Source: Candidatus Jettenia ecosi (lineage in GTDB: Bacteria > Planctomycetota > Brocadiia > Brocadiales > Brocadiaceae). From it: a DNA stretch of 64,000 bases. Position 1 is the first letter of the stretch. Each line of letters opens with the position of its first letter. A program made the position numbers and the translations under genes. This document shows, piece after piece, positions 1-64,000 of the stretch. The notes under the pieces are model-generated. The model did no database searches. It was not told the origin of the DNA and worked only from the letters and a program-made list of their open reading frames with translations. The stretch is taken from assembly GCA_005524015.1 (NCBI GenBank), contig SULG01000009.1, forward strand, positions 1-64,000, read 5' to 3'.

Positions 1-521
1 TACTAATTCGCTATCAAATATTAAATAAGAATGTTATACTTTCTTCAGGGGTTAAAACTTTAAAGGAGGGCATAGCCATGAGGCATACCACTATTGTTGG
101 TCATTTAAACAGAAATAAAGGAGCGAATGTTATCGTCAGAGAGTTGTCAGCAATTTCAACGCTGGCAGGTGATTTATAGTGCAGCGACCCAACATCTTAA
201 AGCAGAAGAAGTCAATGCCCTTGTGGGTGTATCGGCAGGAACCGTACACCAGTGGATACATCGGTATAATCACAAGGGGCCAGACATACTTATCCTACAA
301 GGACGCGGTGGACGCAGGAGGGAGTTGTTGTCCTGGGATGAAGAGAAAGAATTGCTGCAAGAGGTGCAAGCAAAAGCTGAGCAAGGAATCATCGTAATCG
401 CCAAGTCTATTCGTGAGCATGCCACAAAAAAGGTGGGGACAGAAGTCTCGAAAGACTACGCCTATGACCTTCTTCATCGACATGGATGGAGAAAAATAAA
501 ACCTAGACCATGTCATCCTCA
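1..521 (+). pseudogene. 5' fragment of an IS630-family element with broken transposase
   Basis: The window opens on an IS630-type terminus (TACTAATTCGCTATCAAA at 1-18) close to the terminus at 1751-1774. A transposase N-terminal part follows: a helix-turn-helix (ALVGVSAGTVHQWIHRYN) and a winged region ending at LLHRHGWRKIKPRP. The ATG at 78 aligns with the start of the minus-strand copy (MRHT...), but a small indel near 105-115 shifts the frame, so the reading frame open from 127 is out of register with it. Similarity to the other copy stops near 520, where different repeat sequence begins, and the whole DDE domain is missing. This is a dead 5' remnant. Confidence 0.8.
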
Positions 522-724
522 TACCAATTCGTCTTCAAACATTAAAATATAGCCCAATGGAAACCTGCCAGCGATTGAATGATTTCTTTGGTATGTGATA
601 GTGCAATCAGAGCCTCCATTAATACCAATTTGCTTTCAAACATTAAAAAATAATCCAATTGAATCCTGCCATATATAGCATATATATTTCATAATATATT
701 TATTGTTTGAAAGCGAATTGGCAT
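521..724. repeat. Nested IS630-like termini, about 50-bp direct repeat and inverted end
   Basis: Two copies of a roughly 50-bp sequence lie 101 bp apart (521-570 and 622-671). Both begin ATACCAATT, contain TTCAAACATTAAAA and end CCTGCCA. At 699-724 the same terminus occurs inverted (TTTATTGTTTGAAAGCGAAT, then TGGCAT). The ends match the terminus of the IS630 element at 1751-1774, so this stretch looks like one short internally deleted element nested in another, or stacked ends left by repeated insertion. An open frame of 25 codons on the minus strand between the repeats is not recognised. Confidence 0.65.
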
Positions 725-1774
725 AAGACCTTTTCTAACGCTCCCATCGAAGGCCAGGACCTGTTTGAGAGATAGTTTTCACGAAGATGTTCCCACAGAT
801 GTTCCGCAGGATTGAGTTCAGGGCTATACGAGGGCTGAAAGATAATTCGAATATTCCGAAAGTCTCAAGATCTTTGGCCTTGTGCCAAGGGGCTCCATCC
901 ATAACCATTACAATTCTATAATCTTTGTAGAAGAGAGAAAACTCTCGCAAATAGAGAGTCATCGTTTCTGTATCTGTACTGGGTAAGATCAGCGGAAAAG
1001 AATCGCCGTCTGCCGGGCAAACAGCACCATAAACGTAGGTATACTCTCTGACTCGTTGTATGGGCACGATAGGGCGAAAGCCTGCTGGCGCCCAACAACG
1101 CGCAGGATTACTCATACGGCCAAAGCGTGCCTCATCTTGGAAAAACACTTTCAGCGGGCGTGTGTCTTCCTCCGCAAAGGTTCGAACGGAGGATGCCACC
1201 ATCTCGGGAAATTTTTTTTAAACTCTTCCTGTGTTTCTGAATCGCTCCTGGGATGCCGTGGACTGGGTTCTATTTTTCTCCATCCATGACGATGGAGAAG
1301 ATCATATGCGTAATCTTTCGAGACTTCTGTCCCCAACTTTTTTGCAGCATATTCACGAATAGTCTTGGCAATCACTATGGCTCCTTGCTCGCCACTACTC
1401 CTTAACTCTTCCAGTAATTCTTCCTCTTCATTCCACGATAATAATCCCCTCCTACACGCCCACCGCGTCCTTGCAGTATAAAGGCGTCTGGTCCCTTGTG
1501 TTTATACTGATGCATCCACTGGTGTACGGTTCCTGCCGATACACCCACAAGGGCACTGACTTCTTCTGCTTTAAGATGTTGGGCGCTGCACTATAAATCA
1601 CCTGCCATCGTTGAAATTGTTGACGACTTTCTGACGATAGCATTCTTTCCTTTATCTCTTCCGGTTTCAAATGCCCGGCAATAACGGTATGTCTCATGAT
1701 TATGCCCTCCCTCCAAAATTTAATCTCCGAAGAAAGTATAGCATATATATTTATTGTTTGAAAGCTAATTAGTA
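725..1774 (-). mobile_element. IS630-family insertion sequence, transposase frameshifted
   Basis: The transposase on the minus strand is split over several frames. 1697-1452 encodes the HTH start (MRHTVIAGHLKPEEIKERML); the frame is lost after VIYSAA, where the plus-strand copy reads ACCCAACATC but this one has one base fewer. 1375-1151 encodes the middle, and 1202-735 the DDE catalytic domain, with FQDEARFG (first Asp) and VMDGAPWH (second Asp). After FELSF the expected SPELNP-type motif carrying the third acidic residue is read out of frame. The 5' terminus is 1751-1774 (TTATTGTTTGAAAGCTAATT); the 3' terminus is uncertain and could be 622-650. At least two frameshifts make it non-autonomous. 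Confidence 0.85.
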
Positions 1775-2115
1775 TTAAATAACAGCGCCGAGGCTATGTG
1801 GACAGCATCGAGGGTTCGCACCGGTAAATACAAAAGAATTGCCTCGGTTCTCCTTAATACATCATCTGTAAGCCTGATTATTTCAATATACGGCACGTCT
1901 TTTTTGACACGGTTCACCAGTCTCTTAAAAGTTTTATCATCAATCTCATTTCCCTGCCTTCGCTTTGAAAAGGCTGAAAAGCATTCGCTCGTAAGAATAG
2001 TGGAAACAAGGAGCCTTTTTTCTCTAACGAGTTTCCTTACCTTATCTGAACCCTTTTCCTTCAGGAATATTTTCAGATAGGCGCTTGTATCAATATATAT
2101 CCAGGGCGGGCTCAT
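1765..2115 (-). pseudogene. vapC: VapC-type PIN-domain toxin, 3' end cut off by IS630
   Basis: This is a PIN-domain ribonuclease toxin, 116 codons. The start WIYIDTSAYLKIFLKE carries the first catalytic Asp, ILTSECFSAF the conserved Glu, and RTLDAVHIASALL the third acidic site. PIN toxins normally run another 15-25 residues with a final Asp strand and helix; here the frame enters the IS630 terminus and stops at a TAG inside it (1765-1767), after the target TA. The ATG abuts the antitoxin stop, the usual vapBC arrangement. The toxin is therefore probably inactive, and the antitoxin a leftover. Partial function without the last acidic residue cannot be excluded. Confidence 0.8.
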
Positions 2116-2397
2116 TTAAAATCTTTCATCCCTTCCCTCTGGCATGGTTTCGGATAAAGGCTTTCCAGCAATCGCAATAGTCCTGCCAAGCGGCAACTTC
2201 CCTTTAACAGCCCTTCGCAAGATTCCCTGATCTTCCAAATTTTTGATCTTATCGTCCGGTGTTCCCTCTTTCATGAGCGGCTTGATAACGGCAATAGGGT
2301 TTCCCCTCTCCGTCACAATAACTTCTTGCCCTTCTCTGACTAACTTTAGGTATTTTGAAAAGTGCATATTTGCTTCCCTTAATCCAACTATCAACAT
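2116..2397 (-). CDS. vapB: Phd/YefM-type antitoxin
   Basis: 93 residues from the ATG at 2397, preceded by AGGAGG at 6-7 bp; a longer frame to 2427 has no such site. The start MLIVGLREANMHFSKYLKLV followed by EVIVTERGNPIAVIKP is the standard Phd/YefM DNA-binding fold (variants of the VGxREAxxxxSxxL and xxTxRGxPxAxL motifs). The C-terminal 45 residues (ILRRAVKGKLPLG...) would form the toxin-binding tail. The protein is expected to bind its own promoter and to neutralise the PIN toxin encoded immediately downstream. Because that toxin is truncated, the antitoxin may now act only as a repressor. Family confidence is high; the partner is inferred from position. Confidence 0.85.
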   Translation of the reverse strand: MLIVGLREANMHFSKYLKLVREGQEVIVTERGNPIAVIKPLMKEGTPDDKIKNLEDQGILRRAVKGKLPLGRTIAIAGKPLSETMPEGRDERF

Positions 2398-2824
2398 ATT
2401 AATCCTCCTATTAAAGCAAGCGGCCAATGGAAAGACTGGAACAGTGTCTGCAATGCTGATGGCTACACAAGCTCTAATTTACTGTTGCGAGCAACTGAGT
2501 GGCTGCGCCGTGTTCCAAAGGAGCGTTGGTTTTTTGCTCTGATCGGCTGCTCAGTTGATCGAAATATAAACATACTTGCTTTCATATCGGAGTGGAGGCG
2601 AGGATATCACCGGAATCGACAGGTAGGCTTTACTGCTTTACCAATGATGTAAATTGTATGTACTGGAATAACCATGGCGAGATTCGACTAACTGTAACAC
2701 GTACGCGCTGACAATTAGCGCTTGAATTGATACACAGTGCTGGCGTTTAACATAGCCCCTCAGCCTGTTTCTCGTAAAACCAATAACCATTTATTAATTC
2801 TTGACTTGTAAAGCAAGACAATAG
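2398..2824. other. Intergenic, 427 bp; unexplained open frame
   Basis: No recognised gene. The stretch is visibly richer in GC than its surroundings. A plus-strand frame is open to a TAA at 2650-2652 (about 80 codons from 2401; residues such as WKDWNSVCNADGYTSSNLL and WLRRVPKERWFFALIGCS) but lacks a convincing start and ribosome site, and I do not recognise it. It could be a remnant of a larger gene. No tRNA-like or terminator-like structure was seen. Confidence 0.35.
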
Positions 2825-3955
2825 TTATCTCTCGATCATTTCAATATTTGTGCGAGGGACGATGGCTGTAGCGCCGTCGGGGAATTCTACTTCGAGGATG
2901 CGGACGGTGGCCTCGGTTTCTATCTTTTGAGGAGAAAAGGGGAGGGCCTTGATCTTGCCGATTTTTCCAAAATAGGGTACACGGATGATCCTTACCGGAT
3001 CTCCGATTTCCATGCCTCTGTCGATGAGTTTGTCCATCCCTTCACTCACGGTCTCGTCCCTTTTTTCGTAAGGTATAATAACCTCAGGTCTTACCACGCC
3101 TGCCCGAATCTGAGTAGCGCCATTCATAGAGGTCTTTGCGCCTGAGCGTGATTTTAAAAGTTCGAAAGTTCTTTGAGCCATTTGTATTTTACCAAAACCT
3201 TCAGTGATAATGAGTGTGATACCAATATCTTCTGAACCGGTAATGGCTACGCCAAGATCGTATCCAAGGAGCTTCCTGAGATCTTCATCGTTAAATCCGC
3301 CGACAATGATGCCCTTAACACCAATCTTTTTTGCTTTATCAATAGTATCATGCTGAATAAAGGAACCGCCAACAATGATCTTATCCTTATGTCCGGATTG
3401 GATATGTTCTGCTGTAAGTATATCGCCAGGCCCATCTACAGCAATAGCCAGTTCGCCTACCGTTTCGCCTCCTACGCCAAAGATACCCTGAATAAAGGTG
3501 GCTATCGTTTCCATAACTACACCCTCTTTTTCGATAACCTCTATCACCACGCCATCTATATGCGCATATACCTGGATTGGTTTTGGCGGTTCCCGCAGGA
3601 GTATTTGCCCCGTTACCGTGGATATTGTTTCAATGGCGCCTGCAATGGGAGAGTGTAAGACCGATTTTAACATCTTGACCCAGGGTTTAGTTTCAGCTAT
3701 GGGTTCGTCTTTTTGGACAGAGTCACCTTCCTTCTTTAGCATGTATTCCCTGAGATCCTTAGGCTGGATACCTAAGCGGTTTACAGCATTGATAGCATGT
3801 ACTTTGCCAGGCAAATAAGTTTTAGCCACAATGTCTTCCGCTTTCAGGAAATCGCCTTTTTTAACTACAACGCCACCCAATAAAGGTAAGGCGCGATGGC
3901 TTGTGACCTTTGTTTTTTCTGCTATGCGTAAACCGGGCGTATAAGCGTGAGTCAT
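2825..3955 (-). CDS. Conserved protein with barrel-sandwich-like segment, GlmL-operon partner
   Basis: 376 residues, no signal peptide or membrane segment. Residues about 75-125 (KKEGDSVQKDEPIAE ... SPIAGAIETI ... GQILLREP) have the shape of a barrel-sandwich (lipoyl/RnfC-like) hybrid fold but without a biotin or lipoate lysine motif. The middle (about 180-300) carries repeated glycine-rich beta-alpha elements such as KDKIIVGGSFI and GVKGIIVGGF. The C-terminus (EVEFPDGATAIVPRTNIEMI) resembles a small beta domain. It starts 68 bp after the GlmL-like ATPase gene, so it is probably the third gene of that operon. The specific function is not known to me; a scaffold or partner of the ATPase is an inference from position. 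Confidence 0.6.
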   Translation of the reverse strand: MTHAYTPGLRIAEKTKVTSHRALPLLGGVVVKKGDFLKAEDIVAKTYLPGKVHAINAVNRLGIQPKDLREYMLKKEGDSVQKDEPIAETKPWVKMLKSVLHSPIAGAIETISTVTGQILLREPPKPIQVYAHIDGVVIEVIEKEGVVMETIATFIQGIFGVGGETVGELAIAVDGPGDILTAEHIQSGHKDKIIVGGSFIQHDTIDKAKKIGVKGIIVGGFNDEDLRKLLGYDLGVAITGSEDIGITLIITEGFGKIQMAQRTFELLKSRSGAKTSMNGATQIRAGVVRPEVIIPYEKRDETVSEGMDKLIDRGMEIGDPVRIIRVPYFGKIGKIKALPFSPQKIETEATVRILEVEFPDGATAIVPRTNIEMIER

Positions 3956-4023
3956 ATACTCATGAACCCCTAATAGGTATTTATATCGTATGCGAATGAA
4001 ATACAGGAATAATTATACTATTT

Positions 4024-5811
4024 TTATTCTGGATAGGCATCGATAGCTTTAGCCCATTGTTGGAGCTGCTTTACCCTGGAGGCCTTATCCTTTGCCAGAG
4101 TTATTGGTTTTCCACGTGTATCAATAACGATACCTACAACTCCTCCAAAAACCTTCCTGGTAACGGGCTTACCCTTTCCTGTTCCAACATCGAAGTTTTT
4201 TCCGGGTAAAATCTCAATTTCTGCAGTCTCATCGATACCAAGCGGTATAACACGTAATTCTCCATAAGGAAGCGATTTTTCTATCCTTTTACCATCTGAC
4301 ATTATTATCGTATATGAGATACATTTTTCTCCATGTTTTCCAATACTACCTTTAACGAGAGAAACACACGTTCCCAGATGAATCAAACAGTCTTTCTCAA
4401 AAACCTCTGTGGCAGCCTGCTCATTTACCGTGGAAAGAACACCGAGGTGAGGCATCATGAAGATGCTATCAACAGCAATCCTTGTGATCCCTTCGGGCTG
4501 GAATGCATCAATCATTATAAGCATAGCTTGCGACCGTCGCGGGGCGTGTGAGAGCACCCCGCCACTACCCACCAGGAGATCCAGCTTTACCATGTCTATG
4601 ATTGTTTCACCGGCAGCTTCTTGTTTAAATGCCTCTGAGATATCACGTTCCCTTTGCACACCCTTGAGTCCTACTGCCAGGGATTTATGTTGTTCAAAAG
4701 ATACCCTTAGCGCTTCACGCGCTATTGCATGCTCAATCTTGATCTCTTCCAGGGTTTGGGGTATCGTCGTGGGGCGGACCATCTTATTTTTAATCCTATT
4801 TCGAAGGTCCGATTCTTCTATATCGAATGGCACCCAACGGAGGATATTCTCAAGCCCGGCTTCAGCGAGTACATTAGAAATACTATAACTCATCCCGAGG
4901 TTAGCGCTCACGGTTCGATTAAAGATTTCGCCATACACGGAAAAGACATCCGTGGTAGCGCCACCGATATCCACCCCAATTACATTAATATTATTTTTTC
5001 TGGCAATAGTTTGCATAATAAGGCCAACCGCACCGGGTGTTGGCATAATTGGCGCTCCGGTCCATGATATAAGTTTTTTGTAGCCAGGGGCCTGAGCCAT
5101 GACATGTTCGAGAAAAAGCTTCTGGATCTCTTGCCGTGCGGGAAAAAGATTTTCCCGCTCAAGGGTAGGCCGGATATTTTCTGTAATATGAAGAGAAGTT
5201 TTTTTATCTAAAATTTCTTTAATTTTTTCTCGTGCGTCTTTGTTGCCCGCATAGATGACAGGAAGTTGAAAAGACATACCAAGCCGGGGCTTGGGGTTAG
5301 CTGCGGATATGTATTCTGCCAGCTCTACTACATGAGTAACTGTGCCGCCATCCGTGCCGCCAGAGAGAAGAATCATATCGGGTCTTAAGTGCCGAATGCG
5401 ATCAATCTTCTCATGGGGAAGGCGCTGATCGTTAGAAGCAATAACATCCATTACAATTGCACCCGCTCCTAATGCTGCACGCTGGGCGCTTTGAGCGGTC
5501 ATTGTCTTTACGGCTCCAGCGACCATCATTTGCAATCCACCACCAGCACTACTGGTAGAGACGTAAATATCTACTCCAGCATTTCCTTGTGCTGGCGTAA
5601 TAATCTTTTCTCCATCAAGTATTTTTCGGCCAGAGAGTTCTTCTAATTCCGCAAAGGCATTTAAGACACCTCTGGTTACATCTTCAAAAGGCGCCTCTAC
5701 CGTAGTAGGCGACTCTCCACGGAAGGTTTGCCGGTATACCCCGTCCTTCTTTTCAATTAAGATGGCTTTTGTCGTGGTGCTACCGCAATCTGTAGCGATG
5801 ATTACATTCAC
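4024..5811 (-). CDS. glmL: GlmL/MutL-family ASKHA ATPase
   Basis: 595 residues from a GTG at 5811 with GAGAGG upstream. The N-terminus IIATDCGSTTTKAILIE is the phosphate-1 loop of the acetate kinase/Hsp70/actin fold; INVIGVDIGGATTDVFSVYG near residue 280 is the second nucleotide-binding loop, and LLVGSGGVLSHAP the adenosine motif. Length and motif order fit the glutamate mutase L family, named for a gene between the glutamate mutase subunits in clostridia and suspected to reactivate the cobalamin enzyme. Genes for GlmE/GlmS-type mutase subunits are not in this window; the neighbours are a 136-residue and a 376-residue conserved protein on the same strand. Family call is strong; the substrate enzyme is unknown. 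Confidence 0.8.
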   Translation of the reverse strand: MNVIIATDCGSTTTKAILIEKKDGVYRQTFRGESPTTVEAPFEDVTRGVLNAFAELEELSGRKILDGEKIITPAQGNAGVDIYVSTSSAGGGLQMMVAGAVKTMTAQSAQRAALGAGAIVMDVIASNDQRLPHEKIDRIRHLRPDMILLSGGTDGGTVTHVVELAEYISAANPKPRLGMSFQLPVIYAGNKDAREKIKEILDKKTSLHITENIRPTLERENLFPARQEIQKLFLEHVMAQAPGYKKLISWTGAPIMPTPGAVGLIMQTIARKNNINVIGVDIGGATTDVFSVYGEIFNRTVSANLGMSYSISNVLAEAGLENILRWVPFDIEESDLRNRIKNKMVRPTTIPQTLEEIKIEHAIAREALRVSFEQHKSLAVGLKGVQRERDISEAFKQEAAGETIIDMVKLDLLVGSGGVLSHAPRRSQAMLIMIDAFQPEGITRIAVDSIFMMPHLGVLSTVNEQAATEVFEKDCLIHLGTCVSLVKGSIGKHGEKCISYTIIMSDGKRIEKSLPYGELRVIPLGIDETAEIEILPGKNFDVGTGKGKPVTRKVFGGVVGIVIDTRGKPITLAKDKASRVKQLQQWAKAIDAYPE

Positions 5812-5900
5812 AAATCATCATCCTCTCTTATAATAATTCATCGCAAGAATGTGAAAAACACAAAGTCTTAGAATATAGTATAGAAGATGTATTTTACTTT

Positions 5901-6311
5901 TTATTGCTTCTTGCTTTCTTTTGGTATCTCTGCAATGATATTTTCCCTTTTTTCTAGCTCTTCAATGATTTTTTTAATGCCATCCCTTTTTTCAAGGACA
6001 CCCTGAAGTAAATCATATTCTGCAGGGGTAAAGAAAAAAGTTAAAAATGGCCTGAAGAACACCATCATCTGGCTTCCAATATAATTTAGCGGCTGTACAC
6101 TTTCAAGAAAGAGCGAGGCTGGAACTGTAAGTTTCCTTTTTTCGACGATAGTAACTAATTTTGAAATAAGAGCTTGTTCTTTTTCGCTTAATGTTGTATT
6201 TTCACAAGACGTACCAACGCTGAAGGCATGCCTGAATCCCTGCCGGACGGATTGCCTGTCAATCTTATCAAAATAGGAAAATATTCTTGAAAAGAATTTT
6301 TGTAAATACAC
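5901..6311 (-). CDS. Small conserved protein, first gene of the GlmL operon
   Basis: 136 residues from a GTG at 6311; the start is uncertain because no clear ribosome site is visible, and a later start is possible. The recognisable part is residues 60-125: PASLFLESVQPLNYIGSQMM, then FFRPFLTFFFTPAEYDLLQG and a charged helix (LEKRDGIKKIIEELEKREN). The hydrophobic stretch FFRPFLTFFF is too short and Pro-broken for a sure membrane helix but could lie on a membrane. It ends 89 bp before the GlmL-like gene on the same strand, which suggests co-transcription. I do not recognise a named family. Confidence 0.55.
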   Translation of the reverse strand: MYLQKFFSRIFSYFDKIDRQSVRQGFRHAFSVGTSCENTTLSEKEQALISKLVTIVEKRKLTVPASLFLESVQPLNYIGSQMMVFFRPFLTFFFTPAEYDLLQGVLEKRDGIKKIIEELEKRENIIAEIPKESKKQ

Positions 6312-6584
6312 GGTATTCGGAATCTTATCAAAACTACGACGCCTTTGTCAAAATTAAAATAACTTCTGTATGTACACCATATATTATACTTGTAATTATA
6401 CGTTTCTCTGCCTATAATTAATTTGTTGTTTGTGATAAATATCAGTAGTTAAAATTTTGATTTATTTAGAACAATATCCGATACTTAAAAGATGTTTGTA
6501 TTGAATTATTTGGAAAGACTATTCCAAAGAGAGATGTGAGTGAATTGTAAAATTTTTATAATGTTTGGAGAGGAGAAATAGTTC

Positions 6585-7922
6585 ATGCCATATCACGCAT
6601 GGTTTCAATGCATTTCAGGTTGCGATGAAAAGTATGAGCTGAACGAGATCATTTACCAATGCAGGAAGTGCGGTGATTTGCTGGAGGTAAAACACGATTT
6701 AAGTAAACTTCTCAGACATTCCCCGGAGCATTGGAAAAAGTTATTTGATGAGCGCTATAGGAGAACCAAGTGGCCCTACGGAAGTTCTGTTTGGGGTAAA
6801 AAGGAGTTTGTTTGTCCAAATGTTGATAATAAGAATATTGTTTCTCTTTATGAAGGGGGCAGTAATCTTTTTTGGGCAGAGCGACTCGGAAAGGAACTTG
6901 GTGTTGAAGACCTTTGGATTAAACAGTGTGGGAATGCCCATACAGGTTCTTTTAAAGACTTGGGGATGACCGTACTGGTATCTATGGTTAAGCAAATGAT
7001 TTCTGAAGGAAAAAGCATCCCGGCTGTTGCTTGTGCTTCTACCGGAGATACTTCTGCCGCATTAGCTTCGTATTGTGCTGCAGCCGGCATTCTTGCCATT
7101 GTATTTTTGCCAAAGAATAAGGTGTCTCATGCACAACTTATTCAGCCTATCGCAAATGGAGCTCTCACTTTATCGTTGGATACGGATTTCGATGGGTGCA
7201 TGAAACTTGTTAGGGAAATATGCAGCAAAAATAATATCTACTTGGCGAACTCCATGAATTCTCTCCGGATTGAAGGACAGAAGACAGTAAGTATGGAAAT
7301 AGTTCAGCAGTTTGATTGGGAAGTGCCTGATGTAATAATTGTTCCGGGAGGAAATTTGGGCAATACGGCAGCATTAGGAAAAGGCTTTCTCATGATGAAG
7401 GAGTTGGGTCTGATAGAGAAACAACCTCGCATCGTATGTGCGCAAGCAGCAAAGGCAAACCCGCTGTATCTTAGTTATTTACATGGATTCAAAGAATTCA
7501 GGCCTGTGAAGGCACAAAAAACCCTTGCTAATGCGATTCAAATAGGCGATCCTGTGAGTTATAAAAAGGCTATCAATGTCTTAAAAACTTTCCATGGTGT
7601 TGTAGAACAAGCAACAGAGGACGAATTGGCAAATGCTTCTGCACAAGCAGATAGAACCGGTTTATTTAGTTGTCCCCATACAGGAGTGGCATTAGCAGTA
7701 TTAATAAAATTAATAAAAAAGAATGAGATAATGCGGAACGAGAAGGTTGTGGTTATCTCTACTGCACACGGTTTAAAATTTCCTGAATTTAAAATAAACT
7801 ATCACGAGAATAAATTAGAGGAAGTAATCTCGCGTTTTGCCAATCTTCCGGTAGAAGTTCCACCAGGGTACGATGAGATAATGACCGCTATCGACAGGAA
7901 ACTTGAGAAAATATCTTTATAA
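6585..7922 (+). CDS. thrC: Threonine synthase
   Basis: 445 residues, ATG at 6585 after GGAGAGGAG. It converts O-phospho-homoserine to threonine with pyridoxal phosphate. Residues 10-35 form a rubredoxin-like Zn knuckle (C-x3-C ... CRKC), as in many threonine synthases of this type. [13 protein letters not shown] near 125 carries the PLP-binding Lys; [20 protein letters not shown] is the cofactor phosphate region and [10 protein letters not shown] the phosphate-binding glycine loop. [13 protein letters not shown] near the end is typical. It stands alone on the plus strand, divergent from the GlmL operon. Length is normal. The related cystathionine enzymes lack this N-terminal Zn knuckle arrangement, so the call is firm. 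Confidence 0.92.
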
Positions 7923-7993
7923 GCCTTAAATATCTCTTTAAACATCAATAACATTATTTATATCTCTCTTTGATACTATCCAGATTAAATTCC

Positions 7994-8021
7994 TTGACAA
8001 AAGATTAGCTATATTTATAAT
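7994..8021 (+). promoter_or_regulatory. Sigma-70-type promoter upstream of htpX
   Basis: TTGACA at 7994-7999 and TATAAT at 8016-8021 with a 16-bp spacer. Both hexamers are perfect consensus. Transcription would start near 8028, leaving about 145 nt of leader before the htpX ATG at 8174. Confidence 0.7.
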
Positions 8022-8173
8022 GATTTTGAATAGAAATATTTAATAATAATAAATTTTTATCATATTTAAGTTCGTTATATTCTTTCAGTAATTCTCAATA
8101 TTATGTTTAAAATATTTAATAAGTGCTCTTTTCATTATATTTTAAATATGTTGTAAATTGGAGAAGTTGTAGT

Positions 8174-9022
8174 ATGAGTTATTTTAAAACAGCTATATTA
8201 TTAATTGCCTTGACACTGTTATTCATATGGGTCGGTAACATGGTTGGGGGGCGGCAAGGAGCGATGTTTGCCTTTGTTATGGCGATGGGTATGAATTTCT
8301 TCAGTTATTGGTTCAGCGATAAGATTGTTTTGAAGATGTATGGCGCTAAGGAAATTTCTGAGCAACAGTTACCGGCGTACTATGGAATTGTTAAGGAACT
8401 GACAATGCAGGCAGGAATGCCTATGCCTAAAATATATGTTATACCAACGAATGCTATGAATGCATTTGCAACAGGGAGAAACCCAAGCCATGCCGCTGTA
8501 GCTGTTACCGAAGGAATGCTTAACTCTTTGACACGTGAAGAATTAAAAGGAGTTCTAGGGCATGAGTTAAGCCATATCAGACATAGAGATATACTTATAT
8601 CTACCATCGTAGCTACTATTGCAGGCGCTATTATGTTATTAGCGGATATGGCCCGATGGGGAGCGCTTTTTGGCGGAGTTGGAGGAAGGGATGAGGAAGA
8701 AGGTAGGGGGGGCGGCGGTATTGGGGTTTTATTTTTGGCTATTTTAGCGCCTATTGCAGCCCTTTTAATCCAAATGGTAATCTCACGCTCGCGAGAGTAT
8801 GCTGCCGATAAAGGTGGCGCCTTATTGACTAGAAATCCATTAGGATTAGCTAGCGCCCTTGAAAAATTACAAAGGGCGGCAATAGCTAAGCCAATGGATG
8901 CAGGTAAATCTACTGCACATTTATTTATTGTGAATCCATTAAGCGGCCGCTCATTCGCTGCAATTTTTAGTACTCACCCACCAATCGAAGAACGGATCAA
9001 GAGGCTCAGGGCTATGGCGTAA
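8174..9022 (+). CDS. htpX: HtpX-like membrane zinc metalloprotease
   Basis: 282 residues from the ATG at 8174 (GGAG about 11 bp upstream); the frame extends to 8123 but that region lacks a ribosome site. Two N-terminal membrane helices ([18 protein letters not shown] and the following segment) precede the zinc motif [12 protein letters not shown] (HExxH), then two more hydrophobic segments ([33 protein letters not shown]) and [10 protein letters not shown] with the third zinc ligand Glu. It is an M48-family protease of membrane protein quality control. A glycine-rich loop ([18 protein letters not shown]) lies between the last helices, as in many homologues. Consensus promoter upstream; probably monocistronic. 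Confidence 0.92.
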
Positions 9023-9205
9023 AAAGGCCATTCAAGAATGCCAACTTCAGCACAGAAATTGCTTACATGAAGATTAAAATCACAATCCTTTTCTGTAGTT
9101 GGTTTTAAATCTTGCATGAAGATCTGTTATACCTTCGGACTCTAACATCCTGAGCTATTAACAAAATAAACTATGATTCTACAAATATTACTTGGAGGAA
9201 TATGA

Positions 9206-9514
9206 ATGGTTCACTATACTTGCGATATGTGCGGTAAACCATTGCTAGCAGAAGAGGATACCCGATATGTTGTAAAAATTGAGGTTTATACCGCATGTGA
9301 CGCTATAGACATGGACGAGGATATAGATGAGGAAATTATGGAAATAGAAGAAACGGTTGAAGGGCGTGATAATATTGATGATGCTGTTGATATGTTAGAG
9401 AATGGAGAATACAAGACATTTCGTTTTGATTTGTGCGCCAAATGCCACAAAAAATATCTACAGGACCCTTTGTTCTTAAAATCATGGCGCCGAACGCGAT
9501 TTTCAGAAAATTAA
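9206..9514 (+). CDS. Small zinc-ribbon protein
   Basis: 102 residues, ATG at 9206 with TTGGAGGAA upstream. The N-terminus YTCDMCGKPL and C-terminus LCAKCHKKYL give two CxxC pairs about 70 residues apart, most simply a single zinc ribbon. The stretch between is strikingly acidic (DMDEDIDEEIMEIEE). CAKCH also fits the c-heme motif, but there is no signal peptide and the partner CDMCG is not a heme site, so zinc binding is preferred. It sits between htpX and leuC without a clear operon link. I do not know a function. Confidence 0.7.
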   Translation: MVHYTCDMCGKPLLAEEDTRYVVKIEVYTACDAIDMDEDIDEEIMEIEETVEGRDNIDDAVDMLENGEYKTFRFDLCAKCHKKYLQDPLFLKSWRRTRFSEN

Positions 9515-9599
9515 AAAATTATTTTCTTTATTTTTCAACAATTATCCAGGCTGCTTATGTCTTGAAAGGTAAAACGAAGCACGCTACTATAAAAAATCT

Positions 9600-10868
9600 A
9601 TGGGAATGACAATAACAGAGAAGATTATTGCTGCACACAGTAATCTTAAAGAAGTACATCCAGGACAATTTGTTTATGCGAACGTTGATATTTGTTTAGG
9701 AAATGATATTACTGCGCCTATTGCTATCGAAGAATTTGAAAAGACCGGAATTAAAAAAGTTTTTGATCCGGAAAAAATCGTATTAGTTCCGGATCATTTC
9801 ACTCCCAATAAAGATATTAAATCTGCCCAGCAATCAAAATCCCTTCGTGAATTTTCTGTAGAGCATAACTTGAAGCATTATTTTGAAATCGGCCGGATGG
9901 GAATAGAACATGCGCTTCTTCCGGAAAAAGGGATTGTCGCTCCCGGCGACCTTGTCATAGGCGCCGATTCTCATACTTGCACATATGGCGCACTTGGGGC
10001 ATTTTCCACCGGGGTTGGAAGCACTGATCTTGCCGCATGCTTTGCTACGGGGAAGGTGTGGTTGAAGGTACCTGAATCAATTAAGTTTGTTTTTCATGGT
10101 CAGACAAAAAGCTGGACATCCGGGAAAGACTTAATCCTTTATACAATCGGGAAGATAGGTGTGGATGGCGCTCTTTATAAGGCAATGGAATTTACCGGTA
10201 GCGCCATTACTCAATTGTCTATGGATGATCGTTTTTCTATATGCAATATGGCAATAGAAGCCGGTGCGAAAAGTGGGATTATCTCTCCTGATAAAAATAC
10301 AGAAGATTATATAAAAGGCAGGGTAGGGAAGAAATATACAATATATCAAAGCGATCCTGATTGTGGATATACGAAAACGTATGAATTTGATGCCAATGAT
10401 ATTTCACCCCAGATAGCGCTTCCTAGTTTGCCTGAAAATACAAAACCAGTAGAAGATGTCTCAGGGATTAAGATTGATCAGGTAGTTATAGGCTCTTGTA
10501 CAAATGGAAGGATTTCAGACCTTCGCATAGCAGCTCAAATCCTCAAGGGGAAAAAGATACACCCCTCTATTCGGCTTATCATTATACCAGCAACCCAGGA
10601 AATTTACAGGCAAGCATTAAAAGAGAGTCTGATTGAGATATTTATTGAAGCCGAAGCAGTAGTTTCTACTCCGACATGTGGTCCCTGTCTGGGAGGGCAT
10701 ATGGGAATTCTGGCAGAAGGAGAGCGGGCATTATCAACGACTAATCGTAATTTTGTTGGTCGTATGGGCCATCCTAAAAGCGAGATATATCTTTGCAGTC
10801 CCGCTGTTGCCGCTGCATCTGCCATTACAGGTGTTATAACACCGCCCAATGAGGTGGTAAAGAAGTAA
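9600..10868 (+). CDS. leuC: 3-isopropylmalate dehydratase large subunit
   Basis: 422 residues, ATG at 9600 or 9606. With the small subunit it isomerises 2-isopropylmalate to 3-isopropylmalate in leucine synthesis through a [4Fe-4S] cluster. [20 protein letters not shown] and [14 protein letters not shown] are aconitase-superfamily signatures; cluster ligands are the Cys in GSCTNGR and the CGPC of [13 protein letters not shown]. Its length (about 420) is that of the bacterial/archaeal LeuC-HacA group rather than the longer (about 470) enterobacterial form, so a related homoaconitase or methylmalate isomerase is possible. The matching small subunit is at 15568, separated by a 4.3-kb gene. Confidence 0.88.
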
Positions 10869-11091
10869 TTAAATTGAATGTTTATGTTTAGGAATTTCAA
10901 GAGTCAAGATTCTTGAACTGCTTGTATTTAGTTGCAATGTGCAACAAATTCTATCGCCGCTTCTTCAGAATGATAAAGCAGCACTACAACAATATCATCC
11001 AGCCGAAGCGAAGAATCTATTCCTTATGTAGTTAGTTTTTCAGCGTGCTCAGAGTATTTCATAAATAACGATATAGAGAGTGGATAAAATT

Positions 11092-14000
11092 ATGTCCCGG
11101 AAAAAATATATAGGACTGGATATTGGCTCAGTTAGTGTAAAAGCGGTATTGATTAATGAGCATAAGGAAATTTTGGAAGATCATTATATCCGCTCACACG
11201 GTCAGCCGGTAGAAACATTTCTCCTTGTCTTAAAAGATCTATTCAACAGAACCCACATTGACGATATCGATGGTATGGCGATTACAGGGTCTGGCGGCAA
11301 GTTAGTGTCTGAATTAATGAACATTGCGTTTATTAACGAAGTCGTGGCTCATAGTAAGGCGGCTACAACACTGCACCCTGAAGTACGCACTATTGTTGAA
11401 ATTGGCGGTGAAGACTCAAAGCTCATGCTTATTGAACGTGACCCTACAACACAACAAACAAAGGTCTCAGATTTCTCAATGAATACTATGTGCGCTGCGG
11501 GCACAGGTTCATTTTTAGATCAACAAGCCACAAGACTCGGCATTGCTATAGAGAAAGAATTTGGGGAATTGGCATTAAAATCTAAGAACCCGCCACGCAT
11601 AGCCGGCCGATGCAGTGTGTTTGCCAAAACTGATATGATCCATCTTCAGCAAGAAGGTACACCTGTGCATGATATTGTTGCTGGTCTCTGTTATGCTATG
11701 GCAAGGAATTTTAAAAGCAATATCGGAAAGGGAAAGGAATTTTTCAGACCTATTGTCCTGCAAGGTGGTGTGGCAGCAAATGTTGGTATGGTTAAGGCAT
11801 TCGAGGATATTTTAGAAGTTAAACTAGGGGAACTAATTATACCAAAATATTTTAAGGTAATGGGAGCAATTGGAGCGGTATTTACTATCATGGATAAAGG
11901 TATTCATTCACCTTTCAGAGGGCTGAAGGAGATTGAGGAGTACCTGAGAGACCGCAGTGCAAAGGCATCTAACCTTGAACCTCTCCGTACAGATAACTAC
12001 AAAATCATTGATGGATTACATCCGGTTATTGGAGATGAGAAGATTGAGGCATACGTCGGTGTAGACGTTGGTTCAATTAGCACAAATGTTGTTGTTATCG
12101 ATAAACATAAAAATGTCTTATCGAGACGTTATCTTATGACGGCGGGAAGACCATTAGAAGCTGTAAAGCAAGGTCTTTATGAAGTAGGACTGGAAATAGG
12201 AGATAAAGTGGTTATCTGTGGCGCTGGAACCACAGGCTCCGGCCGTTACTTGACAGGAGATTTTATCGGCGCTGACATTGCAAAGAATGAGATAACAGCT
12301 CATGCTACCGCTGCGGCTTGCGTAGATAAAAATGTAGATACTATTTTTGAAATCGGTGGACAAGATTCCAAATTTATACGGTTAGAAAATGGCGCTATTG
12401 TTGATTTTGCCATGAATAAAGTGTGTGCTGCTGGCACGGGTTCATTTTTAGAAGAGCAGGCCGAAAAGCTGAGTATAAGTATCAAAAGTGAATTTAGCAA
12501 ACGAGCCCTTTCTTCATGTTGTCCCTCCCATCTTGGTGAGCGGTGCACCGTTTTTATGGAATCCGATCTTAACCATCACCAACAACGAGGAACATCCAAG
12601 GATGATTTACTGGCAGGTCTTAGTTACTCTGTAGTGTTGAACTTTATTAACCGGGTAGTTGAGGACAGAAAGATTGGAAATACTATTTTCTTTCAGGGTG
12701 GAGTAGCCGCTAACCGGGGTGTGAAGGCGGCATTCGAGAAAGTAACAGGGAAAAAGATTATAGTTCCCCCCCATCATGATATTATGGGCGCCATTGGCTC
12801 TGCCATTATTGCTATGGAAGAAAAAACCTGGGGAAAATCAAGATTTAAAGGATTTGATCTCCGCCACAAAAGATATGAGCTGTCCTCTTTTGTTTGCAAG
12901 GATTGTTCAAACATCTGCGAAATTAGAAAAGTCAGTATTGAGGGAGAGAATCCGCTTCATTATGGCAGCCGCTGTGGTAAATTCGATGATGAACGGTCTT
13001 TAAAAAAGGGGAAACACCTGCCCAGGCTCTTTCGCGAAAGGAAGGAAGCCCTCTTTAATACCTATAAGAAAAACAAACCAGATCAGCCTATCGGGAAAAA
13101 GATCGGTATACCCCAGGTGTCTACTTTCCATGATTTTTACCCTATGTGGAAGGCATTTTTCATAGAATTAGGCTTTGATGTTATGACTTCCAGCGATACC
13201 AATAAAGATATTGTTTATAATGGGGTAGAAGTAATTACAGCAGAAACATGCTTTCCCATTAAAGTAGCCCACGGACATGTAATGGATCTCTTAGATAGGG
13301 ATATTGATTATCTGTTCCTTCCCAGCGTTATTAATTTAACACATGCCAGTTCAAAACTTACACACTCATATGCATGTCCTTATGTACAATGCATTCCCTA
13401 TCTTGTGTGCTCGGCTATTGACTTTAGGGAAAAGAGCTTTAAGGTCTTGTCTCCCATTATCCATTTTGAATACGGAGAGGATTATGTAAATAAGACATTG
13501 CGGCAAATGGCAAGGAGTATAGGAAGGACAGGGAAAGTAATAGAAGCATCTATCAAGGCAGCACATGAGGCACAACAAGCTTTTAACAAAACTTTAGAGG
13601 CTCGCGGAAAAGAAATTTTGGAGAAATTAGGAGAAAATGAAAAGGCGTTTGTGCTGATTAGCCGCTCTTACAATGGATGTGATACCGGTATGAACTTAGG
13701 TCTTCCGGAAAAATTGCGTGATTTAGGAATTATGACTATTCCTCTTGATTTTTTGAAGTTAGATCTTGAAGATATAGCTCATGATTATCCAAATATGTAC
13801 TGGAAAACAGGGCAAAAATTTCTTGCGGCTGCCAGATTAATAGCTAAAGATAAGAGACTCTATCCGTTGTATATTACTAATTTTGGCTGTGGTCCTGATT
13901 CATTTATAACTAAATTCTTTACCAAAGAACTAGAGGGAAAACCTTGTTTGACCATAGAAATTGATGAGCACAGTTCTGATGTAGGGGCAATAACTCGATG

Positions 14001-15405
14001 TGAGGCATTTATTGACAGCCTGAAAAATGTTAAGCCCGTCCATAACGGTAAAAGATTAAGAGAAACTATTCCTGTTGAAGGATTCATTGAAAAAAAGAAA
14101 AGGACGATTTACATTCCTTATATGTGCGATCATGGAAGAATGATTGCCGCCTCTATGAAAGCGAATGGAGTACTGGCAGAGGCGTTGCCTATGGCAAACA
14201 GGCAATCGGTTGATATCGGGCGTAAATTTACATCAGGAAAGGAATGTTATCCTGCGATTCTTACAACAGGAGATATCGTAAAAAAGGCGTTAAATCCTGA
14301 CTTTGATCCTGAATCCAGCGCATTCTTTATGGCAACAGCATCCGGTCCTTGCCGATTTGGACAATATAATACATTCCATCGTATGGTATTGAATGAGCTT
14401 GGATTTCATAATGTGCCTATATACACAATGGATCAAGGAGAAAACTATGGCGAAGATACTAAAAAATTAGGCACCCATTTTCGTAAGTTAGCATGGAACG
14501 GCATTATGTATATTGATCTCTTGCAGAAGCTACAAAGAGAAACAAGGCCCTATGAAGTAAATAAAGGTGAAACGGATGTGCTCTATGAAAATTATGTAAA
14601 AAAGTCAGAGACAGCGCTTGAAAAGCATCTGGATATTATCGAGATCTCCAGGGAAGCTTGCAAGGCTTTTACCAATATAAAGGTAGATCGGAGTAAACCC
14701 AGACCGTTAATCGGTGTTATCGGAGAAACCTATGTCCGATGCAATGAATTTGCAAATAATTTTCTCGCAAGGAATATTGAGCGTTTGGGAGGAGAGGCTT
14801 TTATTCCGCCTTTTGCCGAATGGATTAATTATATTGCACACTGCCGTAGGGAAAATTGTCTCTCTGAGAAGAATTACAAAGGTTTTTTAGGCGAATTTAT
14901 TTCGGATATTGTCCAGAGATATGATGCCTATAGACTCACACAGGTATTTAAAGGGAGAATTCGACACTTCTTGAAAGATACATCTATCAAAGAACTTATT
15001 AAAAAAGGGAAACCGTATATAGATGATTCTTACAAAGGCGATCCGGTGCTGAGCATGGGCAAAGCAATTGAGTATTTTGAGGAAGGGTTTGATGGAATTG
15101 TAAATGTAATCCCTTTCCACTGTATGCCGGGAACGGTCGTGAATGGAGTGCTTGAAAAGTTTCAAAGAGATTTTAATGGTCTGCCATGCCTCAAATTATC
15201 CTTCGATGGTCAGGAACAAACGAACGGAGAGACAAGGTTGGAGGCATTTATACACCAGGCGTACCAAAGAATGGAAAGCAAATTAAATTCGAAAAAATAT
15301 GGTAAAGTAAGCCACAGACAAAAAAAGCCTTTAGTTGCTTTTCATTCGCAAGGTAAAGATAAAGAAAGAAAAAAGGTTTCTAAAAAAGAAGTTTTTTCAG
15401 AGTAG
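11092..15405 (+). CDS. Giant fused CoA-dehydratase activator (two ASKHA domains plus HgdB-like part)
   Basis: About 1437 residues from the ATG at 11092 (a GTG four codons upstream is possible). Two BcrA/BadF-type ATPase domains in tandem: residues 7-270 (YIGLDIGSVSVKAVLIN, EIGGEDSK, CAAGTGSFLDQQ) and 321-576 (YVGVDVGSISTNVVVID, EIGGQDSK, CAAGTGSFLEEQ). Each keeps the two Cys that hold the bridging [4Fe-4S] cluster in HgdC-type activators (C134/C174 and C445/C485). A Cys-rich segment follows (FVCKDCSNICEI), then about 800 residues like the activator-associated DUF2229 and the HgdB dehydratase subunit, with many Cys (ETCFPIKVAHGH, SYACPYVQCIPYL, TSGKECYPA, PFHCMPG). Known relatives drive low-potential electron transfer for radical dehydration. 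The substrate is unknown. It is inserted between leuC and leuD. Confidence 0.85.
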   Translation: MSRKKYIGLDIGSVSVKAVLINEHKEILEDHYIRSHGQPVETFLLVLKDLFNRTHIDDIDGMAITGSGGKLVSELMNIAFINEVVAHSKAATTLHPEVRTIVEIGGEDSKLMLIERDPTTQQTKVSDFSMNTMCAAGTGSFLDQQATRLGIAIEKEFGELALKSKNPPRIAGRCSVFAKTDMIHLQQEGTPVHDIVAGLCYAMARNFKSNIGKGKEFFRPIVLQGGVAANVGMVKAFEDILEVKLGELIIPKYFKVMGAIGAVFTIMDKGIHSPFRGLKEIEEYLRDRSAKASNLEPLRTDNYKIIDGLHPVIGDEKIEAYVGVDVGSISTNVVVIDKHKNVLSRRYLMTAGRPLEAVKQGLYEVGLEIGDKVVICGAGTTGSGRYLTGDFIGADIAKNEITAHATAAACVDKNVDTIFEIGGQDSKFIRLENGAIVDFAMNKVCAAGTGSFLEEQAEKLSISIKSEFSKRALSSCCPSHLGERCTVFMESDLNHHQQRGTSKDDLLAGLSYSVVLNFINRVVEDRKIGNTIFFQGGVAANRGVKAAFEKVTGKKIIVPPHHDIMGAIGSAIIAMEEKTWGKSRFKGFDLRHKRYELSSFVCKDCSNICEIRKVSIEGENPLHYGSRCGKFDDERSLKKGKHLPRLFRERKEALFNTYKKNKPDQPIGKKIGIPQVSTFHDFYPMWKAFFIELGFDVMTSSDTNKDIVYNGVEVITAETCFPIKVAHGHVMDLLDRDIDYLFLPSVINLTHASSKLTHSYACPYVQCIPYLVCSAIDFREKSFKVLSPIIHFEYGEDYVNKTLRQMARSIGRTGKVIEASIKAAHEAQQAFNKTLEARGKEILEKLGENEKAFVLISRSYNGCDTGMNLGLPEKLRDLGIMTIPLDFLKLDLEDIAHDYPNMYWKTGQKFLAAARLIAKDKRLYPLYITNFGCGPDSFITKFFTKELEGKPCLTIEIDEHSSDVGAITRCEAFIDSLKNVKPVHNGKRLRETIPVEGFIEKKKRTIYIPYMCDHGRMIAASMKANGVLAEALPMANRQSVDIGRKFTSGKECYPAILTTGDIVKKALNPDFDPESSAFFMATASGPCRFGQYNTFHRMVLNELGFHNVPIYTMDQGENYGEDTKKLGTHFRKLAWNGIMYIDLLQKLQRETRPYEVNKGETDVLYENYVKKSETALEKHLDIIEISREACKAFTNIKVDRSKPRPLIGVIGETYVRCNEFANNFLARNIERLGGEAFIPPFAEWINYIAHCRRENCLSEKNYKGFLGEFISDIVQRYDAYRLTQVFKGRIRHFLKDTSIKELIKKGKPYIDDSYKGDPVLSMGKAIEYFEEGFDGIVNVIPFHCMPGTVVNGVLEKFQRDFNGLPCLKLSFDGQEQTNGETRLEAFIHQAYQRMESKLNSKKYGKVSHRQKKPLVAFHSQGKDKERKKVSKKEVFSE

Positions 15406-15567
15406 ATTCCTCAGCACAAGAAACCGCCCATAGGATGTATCGTGACGATTTTCTCGAGTTAATTCGGGCTTTTTAAAGTTAAATACGGTGATTGTAAACA
15501 GGATTAGATTCTAAATATTCCGAATATTATTACAAAAGAATTATTATATACTAAAGAGATTAACCAT

Positions 15568-16071
15568 ATGAAAGGCACATGTTGGAAATTTGGGGATAAT
15601 ATCAATACTGATGAGATTATCCCGGCGCGATATTTGAATACTACTAATACAAAAGAACTGGCATCTCACTGCATGGAGGATATTGATCCAAATTTTATAA
15701 AGAAGGCTAAAGGGGGTGATGTTATTGTGGCAGGGGATAACTTTGGATGCGGTTCCTCCCGTGAACATGCGCCAATTGCCATCAAGGCTGCAGGGATTTC
15801 CTGTGTTATCGCAAAATCCTTTGCCCGCATATTCTTTAGAAATGCTATCAATATTGGTTTGCCTATTTTTGAATGTCCTGAAGCGGTAGGACAAATCCAG
15901 GAGGGAGATGAAATAGAAATTGATCTGGCAACTGCTGAGATTCTCAACCATACTTCAAAAAAGAAATTCAAATTTGAACCGTTCCCGCGAGAGATGCAGG
16001 AGATTATTCAGGCTGGTGGATTAATGAATTTTGTAAAAAAGAATATAGCTCATTCTAAAAATGAGCTCTAG
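15568..16071 (+). CDS. leuD: 3-isopropylmalate dehydratase small subunit
   Basis: 167 residues, ATG at 15568. [20 protein letters not shown] is the small-subunit swivel-domain signature that closes over the substrate, and [18 protein letters not shown] is the usual N-terminus of the short LeuD type. It pairs with the LeuC of matching type at 9600. It lies 163 bp after the giant activator-like gene and 44 bp before the flavodiiron gene. As with LeuC, a homoaconitase or citramalate-pathway role cannot be excluded by sequence alone. Confidence 0.9.
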
Positions 16072-16115
16072 TCTGAAACATTCATATTTTATACCCTTAC
16101 TGATAATAAATAATC

Positions 16116-17312
16116 ATGCAAACCCTGGAAATTAAAAAAAACATACATTGGGTAGGCGCATTAAATGCTACCCTGAGGGCATTCGACGTAGTATTTCAGA
16201 CCCGATATGGCACTACATACAATTCTTATTTAATCCAGGCAGATAAACCTACGCTTATTGATTCTGTTCATGCTAAGTTTACCGAAGAGCATATCGCCAA
16301 GCTCAAATCATTAATTGACCTAAAAGATATTTATTACATTGTTGTCAATCATACAGAAATGGACCATTCAGGGGCGCTGGGTGATTTACTGAGAGAAGCT
16401 CCGAATGCTCAAATTTTATCTACAAAAACAGCAGCGTTTTTTCTAAAAAATATTCTTCATAAGGATTTTAACGGAAAAATAGTTGAAGATGGTGAGATTG
16501 TTAGTTTGGGCAATAAACAATTAAAGTTTATCCATGCTCCTTTTTGGCATTGGCCTGATACGATGTTTTCCTATTTAGAAGAAGACCGAGTGCTCTTTCC
16601 TTGTGACGGATTTGCAACACATTTTTGCGATGAACGGCTCTTTGATGATAGGGTAGATGATTTTACGGAAGATTTTCAGTACTATTACGAGCACGTAATG
16701 GGTCCTTATAGGAAGAAGATCCTTGAGGCGATAGAAAAGATTAGAAATTCAGATATTCAGTTGATTGCACCAAGCCATGGTCCCATTCTTCGGACGAATC
16801 CGAGGAAGTATATTAAAGCATATGAGGATTGGAGCGCCCCAAGAAAAGATCCTAATAAAAAACAGATAGTAATTTTTTATGCGTCTATGTATGGAAACAC
16901 GAAAAAAATGGCGGAAGCGGTAGCTAAGGGAGCATCTACAATAAACACAGAGGTAAAACTTTTTGATGCTGCTCAGATATCTCCGGAATTTATACGGTGT
17001 GAAATTGAATCGGCGGATGGTATATTGTTCGGGTCCTCGACTCTGAATGGCGATGCGATACGGCCGATATGGGACATTATCGATATTATGTTTAGTGTTA
17101 ATGCAAAAGGCAAGAAGTGCGCGACATTCGGTACGTATGGCTGGAGCGGTGAGGCAACAAAACAAATGGAAGACCGATTAAACGGGCTTAAACTAAAAGT
17201 TGTCCAGCCTCCCATAAAAGTTGTTCTTACTCCTACAGAGGACGAGTTAAAAAGGTGCTCCATCTTTGGGTATGATTTTGTTAAGACACTGACAGACAAT
17301 CCATCGGCATGA
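16116..17312 (+). CDS. Flavodiiron protein (A-type)
   Basis: 398 residues, ATG at 16116. N-terminal metallo-beta-lactamase-like domain (1-250) with diiron ligands H-x-E-x-D-H in VVNHTEMDHSGALGDL, further ligands in FPCDGF and PSHGPI. C-terminal flavodoxin domain (about 255-395) with the FMN phosphate loop YASMYGNTKKMAEAV. Flavodiiron proteins reduce O2 to water and/or NO to N2O in anaerobes; here either would protect a heme-rich, NO-handling metabolism. No fused rubredoxin or flavin reductase domain, so an external electron donor is needed. It follows leuD closely (44 bp), but a functional link is not obvious. Confidence 0.9.
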   Translation: MQTLEIKKNIHWVGALNATLRAFDVVFQTRYGTTYNSYLIQADKPTLIDSVHAKFTEEHIAKLKSLIDLKDIYYIVVNHTEMDHSGALGDLLREAPNAQILSTKTAAFFLKNILHKDFNGKIVEDGEIVSLGNKQLKFIHAPFWHWPDTMFSYLEEDRVLFPCDGFATHFCDERLFDDRVDDFTEDFQYYYEHVMGPYRKKILEAIEKIRNSDIQLIAPSHGPILRTNPRKYIKAYEDWSAPRKDPNKKQIVIFYASMYGNTKKMAEAVAKGASTINTEVKLFDAAQISPEFIRCEIESADGILFGSSTLNGDAIRPIWDIIDIMFSVNAKGKKCATFGTYGWSGEATKQMEDRLNGLKLKVVQPPIKVVLTPTEDELKRCSIFGYDFVKTLTDNPSA

Positions 17313-17437
17313 GTAAACACGAGTAAAGAGGGAATTTTCTCAGCATAAACACATACATCATGTCCAAGCATATCTTATAATTATTCTCCTCAAAAGTCCT
17401 CTCCTTTTTTATATTATTTATTAATAACAGAATTATT

Positions 17438-18268
17438 CTAGAGAATACGTAATGAAGCCGCTATAGAATTTCTCGCAAGTATATAGAGAAATTGTTGGGC
17501 ATATCCAGCGTATTTCCCAAAATATTTTACCCCAAATGCTGATAGTTCTTTGTTTGATATTACCTCATTTTTGAAATAAAGTTTCTGGAGAATTTTCTTC
17601 ATCCACGTATCAATAGGAAAAGCTTCGGTAAAACCAAGCGAAAACAAAAGAATACAATCGGCAATCTTATCTCCGATGCCCGGGATATTTCTCAGTGTTT
17701 GTTTTGCCTCGCCATAGGAGAGCTTTCTTAATGATTTTAAAAAATCTTCATTAACAAGACTATTAGCGATTTTGATATATTTTGCCCGAAATCCTGTCTT
17801 TGCTAATAAAATTTGCTCATAATTATTTAATTCTCCCGGATTTGGGAATGAATATTGTTCAAATTCATTTAACTCAATTTTTTTCCCAAAGGCTCGTGAT
17901 AACATTTCAAGGTTTAATGTTATTTTGGGGATATTTGCTGCCGAAGAGCACAGGAAAGATATCAGGCATTCCCATGGATCTTGTCGTATAATCCTCAAAC
18001 CATAATACCTCTTGATAGCGCTATTTATGTGTGGATCCTTGTTTATCTGTGTAAGGATAGTGGAATATGGCTCATCAAGGGCAAAATAATACATTAAAAA
18101 CTCTTTGCTAACCCCATCAAATTCCAGATATGCAGAAGATTGACGAACCTTAAAAATACGGTCTCTTGCGGTAATATAATACCAATCTTCTGCTTTAGAC
18201 ACCCGAAATACCTGTCCACATGATAACGTATATTCCAAATGAAAATCTTTTATTGGGATTCTGGGCAA
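17438..18268 (-). CDS. ogg: Ogg-type 8-oxoguanine DNA glycosylase/AP lyase
   Basis: 276 residues from a TTG at 18268. The N-terminal EYTLSCGQVFRV is the Ogg N-domain signature. The helix-hairpin-helix-GPD region LRNIPGIGDKIADCILLFSL places the Schiff-base Lys (GDKIADC), and AFPIDTWM supplies the catalytic Asp. It excises oxidised guanine from DNA. It converges with the flavodiiron gene and stands alone on the minus strand. Length is normal for bacterial Ogg1-like enzymes. Confidence 0.88.
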   Translation of the reverse strand: MPRIPIKDFHLEYTLSCGQVFRVSKAEDWYYITARDRIFKVRQSSAYLEFDGVSKEFLMYYFALDEPYSTILTQINKDPHINSAIKRYYGLRIIRQDPWECLISFLCSSAANIPKITLNLEMLSRAFGKKIELNEFEQYSFPNPGELNNYEQILLAKTGFRAKYIKIANSLVNEDFLKSLRKLSYGEAKQTLRNIPGIGDKIADCILLFSLGFTEAFPIDTWMKKILQKLYFKNEVISNKELSAFGVKYFGKYAGYAQQFLYILARNSIAASLRIL

Positions 18269-18336
18269 GATGTATTCTAAAAAATATATTTATAAAGTAT
18301 CTGGTAAAGGTAACGTAAACCTTGTGGTGTTAAGTC

Positions 18337-18463
18337 TTAACAGGTTGTCCGAGAATTCATTGGCAACCTTAAACATATACTGTTTATTGTCTAATATTAA
18401 TACAATCGGTCAATATATAGTATAGCATCTAGTGCTCAAAGTAATTCTCGGACAGCCTGTTAA
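18337..18463. repeat. MITE-like element, copy 1 of 2
   Basis: A 127-bp AT-rich unit bounded by inverted repeats: TTAACAGGTTGTCCGAGAAT at 18337-18356 and its complement at 18444-18463 (one mismatch). The interior has no coding capacity. A second member lies at 48074-48194 with the 17-bp core ACAGGCTGTCCGAGAAT perfectly inverted, but the interiors differ. The flanks both read TTAA, which may be part of the end or a target duplication. Confidence 0.8.
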
Positions 18464-18722
18464 CTGTTAAATATTATAAGATTTATATCTTTAATTTGTC
18501 AAGTCTTCCGATAATATTAATCAAATGTATATATGTGTTGCCATTTCTGAAGGGCATAATAATTTACAATTTACCTAACCAAATAAATAAACTTTGAGGA
18601 TAAAAAATAAAGCATATTGATATTTGCTACCTAATTTGGTAAATTTACTCCCTAAAAGGTATTATCTTTAGCAATTAACGTGATATTCTATCTTGGGAAA
18701 TTCAGAAAAGAGAGGCGTAATA

Positions 18723-18926
18723 ATGAACTTATCCGAAGCAATGGATATGGTAGCAAAGGATGAAAGGGAGTTACAAGAAAAATACTCGAAACTTGCAAGT
18801 CAGGAAACAGACCCTTTTGTTCAGGTATTCTTGAAAAGAATTGTCAAAGATGCTATAAAACATGAGAAGAAAGTGCGTAAAAAATATTCGAAACTTTTGT
18901 CAACGTTAAATAAAAAGACTTATTAG
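18723..18926 (+). CDS. Small helical protein, ferritin-like hint
   Basis: 67 residues from the ATG at 18723, with GAGAGG about 10 bp upstream; a longer frame to 18693 has no ribosome site. The sequence is almost entirely charged amphipathic helix: SEAMDMVAKDERELQEKYSK, then VFLKRIVKDAIKHEKKVRKK. Glu and His spacing (ERELQEKY ... KHEKK) loosely recalls half of a rubrerythrin/ferritin-like helical bundle, but the E-x2-H pairs needed for iron binding are not clear. No signal peptide. Unrecognised family. Confidence 0.5.
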   Translation: MNLSEAMDMVAKDERELQEKYSKLASQETDPFVQVFLKRIVKDAIKHEKKVRKKYSKLLSTLNKKTY

Positions 18927-19465
18927 ATTTCATTATTAAGGAGTTAAAGGATTGAATATATAAAAGAGGGGAAAATACTCGATTAATCCGGGTTCCGAAT
19001 CCGTAACCTCAATGCCCCCTCCATATATCGGATTAACATCGAATTTATAAATGGCTTCCACATTTTATCTATTAGCTAGCCTATTGAAACTTGATTTGGC
19101 GTTGACATAATTTAAAAATTTTTATAACCTCGTGCATTCTTTTCTGTGATCATATCAAATTCAATACCCTTTTTTTTAATAAGCTACATAGTAGGCCTAT
19201 TTGGTGTTCTAAAATCATTTTCTTTCCATAATTATCCAGCGAAATATCACAGAGTTTACGGAGTTTATCCCTGCTATTTTTTCTATCAAACATTAAATAT
19301 ATATCCAGATAAATAAGAGAAACAATGAATTCTCATACTATGGATATGTCATAAATTTTAGTTGAATTTTTGACGTATGTTTGTTAAACTACGACTTTTA
19401 AAGCTATCAAAGGTGTTCGTTTTGATAACAGATATATTTTAGGTAGTAACGGAGGTTAAATAAGA
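18927..19465. other. Intergenic, 539 bp; possible small decayed gene on the minus strand
   Basis: Nothing certain. On the minus strand an ATG near 19293 opens a frame MFDRKNSRDKLRKLCDISLD continuing to LLCSLLKK, where a run of eight A (19168-19175 region, T on the plus strand) breaks it; with one base added the frame would go on as KGIEFDMITEKNARGYKNF. This looks like a slipped short gene or remnant. A TTGACA at 19102 with TATAAC at 19123 (15-bp spacer) is a weak promoter candidate. Confidence 0.3.
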
Positions 19466-20842
19466 ATGATTACAGCTATCACTGATATTGACCTTGATAA
19501 ATTGTTAGATACAGAATCAATATCAAGGGAAACAATTGCATATATAAGAGAACAGGTGTATAGTTCCAAAGAAAATAGAGAACGATTAGATAAAAAAATT
19601 GAGGAATTAAAGCTTGGTATTAATAAAGAGCGCGATAGTGCAAAATCAAAAGATTTAACGCTGTTATTCGGAATATGCAAGTGGATTACCGGAAAGATAG
19701 AAGAGGCATCAAATACTCTAAAAGAAGTAAAATCAAGAAAGATAGGATCGTATTATTTAGGGAAATGTTATCAGGAGCTTGGCGACTATAGTCAGGCCTT
19801 AGAGTGTTTCGGACGCTCCAAAAGAACAGATATTGAAGAATTTGATATTACTATGGATATTGCTGAGACAAAAAGAATGTCCGGAGACATTGAAGGTGCA
19901 TTGAAAATAATTAAGCGTTTTTTACCATCGCACGAAAATAACGCTGAGTTGCTTTATCAATGGGGACATTGCTTAGATGATCTGGGAGAATATCAGGAAG
20001 CGCATGAGAAGTATGAGCAGGTGCTCCAAATTGATCCAACTCATGCAAAGGCTCTTTTCCGTATAGCATTTAATTACGATACAGATGGAGAAGATGAGAA
20101 GGCTATTGAATACTACGAAAGGTGTACAAAACTAAATCCTACGTATAAAAATGCGTTTATGAATTTAGGGATATTGTATGAGGATAAAGGTGAATATGAT
20201 GACGCAGTATATTGCTTTGAAGCAGTTTTAGATGTTGAACCGACCAATCCTAGGGCATCTCTGTTTGTAAAAGATGCAAAAGCTTCAACAGCTATGTATT
20301 ACGATGAAGAGGTTTCGAAAAAACAAGGCCGGGAAACTGAAGTATTAAATATTCCTATTTCTGACTTTGAACTTTCAGTAAGAAGTAAGAACTGCCTTGA
20401 AAAAATGAATATCCGTACGTTAAAAGACCTTACACGAATTACCGAGGCCGATCTCCTCTCTTTTAAAAATTTTGGAGAAACATCACTGAATGAAATTAAA
20501 GCTATTTTATCCCAAAAAGGATTACGGTTAGGACAAGCATTCGAGAGTAATGGTGAAACTGAATTATTTGGCGATAATAAAGGTAAAGAGAAAATAATGG
20601 ATACCGTCGAGACTATTTCAGAGCTTGAACTTTCTACCCGTTGCAGAAATGCACTCTGGAAGGCCGGCATAGAAACCGTTGGGGATATTATAGAAAAGAA
20701 TGAGGCTGAGTTAATCCAAAAAGATATCAAACAAAATTATGTAGACGAGATAAAGGAAAGCCTCTCCAAATTCGGCTTAAGTTTAAAGGTAAATAATAAT
20801 ATGAGTGCAGAGACAGAGTTAGAAAATAGTTCTACAAAGTAG
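19466..20842 (+). CDS. TPR protein with two RNA-polymerase alpha-CTD-like domains
   Basis: 458 residues, ATG at 19466 after ACGGAGG. Residues 1-60 are helical and charged. Residues about 65-265 are tetratricopeptide repeats (for example GEYQEAHEKYEQVLQIDPTH and the next units). Residues 294-356 match the C-terminal domain of bacterial RpoA: ELSVRSKNCLEKM keeps the Arg and Asn that correspond to DNA-binding R265 and N268 of E. coli alpha, and NFGETSLNEI keeps the Asn-Gly-Ser of its second helix-hairpin-helix. Residues 382-440 are a second, more diverged copy (ELSTRCRNALWKAGIETVGD). It is cytoplasmic by composition and lies 58 bp before ruvA. It could bind UP-element-like DNA or contact transcription factors while the TPRs bind partners; that role is inference. 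Confidence 0.8.
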   Translation: MITAITDIDLDKLLDTESISRETIAYIREQVYSSKENRERLDKKIEELKLGINKERDSAKSKDLTLLFGICKWITGKIEEASNTLKEVKSRKIGSYYLGKCYQELGDYSQALECFGRSKRTDIEEFDITMDIAETKRMSGDIEGALKIIKRFLPSHENNAELLYQWGHCLDDLGEYQEAHEKYEQVLQIDPTHAKALFRIAFNYDTDGEDEKAIEYYERCTKLNPTYKNAFMNLGILYEDKGEYDDAVYCFEAVLDVEPTNPRASLFVKDAKASTAMYYDEEVSKKQGRETEVLNIPISDFELSVRSKNCLEKMNIRTLKDLTRITEADLLSFKNFGETSLNEIKAILSQKGLRLGQAFESNGETELFGDNKGKEKIMDTVETISELELSTRCRNALWKAGIETVGDIIEKNEAELIQKDIKQNYVDEIKESLSKFGLSLKVNNNMSAETELENSSTK

Positions 20843-20900
20843 TATATTTAGAAACAATTTTTGGATGACATACGTATAATATAGCAGGGACGATGCATAC

Positions 20901-21491
20901 ATGCTGGATTACATCCGAGGACGGTTGATTAGTAAGTCTCCTACTCGCTTAATTTTGGAAGTATTAGGCATCGGTTATCGATTACACATTCCCCTATCTA
21001 CCTTCGAGAAAATCCCTAACCATGGCGAAGTTACCATTCTTACCCAGCTATTCATAAGGGAAGACCAAATAAAGATGTTTGGATTTGCAACAGGAGAAGA
21101 AAGGGATTTATTTCAATTGTTGCTGTCCGTGAAGGGTATAGGACCTAATACCGCCATTACAATACTTTCTGGTAGTACCGTTGATGATATTAGACATGCC
21201 GTGATGCATGAAGATGTAAAGGCTTTAGAAAAAATTAAAGGGATAGGGAAAAAAACGGCTGAACGCATTATCCTGGAATTAAAGGAAAATGTTAAAGATC
21301 TGGCGAAGTCCATGCCTATTGGTATGAGTGTTCAACAAAGGGCGCTTATATCTGATGCTGTTATGGCTTTAATATCTCTAGGTTATGGACGAATGGTCGC
21401 TGAGAAAGCCGTAAGCGAGGCAGTTAAAAAATTACAAGAGATCGATACTATCGAGACGCTTGTCAGAGAAGCGCTGAAATATAAGGTTTAA
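20901..21491 (+). CDS. ruvA: Holliday junction DNA helicase subunit RuvA
   Basis: 196 residues, ATG at 20901. The N-terminal OB domain begins MLDYIRGRLISKSPTRLILE; two helix-hairpin-helix motifs follow (SVKGIGPNTAITILSG and KIKGIGKKTAERIILEL), then a short linker and the C-terminal three-helix domain (VMALISLGYGRMVAEKAVSE) that binds RuvB. RuvA recognises four-way junctions and loads RuvB for branch migration. ruvB follows after 41 bp; no ruvC is present nearby. Length is normal. Confidence 0.95.
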   Translation: MLDYIRGRLISKSPTRLILEVLGIGYRLHIPLSTFEKIPNHGEVTILTQLFIREDQIKMFGFATGEERDLFQLLLSVKGIGPNTAITILSGSTVDDIRHAVMHEDVKALEKIKGIGKKTAERIILELKENVKDLAKSMPIGMSVQQRALISDAVMALISLGYGRMVAEKAVSEAVKKLQEIDTIETLVREALKYKV

Positions 21492-21532
21492 TTTTTCGTA
21501 TGGCTCTGAATTATATATGGTAGGATTTAAGT

Positions 21533-22558
21533 ATGGTAAACGAAGACGTTTTATCCTCTACGGCCATAGTTGAGGATAAGAATTTAGACCTTACACTCAG
21601 GCCTAAACGATTTAATGATTTTATTGGGCAGGATCGCATAAAAGAAAACCTTCGTATTTATATCGAAGCTGCAAAGAAAAGAGGGGAATTTTTAGATCAC
21701 ATCTTATTCTCCGGCCCCCCTGGCTTAGGGAAAACAACATTATCGCAAATTATAGCGAATGAAGCTCATGCATCGATTAAAACGACCTCGGGTCCTATTT
21801 TAGATAAGCCTGTAGACCTTGCGGGTATCCTAACGAATTTGCAACAAGGAGATATTCTTTTTATTGATGAAATTCATAGACTTCATGCAACGGTTGAAGA
21901 ATATCTTTATTCAGCAATGGAAGACTTTACTATTGATATTATTATCGACCAGGGACCTAAGGCAAGATCAGTAAAAATCAAATTACCAAAATTTACACTC
22001 ATTGGATCTACTACCAGAGAGGGATTGCTTACAGCGCCTCTTCGTTCACGTTTTGGGGTGTTAGAGAAACTAGAATTTTATCCCTGGACTGATCTTTACA
22101 AAATTGTGCAGAATTCTGCCCGCATACTCTCTATTCAAATAGATGAAAAAGGAGCCGAAATTGTTGCAAAACGGTCGCGCGGCACACCAAGAATAACCAA
22201 TAGATTTTTGAGACGTCTTCGCGATGTTGCTCAGGTCCGTGGAAATGATATTATCAATGAGGAAGTTGCCAGAAGAGGATTAGAGATGTTGGGTGTAGAT
22301 GAGAATGGGCTGGGAGATATGGATCGCAAAATCCTGGAAACTGTTATTCGGTATGATGGTGGCCCTGTTGGCTTAAAAACTATTGCAGTTTCAGTAAGCG
22401 AAGAAGAGGATACCATAGAGGAAGTATATGAATCATTTCTGATACAAAGTGGATATCTGGATAAAACACCCCGGGGAAGAATTGCAACAAAACTGGCGTA
22501 TGAGCATTTAGGATATCAATACCATCCGGAAGCAGGGCTCCAGAAAAGATTATTTTAG
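21533..22558 (+). CDS. ruvB: Holliday junction branch migration ATPase RuvB
   Basis: 341 residues, ATG at 21533. [19 protein letters not shown] is the family N-terminus; [19 protein letters not shown] is Walker [21 protein letters not shown] Walker B, and [20 protein letters not shown] holds sensor 1 and the arginine finger. The C-terminal winged helix ends [14 protein letters not shown]. It is the hexameric motor of RuvAB branch migration. It lies directly after ruvA and 13 bp before queH, suggesting one transcript. Confidence 0.96.
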
Positions 22559-22571
22559 AGGAGTCGTTCGT

Positions 22572-23213
22572 ATGAATTTATTATTGCATATTTGTTGTGC
22601 CTGCTGCCTCTGTGCACCACTAGATGAACTGAGGAAGGAAGGTTTCAAAGTAACAGGGCTTTTTTATAACCCGAATATACATCCGTTTCTTGAGTTTAGA
22701 AAGAGATTAAAGGCATTGCGTGTATTTCAGGAAACTGATCCTATTCCGGTAATCTATTGTGAGAATTACGGCATAAAGGAATATTTGAAGAATGTGAATT
22801 ATGAGGGAAACGATCGCTGTGCCGATTGTTATGCCATGCGATTGAGATTTGTGGCTGCTTTTTCAAAAAAAAATGGATTTGATGCTTTTACATCTACCAT
22901 GTTATTTAGTGTTTACCAGAATCATGAGCAATTAAAAACACTTTCAGAAAATCTGGCAAGAGAGCATAATAGTAATTTTATTTATCGTGATTATCGCTAT
23001 TTATCTGAATGCAGTCATGATATTGCCAAAAGAAGAATGATCTATAGACAGGGTTATTGTGGCTGTATTTTCAGCGAATATGAAAGATATAAAGATACTA
23101 CCCGAGAGTTATACAAAGGCAACATTTCATATAGTAAAGAGGAGAAAAACACCGTAGAAGTTTTTAATACGGAAGATGATATATCGCAAAAATGTAACTG
23201 TTTTGGTGGATAA
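22572..23213 (+). CDS. queH: Epoxyqueuosine reductase QueH
   Basis: 213 residues, ATG at 22572 with AGAGGAG upstream. QueH (DUF208) performs the last step of queuosine synthesis in tRNA wobble position 34 and is unrelated to the cobalamin enzyme QueG. Signature cysteines: LLLHICCACCLCAPLDEL at the start, DRCADCYAMRL in the middle and GYCGCIFSEYERY near the end, holding an iron-sulfur cluster and active-site cysteines. Its gene is followed, after the SpoIID-like gene, by tgt of the same pathway. A 25-residue C-terminal extension (ending QKCNCFGG) is unusual in its extra cysteines. Confidence 0.9.
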   Translation: MNLLLHICCACCLCAPLDELRKEGFKVTGLFYNPNIHPFLEFRKRLKALRVFQETDPIPVIYCENYGIKEYLKNVNYEGNDRCADCYAMRLRFVAAFSKKNGFDAFTSTMLFSVYQNHEQLKTLSENLAREHNSNFIYRDYRYLSECSHDIAKRRMIYRQGYCGCIFSEYERYKDTTRELYKGNISYSKEEKNTVEVFNTEDDISQKCNCFGG

Positions 23214-23330
23214 ACACATGCATAGGGATTTTCTTGTTACAGAATAAGATATATCTGGTTGCATGGAAAATGGACTTATAATTTCTATGAAAAAATAGAG
23301 AGAACAAAACGATTAAATAAATTATCTTCG

Positions 23331-24539
23331 ATGACTCTGGATATAAAGGCTATGGTTAGGCCACTATTATTAATGATCGCCACCATGTTATCATCTATAG
23401 CTGGAGGAACGCCTCTTTCGTGCCAAAGAAGCGCTCCCGAAGTTCAAGATGGGGTTTATGATTATAAAAATCTTTTAGAAAAGAAACCTGTCATACGTGT
23501 GCTTCTTGTAAAGGATGTCCGAGAAGCCCGGTTAGCAATCGATGATTGTTATCAAATTATTGATAGTTTAGCTAATATTATAGATCAGGATCAGGGATTA
23601 CAAAAATCTACAATATCGATAAACAAAGGTAGTATTTCTGTAGGAAGCAAATATTACAATACCAACGAAATACGAATCACAACTCTGCGAGAAGGAAGGA
23701 TCGAATTTAATAATACACGGTATCGTGGAGAAATTAGGATTTTACAGCAACCTAATGATAGGTTTTCAGTCATCGAAGAGGTGGATCTCGAGAGTTTCAT
23801 TGCAGGTGTTGTTGGTAGCGAAATGCCAAAAGCCTGGAATGAAGAGGCGTTGCGTGCTCAGGCAATAATAGCAAGAACCTACGCAATGTATAAGAGAAAG
23901 GTAAAACAGGATAAAGCTTACCATCTTGATATGTTGGAACTTGCGTATCGTGGCATGTCAAATGAGACTGTGAGAATCAATAAAATAGTGCAAGAAACCA
24001 AAGGTATTATTATGGTATACAATTGGAATATTTTCCCTGCTTATTTCCATAGCACTTGTGGAGGCCATACGGAAAATTGCAGTCATGTATTTGGAGATGA
24101 TAGCATACCACCTTTAAGAGGCGTCGTATGCAATTATTGTAATAACTCGAAATATTCCCTATGGAGCAAGGATATTAGCAAATCAGATATCGAAAAAAAA
24201 CTAAAAGAAGCAAATATTTATGTTTCGAATATTCACACAATAAATGCTCTGGATCAGGGATTGGGTGAGCACTGTTCAAGGATTGAAATTATTTCAGCGA
24301 ATGGAACCAGAGAGATGAGCGCAAATGGTTTTCGGCTGCTGATCGGTCCAAATTACTTGTACAGCACCGCTTTTGATTCAAGAAGTAATGGGAAAAGTAT
24401 AACCTTTTCGGGGAAAGGTTTGGGTCACGGTGTAGGACTTTGCCAGTACGGCGCTCAAAACATGGCTAAAAATGGCTTTGGGTATGAATCTATTTTAAAA
24501 CATTACTATCCAAAGATAGAACTGGTTCGGGTATACTGA
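23331..24539 (+). CDS. SpoIID/LytB-domain protein, probably secreted
   Basis: About 402 residues from the ATG at 23331; the start is uncertain (TTG 23259 or ATG 23352 also possible). A hydrophobic segment (PLLLMIATMLSSIAGGTPLSC) near the start may be a signal peptide, possibly a lipoprotein type with Cys at GTPLSC. The SpoIID domain follows: FIAGVVGSEMPKAWNEEALR, then AQAIIARTYAMY, FHSTCGGHTENCSHVFG and the C-terminal GKGLGHGVGLCQYGAQNMA. SpoIID proteins are lytic transglycosylases on denuded peptidoglycan; outside spore formers they are thought to act in wall turnover or division. The Glu in VGSEMP would be catalytic. It overlaps no neighbour and lies 9 bp before tgt. Confidence 0.85.
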   Translation: MTLDIKAMVRPLLLMIATMLSSIAGGTPLSCQRSAPEVQDGVYDYKNLLEKKPVIRVLLVKDVREARLAIDDCYQIIDSLANIIDQDQGLQKSTISINKGSISVGSKYYNTNEIRITTLREGRIEFNNTRYRGEIRILQQPNDRFSVIEEVDLESFIAGVVGSEMPKAWNEEALRAQAIIARTYAMYKRKVKQDKAYHLDMLELAYRGMSNETVRINKIVQETKGIIMVYNWNIFPAYFHSTCGGHTENCSHVFGDDSIPPLRGVVCNYCNNSKYSLWSKDISKSDIEKKLKEANIYVSNIHTINALDQGLGEHCSRIEIISANGTREMSANGFRLLIGPNYLYSTAFDSRSNGKSITFSGKGLGHGVGLCQYGAQNMAKNGFGYESILKHYYPKIELVRVY

Positions 24540-25664
<1,125 letters not shown>

Positions 25665-25702
25665 TTTTGCGTTAAAAATTTTTAACAGTTAGGAGGAATA
25701 TC

Positions 25703-26059
25703 ATGTTTTTCTTGTTAGAGGCGGCCGGAAAGCAATCATCACCAGGTGGCATGTTGTCTATGTTGCTTCCCTTTATACTGATGTTTGTTGTGATGTATTT
25801 CTTAATCTTGAGACCACAGAAAAGAAAGGAAAGAGAACGCAAGGATTTACTATCAAAGGTCAAAAAGAGCGACCGGGTAGTAACAGCTGGCGGAATTCAT
25901 GGAACCATTACATCTGTTAGAGAAAACGAGGTTATACTTCGTATAGATGATACGAAAGATATAAAGGTCAAGGTAGATAGAGGTTCAATTGCTACCGTAT
26001 TGGAAGTCTCTCATGATGATGTAGAAGAGCCTAATGAAATCACAAAAGAAAGTAAATAA
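25703..26059 (+). CDS. yajC: Preprotein translocase subunit YajC
   Basis: 118 residues, ATG at 25703 with AGGAGG. One membrane helix (LLPFILMFVVMYFLILRPQ) followed by the basic RPQKRKERERK turn and the soluble YajC domain (VVTAGGIHGTITSVRENEVIL). It associates with SecDF, which is encoded 82 bp downstream; the tgt-yajC-secD-secF order is classic. A long acidic tail (DDVEEPNEITKESK) is unremarkable. Confidence 0.93.
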   Translation: MFFLLEAAGKQSSPGGMLSMLLPFILMFVVMYFLILRPQKRKERERKDLLSKVKKSDRVVTAGGIHGTITSVRENEVILRIDDTKDIKVKVDRGSIATVLEVSHDDVEEPNEITKESK

Positions 26060-26141
26060 TTAATATAATTATGTACTGTAAGATAAATCAAGTTTTTATT
26101 TATACTAAACAACGGAAAGGGAGCCTGTTGAGGAGAAACAA

Positions 26142-29100
26142 ATGACGAAAAATTTAAGGTGGAGGATACCTCTTATTATCATAGTTATTGCTATCGGCGC
26201 CATGATTTTGTATCCACCATCGGAAAAGGTATTAAAGAGGGAACAAGTCAAAGAGATTGATGGTAAGGTTGTAGATCGCACTATCTTAGAAAAATCATGG
26301 ACACGCGTTTTTGTGACAAACCCGACGATCCGGGAGACGACCGTACATGAAGAAGAAGTTAATAAAGATGGCAAAAAGGTAAGCACGAAGACCGTTGAAT
26401 ATGTATCGAAGGGTAAGGTTAAGCTTGGATTAGACCTCAAAGGCGGTTCCGAGTTGCTCTATAAAGTCAGAGTGGAAGAGAAAGAAGATCGTCCGGGGAT
26501 TACTAATGAAATTATTGAGGTATTAAAAAAGAGGATTGACCCGCAAGGGGTTATAGAATACAGAATTCAGGAGCAGGGAAGCCATCGCATACTTATTCAG
26601 GTTCCTGGTGCAACCCGGGCAGAGGTCGAAGGTTTAAAGAATCGAATTACCCGCCTTGGGAAACTTGAGTTCAGGTTGGGAGCTAGTCCTGATAGTCCTG
26701 AGTATAAAGATGCAATGGAAGGAAAACAAGTTCCCGGTTATTATAAACATTGGTTGCGAAAGAAAAAGGGAGAAGAGGGTGAGGCAGGTAAGTGGTTTCT
26801 TGTTCAGAATAAAATAGCAATTTCAGGAGAACATCTATCCAGAATATATGCTGATCGTAAGGGTATTGAGCCTGTGGTTGGTTTTGAATTTGATGCTATT
26901 GGCAAGTCTAAATTCGGCCAACTTACCGAGCGGAACATTGGTAAGCCTTTAGCAATTATCCTGGATGGCACTCTCTATTCAGCGCCAGTAATACGCGATC
27001 GTATTCCGGGGCAAGGGATTATTGAGGGAAGTTTCACTCAAGACGAAGTTAATGATCTTATTGCTGTAATGCGTGCGGGAAGTCTTCCTGCAGATCTTGA
27101 GCTAGAGATGGAAACCATGGTAGGACCTAGTCTGGGAAGGGATTCGATCAATAAAGGATTATTAGCCGGCGCTGTAGGCGGCGCCTTTGCCCTCCTCTTT
27201 ATTGGAATTTATTATTTAGGAATCGGATGGGTTGCTAACTTTGCAAATGTTTTGAATGTCTTTTTGGTAGTTGCAACGATGGTGTTACTCAATGCCACCA
27301 TGACACTTCCTGGTATAGCAGGTTTAGTGCTCATGCTAGGTATGGGAATTGATTCCAATGTGCTTATTTTTGAGAGAATTCGTGAGGAAAGAGCAAAAGG
27401 AAAGCCCAATCGTGCAGCCGTAAAGGCTGGATATGAGAAGGCGTTTTCAGCTATTTTTGATTCTAATGTTACTACGTTAATTACAGGTGTGATACTCGCT
27501 GCAGTCGGCACAGGCCCTGTAAAAGGCTTTGCATGGACATTAATCCTGGGCATGATTATCAACCTGTTTACAGCTATTTTTGTAACACGGGTTATGTATG
27601 ACTTTTTCATGGATTTAGGCTGGATAAAGAATTTTTCCATGTTCAAATTAATTGGTATTCCTCACATTAAATTTATTAATTATCGATATACTCTGGCGAT
27701 TATTTCCGGCATATGCCTTATTGGTGGAATGACCATATTTATTCTTCGCGGAAACAAGAAATATGATATTGATTTTACCGGTGGCACCCTGGTTCATTTG
27801 CATCTCAATAATCCAACACAACCTGGAGTTATAAGGAATGAGCTGGCCGAGACAAGTTATAAAGAGGCTGAGGTCCAGAGTATCTGGGCTGGTGAGAATT
27901 TAACGCAGTTTGTATCATCATCCAATGAATTCGGAATCCGAATAAAAGAATTGAACGACGAAAAGATAAAAGAAAAATTAACGGAAGATATAAAGGGCGC
28001 TTTAGATAAAGTAGGTTTATTTGCAGGAATTGATTTTCTTGAGCCAACAGTATTTAATCTTAAGTTGCAAAAGCCGATAGAGGAGAATTCGATTCGGGAT
28101 ATTCTCAAAACAGTTGGGTATGACCAGGAAGATTTACTATCGCTAATGCCTGTTGATCAGCCTGCAAAAAAATATGCGATAAATGTAAAAGGAATGGAAG
28201 ATGCCAAAAAGCGCTTACAGCTTGTTAATGCAGTTGTGGATAGATTAAAAAATAACTTACATTTTCAGGATGTTCATATAACGTTGTCTGAAGTCACTGA
28301 AATGGTATCGACTCAGGATACAGATATAATATCACCGAAGCCTTTCCTGAATGTGGAAGTTAGTGAAGCAATAGAACCAGCCCTTCTCAGTTTTGAATTA
28401 AACAGGATGGGATTTCAGGATGTTACCGTAAAAAAACAGTTACAAGATTCTGAAAAGACGCGTTCTTATAAATTAATGATCGAAGGTTCAAAAACAATTT
28501 TGCAAGATATAAAGCAAACAGTGAAGGAGCAGATCTCTCTACCGGGCATTTCTGTCAGAGATGATGCTATCCAGGTGGAATTAAAAGAGGGTATTACGAA
28601 AAAAGATTTTGTAGCTACGATTGAAGGAATTAAGCCTCTGAAAAATGATGTAAAAAGTATTTACGCACTGGATGCTCCCTCACAATTATTTACTGTTCAT
28701 GTACAACCCTTGAGCGCCGCAAAGGTGCAAGAAAAAATCCGAGAGGATATAATTAATACCTTTCAAGATAATTTGTATAAAGAGAAAATAAATGTTTCTT
28801 TTGAATTCATCGGGAACGTTTCTCAAGGCACACAACTTAGTGATACACAATCGATTGACGATAGTGTTCCACCAGCCTCATCTGCAGAAGCAATCCAAAA
28901 AAATGAATCAAATCAAGTACGGGCCCGTATGACTTTGTCAAAACCTTTAAAAAAGGGAGTTATTGAAGAGGCGTTAGCCTCGGCTGGCTACCCCAATATC
29001 CTCGGCGAAGGTTTGAAGGAAGGGCAAGAATATCAGGCCGTTTCTGTTGTTTTCAATGCTCAAGATGCAGAAACAATAAAAAAGACCTTAATGAATGCAT

Positions 29101-29732
29101 TCGAAATACCCCAGCCATTGAAGAGAATTGTTAGTATCGGTTCCACCGTTGCTGGCGAAATGAAGGGCCGGGCTATTCTGGCTGTGATATTTTCTTGTAT
29201 TGCAACGATATTTTATGTTTGGTTCCGGTTTGGAGATTTTCGATTTGGCTCATCCGCAATTGTTGCTGTTATCCATGATATTTTGATTACCCTTGGCGCT
29301 GTAGCTATAGCTGATTATTTATTTGGAAATATGAAGATCGACGGAGCCATAGTAGCGGCATTTCTTACGGTAATCGGCTATTCTCTGAATGATACGATTG
29401 TTATATTTGATAGAATTAGGGAAAATATGGGCGGACGAGGTAAAATACTCACACCTCAACTGGTTAATGATAGTATTAATCAAACTTTAAGCCGAACTCT
29501 TTTAACAGGTATTACAACTATTGGAGTATTGTTTGCTCTGTTCTTCCTGGGTGGACCAGAGATTCATGGATTCGCATTTGTTATGCTGGTCGGAATTATA
29601 ATAGGTACCTATTCTACCATTTTTATTGCATGTCCCATGTTGCTTAGATGGAAGGGTCTCTCTCTGGAAAGCCCGATGTTACCAAAGCAAAATTACCCAA
29701 TGAAAGGGAAGGAAGCCGCTTTAAGGCGATGA
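26142..29732 (+). CDS. secDF: SecDF fusion with greatly enlarged SecF soluble domain
   Basis: 1196 residues, ATG at 26142 after GAGGAG. The SecD half: first membrane helix 8-24, soluble P1 region about 90-325 (VKLGLDLKGGSELLY, SGEHLSRIYA), then five helices to about 490 with MGIDSNVLIFERIREE. The SecF half: first helix about 514-533, IDFTGGTL at 543, last helices from 1010 (IGYSLNDTIVIFDRIRENM near 1078). Known SecF proteins have roughly 100 residues between helices 1 and 2; here there are about 475 (535-1008), containing repeated strand-helix units at about 551, 638, 735 and 926. SecDF uses proton or sodium motive force to pull exported proteins. The extra domain may serve unusual cargo; that is inference. 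Confidence 0.93.
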   Translation: MTKNLRWRIPLIIIVIAIGAMILYPPSEKVLKREQVKEIDGKVVDRTILEKSWTRVFVTNPTIRETTVHEEEVNKDGKKVSTKTVEYVSKGKVKLGLDLKGGSELLYKVRVEEKEDRPGITNEIIEVLKKRIDPQGVIEYRIQEQGSHRILIQVPGATRAEVEGLKNRITRLGKLEFRLGASPDSPEYKDAMEGKQVPGYYKHWLRKKKGEEGEAGKWFLVQNKIAISGEHLSRIYADRKGIEPVVGFEFDAIGKSKFGQLTERNIGKPLAIILDGTLYSAPVIRDRIPGQGIIEGSFTQDEVNDLIAVMRAGSLPADLELEMETMVGPSLGRDSINKGLLAGAVGGAFALLFIGIYYLGIGWVANFANVLNVFLVVATMVLLNATMTLPGIAGLVLMLGMGIDSNVLIFERIREERAKGKPNRAAVKAGYEKAFSAIFDSNVTTLITGVILAAVGTGPVKGFAWTLILGMIINLFTAIFVTRVMYDFFMDLGWIKNFSMFKLIGIPHIKFINYRYTLAIISGICLIGGMTIFILRGNKKYDIDFTGGTLVHLHLNNPTQPGVIRNELAETSYKEAEVQSIWAGENLTQFVSSSNEFGIRIKELNDEKIKEKLTEDIKGALDKVGLFAGIDFLEPTVFNLKLQKPIEENSIRDILKTVGYDQEDLLSLMPVDQPAKKYAINVKGMEDAKKRLQLVNAVVDRLKNNLHFQDVHITLSEVTEMVSTQDTDIISPKPFLNVEVSEAIEPALLSFELNRMGFQDVTVKKQLQDSEKTRSYKLMIEGSKTILQDIKQTVKEQISLPGISVRDDAIQVELKEGITKKDFVATIEGIKPLKNDVKSIYALDAPSQLFTVHVQPLSAAKVQEKIREDIINTFQDNLYKEKINVSFEFIGNVSQGTQLSDTQSIDDSVPPASSAEAIQKNESNQVRARMTLSKPLKKGVIEEALASAGYPNILGEGLKEGQEYQAVSVVFNAQDAETIKKTLMNAFEIPQPLKRIVSIGSTVAGEMKGRAILAVIFSCIATIFYVWFRFGDFRFGSSAIVAVIHDILITLGAVAIADYLFGNMKIDGAIVAAFLTVIGYSLNDTIVIFDRIRENMGGRGKILTPQLVNDSINQTLSRTLLTGITTIGVLFALFFLGGPEIHGFAFVMLVGIIIGTYSTIFIACPMLLRWKGLSLESPMLPKQNYPMKGKEAALRR

Positions 29733-29800
29733 AAGACTAAATAACGCTATGATCATTACCGGATACAATTTGGATGTTTAACAGAAAGTAGGAAGTTAAT

Positions 29801-29839
29801 GTGAGATCATATTGAATTAAAATTATCATATGATCTCAC
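29801..29839. terminator. Hairpin after secDF
   Basis: GTGAGATCATAT at 29801-29812 is repeated inverted at 29828-29839 with a 15-nt AT-rich loop. It lies 69 bp after the secDF stop. A T-run is lacking directly after the stem, so it may be a processed or Rho-assisted end rather than a classical terminator. Confidence 0.4.
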
Positions 29840-30003
29840 GATTCTTCATTTTTCCCATCTGACGAAAAACAAGAGCAGGGAAGATATAACATGCATCTAT
29901 AATACTTCAGAAGAGTTCTAAGTTTCTTTGGTTTTGTGTAATTGATGAAAAGATGAGTTAATTTGTTTTGTCATTCCTATAACCTTTGAAAGGAATTAAG
30001 ACA

Positions 30004-30843
30004 ATGAAAAGAGATGTACAAGTCGGTGTAATTTTAGGGGTAATTATTTTGGCAATTATTGGTGTGTTCTTAAGCACGAGAACCGCGCTTAAGGAACCGA
30101 ATATCCCTATCCCCGAAATAGAAGAAGATACTCAAGTGGGTATACTTGATATACACGACTTGCCACAGGACTCTTTTGATGAATCTCAGGAAACTTTTCA
30201 TGAGGTAACTACTGTTCAGAACTCAGAACAAAAAGAACCTGTCACCGTGAATACGGTAAAAGTCGAGGAGCATCAAACGAAAGATCAAGATAATGTAATT
30301 GTAGGTGAATGGAATAAGGCAAAGGAAGAAGATAACAATACAACTACGAATGACCAGGCATCGCATGCAACGGCAACCAAAGAAGATTGGATGGATGTTT
30401 CTTTGGAAGGTAAAGAAAGAATTACTAAAAAATCTCAGATATATAAGGTTCAACAAAGGGACGATCTTTCTAAAATAGCAAAAAAATATTATGGGGATGC
30501 CTCTAAATGGATTATTATTTTCGATGCAAACCGAAGCAAAATTCACGATCGTAATAACCTTAGGATTGGTACTGAACTTATTATACCTGAAGAGAAAATA
30601 GTATCCCAAAAATTGAAAGGAGAAATCATCACTCCATCGCTTTCTCAAGTAATCGAAGTGGAAGATACAAAATCAGCGGTGAAAACGCATAGAGTTCAGC
30701 AAGGAGACTCGTTGTATAAACTAGCCGTAAAATACTATGATAATGGCACAAAATGGAACAAAATATTAGATGCAAATAAGAAAATCCTGAAAAATAAAAA
30801 ATCTTTGAAGATTGGGCAAGAACTGATTATACCGGAACTTTAA
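30004..30843 (+). CDS. Membrane-anchored protein with two LysM domains
   Basis: 279 residues from ATG 30004 (GAAAGGAATTAAGACA upstream); the frame extends to 29986 via TTG. One N-terminal helix (GVILGVIILAIIGVFLS), an acidic low-complexity linker of about 110 residues, then two LysM modules: residues about 145-200 (KVQQRDDLSKIAKKYYGDAS) and 230-279 (RVQQGDSLYKLAVKYYDNGT), each ending LIIPE. LysM binds N-acetylglucosamine chains such as peptidoglycan. It probably tethers the membrane to the wall. It ends only 21 bp before the next gene, suggesting an operon with the propeller protein. Confidence 0.85.
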   Translation: MKRDVQVGVILGVIILAIIGVFLSTRTALKEPNIPIPEIEEDTQVGILDIHDLPQDSFDESQETFHEVTTVQNSEQKEPVTVNTVKVEEHQTKDQDNVIVGEWNKAKEEDNNTTTNDQASHATATKEDWMDVSLEGKERITKKSQIYKVQQRDDLSKIAKKYYGDASKWIIIFDANRSKIHDRNNLRIGTELIIPEEKIVSQKLKGEIITPSLSQVIEVEDTKSAVKTHRVQQGDSLYKLAVKYYDNGTKWNKILDANKKILKNKKSLKIGQELIIPEL

Positions 30844-30864
30844 TGTTTGATAAGGAGTGCAATA

Positions 30865-32010
30865 GTGAAGACTAAAAATATTCTCTTTTGTGCAAGACAT
30901 CCCTGTTTGTATTTAGCCATAATGATACTCATTGTGTCTAGTATATCACCAATCTCTTTCCTGCATGCTCAAGACATTCCGAATAATTTCCCTATGTTTA
31001 AATACAATTTACAAAGAACAGGCCGGGTGCCTTTTGCCGGTCCCTCTGACAGTAGCTTGAAATGGAGTATTTCTACTGCAGGAGAGATCTGGTCATCCCC
31101 TGTTGTGAACACAGAAGGAGTTGTCTATATAGGAAGTACCGATGGCAGCTTACTAGCCCTAACTCAAAAAGGGAAGGTTATGTGGGCCTTTAAAGCCGCA
31201 GATGAAATATTTGTTACCCCAGCAATTGGTACAGATGGTACTATTTACTTTGGTTCAGCCGATGGAAGATTTTGTGCTGTCCATCCTGATGGAAAGTTAA
31301 AATGGAAATTTCAGACAAAAGGAGCTATTCATTCATCTCCTGTTGTTGATGAAAAGGGAACGGTGTATTTCGGCTCTTATGACGGGAAGCTCTATGCTAT
31401 TGCCAGTAATGGGAAACTTTTATGGAGTTTTAAGACCGAAGCGCCGATAATGACTTCTTCCCCGGCTGTAGGACGAGAGAATACGATCTATATTGGTTCT
31501 TGGGATAAACACCTTTATGCTTTAAATCCAGATGGAAGTTTGAAGTGGAAGATGGAAACGGAAGGTAAGATAGATGCTACGCCTGCCATTGGGAATGATA
31601 ATATTTATATCGCAGATATACATGGAAAGTTATATGCCATCAATTTGGATGGATCATTGAAATGGGGCTTTGACCTGGGAAACCGAACACATTCTTCTCC
31701 GGTAATTGATACAGATGAAACAACTTATATAGGGTCGCAGGATGGTAATGTATATGCAATAAAAAAAGATGGTACGCTGAAATGGAAATTCAAGACGGGA
31801 AATTCGATTACCGCTTCTCCTGGCATCGATGCAAATGGTGTTATTTATATAGGCTCATGGGACGGCAAAGTATATGCTATCAATAACGACGGCTCCCTCA
31901 AGTGGAGCATGACTATCGGAGAACCACTACTCTCTTCCCCTGCAATTGATTCAAAAAATACCTTATACATTGGTTGTGTAGATTGGAAATTCTATGCATT
32001 AGGCCAATAG
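30865..32010 (+). CDS. Secreted eight-repeat PQQ-like beta-propeller protein
   Basis: 381 residues from GTG 30865, with AAGGAG 8 bp upstream; an alternative TTG at 30847 lies before the ribosome site. A signal peptide (LYLAIMILIVSSISPISFLHAQ) leads to eight repeats of about 40 residues, each with a Y-I/F-G-S-x-D-G-x-L-Y-A-L/I strand pair (for example VYFGSYDGKLYAI, IYIGSWDGKVYAI) and a K-W tryptophan-docking end (GSLKWKMETEG). Eight blades match PQQ-dependent enzymes and BamB-like scaffolds; no PQQ-binding catalytic residues are evident, so a structural or binding role is more likely. It acts outside the cytoplasm. Confidence 0.85.
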   Translation: MKTKNILFCARHPCLYLAIMILIVSSISPISFLHAQDIPNNFPMFKYNLQRTGRVPFAGPSDSSLKWSISTAGEIWSSPVVNTEGVVYIGSTDGSLLALTQKGKVMWAFKAADEIFVTPAIGTDGTIYFGSADGRFCAVHPDGKLKWKFQTKGAIHSSPVVDEKGTVYFGSYDGKLYAIASNGKLLWSFKTEAPIMTSSPAVGRENTIYIGSWDKHLYALNPDGSLKWKMETEGKIDATPAIGNDNIYIADIHGKLYAINLDGSLKWGFDLGNRTHSSPVIDTDETTYIGSQDGNVYAIKKDGTLKWKFKTGNSITASPGIDANGVIYIGSWDGKVYAINNDGSLKWSMTIGEPLLSSPAIDSKNTLYIGCVDWKFYALGQ

Positions 32011-32169
32011 TTCATGATAAAATCTTTTACTTAATAATTATTTTAGGTTATAATTATTTTGAATAGGCAAAGCCTATGAATTATTTTATCTTTACAATCA
32101 CTATTAACATGACATATGGTCTATGACCATGTGTTTCTTCAATACATATACATTTGCAGGAGATGTAAC

Positions 32170-33393
32170 ATGATTGGCATATCAAAGTTGTATTGTGGCA
32201 CCGTAGAGCCATCCGACGCGCTACGATATGGTAGAGAATCTAAGAAACTACCATCACATTTATTACAATTCTCTCGGGATAAAAAACCCGTTGTGGTATG
32301 GAATGTTGGACAGCGTTGTAACCTGAAATGCATTCATTGCTATTCTCAATCAAAGGATATTGAATATCCTAATGAATTATCAACACAAGAGGCAAAGGCC
32401 ATGCTGGATGATATTGTTAGTTATGGAGCTCCCGTAATCTTGTTCTCCGGGGGAGAGCCTCTTATGAGACATGATCTCCTTGAATTAATCGGTTATGCGA
32501 AAGAGAAAGGCTTGCGCGCGGTTATTAGTACGAATGGTACATTAATTACCAGAGAGAAGGTAAATGAATTAAAAAAATTTGGACTCTCGTATGTTGGAAT
32601 TAGTCTGGATGGCCTTAAAGTTACCAATGACCGTTTTCGTGGTATTCCGGGTGCATTTGATGCCGCATTGGAAGGTATTCGAAATTGTATGTCAGTAGGC
32701 ATTAAAGTCGGTTTGCGTTTTACCATTAATAAAAGGAATGCTCATGATATTCCCGGTATTTTTCAGCTTATTGAAGAAGAAAATATCCCGAGGGTATGTT
32801 TCTATCACCTTGTCTATTCAGGCAGAGGTTCTAATTTAATCGAGGAAGACCTTTCTCATAAAGAGACACGAGATGTTGTTGATCTTATTATCAACAAAAC
32901 CAAAGAAGCGCATGATAAAGGTAAAAAAATTGAAGTGCTTACTGTAGATAATCATGCCGATGGCCCTTATATCTATCTACGATTATTGAGTGAGAATTCT
33001 CATAGGGCAAAAGATGTGCTAGAGCTACTCCAGTGGAATGAAGGGAATAGTTCTGGTAAAGGGCTTGCCTGCATAAGTTGGGATGGCGAGGTATATGCTG
33101 ACCAGTTCTGGAGACAATATTCTTTCGGAAATATAAGAAAAAGGAAGTTTAGCGATATATGGGAGGATACTTCCAATGAGTTAATGGCTAAGCTTAAGAA
33201 CAAAAATCCTTATATCAAAGGACGCTGTGCAAAGTGTAAGTGGCTTACTATCTGTAGTGGGAATTTTAGAGCAAGAGCTGAGGCATACTATGGCGATATA
33301 TGGGAACAAGACCCTGCTTGTTACCTCACTGATGAAGAAATAGGTCTTAAAGCTGAATTACCGAAGAAGGTAAGACAAAAAGTATCTATCTGA
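32170..33393 (+). CDS. ahbC: 12,18-didecarboxysiroheme deacetylase (AhbC/NirJ family radical SAM)
   Basis: 407 residues from ATG 32170 with GGAG 9 bp upstream. The radical SAM cluster motif is CNLKCIHC in VVWNVGQRCNLKCIHCYSQS; FSGGEP binds SAM. The C-terminal SPASM-like region holds CAKCKWLTICSGNFRARAEA and DPACYLTDEE, and LTVDNHADGPYIYL is characteristic of the AhbC/NirJ branch. AhbC removes acetate chains from didecarboxysiroheme in the siroheme-dependent heme pathway; NirJ does an analogous step for heme d1. Either fits an organism rich in c-type cytochromes. The next enzyme (AhbD) and the earlier AhbA/B are not in this window, so AhbC versus NirJ is not settled. Confidence 0.85.
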   Translation: MIGISKLYCGTVEPSDALRYGRESKKLPSHLLQFSRDKKPVVVWNVGQRCNLKCIHCYSQSKDIEYPNELSTQEAKAMLDDIVSYGAPVILFSGGEPLMRHDLLELIGYAKEKGLRAVISTNGTLITREKVNELKKFGLSYVGISLDGLKVTNDRFRGIPGAFDAALEGIRNCMSVGIKVGLRFTINKRNAHDIPGIFQLIEEENIPRVCFYHLVYSGRGSNLIEEDLSHKETRDVVDLIINKTKEAHDKGKKIEVLTVDNHADGPYIYLRLLSENSHRAKDVLELLQWNEGNSSGKGLACISWDGEVYADQFWRQYSFGNIRKRKFSDIWEDTSNELMAKLKNKNPYIKGRCAKCKWLTICSGNFRARAEAYYGDIWEQDPACYLTDEEIGLKAELPKKVRQKVSI

Positions 33394-33430
33394 CAGATTA
33401 AACGTTTCACAGAAGGTATTAAAAATTATG

Positions 33431-33475
33431 GAAAACCACAGAGTACCGAGATGAGTTGTGAACTCTGTGGTTTTC
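33431..33475. terminator. Bidirectional intrinsic terminator
   Basis: GAAAACCACAGAGT (33431-33444) pairs perfectly with ACTCTGTGGTTTTC (33462-33475) around a 17-nt loop; a T-rich tail follows on the plus strand (TTATTTTGAT). It lies 37 bp after ahbC and before the end of the convergent porin gene, so it can serve both. Confidence 0.8.
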
Positions 33476-33527
33476 TTATTTTGATCTTCCATCTCAAATA
33501 ATAAGAAAGTATCTGTAGCCTGCATTC

Positions 33528-34808
33528 TCAGAATTTATAAGTAAAATCTATAGCCAGTATATGGGTAATGAGATCGTAACGTCCATCTATGGGCGGCCCT
33601 GTCATAAGTGGTTTCGTCGCATCTTCTCCGACTGAGTTATCTATCTTTCTGTTCTCATAAAATACTACTCCGTAAGTGAAGTTAACCCATTTATTCAGAT
33701 TTCTTCCCCAGCCATATCCCAATCCCGCAAATAAGGCATGTCGGCTGCTTTGAGGAACAGAAGGCTCAAAGGTTTCGCTGGGAACAGGCGATTCGTGAAA
33801 GGCGTAACCTCCTCTTACTTTTGTAGCATCATTTAAACAATATTCTCCACCCAGGGCAAAACCCAGGGTATTGTCCCAATTTCGGACGTCATCATGGCTT
33901 GCCCCCAAAAAGGTATTTGCTGGTTCAAAATCAGATTTAAGAACATCGAATCGCGACCAATTAGTCCACTGGATATCAGCTTCTATACTCCAAAGATTTC
34001 CATGTCTATATGCATAGCCGAATGAGAGCATTTCTGGTATAGTTGCAGTTGTCTGAGTATCTACATCAAAATCGGGTACGACCCCAAGCTGAGAAAGTTT
34101 TAGATTGCCATCAAAATCGAAATCTGCCTTACTCCGGAATGCAATACCAATACTATGGCGGGGAGTAATATTACAGAGTATACCAGCGTTGTACCCAAAG
34201 GCATCACCATGAAAATCAATATCCTCAAATCCTTCAGGAGCGCCAGAAGCTAAGGGTGCGAACCTCTTGCTTTGGCTAGACTCAGCGTAGTAGTAATCAA
34301 GTCCCACGCCTAGTGAAAGGAAAGAGAATGGTTTAAAAGTAAGAGTTGGATTTACATTAATTATTTTCAAATCAAATTCAGTAATTACAAACCGGGAAAA
34401 GCCTTCATCGTCCCATTCACCGTTCAATCCATAGGGAACCGTTACCCCTATGCCTGCAGCTAATTTATTCTTTAAGATCGGACTAGCAAAATAAAAATAG
34501 GGTATGGCATTTAGCCCTGTCTCCATGTCTTCACTAACTCCGTTACCCTCATACTCAACTGAAGAAATGAGAAAACTAGAACCCAGAGACACTTGTGGTC
34601 TTTCAAGTTGTGTGAGACCGGCAGGGTTAAATGCAATTGCAGACGCATCATCTGCACGAGCTACAAAAGCATTTCCTTGTGATAGCGCTAAAGCGCCAAA
34701 GACAGGATTATGCAAACCAGAGGCTATCTGTGCTGATACGTCTGTTGCCTTAAAGGAGAAAACGAGGGTGAAAATGCAGACTACAACTAACCGTTTCATG
34801 GTAAGCAT
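33528..34808 (-). CDS. FadL/OMPP1-family outer-membrane transporter
   Basis: 426 residues with a signal peptide (LVVVCIFTLVFSFKATDVSAQ). After it, the FadL signature GLHNPVFGALALSQGNAFVA, then DDASAIAFNPAGLTQLERPQ, and alternating beta strands throughout to the terminal aromatic strand ILAIDFTYKF, typical of outer-membrane barrels. FadL proteins pass hydrophobic compounds such as fatty acids or hydrocarbons. In an organism with unusual lipids this could move lipid precursors or scavenged hydrophobic substrates. It stands alone between a terminator and the HD-GYP gene. Confidence 0.88.
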   Translation of the reverse strand: MLTMKRLVVVCIFTLVFSFKATDVSAQIASGLHNPVFGALALSQGNAFVARADDASAIAFNPAGLTQLERPQVSLGSSFLISSVEYEGNGVSEDMETGLNAIPYFYFASPILKNKLAAGIGVTVPYGLNGEWDDEGFSRFVITEFDLKIINVNPTLTFKPFSFLSLGVGLDYYYAESSQSKRFAPLASGAPEGFEDIDFHGDAFGYNAGILCNITPRHSIGIAFRSKADFDFDGNLKLSQLGVVPDFDVDTQTTATIPEMLSFGYAYRHGNLWSIEADIQWTNWSRFDVLKSDFEPANTFLGASHDDVRNWDNTLGFALGGEYCLNDATKVRGGYAFHESPVPSETFEPSVPQSSRHALFAGLGYGWGRNLNKWVNFTYGVVFYENRKIDNSVGEDATKPLMTGPPIDGRYDLITHILAIDFTYKF

Positions 34809-34879
34809 CCGTATAATATGAGATTTATTGGATAATTATTTAACCTAATTTTAATATATATGAATTTCAAACAAATTAC

Positions 34880-34907
34880 GTAGTGGCAAGGCGCGCCTTG
34901 CCACTAC
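34880..34907. repeat. Perfect 28-bp palindrome
   Basis: Positions 34880-34907 read identically on both strands (GTAGTGGCAAGGCG followed by its complement). It lies between two minus-strand genes, 63 bp before the HD-GYP gene's stop codon, so it could end that transcript, although no T-run follows on the minus strand. A dispersed repeat is equally likely. Confidence 0.75.
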
Positions 34908-34969
34908 ACGTCGCTAAAGTCGCCGAAGGCCTATTTAAAAAAGTCATGTTTAAATAATAATTCGATAGA

Positions 34970-36019
34970 TTATTGTACATCATCGCTTGGTTCTGAAAAT
35001 TCATCAATCTGCTTATTTTCATTGCTAATTTCATAGTATTTGTCAATGATAGTAAGAACCTCTTCGGTCAGATTAGGTACAAATTGAGTATTTATCCCTT
35101 CCGTGATAATTTCGAACGCCTTTTCATGAGAAAATTTTTTACGGTAATGTCTGTCAGAAGTTAAGGCATCGTAAACATCTATTATGGAGAAAATAGCAGC
35201 CTCATGAGGAATTTCTGCTTCCTTCAAGCCATCTGGATAACCCTGACCGTTATACCATTCGTGATGATGACGCACAATTGGCAAACTTTCTTTCAAAAAA
35301 TTTATAGGCTCAAGAATATTATAACCAATCTCAGGATGTCGCTTCATTAAAAGAAATTCATCCGCAGTAAGATAGTTTGGTTTCATAAGTACTGTATCAA
35401 TTACACCAATCTTTCCTATATCGTGAAGGAATGCGCCATACCGCAAAACTTCAATTTTTGATTTGCTCATGCCAAGTTCGTCAGCTACTAGAGAAAAGAG
35501 CCATGATACGTTCTTTGAGTGAGTTGCTGTGTAAGAATCTTTAGCATCTATTGCAAGTAAAAGAGCATGTGCAGTTGAAAAGAAATTCTTATGAACAGCC
35601 ATCTTCAGATTGTATACCAGCATATCCTTTTTTGATAATTCATTACGGTAGTTAAGAGCCTTATCTACCGCTGCATATATTTCGGAAAGATTAAAGGGTT
35701 TTATAATATAATCAAATGCGCCATTTCGTAAAGCGGTGATCGCGGTTTGTGAGGAAGGGTATGCTGTAATCATAATTATGGGGATTGCAGAATTAATAGA
35801 TTGCATTTGCTTAAGAAAGTCTAAGCCATTTGACTTTGGCATTCGTATATCAAGAAATATTATTTCTGGTTTAATACTTTTTAGATTATTCAGTGCTTCA
35901 TTAACACTTGATGATGTAAAAACGGAATACCTGTCTTTTAGAGTCATTTTTAATGATTCTCTTACACCAAGATCATCATCGATTACCAGTATATTTGCTG
36001 ATTTAGTTTTTTGTTCCAT
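34970..36019 (-). CDS. Response regulator with HD-GYP domain
   Basis: 349 residues, ATG at 36019 with GAGGAATT. Receiver domain (residues about 8-125): VIDDDLGVRESL carries the acidic pair, IIFLDIRMPKSNG the phospho-accepting Asp, MITAYP the Thr and IIKPF the Lys. The HD-GYP domain (about 155-335) keeps HSKNV, the metal site FLHDIGKIGVID, RHHHEWYNGQGYPDG and DVYDALTSDR. HD-GYP proteins hydrolyse cyclic di-GMP. Its partner kinase is not adjacent; the large sensor kinase at 42140 is a candidate on proximity only. Confidence 0.92.
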   Translation of the reverse strand: MEQKTKSANILVIDDDLGVRESLKMTLKDRYSVFTSSSVNEALNNLKSIKPEIIFLDIRMPKSNGLDFLKQMQSINSAIPIIMITAYPSSQTAITALRNGAFDYIIKPFNLSEIYAAVDKALNYRNELSKKDMLVYNLKMAVHKNFFSTAHALLLAIDAKDSYTATHSKNVSWLFSLVADELGMSKSKIEVLRYGAFLHDIGKIGVIDTVLMKPNYLTADEFLLMKRHPEIGYNILEPINFLKESLPIVRHHHEWYNGQGYPDGLKEAEIPHEAAIFSIIDVYDALTSDRHYRKKFSHEKAFEIITEGINTQFVPNLTEEVLTIIDKYYEISNENKQIDEFSEPSDDVQ

Positions 36020-37032
36020 ATGATAATTCCTCTAATCCAGAATTGTGACGCATTTTTTGTACCAACTTGCTTTGAGAGTTTGGTAATGAATTGTATCTTA
36101 CTTGTATTTGAGACTAATTATTCATAGCGTAATTTAGAAAGAGAATTTATGGATAATTTTACACAAAAGCTATATTGATAAACACTTAAGTATTATCATA
36201 AGTAAAGACCGTTCATCTTTTTATTATTTCGCATTAGACTATCTAAACATTTCAAAACTTAACTATCTATCAATTTATAAGTTAAAGTAAATTTTGTAAT
36301 CTTATTAACAGTATAAAAATTGTAAACTAACTTCTGGTTTATGTATTGATTATCCACTGGATATTTTAGACAAAAATGTTTATTATTGCCCAGAATTGAA
36401 CATTTATTATTGGATTTTATTTTAATAAAGATATAAAATTTTCAGAAAAATTTATAAATTTTTGGATGACTAAAAAGAAATGCAAGAGAGTTGGAAAAGC
36501 AAGGCATCCACATAATATTTTTTCGAAAACCTTAATGTTTTATTGAATTGCCAGATTATTAAATAATGGCTAACATAAAAATACCTTAAGTATTTAACGC
36601 ATTGAATAATCATTCTCTGCAAGCAACAATCTTAAAGCGAATACTATCAAAGAACAATATAGCCTTGTAAATGCCTATTTCAATAGCTATAGTATGAGGC
36701 GTTATAATTTAATAGTAATGATTGCTTTTGTCAATATATATTCAATAAACGAAGACAACATAATTATTATATTATTATGTTGGAATTACCTTGCCTGAAT
36801 AATTTTTGGGATCAGAAATAAATCAACCGTGTTATCACTAAATTATTTAAACATGGGCATAAAAATTGCAATCTTTAACTGCAGTATTCAAACTGAGATA
36901 TTGTGATAAAATTTTTCCAAAGTATTACTGAATTATATCTTAGATATAACTTTCCTATTATCATAGTAAGGTAAATTCGAATATAACTTTGACATTATTG
37001 TATACTTTTAGTGGATTAATGAGGGGGTGACT
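36020..37032. other. 1-kb AT-rich intergenic region between divergent genes
   Basis: No gene, repeat or RNA structure recognised. The stretch is extremely AT-rich and flanked by divergently oriented response-regulator genes, so it must hold both promoters. No frame of useful length has a ribosome site. Candidates for small RNAs or binding sites cannot be judged by eye. Confidence 0.5.
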
Positions 37033-38517
37033 ATGTACTCTTTTCTCGTAGTCTCAAATGATACTTCAGTTTGCAATTTTTTTAAAAAGAATTTGGATGG
37101 AGACTATATAGTTTATACTGCCAGGACGCCTGACGAAGCATTACAAATATTCCTTGATAGAGACATAGATGTAACTTTCCTTGATATTCTTTTATCTGAT
37201 GACGGGGCAAATAAATTGTTAGAAACGCTTCGCCAGGCAAATCAAGACCCAATGATTGTTACGTTAATTCCAGAATCGCAACCAACATTATCTGAAGAGG
37301 CTATAAAATTGGGAGCTTATGAATTTCTTGAAAAACCTTTTAAAAAAGAGACAATACAGCTTGTTGCAAAGAGAGCGCTGGAAAAACAGGAGCTTAAAAG
37401 AGAGCTTGGTTTTATTCAATCGCAAATAAAAAGTTTAAAACCTGAAGATAACAGACCATCTGAGTTAACATTCAATAAGCAGCCAACCGTTAGTAATCTG
37501 CACCTGGCATATAAAGAAGTCTTCCAGAAGTTCTCGAAGGCATTAACGCAGGTTTATGACCTTGGAAAGCTTGCTGATTCGATTGTTGATGCAATTGCTG
37601 ATATATTCAAAGTGGGAAAAATAGTGTTTATGCTGGTAAATAAACATGAAGGTCTTAGCAGGCCTTATCGTTGTCTGGGTCTTGACGAAGTAACTGCCAG
37701 AAGTATTTTCTTTACCAACAACCAGGGTATTATATTATGGCTATCCAAGAACCATCAGATATTAAATAAGGATGTTATAGATAGAGAAATTGCCACGAAT
37801 AAATTAACTATGCGTGAAGTAATAAATGTACAAAAGGAAATAAATCTTTTACAAGCGCAATTATGCATACCTATCTTTGCTAATGGAAATCTCAGTTGTG
37901 TAATCGCCTTGGGTAATAAGATTACCGGTAAGGTGTTTTTTGATGAGGATATTGAATTATTATCTATGTTGGCGGGATATATAGGCATGGCTGTGGAGAA
38001 TGCATTCCTTTATCAGGAGGTAAATCTCAGGAAAATTCATAATGAGAATGTATTGGAAAATATTCCTTACGGTATAATTGCCATAAATACAGCATATAAG
38101 ATTAACACCTTCAATAGAAGCGCTTCAAAGATGTTAAATATTTCTTCTCATGATGTATTGGGAAAGGATGTTAAGTATATTGGCTCTCTCTTTGCCGATT
38201 CTCTCCTGAGAACTTTAAAAGAGAAAAAAACATATAAGATGAAAGAGGTAACACATCCGGTTACCCAAGCTACTTATGATGTCAGTACATCTTTATTGTT
38301 AGATTCTTATACAGAAATTGGCGCAATTATGATATTTTCAGATCTGAGCGAGGTTGTAAAATTAGAAACAAAGATAAAGGACTTAGAGAGATTAGTAATC
38401 GGATATTTAGGTAACTCTGAGAATGCAATTCCTCATGATGTAACACAGGCGGTTACCGATCTGTCTAAAGACTGGATTTCCGAACGCCAACGGTTAAGTT
38501 TAAAGCAGGATTCATAG
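37033..38517 (+). CDS. Receiver-GAF-PAS signalling protein without kinase
   Basis: 494 residues from ATG 37033, with GAGGGGG directly upstream. Receiver domain (residues about 3-118) with FLDILL Asp, VTLI Thr and EKPFKK Lys; the first acidic pocket is reduced to NDT, so phosphorylation may be altered. A GAF-type domain covers about 165-325 (LCIPIFANGNLSCVIALGNK, MLAGYIGMAVENAFLYQEV) and a PAS domain about 335-440 (IPYGIIAINTAYKINTFNRS). There is no histidine kinase or DNA-binding output. The GAF-PAS region resembles that of the sensor kinase at 42140, suggesting a common origin. It may act as a phospho-relay or adaptor. Confidence 0.85.
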   Translation: MYSFLVVSNDTSVCNFFKKNLDGDYIVYTARTPDEALQIFLDRDIDVTFLDILLSDDGANKLLETLRQANQDPMIVTLIPESQPTLSEEAIKLGAYEFLEKPFKKETIQLVAKRALEKQELKRELGFIQSQIKSLKPEDNRPSELTFNKQPTVSNLHLAYKEVFQKFSKALTQVYDLGKLADSIVDAIADIFKVGKIVFMLVNKHEGLSRPYRCLGLDEVTARSIFFTNNQGIILWLSKNHQILNKDVIDREIATNKLTMREVINVQKEINLLQAQLCIPIFANGNLSCVIALGNKITGKVFFDEDIELLSMLAGYIGMAVENAFLYQEVNLRKIHNENVLENIPYGIIAINTAYKINTFNRSASKMLNISSHDVLGKDVKYIGSLFADSLLRTLKEKKTYKMKEVTHPVTQATYDVSTSLLLDSYTEIGAIMIFSDLSEVVKLETKIKDLERLVIGYLGNSENAIPHDVTQAVTDLSKDWISERQRLSLKQDS

Positions 38518-39066
38518 TATAGATGCAGTTAATATTCTTTTGTTTTCTTCTATCTATAAAGAAGATGTAAAAAGGAATAAAAACATTAATAAAAAGTTAG
38601 GTAAAGAATATACTAAATTTGTCTTAGTTCGATAAAAGAGGATAAAGTAATATCATTTCATTTATGCATGAGCAAATAATTTTTTGAATAGAGTATCTTA
38701 TGGTATCTCTGATAATTCAGGAAAAAGTCACAACTTTCTCTTCCCCTTCTAAATATGCCTATGCATCAAATGGCATGTGAATAACCTAGCTAGCGCTTGA
38801 TTAACAAAGAGATAATTACCAAATCAGTTTCTCCTAAAATAGCTCATCAGATTCTATCCCATCAAAGACTCAAAAGTCTGCAGTACCATCTACTGCAACA
38901 TCTTAAACACTTGTGCGATAAGATATTTTATCTTACTGTCTTCAAAATCATTGCCTTTTATAAATATCAAAGTGATGAAATTCAGGAATAGATAATTAAG
39001 AAATTGGACTATTTAGCGTAATTGTTTTTTGCTATCTCAATCTATGCAATTTTTAGGAGGCTTGTT
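38518..39066. other. Intergenic, 549 bp
   Basis: A 64-codon plus-strand frame at 38797-38991 lacks a ribosome site and known features, so it is not called. The ribosome site AGGAGG at 39055-39060 serves the radical SAM gene. Nothing else was seen. Confidence 0.5.
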
Positions 39067-40851
39067 ATGGACAATTCTCAAAGCATAGACCTTATGCTAT
39101 GGAATTCATTTATGGGGAAGGCCTATTCCCTTAGTGATTGCTTTAAAGAGAATGGTATTGGAGTGCTCGCGAGGGCTTGCAGGAATGCAGGGTTTGATAT
39201 TACGATTGAAGATCCTGCGCAAATCGAATTTTATACATCATTCACAAAAAATGATTTAACGCAAAAGTTATCAGAACTTGCTTTTCGTATCTTCCATAAG
39301 GGAAGTGTTGAAGATGTTGTATCTTTAAGAGGAAAATGGAATCTTCTTCAGGATAATCTCACAAAAATTATCAAAAAAAGAATGGAGAACTATATTGATG
39401 CTTTGGCGGCAAAGATAGGTAAGAAGCGAGTAAAAGTACTTGGTATAAAAACCTGGCTTGGAGATAGATTTGTATACTCTGAAAAGCTTGCGCAAAGGGT
39501 CCATGAATTGAGTCCGAATACGTTAGTTATTGCCGGCGGGCCACAGGTTAATCAATTTAAGACAAACGCATTAGAAAAAAGTTCCTTTGATTTTTGTATA
39601 GATGTTGAGGGTGAAATAACCTTAATAAAAATTGTTACCCTGGTAAAAGAGATGTATGCTCAGGGAAGTACAAAACCTGATGTAATAAAAAAGATTATTT
39701 CCCTTGCTGAAGCTGATGAAATTTCTAATCTGATATACAGAAGCAGTAACGGTAAGGTGAAAGAAACAACTATTCAGAGACTTCCTTTAAACTCAAAACT
39801 TTTTCCTTTTTATGAGAAGGGTGATGGAAAGGTAGATATCGCAGTAATAAACGAATCCTCAGGATGCCATTATGGAAAGTGCAGTTTTTGCACACATCCC
39901 AATATCACCGGAAGGTATCAGAGCCGAGATATTCATCTAACTATTGATGAAATTAAGAAAACGATTCAGGAACTGAGTATCGGACTTTTCAGATTTGCCG
40001 GCTCTACCACACCTGTTTCTCTTGCCAGGCGAATCGCGGATGCAGTAGTAAAAGAAGGTCTGATTATAGAGTACTCCATGTTTGTGCGGGCAGAACGTGG
40101 AGCAGGGGAACGAATGGCGGAATTAATTGATTCTTATGAGAAAATAATACGTTCAGGACTTCGGGCTGTTTTCATGGGTGTTGAAGCTGCTAACGATGAA
40201 ATCCTTACAAAAGTCATGAATAAAGGTAATTCTGTAGAAGATATTTATTTTACCATTAAAGCCATAAAGCAGGCATCATATAATCAAAGAAAATATCTTG
40301 ACGTAGGACTAAGTTTTATATATCCTTGCCCATTACCCCATGATAGTAATGTAAATCATGAGCAAGTTTTGGAAGAGAATTTATGTTTACTTCGTAAATT
40401 AAAAAATGAGAATTATAAGCCAGATTCTATTCTCATAACCCCTGGCGCACCGTTGCCTGCAACAAACTGGCAATTAGAACCTGAACAATTTGGCTTCAAA
40501 CTGCCTGAAGGTTATATGCAGACTATTTTACGCTATGAATATGAGCTAACAAAAGATCCAAGTACATGGCCTGAACTAAATATCTCCTTACATGGAATAA
40601 AGTTTTTGGATATGCTTAAGATGGCCGGACTCATGGAGAAAAAGGTTCGGGAAATGGGTTATCCGGTTAACATCTCTGATGAACATTGTCTTGCAGCAAG
40701 AAGCGCAGGATTTATGGATCAAAAGGGGTTGGAAGAATTTAAGATGAAGAGTGATTTGTCTTTACTAACTACAGATTACAGTTTCCTTAGAGATGTTTAC
40801 CAAAGGATAAATACGTACAGCCGTAAATTAGCCGAGAAAAACTCTCTTTAA
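39067..40851 (+). CDS. B12-binding-type radical SAM protein
   Basis: 594 residues from ATG 39067, with AGGAGG 6 bp upstream; a longer frame to 39022 precedes that site. Residues about 1-210 have a B12-binding-like Rossmann shape (VKVLGIKTWLGDRFVYSEKL, TLVIAGGPQVNQF) but no clear D-x-H-x2-G, so lower-ligand binding is doubtful. The radical SAM core follows: SSGCHYGKCSFCTHPN gives a C-x4-C-x2-C cluster motif rather than C-x3-C-x2-C, a spacing also seen in some relatives. VFMGVEAANDEIL and the GLSFIYPCPLP strand complete the barrel. A C-terminal region of about 130 residues is unassigned. It lies 34 bp before the ketosynthase gene, so the two are probably co-transcribed. The substrate is unknown. 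Confidence 0.8.
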   Translation: MDNSQSIDLMLWNSFMGKAYSLSDCFKENGIGVLARACRNAGFDITIEDPAQIEFYTSFTKNDLTQKLSELAFRIFHKGSVEDVVSLRGKWNLLQDNLTKIIKKRMENYIDALAAKIGKKRVKVLGIKTWLGDRFVYSEKLAQRVHELSPNTLVIAGGPQVNQFKTNALEKSSFDFCIDVEGEITLIKIVTLVKEMYAQGSTKPDVIKKIISLAEADEISNLIYRSSNGKVKETTIQRLPLNSKLFPFYEKGDGKVDIAVINESSGCHYGKCSFCTHPNITGRYQSRDIHLTIDEIKKTIQELSIGLFRFAGSTTPVSLARRIADAVVKEGLIIEYSMFVRAERGAGERMAELIDSYEKIIRSGLRAVFMGVEAANDEILTKVMNKGNSVEDIYFTIKAIKQASYNQRKYLDVGLSFIYPCPLPHDSNVNHEQVLEENLCLLRKLKNENYKPDSILITPGAPLPATNWQLEPEQFGFKLPEGYMQTILRYEYELTKDPSTWPELNISLHGIKFLDMLKMAGLMEKKVREMGYPVNISDEHCLAARSAGFMDQKGLEEFKMKSDLSLLTTDYSFLRDVYQRINTYSRKLAEKNSL

Positions 40852-40885
40852 CCAATAAAGATATTCTTTAAGGAGGAAAAGCTCA

Positions 40886-42130
40886 ATGGTTACAAGGCGT
40901 GCTGTTATTACTGGCTTGGGAATATTGGCGCCAAATGGGAATGGGAAAGATGAGTACTGGGATGCGCTTATTCATGGAAGATCAGGTATAAGGAAGATCG
41001 CTTCTTTTGATCCCTCTCCTTTCAGTACACAAATTGCTGGTGAGGTAAAAAATTTTGATCCTTGCGATTATTTTGATCCAAAATTGGTCAAAAGAAGTGG
41101 AAGATTTACTCACTTTGGTGTTGCAACAGCAAAGATGGCAGTAGCAGATTCCGGCATTAATTTAAGCAGAGAGAATCGAGATAGATTCGGGGTATGTTTT
41201 GGATCAACGATAGGGGCTGAGAATGATATATATGAGGGTCAACATAAGAAATTCTTAGACTCTGGCCCAAAGGCTGTTAGCCGCTTTACTGCTCCTGAAT
41301 TTACACCTCATGTAACAACTGGTTATATATGTTCGGAATTAAATATTGCCGGGCCTAATTCTACATTGTGCTCAGGATGTTCAACCGGACTTGATGTTGT
41401 AAATTGGGGTTATAATATGGTAAAACAAGGAACAGTAGATGTGGCAATTGTAGGAAGCGCAGATGCCCCAATCTTTCCTTTTGCCATGGCAACTTTCTGT
41501 GCTTTGGGAATTCTTTCAAAAAGAAATGAAGAACCTGAGGTGGCCTCACGACCATATGATAAGGATCGTGATGGTATGGTACTTAGTGAGGGTGGCGCAG
41601 CAATAGTGATTGAGGAATTGAATCATGCTGTAAACAGAGGTGCAGATATATATGCTGAGATTATATCCTATGCATCTGCAAGTGATGGGCAAGATGTTGT
41701 TCGGGTTGATGCTAATGGGCTAGGATTAGTCACCGCGTTGGAACAAGCATTGAATTCCGGAAAGATTAGAAAAGAAGAGATAGACTATATTTGTGCTCAC
41801 GGAAACGCCATTCCTAGCTATGATGTGTCAGAAACAAATGCCTTTAAGTCGTTTTTCGGGGAACGTGCGTATAAAATTCCGATAAGTTCCATTAAATCCA
41901 TGACTGGCCAGGCTTATGCTGCCGGAGGTAGTTTTCAAGTAGTAGCAACGAGTCTCATGATAAAAAATGGAGTTATTTCTCCTACAATTAATTTAGATGT
42001 GCCAGATTCCCTTTGTGATCTAGACTATGTCCCGCACCATGCCAGATATTTCACCATGGATACAGTATTAATAAATAGCCATAGTGTCGGTGGTACACAT
42101 GCCGTGCTCGTATTAAGAAAATATTTATAG
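40886..42130 (+). CDS. Beta-ketoacyl-ACP synthase (FabF-like) with His-to-Gln change
   Basis: 414 residues, ATG at 40886 with AAGGAGG. KAS-II-like throughout: RRAVITGLGILAPNGNGKDE at the start, nucleophile C165 in STLCSGCSTGLDVV, first active-site His305 in ICAHGNAIPSYD, and a GGTHAVLVL end. The second catalytic His of FabF (in the SMTGH motif) is Gln342 here (SIKSMTGQAYAAGG). FabF uses Cys-His-His, FabH Cys-His-Asn; the Gln might mimic the latter or abolish malonyl decarboxylation. Also altered is the usual HGT-S/T-P motif (HGNAIP). It sits between a radical SAM gene and the sensor kinase gene (9 bp away). It likely elongates or primes a special acyl chain; ladderane-type lipids are a possibility, not shown here. 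Confidence 0.87.
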   Translation: MVTRRAVITGLGILAPNGNGKDEYWDALIHGRSGIRKIASFDPSPFSTQIAGEVKNFDPCDYFDPKLVKRSGRFTHFGVATAKMAVADSGINLSRENRDRFGVCFGSTIGAENDIYEGQHKKFLDSGPKAVSRFTAPEFTPHVTTGYICSELNIAGPNSTLCSGCSTGLDVVNWGYNMVKQGTVDVAIVGSADAPIFPFAMATFCALGILSKRNEEPEVASRPYDKDRDGMVLSEGGAAIVIEELNHAVNRGADIYAEIISYASASDGQDVVRVDANGLGLVTALEQALNSGKIRKEEIDYICAHGNAIPSYDVSETNAFKSFFGERAYKIPISSIKSMTGQAYAAGGSFQVVATSLMIKNGVISPTINLDVPDSLCDLDYVPHHARYFTMDTVLINSHSVGGTHAVLVLRKYL

Positions 42131-42139
42131 AAAGAGATT

Positions 42140-44710
42140 ATGCCTGCGAGCAGAGTCGTATTCATTCTTATATCTTTATTAATTGCAGGACTTGGAATCT
42201 TTGTTTTTTTAAGAAATCCTACAAATGGTATTAATAAAAGATTCTGTCTCTTTGCGCATGTTATATCAATATGGATATTCTTTGTTTTTCTTGTACTCCA
42301 TACAATCGATCCAATTTTGGCTACTTTTAGACTGAAGTTAGTCTTTAGTGCTGCTATCTTTATTCCTTCTACTTTTTTCTTTTTTTCATCTATCTTTCCT
42401 GATCGAAAGGAAAGGCCTATCGATAAGTACTTAAGCATATCTTTTTTTGTTATAAGTATCTTCCTAGCATTTTCTTCTTCCTATATTGTTGAATCTGTAT
42501 CCTTTGCAAGGGGGTGGCCTTGTGCCAAGTATGGTCCATTATTTTCTGTATTTTGGTTTTATTTTATTATGTGTATGGCGCACTCTTTTTATATCCTTTA
42601 CAGAAAAAGTGTTAACTATTACGGAATAAAAAGATTACAGATTCAATATTTATATTTTGGGGTAGCAACATCCGTGTTTTTTGGAAGTATTACAAATTTT
42701 CTCTTACCGGCATTAGGTGTATGGCAAGTTGAGATGTTTGTACCTTTGGTATCCATTCCTATTCCGATAGCGGTAGCCTATGCTATTGCGAAATACCACC
42801 TCATGGATATCAGCGTGGTAATCAAGCGGAGTACGGTTTACCTTGCTCTATCCATTGCCATGAGCGCAATCTATTTCATTATTGGAGTATTTCTAAGTAG
42901 CATCCTTCCGGCATCAGAGCACAGGAATACCATTACTAACGTAGTGTCTATAATAGTAACGTTTATAGCCTTTGTATCTGCTCGAGAATCAATCCAACAT
43001 GTTATTGAGAAGATTTTTTTCCACACCAGGTATAGCCATTCAAAGATACTGAGTGATTCTACAATAATGTTCTCTTCTATCCATGATTTGAGTGGCCTTC
43101 TTCATTATGCCATCCAGTACTTGTATGATTCTGTAGGTATCGAAAAGACATGCATACTGCTAAAAGAAGAAGACACCAAAAATTATAGATTAAAGGCAGC
43201 TATAAATTTTACGCCTGAAGATAATTTGTTTCTCCTGAGTCAGGATATCATCATTACGTGGCTTTGCCAGAATAGAACAGTTCTTTCACGGGATCAGTTG
43301 TACCGTTTTACCCACAGCGAGCTTGACCGTGTACTAGAGGAGAAATTAGCGTCCCTAAATGTCGAAAGTTGTGTTCCGGTTTTTCAAAAGAATGACCTCT
43401 TCGGTATAATTTTTTTGGGGAAGAAGATAAACAAAAAAATTTTTATCCAGGAAGATATTCAGATGTTTCTTGCCTTTTCTGGTCAATTAGCCATGGCGGT
43501 TAATAATGCCCGTCTTTATGCAGGATTGAAAGAGGCTAAAGTTTATAGAGATAATATCCTTCAGAGCCTGAAAACCGGTGTTATCGTTATGGATAATAAT
43601 AGTAATCTTACTCTTATCAATAATGAAGCGAAAAGAATTCTCGGGTTGGAGAATGCCAGTACAACCGAAATAATACTTAAGTACCTTGGCAGAGATGCCC
43701 GGGAGGCGATTCGATATACCTTGAACAATGAGGGAGAATGTCATAATTTCGAAGTTCTTGTCGAACGTGAAAATAAAAAAATACCTTGTGGTATGACCAC
43801 AACAAGCCTCAGGACTGAGGACGGGGAGAAGCTTGGGGCCTTAATAATTTTGACAGACCTGACAGAATTGAAACTGCTTCAGAGCGAAAAGCAGCATTCC
43901 GAACGGTTAGCATATCTCGGCACTCTTGCAGCCAATATTGCACATGAGATAAAAAATCCACTGGTAGCAATAAACACCTATTTTCAGCTGCTTCCTCACA
44001 AGAAAAATGACGAAGAATTTCATAATGATTTCCAGAAAATTGCTATAAAGGAAATAGAGAGGATTAATAGAATTATTGAAGATTTATTAGATTTGGCAAA
44101 ACCTTCTAAACCCGTCCTGCAGAATATAGATCCTCATGGCGCCATAATAGATACCGTAAATTTTCTCAGGAATATTGCCGCAGAGAAAGGTATTAAAATA
44201 ATTACCGCCTTTGAAGAAAAAAGATGCCAGCTTATTGCAGATGAAGATAAGATAAGGCAGGTGCTGATAAATCTTCTGCAGAATAGTCTTGATGCGCTGC
44301 CAGAAAACGGGTGCATCAGGGTAAGCACAAGCTTGACAGAAGGCCTTTCTGAGTTTAAGAAAATGGCAAAAATACATCTGAATAGCACTTTCTTTTCCTT
44401 CGCTTCGCTTTCAGTGCATGATCGAAATGACAAGCTATATTTTGTTATTAAGATCTCAGATAATGGCATCGGAATTTCTGCCGAGAAAATCTCACAGATC
44501 TTTGAACCATTCTTTACTGATAAGGACAGAGGTACAGGGCTGGGACTCGCTATGGTATACAGAATTATAAAAGATCATGAAGGAGCTATCTACGTAGAAA
44601 GCAAAGAGGGTATTGGAACTGATTTTTATATTAGCCTGCCTTTAAATCGCATGAACACAAATAACACAGATAATTTCGTATCAGAAACAATAGAGATACA
44701 TTCAGCATAA
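42140..44710 (+). CDS. Membrane sensor histidine kinase with GAF and PAS domains
   Basis: 856 residues, ATG at 42140. About seven to eight N-terminal membrane helices (residues 1-285), then a linker helix, a GAF domain about 300-455 (SCVPVFQKNDLFGIIFLGKK, FSGQLAMAVNNARLYAGLKE), a PAS domain about 465-580 (LKTGVIVMDNNSNLTLINNE), and the kinase core: LAANIAHEIKNPLVAINTYF with the phospho-accepting His, the N box RQVLINLLQNSLDALPENG, and ATP-lid boxes ISDNGIGIS and RGTGLGLAMVY. It ends without a receiver. The cognate response regulator may be one of the two receiver proteins upstream. It is close to the ketosynthase gene and likely transcribed with it. Confidence 0.92.
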   Translation: MPASRVVFILISLLIAGLGIFVFLRNPTNGINKRFCLFAHVISIWIFFVFLVLHTIDPILATFRLKLVFSAAIFIPSTFFFFSSIFPDRKERPIDKYLSISFFVISIFLAFSSSYIVESVSFARGWPCAKYGPLFSVFWFYFIMCMAHSFYILYRKSVNYYGIKRLQIQYLYFGVATSVFFGSITNFLLPALGVWQVEMFVPLVSIPIPIAVAYAIAKYHLMDISVVIKRSTVYLALSIAMSAIYFIIGVFLSSILPASEHRNTITNVVSIIVTFIAFVSARESIQHVIEKIFFHTRYSHSKILSDSTIMFSSIHDLSGLLHYAIQYLYDSVGIEKTCILLKEEDTKNYRLKAAINFTPEDNLFLLSQDIIITWLCQNRTVLSRDQLYRFTHSELDRVLEEKLASLNVESCVPVFQKNDLFGIIFLGKKINKKIFIQEDIQMFLAFSGQLAMAVNNARLYAGLKEAKVYRDNILQSLKTGVIVMDNNSNLTLINNEAKRILGLENASTTEIILKYLGRDAREAIRYTLNNEGECHNFEVLVERENKKIPCGMTTTSLRTEDGEKLGALIILTDLTELKLLQSEKQHSERLAYLGTLAANIAHEIKNPLVAINTYFQLLPHKKNDEEFHNDFQKIAIKEIERINRIIEDLLDLAKPSKPVLQNIDPHGAIIDTVNFLRNIAAEKGIKIITAFEEKRCQLIADEDKIRQVLINLLQNSLDALPENGCIRVSTSLTEGLSEFKKMAKIHLNSTFFSFASLSVHDRNDKLYFVIKISDNGIGISAEKISQIFEPFFTDKDRGTGLGLAMVYRIIKDHEGAIYVESKEGIGTDFYISLPLNRMNTNNTDNFVSETIEIHSA

Positions 44711-44732
44711 TGTGCTGTTTGCATAAGGGCTG

Positions 44733-45037
44733 GGCAAACACCCATACGCATCAAGCTAAGCTCAGTGGCTCGTTGGCTCGTTCCCAAACTCTGTTTGGGA
44801 ACGCAATTGCCTCGAAACTCTGTTTCGAGTAGGGACAGGTTTGAAACCTGCCTCTCCTGAGGAATCATACACACTATCATTCAGGTTTATCACGGTAGAA
44901 CAGGCAAGATGCCTACCATTGATTCGAGAAACGGAGTTTCTCGTACATGTGTGTTCCCAAACCATGTCCTCATGTAAATGGGGAAGAGTTTGGGAACAAG
45001 CTGTCGGCGCTTAGCTTGATGCGTATGGGGCAAACAC
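44733..45037. mobile_element. Non-coding hairpin element with 20-bp inverted ends and 9-bp target duplication
   Basis: The element spans 44742-45028 (287 bp). Its ends CCATACGCATCAAGCTAAGC (44742-44761) and the exact complement (45009-45028) are flanked by direct repeats GGCAAACAC at 44733-44741 and 45029-45037, a 9-bp target duplication. Inside are several perfect stem-loops: CGTTCCCAAAC/GTTTGGGAACG (44779-44803), CTCGAAAC/GTTTCGAG (44811-44829), CAGGTTTGAAACCTG (44836-44850), CGAGAAAC/GTTTCTCG (44925-44943), and a second GTTCCCAAAC/GTTTGGGAAC pair (44953-44997). It has no transposase, so an enzyme elsewhere in the genome would have to move it. Confidence 0.88.
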
Positions 45038-45163
45038 CTGGGGATGATACTCTACATGGACAAATAATCCCGCTAGGGTGTACCCTGTCACCCCAAAAAC
45101 TGCTTGCCTCAGATGATCCAGTCTTTTTGTAGCAAGAATTTCAAAAGAATCATTACCAGGCAT
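45011..45163 (-). pseudogene. Small protein gene truncated by the hairpin element
   Basis: A 50-codon frame from ATG 45163 with a strong ribosome site (GGAGGG at 45171-45176, 7-bp spacing) directly downstream of the octaheme gene on the same strand. It reads MPGNDSFEILATKRLDHLRQ, then a possible membrane helix (AVFGVTGYTLAGLFVHVEY). The last residues (PYASS) and the stop are encoded by the inverted end of the inserted element, so the true C-terminus was lost. Removing the element and one target copy restores an open frame HPQVFAQPLCKQ. The frame is also open for about 35 codons upstream of the ATG. Family not recognised. Confidence 0.5.
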
Positions 45164-45278
45164 ACCTTTTCCCTCCTGAGGATTTTTACCTGGCAAATTA
45201 CAGTAACTTGCTAAAAAATCAATTAAAATCTCTCGGTACTTGAGAAAACCTTTTGTATGTCCCCCATAGCGTTCCTAA

Positions 45279-46814
45279 TTATTTTTTCTCCCGTATCTTT
45301 TTTGACCTTAATTTTGCCTTTTTCTCTAACGCAGCCAACCGCCTTAAGGTACTAGCCTCACTCTGTATATCCACGTACTTCTTGAGTAAATTCGACCAGG
45401 AGATATAGGTAAAGCCGTTGGGATTCATGTGCGCTAAACCCTTCCTGACCAAAAAAGCATCATTCTCCCACATATATAAAAAGTCCTTCTCAATCCTGCT
45501 CGGATTTCCTCCTTTTGCCCAGAATTCTCCATAAAAGCCGCCAAGCAGGTCAGGATATTTTTCTGTTACGGGGGCAGGCGCTTTAGGCCTGTTTTCGGGC
45601 ATAGGGTAAAGTATTCCTTCTTCATAGAGTGATTTAATCGTAGCATAGGCATCGCTTACATAGTGAAAAATCGAATCTGATGCCTTATCCATGGAATCAA
45701 GATAATCACGGGAAAATCTTTGTGAATGGCACTGAACACATACCTCTATCCATGCTTCTCGCCTTGATTGCAGTTCTTTACTGTTCTTAATATAATCCGT
45801 TGGTTTGATCCCTTTAAAAATATTGTCATAAAAGAGCACGTCTCCTTCACCCATGATGGCTTTCCTAACCATATTATGTGAATATTGTCCTTTGTAATAC
45901 ATATGGCAGGATTGACAGGTAGGAGATATGTAGTTAGCATCCTTTAATTGCTTATTCCAATTCCAGCTATTGCCCTCAATAAAATAGATAGAGCCATGTT
46001 TAGAATCCCTGTAATATTCAATATCAGGGTGATCCGGCCCGTTATGACAAGTTTGGCATGCCTCGGGCCTTCTCGCTTCGGATGCCTTGAAGGCATGGCG
46101 GGTATGGCAGCTATCACACTTATGCTGGATGTTATGGCACATATCGCAGCCTTGAACGATATTCTTATCCTGTGCTGCCCATACGTCGACGCCCAGATTT
46201 GCATCATAAGCCTTTGCGTGACTTTCTCTGCCTGGCTTCCAATCAGGAATACCGTAGCGTTTCTCAGATTCAAACTCCTCAAATTCTTGCTTATGGCACT
46301 CGCCGCAATGGGCGGCGCTTGGCATTACCAATTCTTTTGCATGATCCAGCTTTTCAGCTCCGATCTTCCCATGACAGTCAATACAACCTACCGCAGTAAG
46401 TTTTTTTCCGAGGTGTTTCTCTATTTCGGCTAATTTCTCTCTCTGGTAATCCTGAAGTTTGCCAATAGGCGCATACGGAGGATTGGTTACTGGAGCCAGG
46501 CGGCTATCAATATTCTGATAATCCTGTATCTTATCGATCTTATCAAAATTTGCATGATTACTTTCTTCCCATGCCTTTACTAAACCCGGATTTAATGCTT
46601 TATGACAGGCCACACATTCCTCTTCGCTATAAACACCTTTTGGCTCTTCCGGCGGTGTATAGAAATAGTCCGGGGCCCAGTATCTTTGGGTAGGAATCGG
46701 CTTCCAGAACTCTCCGTATGGCCCTACCCCTTTATCCAGCCCTTTAGCCTCTACTATACCATCCGAAATACTAAAAATTATTGATACTGCGATAATTACT
46801 AAAATATTTCTCAT
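45279..46814 (-). CDS. Octaheme hydroxylamine oxidoreductase-like cytochrome c
   Basis: 511 residues from ATG 46814, preceded by GGAGGGG; the frame extends to 46853 but lacks a ribosome site there. A signal peptide (RNILVIIAVSIIFSISDGIVEA) directs it outside the cytoplasm. Eight CxxCH heme sites at about 67, 144, 170, 223, 233, 253, 300 and 359; the pattern HKCDSCHTRHAFKASEARRP between hemes 5 and 6 is diagnostic of HAO. HAO-family enzymes oxidise hydroxylamine or hydrazine, or run in reverse on nitrite. A Tyr in PNGFTYISW (about residue 470) lies where the Tyr that crosslinks to the catalytic heme in HAO would be expected, so an oxidative enzyme is likelier than a reductase; alignment is needed. 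No membrane anchor at the C-terminus. Confidence 0.92.
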   Translation of the reverse strand: MRNILVIIAVSIIFSISDGIVEAKGLDKGVGPYGEFWKPIPTQRYWAPDYFYTPPEEPKGVYSEEECVACHKALNPGLVKAWEESNHANFDKIDKIQDYQNIDSRLAPVTNPPYAPIGKLQDYQREKLAEIEKHLGKKLTAVGCIDCHGKIGAEKLDHAKELVMPSAAHCGECHKQEFEEFESEKRYGIPDWKPGRESHAKAYDANLGVDVWAAQDKNIVQGCDMCHNIQHKCDSCHTRHAFKASEARRPEACQTCHNGPDHPDIEYYRDSKHGSIYFIEGNSWNWNKQLKDANYISPTCQSCHMYYKGQYSHNMVRKAIMGEGDVLFYDNIFKGIKPTDYIKNSKELQSRREAWIEVCVQCHSQRFSRDYLDSMDKASDSIFHYVSDAYATIKSLYEEGILYPMPENRPKAPAPVTEKYPDLLGGFYGEFWAKGGNPSRIEKDFLYMWENDAFLVRKGLAHMNPNGFTYISWSNLLKKYVDIQSEASTLRRLAALEKKAKLRSKKIREKK

Positions 46815-47019
46815 AAACAACCCCTCCAATAAATAAAGTGCTTGTAAAGGCAACTCTCGGTTATTATAACGTGAGATTATAGTATTACTTTGTAAAAACC
46901 TTCCATAAATTTTTGGAATTTGGCGTCTGGCATTTGTTATTTCTTATAGAGTACATCACCATGTATATTTTCCCTTTCCAAATATTCATCGCAGCCTCAT
47001 TATCCTATGGAGCCTGTTC

Positions 47020-47919
47020 TTATATTTGAAGGTATTGAAATATTCCTTCCTTAAAGCCAATAGGTTTAATACCGAAATGTTCAAAAAACGGCCTCTCATC
47101 ACAAACGTTACCCTCAAGAAGCATGGTGATTTGCTCTGTTGTAATAGGGAAGGATGGTATCCAATCAAACATTTCGGCCATACAACGCATTATAAATGCG
47201 GGAATATGAATCTTGTATGGTGGTAAACAGAGCGCTTCGCCTATGATATCAATAAGCTTATCGAATTCCATCTTCTCCGGTCCTCCAATCTCGAAGGTTT
47301 TACCGATAGCATTTTTTTGTCCTATCGATTTTACAAAACCTGATGAAACATTTTCAAGCGCCACGGGCTGCATCTTATACTTTCCATTACCCACAACAGG
47401 CACAAATTGTTGAGTTTTGAGCATAGTGGCAAACAGATTAACAAATTTGTCACCCGGTCCGAATATGATGGAAGGGCGAAAGATTGTATAATCAAGTCCA
47501 CTATCTCTCACGAATTCTTCCGCACGAAACTTGGTTTGTTGATATTGAGTTTTTCCCTGCGGCCGCGCCCCCAATGCGCTCATGTGTATAAACCGTCTGA
47601 TTCCTTGTGTTCTGGCTGCTGTAACAAGGTTTGCTGTGCCCTCATAATGAAGTTTCTCAAAGGTAATCCCTTTCCCGGGAAACTCTCGAATAATACCGAC
47701 AAGATTAATTACCGCATCACACCCCTTTAGTGTATCGTCCAAACTACGGGCATCGGTAATATCACCATATACGATATCAATATTTTTATCTTTGTAATTC
47801 GCGATTTTGTTCTCAGATCCCTGTCTAACAAGGCATCTAACCTGATAATTATTATCGATCAAATCGTGCAATAACTGCTTTCCAACGAAACCTGTACTGC
47901 CGGTCAAAAGTATCTTCAT
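47020..47919 (-). CDS. NDUFA9-like NAD(P)-dependent reductase/epimerase
   Basis: 299 residues from ATG 47919 with GAGGAGG upstream; the frame extends to 47940. It is an atypical short-chain dehydrogenase: MKILLTGSTGFVGKQLLHDL is the GxxGxxG dinucleotide fold, VYGDITDARSLDDTLKGCDA and VINLVGI follow, and YQQTKFRAEEFV holds a Tyr-x3-Lys-like YQQTK. Such proteins include the complex I assembly subunit NDUFA9 and isoflavone-reductase-like enzymes. The role here is not known; it lies 205 bp upstream of the octaheme gene on the same strand but without obvious coupling. Confidence 0.78.
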   Translation of the reverse strand: MKILLTGSTGFVGKQLLHDLIDNNYQVRCLVRQGSENKIANYKDKNIDIVYGDITDARSLDDTLKGCDAVINLVGIIREFPGKGITFEKLHYEGTANLVTAARTQGIRRFIHMSALGARPQGKTQYQQTKFRAEEFVRDSGLDYTIFRPSIIFGPGDKFVNLFATMLKTQQFVPVVGNGKYKMQPVALENVSSGFVKSIGQKNAIGKTFEIGGPEKMEFDKLIDIIGEALCLPPYKIHIPAFIMRCMAEMFDWIPSFPITTEQITMLLEGNVCDERPFFEHFGIKPIGFKEGIFQYLQI

Positions 47920-48073
47920 CGTTTTTACCTCCTCTATCATGAATTATTCAACACTATAGTTCAAAGATTCGAAGTAGGGAAGAACCTTATGTTCGCCTAT
48001 ATTATGAACAGGCAAATAGTAAGATTTAAGCTCACTCAAGGCAGGGCGAACACAATCGGAGAAGCGCGGCTAA

Positions 48074-48194
48074 ACAGGCTGTCCGAGAATTTAATCGATC
48101 CACAAATGCCATACTAAATATTGTTGCCGTGCTAATATTTTGTCAACATATAGTAATAGGATTTGTCGTGTGAAAGCATTCTCGGACAGCCTGT
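48074..48194. repeat. MITE-like element, copy 2 of 2
   Basis: A 121-bp unit with perfect 17-bp inverted ends: ACAGGCTGTCCGAGAAT at 48074-48090 and the complement at 48178-48194. It shares these ends with the unit at 18337-18463; the interior (AT-rich, non-coding) differs. It lies between the NDUFA9-like and helicase genes. Confidence 0.85.
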
Positions 48195-48247
48195 AAAGCC
48201 TTGCCCTACTTACTCGACAACTTAACCTATCCTCTGTATCTGCATGG

Positions 48248-50803
48248 CTAATGAAGAGACTGTACCAGGAATTCTTTCATTTCCTGAAAAACAATCTCCC
48301 CTTTATCCTTAATGCATCTTATATTGGGAAGGGATTCGAGAAATATACGCCCATACCTCTTGGTAACCACCCGACTGTCAAAAATAACCACTACACCCTT
48401 ATCATCGCGGCTCCGTATAAGCCTTCCAAAACCCTGTTTAAATTTAATTACAGCCATAGGTAAAGAATAGTTATAGAAAGCATCGCCACCGGAATTCTCA
48501 ATAGCTTCTGCCCGCGCCTCAATAATAGGTTCTGTTGGTACTTTAAACGGTAATCTGGTAAGGATAACACATTCCAGAGCGTCTCCTTTAACATCAATCC
48601 CTTCCCAGAAACTATCGGTAGCAAAAAGAACGGACGTCTTGTCTTTTTTGAAAGTATCAAGGAGTCTGTTGCGGCTATCCATTCCTTGTTTTAAGCAGGT
48701 ATAGCCCATATGTGTAATCCGCGGTTCTAGTTTTTGATAAAGATTATCAAGAAGGTTATAAGAGGTAAACAGGATTAATGCCCTTCCTTCGGAAATTTCT
48801 ATAGTCTTAAAGATATTGCGCTCGAGCGCCAATGCATAACCAGAACCATTAGGCTCTGAAATATCTGTGGGAATGCCAACGATAACCTGCTTTTTATAAT
48901 CAAACGGAGAACGGAGCATCAATTCAGATAATCGATCCTCCGTGATTTGATTCAGGCCAATATTCTCTTTAAAAAACGTAAAATTATTATTGACTGCTAA
49001 TGTAGCTGATGTCAATAGTATTGTAGGGTAATTATCATAGAGGCAGGCCTTCAAACCATCAGAAACGGAAAGGGGCGCTGTACAAAACCGGATAATGGGA
49101 TTTTCTTTGTATCGTTTGATTTCTATCCACTTGCAAAACTTTTCGTTCGTGGTGATGAAAAAAGACATATCGTGTGCCACCATTTTTAAACGCATCTTAC
49201 ACGATACAATATCTATTAATACTGATGATAAAATATCCTGCGACTTTTTGGATAATTCTCCTATCTTATCTAATACCGTCTTTAACAACAGGGTAAATTT
49301 ATGGATCTCTGTGCATAGGGACTTAAGCTTTACCTCTATACCAGCATACCACAGGTGTGTGGAAGCGAAGTGTGTGGTTATACGAAGTTTCATTTCTTCA
49401 TTTTTATCTTTTTGTAAACCAGCGTTTACCATATAATTGCCTGCGGCATGGGAGATATCTTCAAAGACTTCCAGGACTGTATTATAGAGATGCTGTCTTG
49501 ATTCAATGATTTCTGTGTTGATTTTGTCAGCAATATCCATTGCTATGGATTTGTCATGATCTGAGCTTACTTCTTTTAGTTTACCTTTGATGTGCTGTAA
49601 AAGACCTTTCCTGGCATCTTTTAGATTAATTAACCTTCCCAGTAGCTTCGTTATTCTTAACCGTGAGATTACACTGCTCAGGTTACTTGTTGCCACGGCT
49701 TCTAAATGATGCGCCTCGTCTATGATGATTTTTTTGAAGGGTGGCAAGATAGCTACACCTTCGTAGCCCTTCGATTCCTGACGCACAATCAGGTCGGCCA
49801 TCAAAAGATAATGGTTTATGACAAGAACATCAGCGCTGGCTGCGTTTCTGCGTGCAATATAAAAGAAGCATGCATCATAAAACTGGCACTTCAACCGTGT
49901 ACATTGGTCTGCCTCTGATTGTATCGATTCCCAGGCATCCTCACGGGGTATGAAATTCAGGTCTGCTTTGCTCCCATCCCGTGTCTTTATAGCCCATTCT
50001 AATAGGGTATTCAATTGCTGTCTGTCATTGTCTTCGATCAGTGCGCCACCCTCGGAGCGTAAATTATAAACCTTTCTAAGGCAAAGGTAGTTATTCCTTC
50101 CTTTTACCAGGACGCTCTTAAAATTCAATCCATAACACTTCTGCAGTATCGGTATATCTTTTTCAATCAATTGCTCCTGCAGGTTTATTGTATTGGTGGA
50201 AATTACTACCCGCTCCTGATTTTTTATGCTCCAAAACACCGCCGGAACAAGGTATGCGAGAGATTTACCAGTTCCTGTTCCTGCTTCAATGAGGGCGATC
50301 TTATGGCAATTAAAGGCGTTGATTACCGACTTTAACATCTCGATTTGTTGTTCGCGGTACTCATAGCGCGGTAGTTGTTGAGCAAAATTTCCGCCGGGCA
50401 GAAATTGCCCCAAAAGCTCTTTAAAATTGAGCTCTTCATACAGAGGTTTTTTCTTTACCTTCACCACAGGATACAGATACTTTACCTGGTTATCTGTGAT
50501 ATAGAATCCCACTCCTAATGCCCCCATACATGAAGCAATTTCGATATCTGCATCGGACGGATCTAAAATACCATCCGGGTGATTGTGGATAATTACATCC
50601 CCATATTTTGCGTCTTTGGTAATAGCCGGGACAGCATTCTTATTTCCCATAGCATAAACATCAACATCAATTACCAAAAGTTCATCGTTAAGTTTGCCAA
50701 TCAGGAATACCTCATTTCCGCCTGCCTTTTTAATGGCGTCTTGAATAGAAGACATAGCTTCGGGCACTATAAAATTTCCGGCTAACCATTTTGTCGTTTT
50801 CAT
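48248..50803 (-). CDS. DinG-type helicase with N-terminal JAMM domain
   Basis: 851 residues from ATG 50803 (a frame to 50839 exists; neither start has a strong ribosome site). The N-terminal domain (about 1-120) is a JAB/MPN fold with the full JAMM zinc motif: Glu31 in GNEVFLIG, then His73-x-His75 in IIHNHPDGILDPSDAD, Ser83 and Asp86. The helicase part follows: Q-like YEYREQQIEML, Walker A EAGTGTGKS at 172-180, four Cys around C-x(n)-CTRLKCQFYDAC for an XPD/DinG iron-sulfur cluster, IIIDEAHHLEA, and motifs V/VI FWEGIDVKGDAL and FKQGFGRLIRS. DinG unwinds forked DNA, R-loops and D-loops 5' to 3'. The JAMM domain may be a peptidase or a RadC-like structural module. Confidence 0.88.
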   Translation of the reverse strand: MKTTKWLAGNFIVPEAMSSIQDAIKKAGGNEVFLIGKLNDELLVIDVDVYAMGNKNAVPAITKDAKYGDVIIHNHPDGILDPSDADIEIASCMGALGVGFYITDNQVKYLYPVVKVKKKPLYEELNFKELLGQFLPGGNFAQQLPRYEYREQQIEMLKSVINAFNCHKIALIEAGTGTGKSLAYLVPAVFWSIKNQERVVISTNTINLQEQLIEKDIPILQKCYGLNFKSVLVKGRNNYLCLRKVYNLRSEGGALIEDNDRQQLNTLLEWAIKTRDGSKADLNFIPREDAWESIQSEADQCTRLKCQFYDACFFYIARRNAASADVLVINHYLLMADLIVRQESKGYEGVAILPPFKKIIIDEAHHLEAVATSNLSSVISRLRITKLLGRLINLKDARKGLLQHIKGKLKEVSSDHDKSIAMDIADKINTEIIESRQHLYNTVLEVFEDISHAAGNYMVNAGLQKDKNEEMKLRITTHFASTHLWYAGIEVKLKSLCTEIHKFTLLLKTVLDKIGELSKKSQDILSSVLIDIVSCKMRLKMVAHDMSFFITTNEKFCKWIEIKRYKENPIIRFCTAPLSVSDGLKACLYDNYPTILLTSATLAVNNNFTFFKENIGLNQITEDRLSELMLRSPFDYKKQVIVGIPTDISEPNGSGYALALERNIFKTIEISEGRALILFTSYNLLDNLYQKLEPRITHMGYTCLKQGMDSRNRLLDTFKKDKTSVLFATDSFWEGIDVKGDALECVILTRLPFKVPTEPIIEARAEAIENSGGDAFYNYSLPMAVIKFKQGFGRLIRSRDDKGVVVIFDSRVVTKRYGRIFLESLPNIRCIKDKGEIVFQEMKEFLVQSLH

Positions 50804-51241
50804 AAATAAAGTATAAGATAAAATATGTGTGCTGTACAATTAAAAACAGGTTGAAAATCTTGTAAATATTGATCTGCCAAGGTATAAAGATACTAAAAAA
50901 CGGGAGAGCGATGTAGGTATAATACGAATTTTCAGCAATCAATTTTCTATCAAAATTCTTTAATTCTTTCTCATATTTGGTATCTTTGTAATCATGGAAT
51001 AGCTAACGAATGGTCATTGGAAGAACCATCGCCTCTGGTTTTATCCCTTGACTCTTTTTTCCGTTTTCATATAATAATTTTTCTTCGAATCCATTTTGGA
51101 TTCAGCTTTGGTTCATTTCCTCTCTGAGGATATTTACCATCGTATTAAGAGAGTAAAAGAATAATAAGTAGCGCAGGGGGGATGTTCCCATTATTGGCTG
51201 ATATAGAGGTCGGCGCTACAAGATACGTGAAAGGATAGAGA
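50804..51241. promoter_or_regulatory. Divergent intergenic region with promoter for the aminotransferase gene
   Basis: Between divergent genes. TTGACT at 51048-51053 and TATAAT at 51070-51075 with a 16-bp spacer is a good sigma-70 promoter reading towards 51242. The ribosome site for that gene is AAAGGATAGAGA just upstream. Nothing else was recognised. Confidence 0.6.
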
Positions 51242-52387
51242 ATGAAGAAGAATTATCTGTTTACGCCAGGTCCAACCATGGTGCCACCTGAAGTGGCGCT
51301 GGCCGAAGCACAATCAATGATCCATCATAGGACGCCACAATTCTCTCAAATATTTTATGAGGTGAGCGAGGACTTAAAATACCTGTTTCAGACGAAGACT
51401 GGAGATGTTTTTACCCTTATGTCTTCCGGAACGGGCGCTATGGAGGCGTGCGTTGCGAATGTTCTGTCCAGAGGAAATAAGGCGCTGGTAGTTGTCAGCG
51501 GAAAATTTGGTGAACGCTGGGCAGAGCTATGTAAATGCTTTGGCATTGAGACCATTATAATTGATGTTGAAAACGGGAAGGCTGTAAATCCACAAGATAT
51601 TGAGACCGCTCTCAATAAGACTCATGGAATTAACGTAGTATTTACAACCCAATGCGAAACATCTACGGGTGTTGTCCACGATATAAAGTCTATTTCCCCT
51701 ATCGTAAAAAAACGCGGGGCCTTGCTCGTTGTCGATGCTATTACCGGAATCGGTGTCCATCAATTATTGATGGACGAATGGAATATCGATGTCGCTATTA
51801 CCGGATCACAGAAAGGATGTATGATGCCGCCCGGCCTGGCCTTCGTTTGTGTTAACAATAGCGCCTGGAGTGTGATAGAAAAGGCTGATTTACCCAGATA
51901 TTACTGGGATTTCAGGAAGATGAGAAAAGAGTTAAAAGACAAAACAACCCCTTTTACCCCCGCCGTTTCGCTGGTTATGGCTATGAAGACAGCCCTGGAT
52001 ATGATCAAAAAGGAAGGGATCGAGAATGTATGGAAGAGGCATGCCCGCCTTGCTCATGCCACGAGAGAAGGCGCAAAGGCGCTTGGGTTGGAACTCTTTG
52101 CCGGGGAATATGCAAGCAATGTATTGACTGCTATTAAGGCGCCAACAGGAATAGATGTTGATAAGATTATCAAAAAACTACGCGATGAAACGGGGGTAAC
52201 CTTTACCGGCGGACAAGATGAATTAAAAGGAAAGATGATCCGTATCGGTCACATGGGTTATGTAAATGATTTCGATATTATTGTTGCCATTGCCGCCCTT
52301 GAAAAAGGACTTTATGAGGCAGGATATCCTGTGGAACCAGGCAAAGGATTATCGAAGGTGCAATCATTGCTGGTAAGCAAAAAATAA
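51242..52387 (+). CDS. Class V aminotransferase (serine/alanine-glyoxylate type)
   Basis: 381 residues, ATG at 51242. N-terminus YLFTPGPTMVPPEVALAEAQ and the motif SSGTGAMEACVANVLSRG are typical of serine-glyoxylate/alanine-glyoxylate aminotransferases and the related 'soluble hydrogenase 42-kDa subunit'. VVDAITGIGVHQ has the pyridine-ring Asp; ITGSQKGCMMPPG has the PLP Lys. It moves an amino group between serine or alanine and glyoxylate/pyruvate; in anaerobes it can supply serine or glycine. It is monocistronic, with its own promoter. Substrate preference cannot be read from the sequence. Confidence 0.87.
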   Translation: MKKNYLFTPGPTMVPPEVALAEAQSMIHHRTPQFSQIFYEVSEDLKYLFQTKTGDVFTLMSSGTGAMEACVANVLSRGNKALVVVSGKFGERWAELCKCFGIETIIIDVENGKAVNPQDIETALNKTHGINVVFTTQCETSTGVVHDIKSISPIVKKRGALLVVDAITGIGVHQLLMDEWNIDVAITGSQKGCMMPPGLAFVCVNNSAWSVIEKADLPRYYWDFRKMRKELKDKTTPFTPAVSLVMAMKTALDMIKKEGIENVWKRHARLAHATREGAKALGLELFAGEYASNVLTAIKAPTGIDVDKIIKKLRDETGVTFTGGQDELKGKMIRIGHMGYVNDFDIIVAIAALEKGLYEAGYPVEPGKGLSKVQSLLVSKK

Positions 52388-52795
52388 CAATCCATTTTAA
52401 ACTCTGCACGATATCATGTTGATGTTATGGTAAGAAACCATTTTTTCAGAGATTGTCCGGAAAAGAGATATTATTCCTGCAGAAGCTATCCCAAAACCTA
52501 TTTCTGTACGGAAACCTCTCTATCATCAAATGATTCTAGATATTAATAGTGAGGTTTTTAGTTAACTTCAGATCGGGTGGCACTGACAAACAAAGTTTGT
52601 CAGTGCCACCCCTGGAATCGATTTACAGAGTATGAAATTTCTCTTTCCTTAATCAGATACGAATATGTCATTCCCGCGGAAGCGGGAATCCAGAAAAATA
52701 CTGGATTCCGGGTCAAGCCCGGAATGACAGACGCTTGTCCTCGAATGTAGTTATCGGGGAGTTGTAAACTTATGTCGCTATGTATAGACACGAAA
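52388..52795. repeat. Intergenic with two dispersed hairpin repeats
   Basis: Between convergent genes. Hairpin 1, 52575-52611: arms GGGTGGCACTGACAAAC and the exact complement, 3-nt loop. Hairpin 2, 52666-52729: TGTCATTCCCGCGGAAGCGG leads to a nested stem-loop that closes with GGAATGACA, a widespread bacterial repeat form. A partial relative of hairpin 1 (CACGGACAAAC/GTTTGTCCGTG) lies at 59980-60030. No genes were recognised. Confidence 0.7.
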
Positions 52796-55645
52796 TTACG
52801 ATTTTGGGATGATCTCTAGATTCATTAAATAATCCTTCATTGCTTCTGCTTGTTCCTGAGGTGTTCCCGGAATATAATCCTGGAACTCTCCCTCTCTGAA
52901 AAACTTTGGCATCTTTGTGCCTGGCTGGATTGATTGCGGATCAAGCAACCACCTCTTTATCCAGTCCGGTTTTAATCTTGTCCTGGCAAGCATGAGATCA
53001 GGCGCCCAGCCCGTTGGGTCGCCTTCCGGCATTTTTTCTCCTTTTACGTGACATAATGTACAGTTGACATCTTTGGATTCAAATAGCTTCTTTGCTGCTA
53101 AGAGATAACCCGGCGATCTGGCCTCCTTCTCCTCTCTATACTCTTTCTTTGTTTCGACTACATACTCATAAGGATACTCTTCGTTTTCCCTCACAGCAAA
53201 GAATCTGGCAAGGCTGGCAGCCTCCTCATTTGGTAAACTAAACGACGGCATCTTTACATCCAGCCATGGCCTCAGATCTATAGGATCTTTTAAGAATTCA
53301 AATGCCCACGCAGGTTGAACCTTCTTACCTTCGCCATATAACAAGGGCGGAGCGAATACCCTTGCCTCTTCAGGCACGAGACCCTCATTATCGACATGAT
53401 ATTCTATAATCGACGATGCAAAATCAACCTTCTTAGCCCATTCCTTGCGCACAATTTGTTCTTTATCAATGAAGACAGTCTCGCCTGCCTTTTGCTTAAG
53501 TTCACCGCTATCTTCCATAAGTTGAAAATATACCCCATCTTCCTCATCCAGCTTTACCATTCCCTTAAGTTCTATTCCTCCTTCAACATATAATCTGTCC
53601 ACATCAAGCTGGTGGCATCCGGTACAATGGTACTTTCCAATGAGTCTCTTCCCCTCTGTTATGCCCTGTTCGCTTTCTGTGAGCCTATCGATATACGCAT
53701 CGGGAAGTTTTTCCTCTTTCAGTCCGGTGAGCAGCACAAGCAATGATTCTGTTTCTTCACCAGTTAATCCGAAGTCAGGCATCTTCAATAGATCCTCAGG
53801 TTTTTTGTACTTTCCTTTATCAAATTGTCTCGGATCTTGCAATTTTGCCCGTAGCCATGCCCGCCTTGCCTCACCTACATTCTCTGAGATATGCTTAAGC
53901 CCAACTTCGCCCAATATTCTTTTTTCCAAAAGTCCAAAATCGAGTAATTCAACATATTTAGACCCGATAGCCGATAACTCGACTCCAATCTTACCTAGCC
54001 CTTCCATACCCTGTATTTCATGACAGCTAAAACAACCATATTTCTTAATCAAGGCCTCTCCTGCGCGTGCCCGTTCCTTATCCTCTAACCACGTCACATC
54101 TGTTAACCCGTCTCTTGTAAAACCTATAGCTGTCTTACTTATCAGGTATCCAGCAACTAAACTTGCTTTTTCCTGATTAAGCCTGAAGTTTGGCATACGG
54201 GTGAGCGGCTCTTTTCCTTTCGGGTTTATAATCCACTCGACCAGATACCCATAGTTTATCTTCTCTCCAATCCTTGCCAGATTAGGCGCAAATCCACGCT
54301 CTGTATCTTTCTCATAAGAATGGCATGCCATGCATCCAATATGCTCAAAGATAAAATCGCCACGAGATAATTGCCCCTCATCAAATTTGGGTACCTCATC
54401 ATGTATATTTCTTTCATCTGCATGCTGCCACAGATAGGCTGCTATAGATTGAGATTCCTCTTCTGAAAGTTTGAAATTGGGCATCAACGTGGTAGGGCGG
54501 AAGGATTTTGGATCTTTTATCCATTCCGTAAGCCAGTCAGGTTTTACTTTATTCTTTATATTTCTCAGACCAGGACCTATCATTCTGTGTTTATCTTTAC
54601 CGAGACCCGTTGTTTCGTGGCATCCATGACAGCCAAGCTCTTCGAATAGCCTTCTCCCTTGCCAGAGAATTTCTGCGCCTTTTACTTCTTTGCCTTCGTT
54701 ATGGCACCGGATACATGATCCCTGAGCGGACTTGCCCCGGTATATCGGTGTAAGCCAGTATTCAACCTCTCCATGCGCCTTTTTTACCCCTGATGTAGCA
54801 TTAGCCTGCCCCTCGTGGCAGAGCGCGCAGCCAAATCTTTCTGGTGGATGATTACCTAAATATAAATCACGATCAGGATGGCTTGCATACGGTTGTTCTG
54901 CAGATACATTTTCTGTCCTGGTAATACCCACATGGCACGACATACACCGGTCTACGATAGATAAGTCCTCCAGATACATCTGGTATAATTGCAGACCCGG
55001 CCGGGTTTTTTTGAAATTTTTTAATTGCGCTTTGTATTTTTTCATTCCTGCCGTATAGGAATCTAATTCCTCGGCATAGGTAGTAATGCCGCGCTTCAGT
55101 TCAGTTAATCTCGTCTCTACAGAAACTAAATTGTCTTCAGCCTCTTTTGCCTTTGCAGCAAGGTCATTACCCTTTTCCTCCAGCGCAGCAATTTCATGTA
55201 TGATATATTCACTCGGATTTTTTCCAAAGAGATATTCCTTCTCTATGCGTTCATTCCGCGCCACAATTGCCTTAAACCGTAAGGATTCTAATGTTTTATT
55301 CAATACCGTTTGTTCTTCTGATAACTTTTTGTACTTATTTTGTATTGATGGCTTTTTGAAGTCTTCCCATGCATGTTCCAGATTGTTTTTTGTCTCTCCA
55401 TAGTTCTTTTGGGTTTCTGGGCTTTCAAAAATTGCGCGTTCCTTTTCGTATGCCTGTCTGATTTTGTCTGACTCTAAGCGATAAAATTGCTTTTGATATT
55501 TTTTCCACGGCCGTCTGTCAACCGTCTCATTTACGAGCACCCATATGGTGACTGCAACAAGGATAAAACTCACCGTGACATATATAACCAGGTAAGACTT
55601 GTCTTCTTCTCTTTTAATGGGATGTAGATTTTTGTTGTCAGACAT
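52796..55645 (-). CDS. Membrane-anchored eight-heme cytochrome c of the Rieske/cyt b operon
   Basis: 949 residues. One N-terminal membrane helix (about 19-39, YVTVSFILVAVTIWVLVNET is its core), a coiled-coil stretch about 50-215, then eight CxxCH sites at 234, 273, 311, 339, 438, 538, 674 and 862. The first three form a closely spaced multiheme segment. The last five look like class I monoheme modules, each followed by a Met ligand region (LMPNFKL, RMPNFRL, KMPDFGL, KMPSFSL, KMPKFF). It ends the operon, 10 bp after cytochrome b C-terminal part, so it is likely the cytochrome c1 counterpart and electron outlet of the complex. No alternative function is evident. Confidence 0.9.
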   Translation of the reverse strand: MSDNKNLHPIKREEDKSYLVIYVTVSFILVAVTIWVLVNETVDRRPWKKYQKQFYRLESDKIRQAYEKERAIFESPETQKNYGETKNNLEHAWEDFKKPSIQNKYKKLSEEQTVLNKTLESLRFKAIVARNERIEKEYLFGKNPSEYIIHEIAALEEKGNDLAAKAKEAEDNLVSVETRLTELKRGITTYAEELDSYTAGMKKYKAQLKNFKKTRPGLQLYQMYLEDLSIVDRCMSCHVGITRTENVSAEQPYASHPDRDLYLGNHPPERFGCALCHEGQANATSGVKKAHGEVEYWLTPIYRGKSAQGSCIRCHNEGKEVKGAEILWQGRRLFEELGCHGCHETTGLGKDKHRMIGPGLRNIKNKVKPDWLTEWIKDPKSFRPTTLMPNFKLSEEESQSIAAYLWQHADERNIHDEVPKFDEGQLSRGDFIFEHIGCMACHSYEKDTERGFAPNLARIGEKINYGYLVEWIINPKGKEPLTRMPNFRLNQEKASLVAGYLISKTAIGFTRDGLTDVTWLEDKERARAGEALIKKYGCFSCHEIQGMEGLGKIGVELSAIGSKYVELLDFGLLEKRILGEVGLKHISENVGEARRAWLRAKLQDPRQFDKGKYKKPEDLLKMPDFGLTGEETESLLVLLTGLKEEKLPDAYIDRLTESEQGITEGKRLIGKYHCTGCHQLDVDRLYVEGGIELKGMVKLDEEDGVYFQLMEDSGELKQKAGETVFIDKEQIVRKEWAKKVDFASSIIEYHVDNEGLVPEEARVFAPPLLYGEGKKVQPAWAFEFLKDPIDLRPWLDVKMPSFSLPNEEAASLARFFAVRENEEYPYEYVVETKKEYREEKEARSPGYLLAAKKLFESKDVNCTLCHVKGEKMPEGDPTGWAPDLMLARTRLKPDWIKRWLLDPQSIQPGTKMPKFFREGEFQDYIPGTPQEQAEAMKDYLMNLEIIPKS

Positions 55646-55655
55646 AACTTATATC

Positions 55656-56489
55656 TTATATATTAAACCACGGTGTTACCCATATATATTTTACATGAAA
55701 TACAAGCCTCAGAAATACCTTTATCGGCAGCGCAATCATAGATAAGAAAAGAAACGCCACGATAGAGTATTTGATAATGCCGAGTTTTTCTAATGCTACG
55801 CTTTCTTTTGCCTTCATAAGACGATACGGAATTGTTATGCCCATGAAGAAGTATCCAATCACAACTGCGCCACCTATGATAAAGCCCAACAAAGATTTCG
55901 AATCAATACCTATGAAACTGGTTAGATCGTAGTTGGTTTCAGCTACGATCCGATGGGGATCCCATTCTTGCCACGGCCAGAACCAAAGCCAACCTGGCCC
56001 ACGCATGAAGACGCCGATGATAATGAGCAATATCCATAAGATATGAAATCCAAAACAGAAGGTAAGTAAGGCAAATTTTCTTTCCTTAAAGGTATAATAC
56101 CCGTTGCCTTTGGGATTAAAATCTACGTAAGGTATAGACATCAAGCCTATAATTATGAGAATAGGAAAAACGACCCCGGCAATCCATGGATCAAAGTAAA
56201 CAAGCATTTCCTGAAGTCCTAAAAAATACCAGGGAGCCTTTGCCGGGTTCGGGGTCATGGTAGGATCTGAATGCTCTTCAAGCGGCGCATCAAGCAAAAC
56301 AGACCAGACAATGAGGAGGATTGTACAGATGATTACCGCCAGAAATTCCTTTCTTACCAGATATGGCCATGTAGGAAGTTCGCTTTCGGAAACATCGGCA
56401 TCCTTCTCCTTTGCAAGTGTAGGACCTTTAATAAATGTCAATGCCCTGTATCTTCCCTTCTCTTTCGTTTTTTCTTCTTTCGTATCCAT
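55656..56489 (-). CDS. Cytochrome b C-terminal half (subunit IV-like)
   Basis: 277 residues. The motif NPAKAPWYFLGLQEMLVYF corresponds to the quinol-oxidation PEWY-type region (PAKAPWYF replaces it). Helices follow (IAGVVFPILIIIGLMSIPYV, LLTFCFGFHILWILLIIIGV, FIIGGAVVIGYFFMGITI, IVAFLFLSMIALPIKVFL). A hydrophilic N-terminal extension of about 45 residues and an extra terminal helix distinguish it from plastid subunit IV. It matches the split cytochrome b6f-type organisation, with the N-terminal half encoded at 58395-59222, the flavoprotein gene in between. Confidence 0.87.
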   Translation of the reverse strand: MDTKEEKTKEKGRYRALTFIKGPTLAKEKDADVSESELPTWPYLVRKEFLAVIICTILLIVWSVLLDAPLEEHSDPTMTPNPAKAPWYFLGLQEMLVYFDPWIAGVVFPILIIIGLMSIPYVDFNPKGNGYYTFKERKFALLTFCFGFHILWILLIIIGVFMRGPGWLWFWPWQEWDPHRIVAETNYDLTSFIGIDSKSLLGFIIGGAVVIGYFFMGITIPYRLMKAKESVALEKLGIIKYSIVAFLFLSMIALPIKVFLRLVFHVKYIWVTPWFNI

Positions 56490-56501
56490 ATTTTCTGTTT
56501 T

Positions 56502-58208
56502 TTATTCTTCAGAATATGCAAAGCGTTTCATCGTAATAGCATCTACAGGACAACGATTAACACACAATCCGCACCGGATGCATTTTTCTTCATTAATAAC
56601 CATAACGGCATCCCAATCATCAGGGACTGGATCTTTATTATCTAAAATACCGGCATCCTCAACATATTCACGTGATACCATAGATATACAATTGTGTGGG
56701 CAGACATCAATACAACCACCACATAATATGCATTTTTCATCGATAAATATATTAAAATGGCAAAGCAGACACCTCCCGGCCTCCTTAAAGGTATTTTCCT
56801 TCGAAAGCCCCAGTTCTGTCTCTGTATGGAGATTCAGCCTTTCTTCCACGGGAATGTTATCTTGCTTTTGTCTGGGTATTGCCTCATAATCAGGTATTCT
56901 TCCGGAAGGGGATTGCTCTTTATAATAAAATTTGTATCCTGTCCTTTCCTGCCCTGTTAAGAATTTATGTATCGACCTTGCAGCTTTTCTGCCGTCTGCT
57001 ATCACCTCAATTACATTTCTGGGGCCTGTTACACAATCACCGCCTGCAAATACACCTTCTCTTGTAGTCATAAAACTTTCCTGGTCTATGACAGGCATCC
57101 CCCAGTGATTCACCTTTATACCAAACTTTTCTGAAAGGAATCCTATATCTGGTGATTGTCCAATAGCTGCTATTACTACATTTACCGGTATTGTAAAATT
57201 GCTTCCTTCAATAGGTACTGGACGCCTTCGGCCTTTGTCGTCTGGTTCGCCGAGTCTATTTTTTATACATTCGAGATGCGTTACCTTCGAGCCATGCCCT
57301 TCAACGATCTTTATAGGCGAAGTTAAAAAATATATCTTTATACCCTCTTCCTCTGCCATGTTTACTTCCGCTTCACCGGCCGACATCTCCTCTAAACTTC
57401 TCCGGTAAACGATAGAAATCTCCTGAGCGCCCAGCCTGAGCGACGAGCGTGCGCAATCTATAGCGGTAAATCCCCCTCCAATCACTACAACCTTTTCAGG
57501 GATAGTTTTTATCATTCCGAGGTTTGTATTCTTCATAAAGGTAATGCCATGCATTACCCCGGAAATATCTTCACCAGGAATATCAAGTGACTGTGATTTA
57601 TGGGCGCCCGTGGCAATGTACACAGCCTTGAATTCCTTTAACAAGATGTTAAACTTATCATAGGTATCGATAGAGCTGTTTAAGCAGATATCAACCCCAA
57701 TCTCTTTTATCCGGTTCACAGCGTCTTCTATAGTACTACGCGGTAACCGGTAAGGCGGGATACCCACACTTAACATGCCGCCAGCAAGCGGTAAAGCCTC
57801 GTAAATAACAACATCGTGCCCTTTAAAAGCCAAATCGTTCGCTGCGGCAAGACCTGAAGGTCCTGAACCAATTATTGCAATACGATTACCTGTTTTTTTT
57901 CTGTTTCCTGGTTTTCCAGGAAACATTTTGCTGGCGAAATCTGCTGCGCTTCTCTTAAGCGAACATATGGCGATAGGCTTATCGATTGCGCCGCGGCGGC
58001 ATGCAGTTTCACAGGGATGGGTACATACCCTGCCGAGAATATGAGGGAAAAGATTTGCCATGAAATTAAGATGCAAAGAACCATCAAAGTCTCCCGCAGC
58101 TATGCGTTCTATGTAATTCATGGCTGGCGTATTGACAGGGCATGCATACTGGCAATTTATGTTTTCCCTGAACCAGTGGTCATCGGCTTTAAATATCCTA
58201 TAATTCAC
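56502..58208 (-). CDS. GltD-like NAD(P)H flavoprotein with two [4Fe-4S] clusters
   Basis: 568 residues from a GTG at 58208 (GGAG about 13 bp upstream). N-terminal cysteine-rich Fer4_20-like segment (INCQYACPVNTPAM ... GRVCTHPCETACRRG), then FAD-binding IAIIGSGPSGLAAANDLAFK and a second dinucleotide fold KVVVIGGGFTAIDCARSSLR for NAD(P), with AGGDCVTGPRNVIEVIADGR near the end of the GltD region. The C-terminus adds a ferredoxin with two cluster motifs (CILCGGCIDVCPHNC and CIRCGLCVNRCP). Such a subunit would couple the quinone pool to NAD(P)+ or ferredoxin inside the bc-type complex, as proposed for anammox complexes. Confidence 0.88.
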   Translation of the reverse strand: MNYRIFKADDHWFRENINCQYACPVNTPAMNYIERIAAGDFDGSLHLNFMANLFPHILGRVCTHPCETACRRGAIDKPIAICSLKRSAADFASKMFPGKPGNRKKTGNRIAIIGSGPSGLAAANDLAFKGHDVVIYEALPLAGGMLSVGIPPYRLPRSTIEDAVNRIKEIGVDICLNSSIDTYDKFNILLKEFKAVYIATGAHKSQSLDIPGEDISGVMHGITFMKNTNLGMIKTIPEKVVVIGGGFTAIDCARSSLRLGAQEISIVYRRSLEEMSAGEAEVNMAEEEGIKIYFLTSPIKIVEGHGSKVTHLECIKNRLGEPDDKGRRRPVPIEGSNFTIPVNVVIAAIGQSPDIGFLSEKFGIKVNHWGMPVIDQESFMTTREGVFAGGDCVTGPRNVIEVIADGRKAARSIHKFLTGQERTGYKFYYKEQSPSGRIPDYEAIPRQKQDNIPVEERLNLHTETELGLSKENTFKEAGRCLLCHFNIFIDEKCILCGGCIDVCPHNCISMVSREYVEDAGILDNKDPVPDDWDAVMVINEEKCIRCGLCVNRCPVDAITMKRFAYSEE

Positions 58209-58214
58209 GGGATG

Positions 58215-58367
58215 TCATTCTCCTTTTTGACGCCTTTTCTGTTCCATCCGCTTATCGTTTTCAAATGCTTGCTTGAAAGTAAGCCATGTAAAGAAAAATA
58301 ACAAGAGTATGAGACCGACAATGGGAATGTTATCAGGTTTTGTTATAATTGCCCAGATGTGTTCCAT
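58215..58367 (-). CDS. Fifty-residue membrane protein of the Rieske/cyt b operon
   Basis: ATG at 58367 to TGA at 58215-58217. It begins MEHIWAIITKPDNIPIVGLI, continues with a single membrane helix (IVGLILLLFFFTWLTF) and ends in a charged tail (ENDKRMEQKRRQKGE). It sits 27 bp after cytochrome b N-terminal half and 6 bp before the flavoprotein start, so translational coupling is likely. It resembles small single-span subunits of cytochrome complexes (Pet/CcoQ-like) in form; it might anchor the flavoprotein. It is easily missed by gene callers. Confidence 0.75.
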   Translation of the reverse strand: MEHIWAIITKPDNIPIVGLILLLFFFTWLTFKQAFENDKRMEQKRRQKGE

Positions 58368-58394
58368 GATTACCTATTAAAATTTACCTTATAG

Positions 58395-59222
58395 TTAGAG
58401 TGGCCCAGAAATGCCTCCATCCTTGCGAATTCGCCAGAAGTGTACCATCATAAACACGCTGATGATAAGCGGCAATCCTATACAGTGCCATACGTATGCC
58501 CTTAATAAGGCATTGCCACCAACGATTGAACCGCCTAAGAGCGCAAATCGTATATCATTATGCGCCGTTATTCCGAGTTGTTCTCCAAAAGGCCCTTCGT
58601 GGCCCAGTAAAGGTGCCGAGCGGGCCATGTTTGTGCCTACCGTCACAGCCCAAAATCCTAATTGATCCCAGGTAAGCAAGTAGCCGGTAAAACTTAAAAG
58701 GAGGGTAAGCACCAGCAGAACAACGCCCACACACCAGTTAAATTCCCTTGGTGGTTTGTAAGACCCTGTCGCAAATACACGAAACATATGGAACCATACC
58801 GTTATAATCATCAGATGAGCGCTCCATCGGTGCAAATTCCTTAAAATTACACCGAAGGGTACTTGAGACTCCAGGTCTTTTATATCCCAATATGCATCAC
58901 GAACGGTAGGGTGGTAATAAAACATCAAAAGTACGCCCGTGAATGTTAGTACCAGAAACAAGAAGAAACTAATGCCGCCCATACACCAGGTGAATTTTAA
59001 TTGGGGCGCATGTCTTTTAACCTTTGCCGGATGCAAATGCATAAAGACGTTTGAGACAATCTTTAGCATGCGGTTCTTGGGCGTATCTGCAAAGGTGTGT
59101 CTGAAAATAGATTTCCAGACTTGAGAATGAACGGTTACATCTTTCAACATGCTAAGCAATCCCTTTTCTTTCAGCATGTTTCTGTATTTTTCCAAAAAAT
59201 TTTTGTTTGGTTTATGAGTCAT
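58395..59222 (-). CDS. Cytochrome b N-terminal half (b6-like)
   Basis: 275 residues. After an 85-residue soluble N-terminus, helices carry the b-heme His pairs: [20 protein letters not shown] and [20 protein letters not shown] (His of WH and later VHFW). The quinol-site motif [18 protein letters not shown] is conserved. It forms, with the Rieske protein and the C-terminal half, the quinol-oxidising core. The Rieske gene stop and this start are separated by one base. Length is greater than cyanobacterial b6 (about 215). Confidence 0.92.
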
Positions 59223-59223
59223 T

Positions 59224-59730
59224 TTACACCTTCAAGAATGCGCCAGTCTTATTCCATTCCCCCCGCTCGCCTCTGAACCTTATTCCTTCATCAACGATTA
59301 TTTGGCCATTATCATCCAATGCAACCTTAAATCTTTCCAAAGGTCTTGGAGCAGGGCCCTCAATATTCAATCCTTCCGGAGTAAACCCGCTCCCATGGCA
59401 GGGGCATTTAAATTTTCCTTCTGCTGCAAGCCAGTTAGGAGTGCAACCCAGATGGGTGCATTTTGCTTCGATTACATACAATTTATCAACCTCTCTGATT
59501 ATCCATATCCTGAACTGTTTTTTAAACCTTTCGCTTACCCCTGCCGTGTATTGAAAAGGGTACCCGATTGTATACCTTGTTGGCGGTTCAAGGATAGTTC
59601 TGGGGTAAAAGAACCTGACAACTGTGCCCAATACGGTTGTCAAAAATACCCCTATAAACCCCCATCCGATAAAGTACAAGAATCTTCGGCGATTTACCGG
59701 GGTTTCTCTCTCTTTTATTGCTATTGACAT
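59224..59730 (-). CDS. Rieske iron-sulfur protein
   Basis: 168 residues, first gene of the operon, ATG at 59730 with AGAGGTG. One membrane helix ([20 protein letters not shown]) near the N-terminus, then the [2Fe-2S] ligand boxes [11 protein letters not shown] and [14 protein letters not shown] (two Cys and two His). It takes electrons from quinol at cytochrome b and passes them to cytochrome c. A clear promoter is not visible upstream. Confidence 0.94.
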
Positions 59731-60103
59731 AACACCTCTGATTTACATTCCCATAAGAATATTTATCGCCTCGCAGTCATTCATCGGTACTCCATTTACC
59801 CTTTTACGCTAATCATATTCTTATAGCAACAACAAGGCTGTATGTCCATAAAATTTAATGTTAATTTGGAATTTTATAACCAAAGATATAAAAATACTGA
59901 GATGCGCATCTGGAGAAGGATGAAACTGGACGGAACATAATGAAACCAAATAAAATGAGTTATGATTTGATTGCGTCATCACGGACAAACGATCCCTATT
60001 GAAGACATACAGGGACATGGTTTGTCCGTGCCACCCTTAACTAAACAATACCTTATAGAATCCCATGCATGAATAAATCAGACATGGACAAATATATTAA
60101 TTT
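59731..60103. other. Intergenic, 373 bp, with a hairpin repeat
   Basis: Upstream of the Rieske operon. CACGGACAAAC (59980-59990) and GTTTGTCCGTG (60020-60030) are an 11-bp inverted repeat, followed by CCACCC, as in the hairpin at 52575-52611. No gene was recognised. The operon promoter should lie at 59750-59900, but no consensus could be picked. Confidence 0.5.
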
Positions 60104-61351
60104 CTATTGAGTAGCTAAACTATGCAAAACGTCTACAGCCCTGTCGAATTGCATGACATTATTAAGTATGAGAAACACAAGGAGTATCCCTGTGAGTGTT
60201 AAGGCAATCAGGCGTGCACGTGTCTGTGTGCTTAATGCTGCGAGAATTACTAAAAGTGGCGCAAAATGTAACGAGTAAAGAAACGTTTCCGTCCCGTACA
60301 TGAGATGCAAGACAAATTGTCCTAATAAGATAAGACCCAAAGCAATACGCAGTTGCCGGTTTTGCCTCGAAAAGAATAAGCTCCATAAACCTAAACCAAA
60401 CAGTGGCGCCCATAGCCCAACGGCAATAACCCCCCAGACACTTCCTGAACCTGGTGAAGAGGACTGTGTAGCCATTATTGTTATTACCTTATTATTGTCT
60501 TTTACTTTCTCCTGTAACTTGAAGGCAGGCATTACTATCGAATGGAATACAAATGACCTGGCAACATGTACCCGATCAGTGAATTTTGGAGGAAGCATAT
60601 ATCTTTTTTCGCCACTAATTTTGTGAAAAAGTAGTACTTTTGGGAAAAAATGAGATTGTATTATCCACAATAAGACCACAACACAAAATGCACCAGCCGT
60701 GATGATCAAAGCCCGTTGCCGGGAAAATTTTACAAAGGCAATGATGATTCCAGCCATCCAATTGGTTATCGTGAAACTAAAGGTCAGGACGCTGACAATG
60801 ACATACCAAAACGAAGAGATCTTTTGATGTTGGGCTAGCACAATAATTCCCAGAGATAACAAGATACTTAGTGAGCCAAAAGAAAAAGTTTCCGGAACAG
60901 TAAACCAGAAAACTGAGGCTGCGCTCATTGCTCCTAATATGCTAAACAACGTTGCATCAATACGGCGGCAGCCAATAAGGCGTAAGAGTATAAACAGAGC
61001 GCTAATCCAAAGCGAAGCTACTATAGTAATGATTGTTCTTACCGATTCGGCAGGTGTAAGTTGAAAAACAATACGCAATGCTTTCGTTGGCGGATACGTC
61101 ATAAGTGGAAATAGTGGATGTACGTTCGTGCGCCAATGGTTACCAAATCGATTTGTCATATCATTGGTAACGCGAAGGACATCTGTATCAAACCAAAAAT
61201 CTAATTTGTGATATATGAAATCATCTATGTACTGTGAAAATTGATATGATACAAGGGTTATGAGCGCAATGAGAAACATTAAGATTAGCAAATCATACCT
61301 TGTCTCTTGTATGACAACGATCTTTGTCGTGATAATTTCTTGACTTTCCAT
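60104..61351 (-). CDS. Polytopic membrane protein, GT-C glycosyltransferase-like
   Basis: 415 residues, about ten membrane helices (first YDLLILMFLIALITLVSYQF). The loop after helix 1 carries HKLDFWFDTDVLRV and GNHWRTNVHPLFPLMTYPP, with a DTD acidic motif and a His-x-Leu-Phe-Pro segment as in membrane-embedded (dolichyl/polyprenyl-phosphate dependent) mannosyl- and arabinosyltransferase-like proteins. No signature specific enough to name the sugar. It stands divergent from a UbiA-family prenyltransferase gene, whose family makes decaprenyl-phosphoribose; the two may serve one glycan pathway. The call is by fold only. Confidence 0.6.
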   Translation of the reverse strand: MESQEIITTKIVVIQETRYDLLILMFLIALITLVSYQFSQYIDDFIYHKLDFWFDTDVLRVTNDMTNRFGNHWRTNVHPLFPLMTYPPTKALRIVFQLTPAESVRTIITIVASLWISALFILLRLIGCRRIDATLFSILGAMSAASVFWFTVPETFSFGSLSILLSLGIIVLAQHQKISSFWYVIVSVLTFSFTITNWMAGIIIAFVKFSRQRALIITAGAFCVVVLLWIIQSHFFPKVLLFHKISGEKRYMLPPKFTDRVHVARSFVFHSIVMPAFKLQEKVKDNNKVITIMATQSSSPGSGSVWGVIAVGLWAPLFGLGLWSLFFSRQNRQLRIALGLILLGQFVLHLMYGTETFLYSLHFAPLLVILAALSTQTRARLIALTLTGILLVFLILNNVMQFDRAVDVLHSLATQ

Positions 61352-61875
61352 CAGAATTTAGTTCCAACAACCAAATACTGTGCTTTTAAGTTCATGTATC
61401 AGGAAATTCAAAGTTTTTCATTATGCCATTACAAAAAAACATGTTCTTTATACTTTATAAATTCCTTCGCATTTTATGTTCCTTTTTTGGGAAAAATGAA
61501 AGATTTCATCAGTTGTTTAACCCTTGCATCTTTCAACAATACGATATATCACGCTTTTTACCTCTGTTCTTGCGTGACATGTTACGCTTTTGTGAAGGCA
61601 CATTTATGTGACATAATAAATACTGACTATGTTTATTATCCATTCATTTCCTTACCCTCTGCCATAATTTTCTCTTGTTTTTCTGATTAAAAATATAATT
61701 TTCAATGAAATCAAAGAACCATCCTCCTATACAACAAAGTTTTATTTGTTTTTTCTTTTGTACGGTATGTTTTTTGAAGTTTAAAATATAATTGTCATTA
61801 ATTCTTGAGGCGGAACCTCAAAAGCACAATTCGGAAAATAGCTTTCCCTTTGCTTTTCATCTTCGTTTTAGAACC
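61352..61875. other. AT-rich divergent intergenic region, 524 bp
   Basis: Frames here are short, lack ribosome sites and are Phe/Cys-rich without known motifs. No repeats were seen. It must contain promoters for both flanking genes. Confidence 0.5.
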
Positions 61876-63252
61876 ATGAACAAAAATAACAACCTGGAAA
61901 ATAGTGTTCCCCTTTGTGTCGATCCGGATGGCACGCTGGTTAAAACTAATATTCTGACCGAGGCCTTCCTTATCTTATTAAGACGCAACATCCTGTTCGT
62001 CTTTATTGCTCCCCTTTGGCTCTTAAAGGGAAAATCTTACTTCACGCAGCAGATCACTAATCGGGTAGATCTGGATATCCATTCATTACCTTACAATAGG
62101 AAATTCATAGGCTACTTGCAGGAACAACACGAAGAAGGGCGATGCCTGATTCTGATCACAAACTTAAACGATAAATATACCCGTCAAATTGCCGAATATA
62201 TTGGTTTTTTTGATTATGTCTTAACGAGTAATGACCATGGAAAGCTTAAGCAGTTAAAAGACAGCTTTGGAATAAAAGGATTCGATTACGCAGGTAATTT
62301 ACGTAACGATTTGGAGATTTGGCAACATGCACGACAGGTAATTCCGGTTAATCCAAAATCTAGCGCCAAATCCACTATTCGTCCTCCTCCGGAAAAGACA
62401 ACAAGTATCATCAAACAGATATTTCACAGATGGTACCGGGATATCAAGGTTTATCTGCATGCGTTGCGCATACACCAGTGGCTTAAGAATCTCCTGGTAT
62501 TCGTACCTTTGATTACTGCCCATCAACTTACTAATATCCCGCTTTTCTTACAAACCACGATTGGATTTTTTGCTTTTAGTCTGTGCGCTTCCAGCGTTTA
62601 CTTACTTAACGACCTGCTTGACTTATCTGTTGACCGAAAACATCCGCGAAAACGATATCGGCCTTTTGCTGCGGGTACCATTCCCATTAAGCATGGCATG
62701 CTGCTAATTCCTGCACTCCTTCTGGCATCCTTTGGCATCGCGCTCTCGCTACCCGGAAAATTTCTCGCTATACTGGGCACTTACTATGTTCTAACCCTGG
62801 CTTACTCCTTATGGTTGAAGAAGAAAATGCTCGTAGATGTACTGGCATTGACAGCGCTTTATACCCTGAGAATCCTTGCTGGCTCGTCAACAGTCTTTAT
62901 CGTATCATCATTCTGGCTCCTGGCCTTCTCCTTATTTATCTTCCTCAGCCTGGCAATGATCAAACGATATTCGGAATTAATTGGGTTACGGGGCCCTTTT
63001 GAAAAGTTCATAAAGGGACGTAATTATCATATATCCGATTTATCTACGCTCAAGGGATTGGGAATTTCAAGCGGACACATGGCGGTGCTTGTACTTGCCT
63101 TGTATATCAATAGCGAGGATATTCGGGTGATGTACACCCATCCTACCATGATTTGGCTGTTATGTCCTCTCGTGCTCTATTGGATAAGCCGGATTTGGCT
63201 GCTTGCCGGGCGAGGCAAGTTACATGATGACCCTATAATTATGACCCTATAA
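61876..63252 (+). CDS. HAD-UbiA fusion (decaprenylphosphoryl phosphoribosyltransferase-like), C-terminus frameshifted
   Basis: 458 residues from ATG 61876; a TTG at 61792 gives a longer alternative. Residues 10-170 are a HAD-like domain starting VPLCVDPDGTLVKTN (DxDGT with Pro as x). The UbiA domain has NDLLDLSVDRKHPRKRYRP (first Asp-rich motif) and LKKKMLVDVLALTALYTLR (second). Relatives join phosphoribosyl pyrophosphate to polyprenyl phosphate for wall arabinan precursors. A 14-bp tandem repeat (ATGACCCTATAATT at 63227-63240 and 63241-63254) shifts the frame; with one copy the protein would continue IIFAIKDRISKLIAIV to a stop at 63324-63326, completing the last membrane helix. As written it ends IIMTL. 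Confidence 0.85.
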   Translation: MNKNNNLENSVPLCVDPDGTLVKTNILTEAFLILLRRNILFVFIAPLWLLKGKSYFTQQITNRVDLDIHSLPYNRKFIGYLQEQHEEGRCLILITNLNDKYTRQIAEYIGFFDYVLTSNDHGKLKQLKDSFGIKGFDYAGNLRNDLEIWQHARQVIPVNPKSSAKSTIRPPPEKTTSIIKQIFHRWYRDIKVYLHALRIHQWLKNLLVFVPLITAHQLTNIPLFLQTTIGFFAFSLCASSVYLLNDLLDLSVDRKHPRKRYRPFAAGTIPIKHGMLLIPALLLASFGIALSLPGKFLAILGTYYVLTLAYSLWLKKKMLVDVLALTALYTLRILAGSSTVFIVSSFWLLAFSLFIFLSLAMIKRYSELIGLRGPFEKFIKGRNYHISDLSTLKGLGISSGHMAVLVLALYINSEDIRVMYTHPTMIWLLCPLVLYWISRIWLLAGRGKLHDDPIIMTL

Positions 63253-63326
63253 TTTTTGCCATCAAAGACCGAATCAGCAAATTAATAGCCATCGTAACTA
63301 TCGTTATTCTGTGGATGGCAATATAA

Positions 63327-63538
63327 GTATGCCCTTAGCACAGTGCTTTGGTTACCCGTGCTCTCAAAGGTCAACGTAGGTCTGCTTATCCATTTGTATT
63401 GTAAGGCTTGGGTGTATTCTCATCGCGATATTTGGTTGGCTAATCTTTTATGAATCTATCAGTATTGCCGGGGCTATAGGAACTATTCTTACCGCTCCTG
63501 GTATATACCCGATTTCAAAATCATACATCCATACTTAA
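63327..63538 (+). pseudogene. Remnant of a small EamA/ArnE-like membrane transporter
   Basis: Two frames together read like the end of a four-helix drug/metabolite (SMR/ArnE-type) protein: ALSTVLWLPVLSKVNVGLLI in one frame (about 63331-63390), then after a shift LGCILIAIFGWLIFYESISI and AGAIGTILTAPGIYPISK to a TAA at 63536-63538. The pattern WLxFxE...S..G..G..L is that of the last two helices. No start is visible, as the N-terminal half is missing. ArnE/ArnF-like proteins flip polyprenyl-linked sugars, which fits the neighbouring prenyltransferase. Confidence 0.45.
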
Positions 63539-64000
63539 AACAACACCCGTTTCTTCTCTTCAAAGATAGCTTCGAAATGCTTGTCCCAATTCGTGCCACA
63601 CAGCGGCTCTTCTGTAATATCAGGATTTTTACAACCGCATACATACGCATAGATACCAAAGACCCTTGCCCACTCAGTAATTTGCTGGTAAGCCTGCTCT
63701 CTATACTGCGTATCCAGAACAAATATGCGGGATTTTTCTGCCGATAAATTCAGAGACTTTCCTTTCTCATAGTGCCTGAGGATCGTTTGCAAAAACGATG
63801 TATTTCTGAGTGCCTTACAGAGGTTCTTCTTTATCTGCGGCCGCAGGAATAAATAGTTAATACCTGTTGAATTCACACCAAATCCCTGGAGAATTTTAAA
63901 TAAAGCCGTTAGATTTGGCTTTGTATCGGTTACGCCAGGAATCAACGGATCTAATTTTATTTCCGGCAAAATACCGATAGCACAGAGCCGTTCAATATTT
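63535..64000 (-). CDS. Radical SAM protein, C-terminal part (runs off the window)
   Basis: The frame is open to the window edge (155 codons), so this is a 3' part of a gene; a TTG at 63969 is only an internal codon. It reads NIERLCAIGILPEIKLDPLI then PGVTDTKPNLTALFKILQGF and INYLFLRP, which matches the C-terminal half of spore-photolyase-like/Rv2578c-type radical SAM proteins. The CxxxCxxC site must lie beyond the edge. C-terminal Cys residues (VCGCKNPDITEEPLCGTN) could hold a second cluster. Function unknown. Confidence 0.65.
   Translation of the reverse strand, partial: NIERLCAIGILPEIKLDPLIPGVTDTKPNLTALFKILQGFGVNSTGINYLFLRPQIKKNLCKALRNTSFLQTILRHYEKGKSLNLSAEKSRIFVLDTQYREQAYQQITEWARVFGIYAYVCGCKNPDITEEPLCGTNWDKHFEAIFEEKKRVLF

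Follow-up and report, generated by a model that had tools for sequence, protein, structure and literature searches.

A conserved radical SAM–ketosynthase operon beside a sensor kinase in one family of anammox bacteria: a candidate source of an uncharted acyl product

Ketosynthases (KSs) of the FabH (KAS III) type use an active site of cysteine and histidine plus an amide side chain, that of asparagine. The DSF/Rpf system pairs a crotonase-type synthase, RpfF, with a hybrid RpfC-type kinase and a REC-HD-GYP regulator. Among anammox bacteria, Kuenenia stuttgartiensis is a ladderane producer. According to the sections consulted of Rattray et al. (PMC2649909), it has eight KSs, three of which are altered and have Val, Phe or Ser in place of Cys163 (their Table 2). 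Its candidate ladderane clusters, as laid out in the parts consulted of that paper and of PMC4790861, contain several altered-site KSs, an acyl carrier protein (ACP) and radical SAM (rSAM) enzymes, one of them with B12.

Here we describe a locus from Candidatus Jettenia ecosi, found in a stretch of 64,000 nucleotides (contig SULG01000009.1, assembly GCA_005524015.1; "the window") of a 3.86-Mb genome in 223 contigs, referred to below as G000. Three genes lie head to tail on the plus strand, encoding a cobalamin-binding rSAM enzyme, a KS and a sensor kinase, with gaps of 34 and 9 bp (Table 1). Open reading frames, Pfam domains and residues all bear out this order and spacing as originally predicted, along with C165, H305 and Q342 of the KS and its SMTGQ motif; K337 is present as well. 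The rSAM gene may instead start farther upstream, at a TTG at 39022.

Table 1. Features of the rSAM–KS locus in the window
Feature	Position	Strand	Evidence or remark
FadL/TodX-family outer-membrane transporter	33528..34808	-	PF03349, 209 bits
Divergently oriented HD-GYP response regulator, a putative c-di-GMP phosphodiesterase	34970..36019	-	Pfam
Sigma54-like -24/-12 site GGGCATAAAAATTGC	36855..36869	+	8 of 10 consensus bases; before REC-GAF-PAS gene
REC-GAF-PAS protein lacking a kinase domain; its gene opens the conserved row	37027..38517	+	Pfam
Cobalamin-binding rSAM enzyme, 594 aa	39067..40851 (ATG)	+	PF04055, 43.6 bits; PF02310, 33.2 bits
Mosaic block: rSAM core, KS, kinase 7TM part	39850..42800	+	Comparison with G028; flanks nearly identical
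[4Fe-4S] cysteine motif C267-x4-C272-x2-C275 of rSAM enzyme	39865..39891	+	Three Cys invariant in all orthologues covering the motif (26 of the 27 aligned)
FabF-type KS, 414 aa, Cys165-His305-Gln342	40886..42130	+	Pfam ketoacyl-synt N and C
Codon of catalytic Cys165 of KS	41378..41380	+	Invariant in 29 copies
Codon of His305 of KS	41798..41800	+	Invariant in 29 copies
Codon of Gln342 of KS (place of second catalytic His of FabB/F)	41909..41911	+	CAG in window copy
Rebuilt gating loop N397-S-H399-S400-V401-G-G-T-H405 of KS	42074..42100	+	At place of FabF loop 1 (Asn396, GFGG 399-402, Asn404)
Sensor histidine kinase	42140..44710	+	Pfam 7TM, PAS, HisKA, HATPase

The radical SAM enzyme and the distribution of the pair

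Domain content marks the first gene product as a probable cobalamin-binding rSAM protein, the radical SAM and B12-binding domains both exceeding their cut-offs (29.5 and 32.1 bits, respectively). No NCBIfam model was above its own cut-off; PhpK (64 bits) and the ladderane family scored best, both far under theirs. No sequence relative was detected in the PDB at E 0.001. The predicted structure is poor (pLDDT 57.9), and Foldseek ranked TsrM and OxsB best, with five matches under E 0.001 at TM-scores of 0.21–0.27. B12-rSAM enzymes are not all methylases, as one published abstract states; we infer that this one most likely C-methylates an acyl chain. A literature search for papers linking 10-methylhexadecanoic with anammox found none. 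The reading frame is broken in genomes G014 and G027.

Orthologues of the KS (E 1e-130 or better) are present in 27 of the 62 genomes of the order, in 29 copies, three of which come from one mixed genome, G020. They are concentrated in the window's family, f1 (26 of 33 genomes), with one more in f2 (1 of 2 genomes; the outlier G002, 60% identical) and none in f3 (0/9), f4 (0/17) or f5 (0/1). The rSAM gene occurs in 26 of the 62, and the KS genome without a search match for it, G037, is 58% complete and has the end of an rSAM gene at a contig edge. This co-occurrence, together with adjacency, was counted in favor of a joint operon. Hydrazine dehydrogenase is found in 47 of the 62 genomes and in all 23 genera, and therefore we treat the whole order as anammox. 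On this distribution, we regard the operon as accessory to a single anammox family plus one outlier. G000 itself gave no hydrazine dehydrogenase match at 1e-150, and both same-genus genomes have two copies; perhaps a repeat was lost in the fragmented assembly.

At 1e-150, no KS was found outside the window's family in a sample of 392 Planctomycetota genomes. In the same sample only two rSAM matches fell outside the order, both distant (G362, 36%; G092, 30%). The 19.9 and 18.0 kb of sequence around them contain neither a KS nor an ACP match; an NtrC-like gene (40%) and a kinase adjoin the relative in G092. Phyla beyond the Planctomycetota were covered by a single-sequence scan, which finds close relatives only. 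The named records related to the window in that scan are Ca. Brocadia, Kuenenia and Loosdrechtia. An Omnitrophota KS (L024, 37%) is Cys-His-His and has no rSAM match in its 11.1 kb.

A link to ladderane synthesis, raised at the outset, fared poorly. The orthologues are restricted to the anammox order within the phylum sample, and the combination of rSAM enzyme, KS and ACP resembles the proposed ladderane clusters, as far as the consulted sections of PMC2649909 and PMC4790861 describe them. However, the KS is missing from 35 of the 62 genomes, which include all 17 of f4 and the single-contig, 4.4-Mb genome G031 of the Kuenenia genus, and is therefore unlikely to belong to the ladderane core. 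G031, which we take to be K. stuttgartiensis, has neither the KS nor the rSAM gene, and this fits the eight KSs described there, among which no altered one keeps Cys163. Moreover, the rSAM enzyme scores 60.6 bits against the ladderane B12-rSAM family TIGR04072, below the cut-off of 360, and the G000 member of that family is a different gene (at C38, 417 bits); the family reaches its cut-off in only 7 of the 62 genomes. Distribution and family score together led us to set aside a core role, and we consider it very unlikely that the locus is part of the ladderane pathway at all.

The ketosynthase active site

In profile searches the KS scored 404.1 bits against PRK07314, a KAS II subfamily (cut-off 387), and 422.2 bits against the FabF equivalog TIGR03150, below the curated cut-off of 493.75. 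Its best PDB sequence matches are FabF structures (E 2.5e-99), and at E 0.001 it has only the two ketoacyl-synt domains and none of the KAS III (FabH) Pfam families. The structure prediction had a mean pLDDT of 28.

The glutamine at position 342 had been put forward as a possible invariant of the clade and the sign of an altered KS. It is not invariant. Across the 29 copies from 27 genomes, position 342 is glutamine in 22 (CAA or CAG), the window copy included, and histidine, always CAT, in seven (G014, the third G020 copy, G021, G022, G023, G024 and G037), so that the triad test of FabB/F gives Cys-His-Gln in the former and Cys-His-His in the latter. In a tree of 55 rows, rooted at the midpoint and carrying a long-branch warning between groups, the 29 orthologues form one clade (100/100) and the seven histidine copies one clade nested within it (100/99). 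Glutamine is found in both the outlier G002 and the divergent G035, and by parsimony it is ancestral within the clade, with histidine regained once. Homologues beside the rSAM gene thus do carry histidine, but the window copy is not alone with its glutamine; a mutation confined to this copy, or a local error, was rejected on the 22 glutamine codons and the conserved gene order. Because histidine occurs in a nested clade, Gln342 alone does not prove altered chemistry, and we abandoned it as proof. A separate contig-derived set of 16 KS orthologues, the window's among them, has 15 with glutamine and one with histidine (L018); it overlaps many of the same genomes, so only the 29 copies are counted. 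Alignment A1 holds 14 of those 16, leaving out L012 and the truncated L023.

G000 has ten KS-domain matches, and its five other active-Cys KSs that were aligned all have histidine at the place of position 342. So do all 30 Cys-bearing KSs read in 30 loci of the order that match the C-terminal KS domain, a set of top-scoring proteins that is biased toward canonical KSs and was counted by eye; seven KS-beta-like proteins in these loci have no cysteine, and have glutamate there.

The changed pocket and gate are firmer grounds than Gln342 for calling the KS special, and it is in this form that the claim of an altered KS stands. At the eight FabB/F pocket positions of Table 2 in PMC2649909 (FabB numbering), three are kept (Cys163, His298 and Lys328) and five are changed (Thr300 to Asn, Thr302 to Ile or Met, His333 to Gln, Glu342 to Gln and Phe392 to Val). 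FabF loop 1, which the consulted part of PMC7138838 describes as highly conserved, with Asn396 and Asn404, reads N-S/T/A/G-H-S-V-G-G/N-T/S-H in the 29 copies: GFGG has become SVGG in 28 and SVGN in G035, while Asn396 is kept and Asn404 is histidine in all 29. C165, H305, K337, D313 and E316 are invariant, as are N397, H399, S400, V401, G402 and H405. Against five relatives the KS has dN of 0.085–0.127 and dS of 1.0–2.0, the latter near saturation; the low dN/dS indicates purifying selection.

Could this simply be an ordinary FabF paralogue whose pocket has drifted near-neutrally, beside an unrelated rSAM gene? The best library matches are indeed FabF models, and glutamine and histidine do exchange at position 342. 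Yet the co-occurrence and order with the rSAM gene are strict, the non-FabF residues are invariant and dN/dS is low, and we give this explanation a slim chance. The kept Cys-His-Lys set, a hydrogen-bond donor at position 342 and purifying selection instead point to a functional condensing enzyme of the Cys-His-amide type. Because the malonyl pocket and the gate are changed, the enzyme may have an unusual donor, carrier or timing, or it may have switched to acyl transfer.

In the last case, the KS would no longer condense, a loss that the largely changed malonyl-pocket positions of FabB/F make conceivable. Having given up its malonyl site, it would act as a Cys-His acyltransferase and pass the chain modified by the rSAM enzyme between carriers, or onto an amine or hydroxyl acceptor. 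The changes at Thr300, Thr302, His333, Glu342 and Phe392 would fit such a role, and eight loci contain a separate Cys-His-His KS that could elongate. On the other hand, all 29 copies retain Lys337 and His305, and seven have His342, which hints that a pocket of the decarboxylation type still has a use. We regard this alternative as somewhat unlikely.

Neighboring genes and possible signal control

In 28 of 29 copies the rSAM gene is the upstream neighbor of the KS within one contig, and the kinase lies downstream in 28 of 29, with G002 the exception, so the predicted association holds for both partners. The 277 bp ahead of the KS in G042 are taken up by other sequence, and the rSAM gene of this genome sits near the end of another contig; in G035 a 93-aa ORF separates the two. 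The distance from rSAM stop to KS start ranges from -50 to 507 bp, nine copies overlapping by 4–7 bp (the start in G017 is not resolved). The kinase has no receiver domain by Pfam, and its frame is broken in G014.

Further neighbors were counted by eye in the loci whose contigs reach far enough, five of the 29 copies being left out as lying on short contigs. A divergent REC-HD-GYP gene lies upstream in 19 of 20 loci (G039, G014, G023 and G035 also left out; exception G002) and FadL nearby in 17 of 20 (G039, G014, G023 and G020c also left out; exceptions G016, G018 and G002). The REC-GAF-PAS gene is longer in G029, G030 and G002 (699–722 aa), extending into kinase-like sequence in G002. An NtrC-type activator gene is present in 15 of 24 loci, and the protein from G020 has a sigma54-interaction domain by Pfam. 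Eight of 24 loci have a trio of KS-beta-like, KS-alpha and ACP genes upstream of the rSAM gene. In one locus (G020), Pfam supported the ACP (phosphopantetheine domain, 39.4 bits) and both KSs. The trio accompanies six of the seven His342 copies, the seventh not being reached, and occurs with glutamine in G019 and G035. G000 has no orthologue of NtrC (best 52%), KS-alpha (best 42%) or KS-beta (no match at 1e-80), and thus the window's genome carries a reduced form.

Several observations lie beside this picture. In G021 (L072) the KS-beta, NtrC and REC-GAF-PAS genes are broken and the KS-alpha, ACP, rSAM and KS frames are intact; either genes are being lost there or the assembly is wrong. G048, from a family without the rSAM–KS pair, has truncated remnants of a KS-alpha and a KS-beta gene (L105, 1473–2739) with about 65% identity to those of the trio, next to what by eye are putative transposase fragments. 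In the window, a multi-haem cytochrome related to hydrazine dehydrogenase (45279–46853, minus strand; 182 bits against a cut-off of 900) is a neighbor in 10 of 29 loci. A protein of 949 residues that combines cytochrome c with multi-haem cytochrome domains is encoded at 52796–55645 (minus strand), and the 12,18-didecarboxysiroheme deacetylase AhbC of the alternative haem pathway at 32116–33393 (plus strand; 723 bits, over the cut-off of 650).

In 16 of 21 loci, which are related and therefore not independent, a sigma54-like site matching at least 8 of 10 consensus bases precedes the first gene of the row by 57–183 bp; 0–10 of 200 mononucleotide shuffles per locus gave one. The site falls below 8 of 10 in G027 and G028, both of the window's genus, and in G029, G030 and G002. 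Sites directly before the rSAM or KS-beta gene were rejected (best 6 of 10, none convincing), as were minus-strand sites toward the HD-GYP gene, seen at 8 of 10 in too few loci (6 of 21); the one in G014 is the same near-palindrome as its plus-strand site. Given the NtrC, HD-GYP and sigma54-like elements of its relatives, signal control of the operon seems more plausible.

Compared in 100-base steps with the same-genus genome G028, the window is mostly at least 90% identical outside about 39850–42800 and 66–90% identical inside. This block extends from the rSAM cysteine motif across the KS and stops close to where the kinase 7TM region ends, with both borders near those of domains; G027 shows no such drop. 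It looks like a replacement by recombination, and the catalytic core and sensor may go together, although contiguity alone would suffice.

These neighbors raise the idea of a lipid-signal cassette, in which the rSAM enzyme and KS would make a fatty-acid-like signal, FadL would move it, the 7TM kinase would sense it and HD-GYP would lower c-di-GMP, as in DSF/Rpf with unrelated synthases. The frequency of FadL, REC-HD-GYP and the 7TM kinase around the pair is consistent with this, as is the change of rSAM core, KS and 7TM part as one block. Still, this is evidence of neighborhood, contiguous DNA changes together without a functional link, neither FadL nor HD-GYP is near the pair in the outlier G002 and the kinase has no receiver domain; we think such a cassette fairly improbable. 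A related conjecture, with a small chance of being right, is a self-sensed signal: the KS and B12-rSAM enzyme would make a branched acyl signal, perceived by the operon's own 7TM kinase and passed to NtrC/sigma54 and HD-GYP, by a route unrelated to RpfF.

The reading we prefer, tentatively and at somewhat less than even confidence, is a two-component-linked operon for a specialized acyl product, possibly an uncharted lipid, built by a KS with a Cys-His-amide site. It starts from gene content, conservation, residues and co-occurrence; every reaction, the partners, the methylation and the control are the conjectural part. The locus would form the biosynthetic part of the gene row that the family conserves. 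The KS would load an acyl chain onto Cys165 and form a C–C bond by decarboxylative condensation, with hydrogen bonds donated by His305 and by the amide of Gln342 (replaced by His in one subclade), like those from the His and Asn of FabH. The changed donor pocket and gate (N307, Q351, H399-S400-V401 and H405) would match a partner or carrier protein of an unusual kind. The B12-rSAM enzyme would modify, most likely C-methylate, the same carrier-bound chain. The trio, where kept, would supply that chain; elsewhere, the window included, the pair would take its chain from a different acyl-ACP pool. The operon would be switched by the 7TM kinase and, in loci that have it, by the NtrC-type regulator with sigma54. 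Against this reading stand the missing trio KS and NtrC orthologues of G000, the broken frames in G014 and G027 and the sigma54-like site under 8 of 10 in five loci.

Comparison with described systems

Overall, the locus is real and conserved, the argument from glutamine is weaker and the surroundings are richer than first noted, and the ladderane link is unsupported. We found no description of this operon in the consulted portions of the open-access literature on anammox lipid genes. In those portions, the published candidate lists (PMC2649909, PMC4790861) are built on K. stuttgartiensis, and the genome we assign to it is without the operon. The operon offers a testable enzyme pair for an uncharted acyl product and a case in which His and Gln have exchanged naturally at a catalytic position. 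It is also a control for ladderane hypotheses, since its presence or absence in a genome can be set against lipid profiles.

With FabF/KAS II the KS shares fold family, cysteine, first histidine, lysine and length; it differs in that the second His is Gln (or His), the Glu is Gln, the Thr following the first His is Asn and GFGG is SVGG. Its likeness to FabH/KAS III is one of working principle only, Cys-His plus an amide. TsrM and OxsB share the B12-binding and radical SAM architecture of the rSAM enzyme, without a PDB sequence match. The altered KSs of K. stuttgartiensis, in the part of PMC2649909 consulted, have lost the cysteine that our KS keeps, and the rSAM enzyme here falls below the cut-off of the ladderane B12-rSAM family. 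With DSF/Rpf the locus shares a membrane kinase and a REC-HD-GYP regulator beside lipid-making genes; in contrast, its kinase is not an RpfC-type hybrid, no RpfF crotonase-type synthase is among the window proteins scanned, and the synthase is unrelated.
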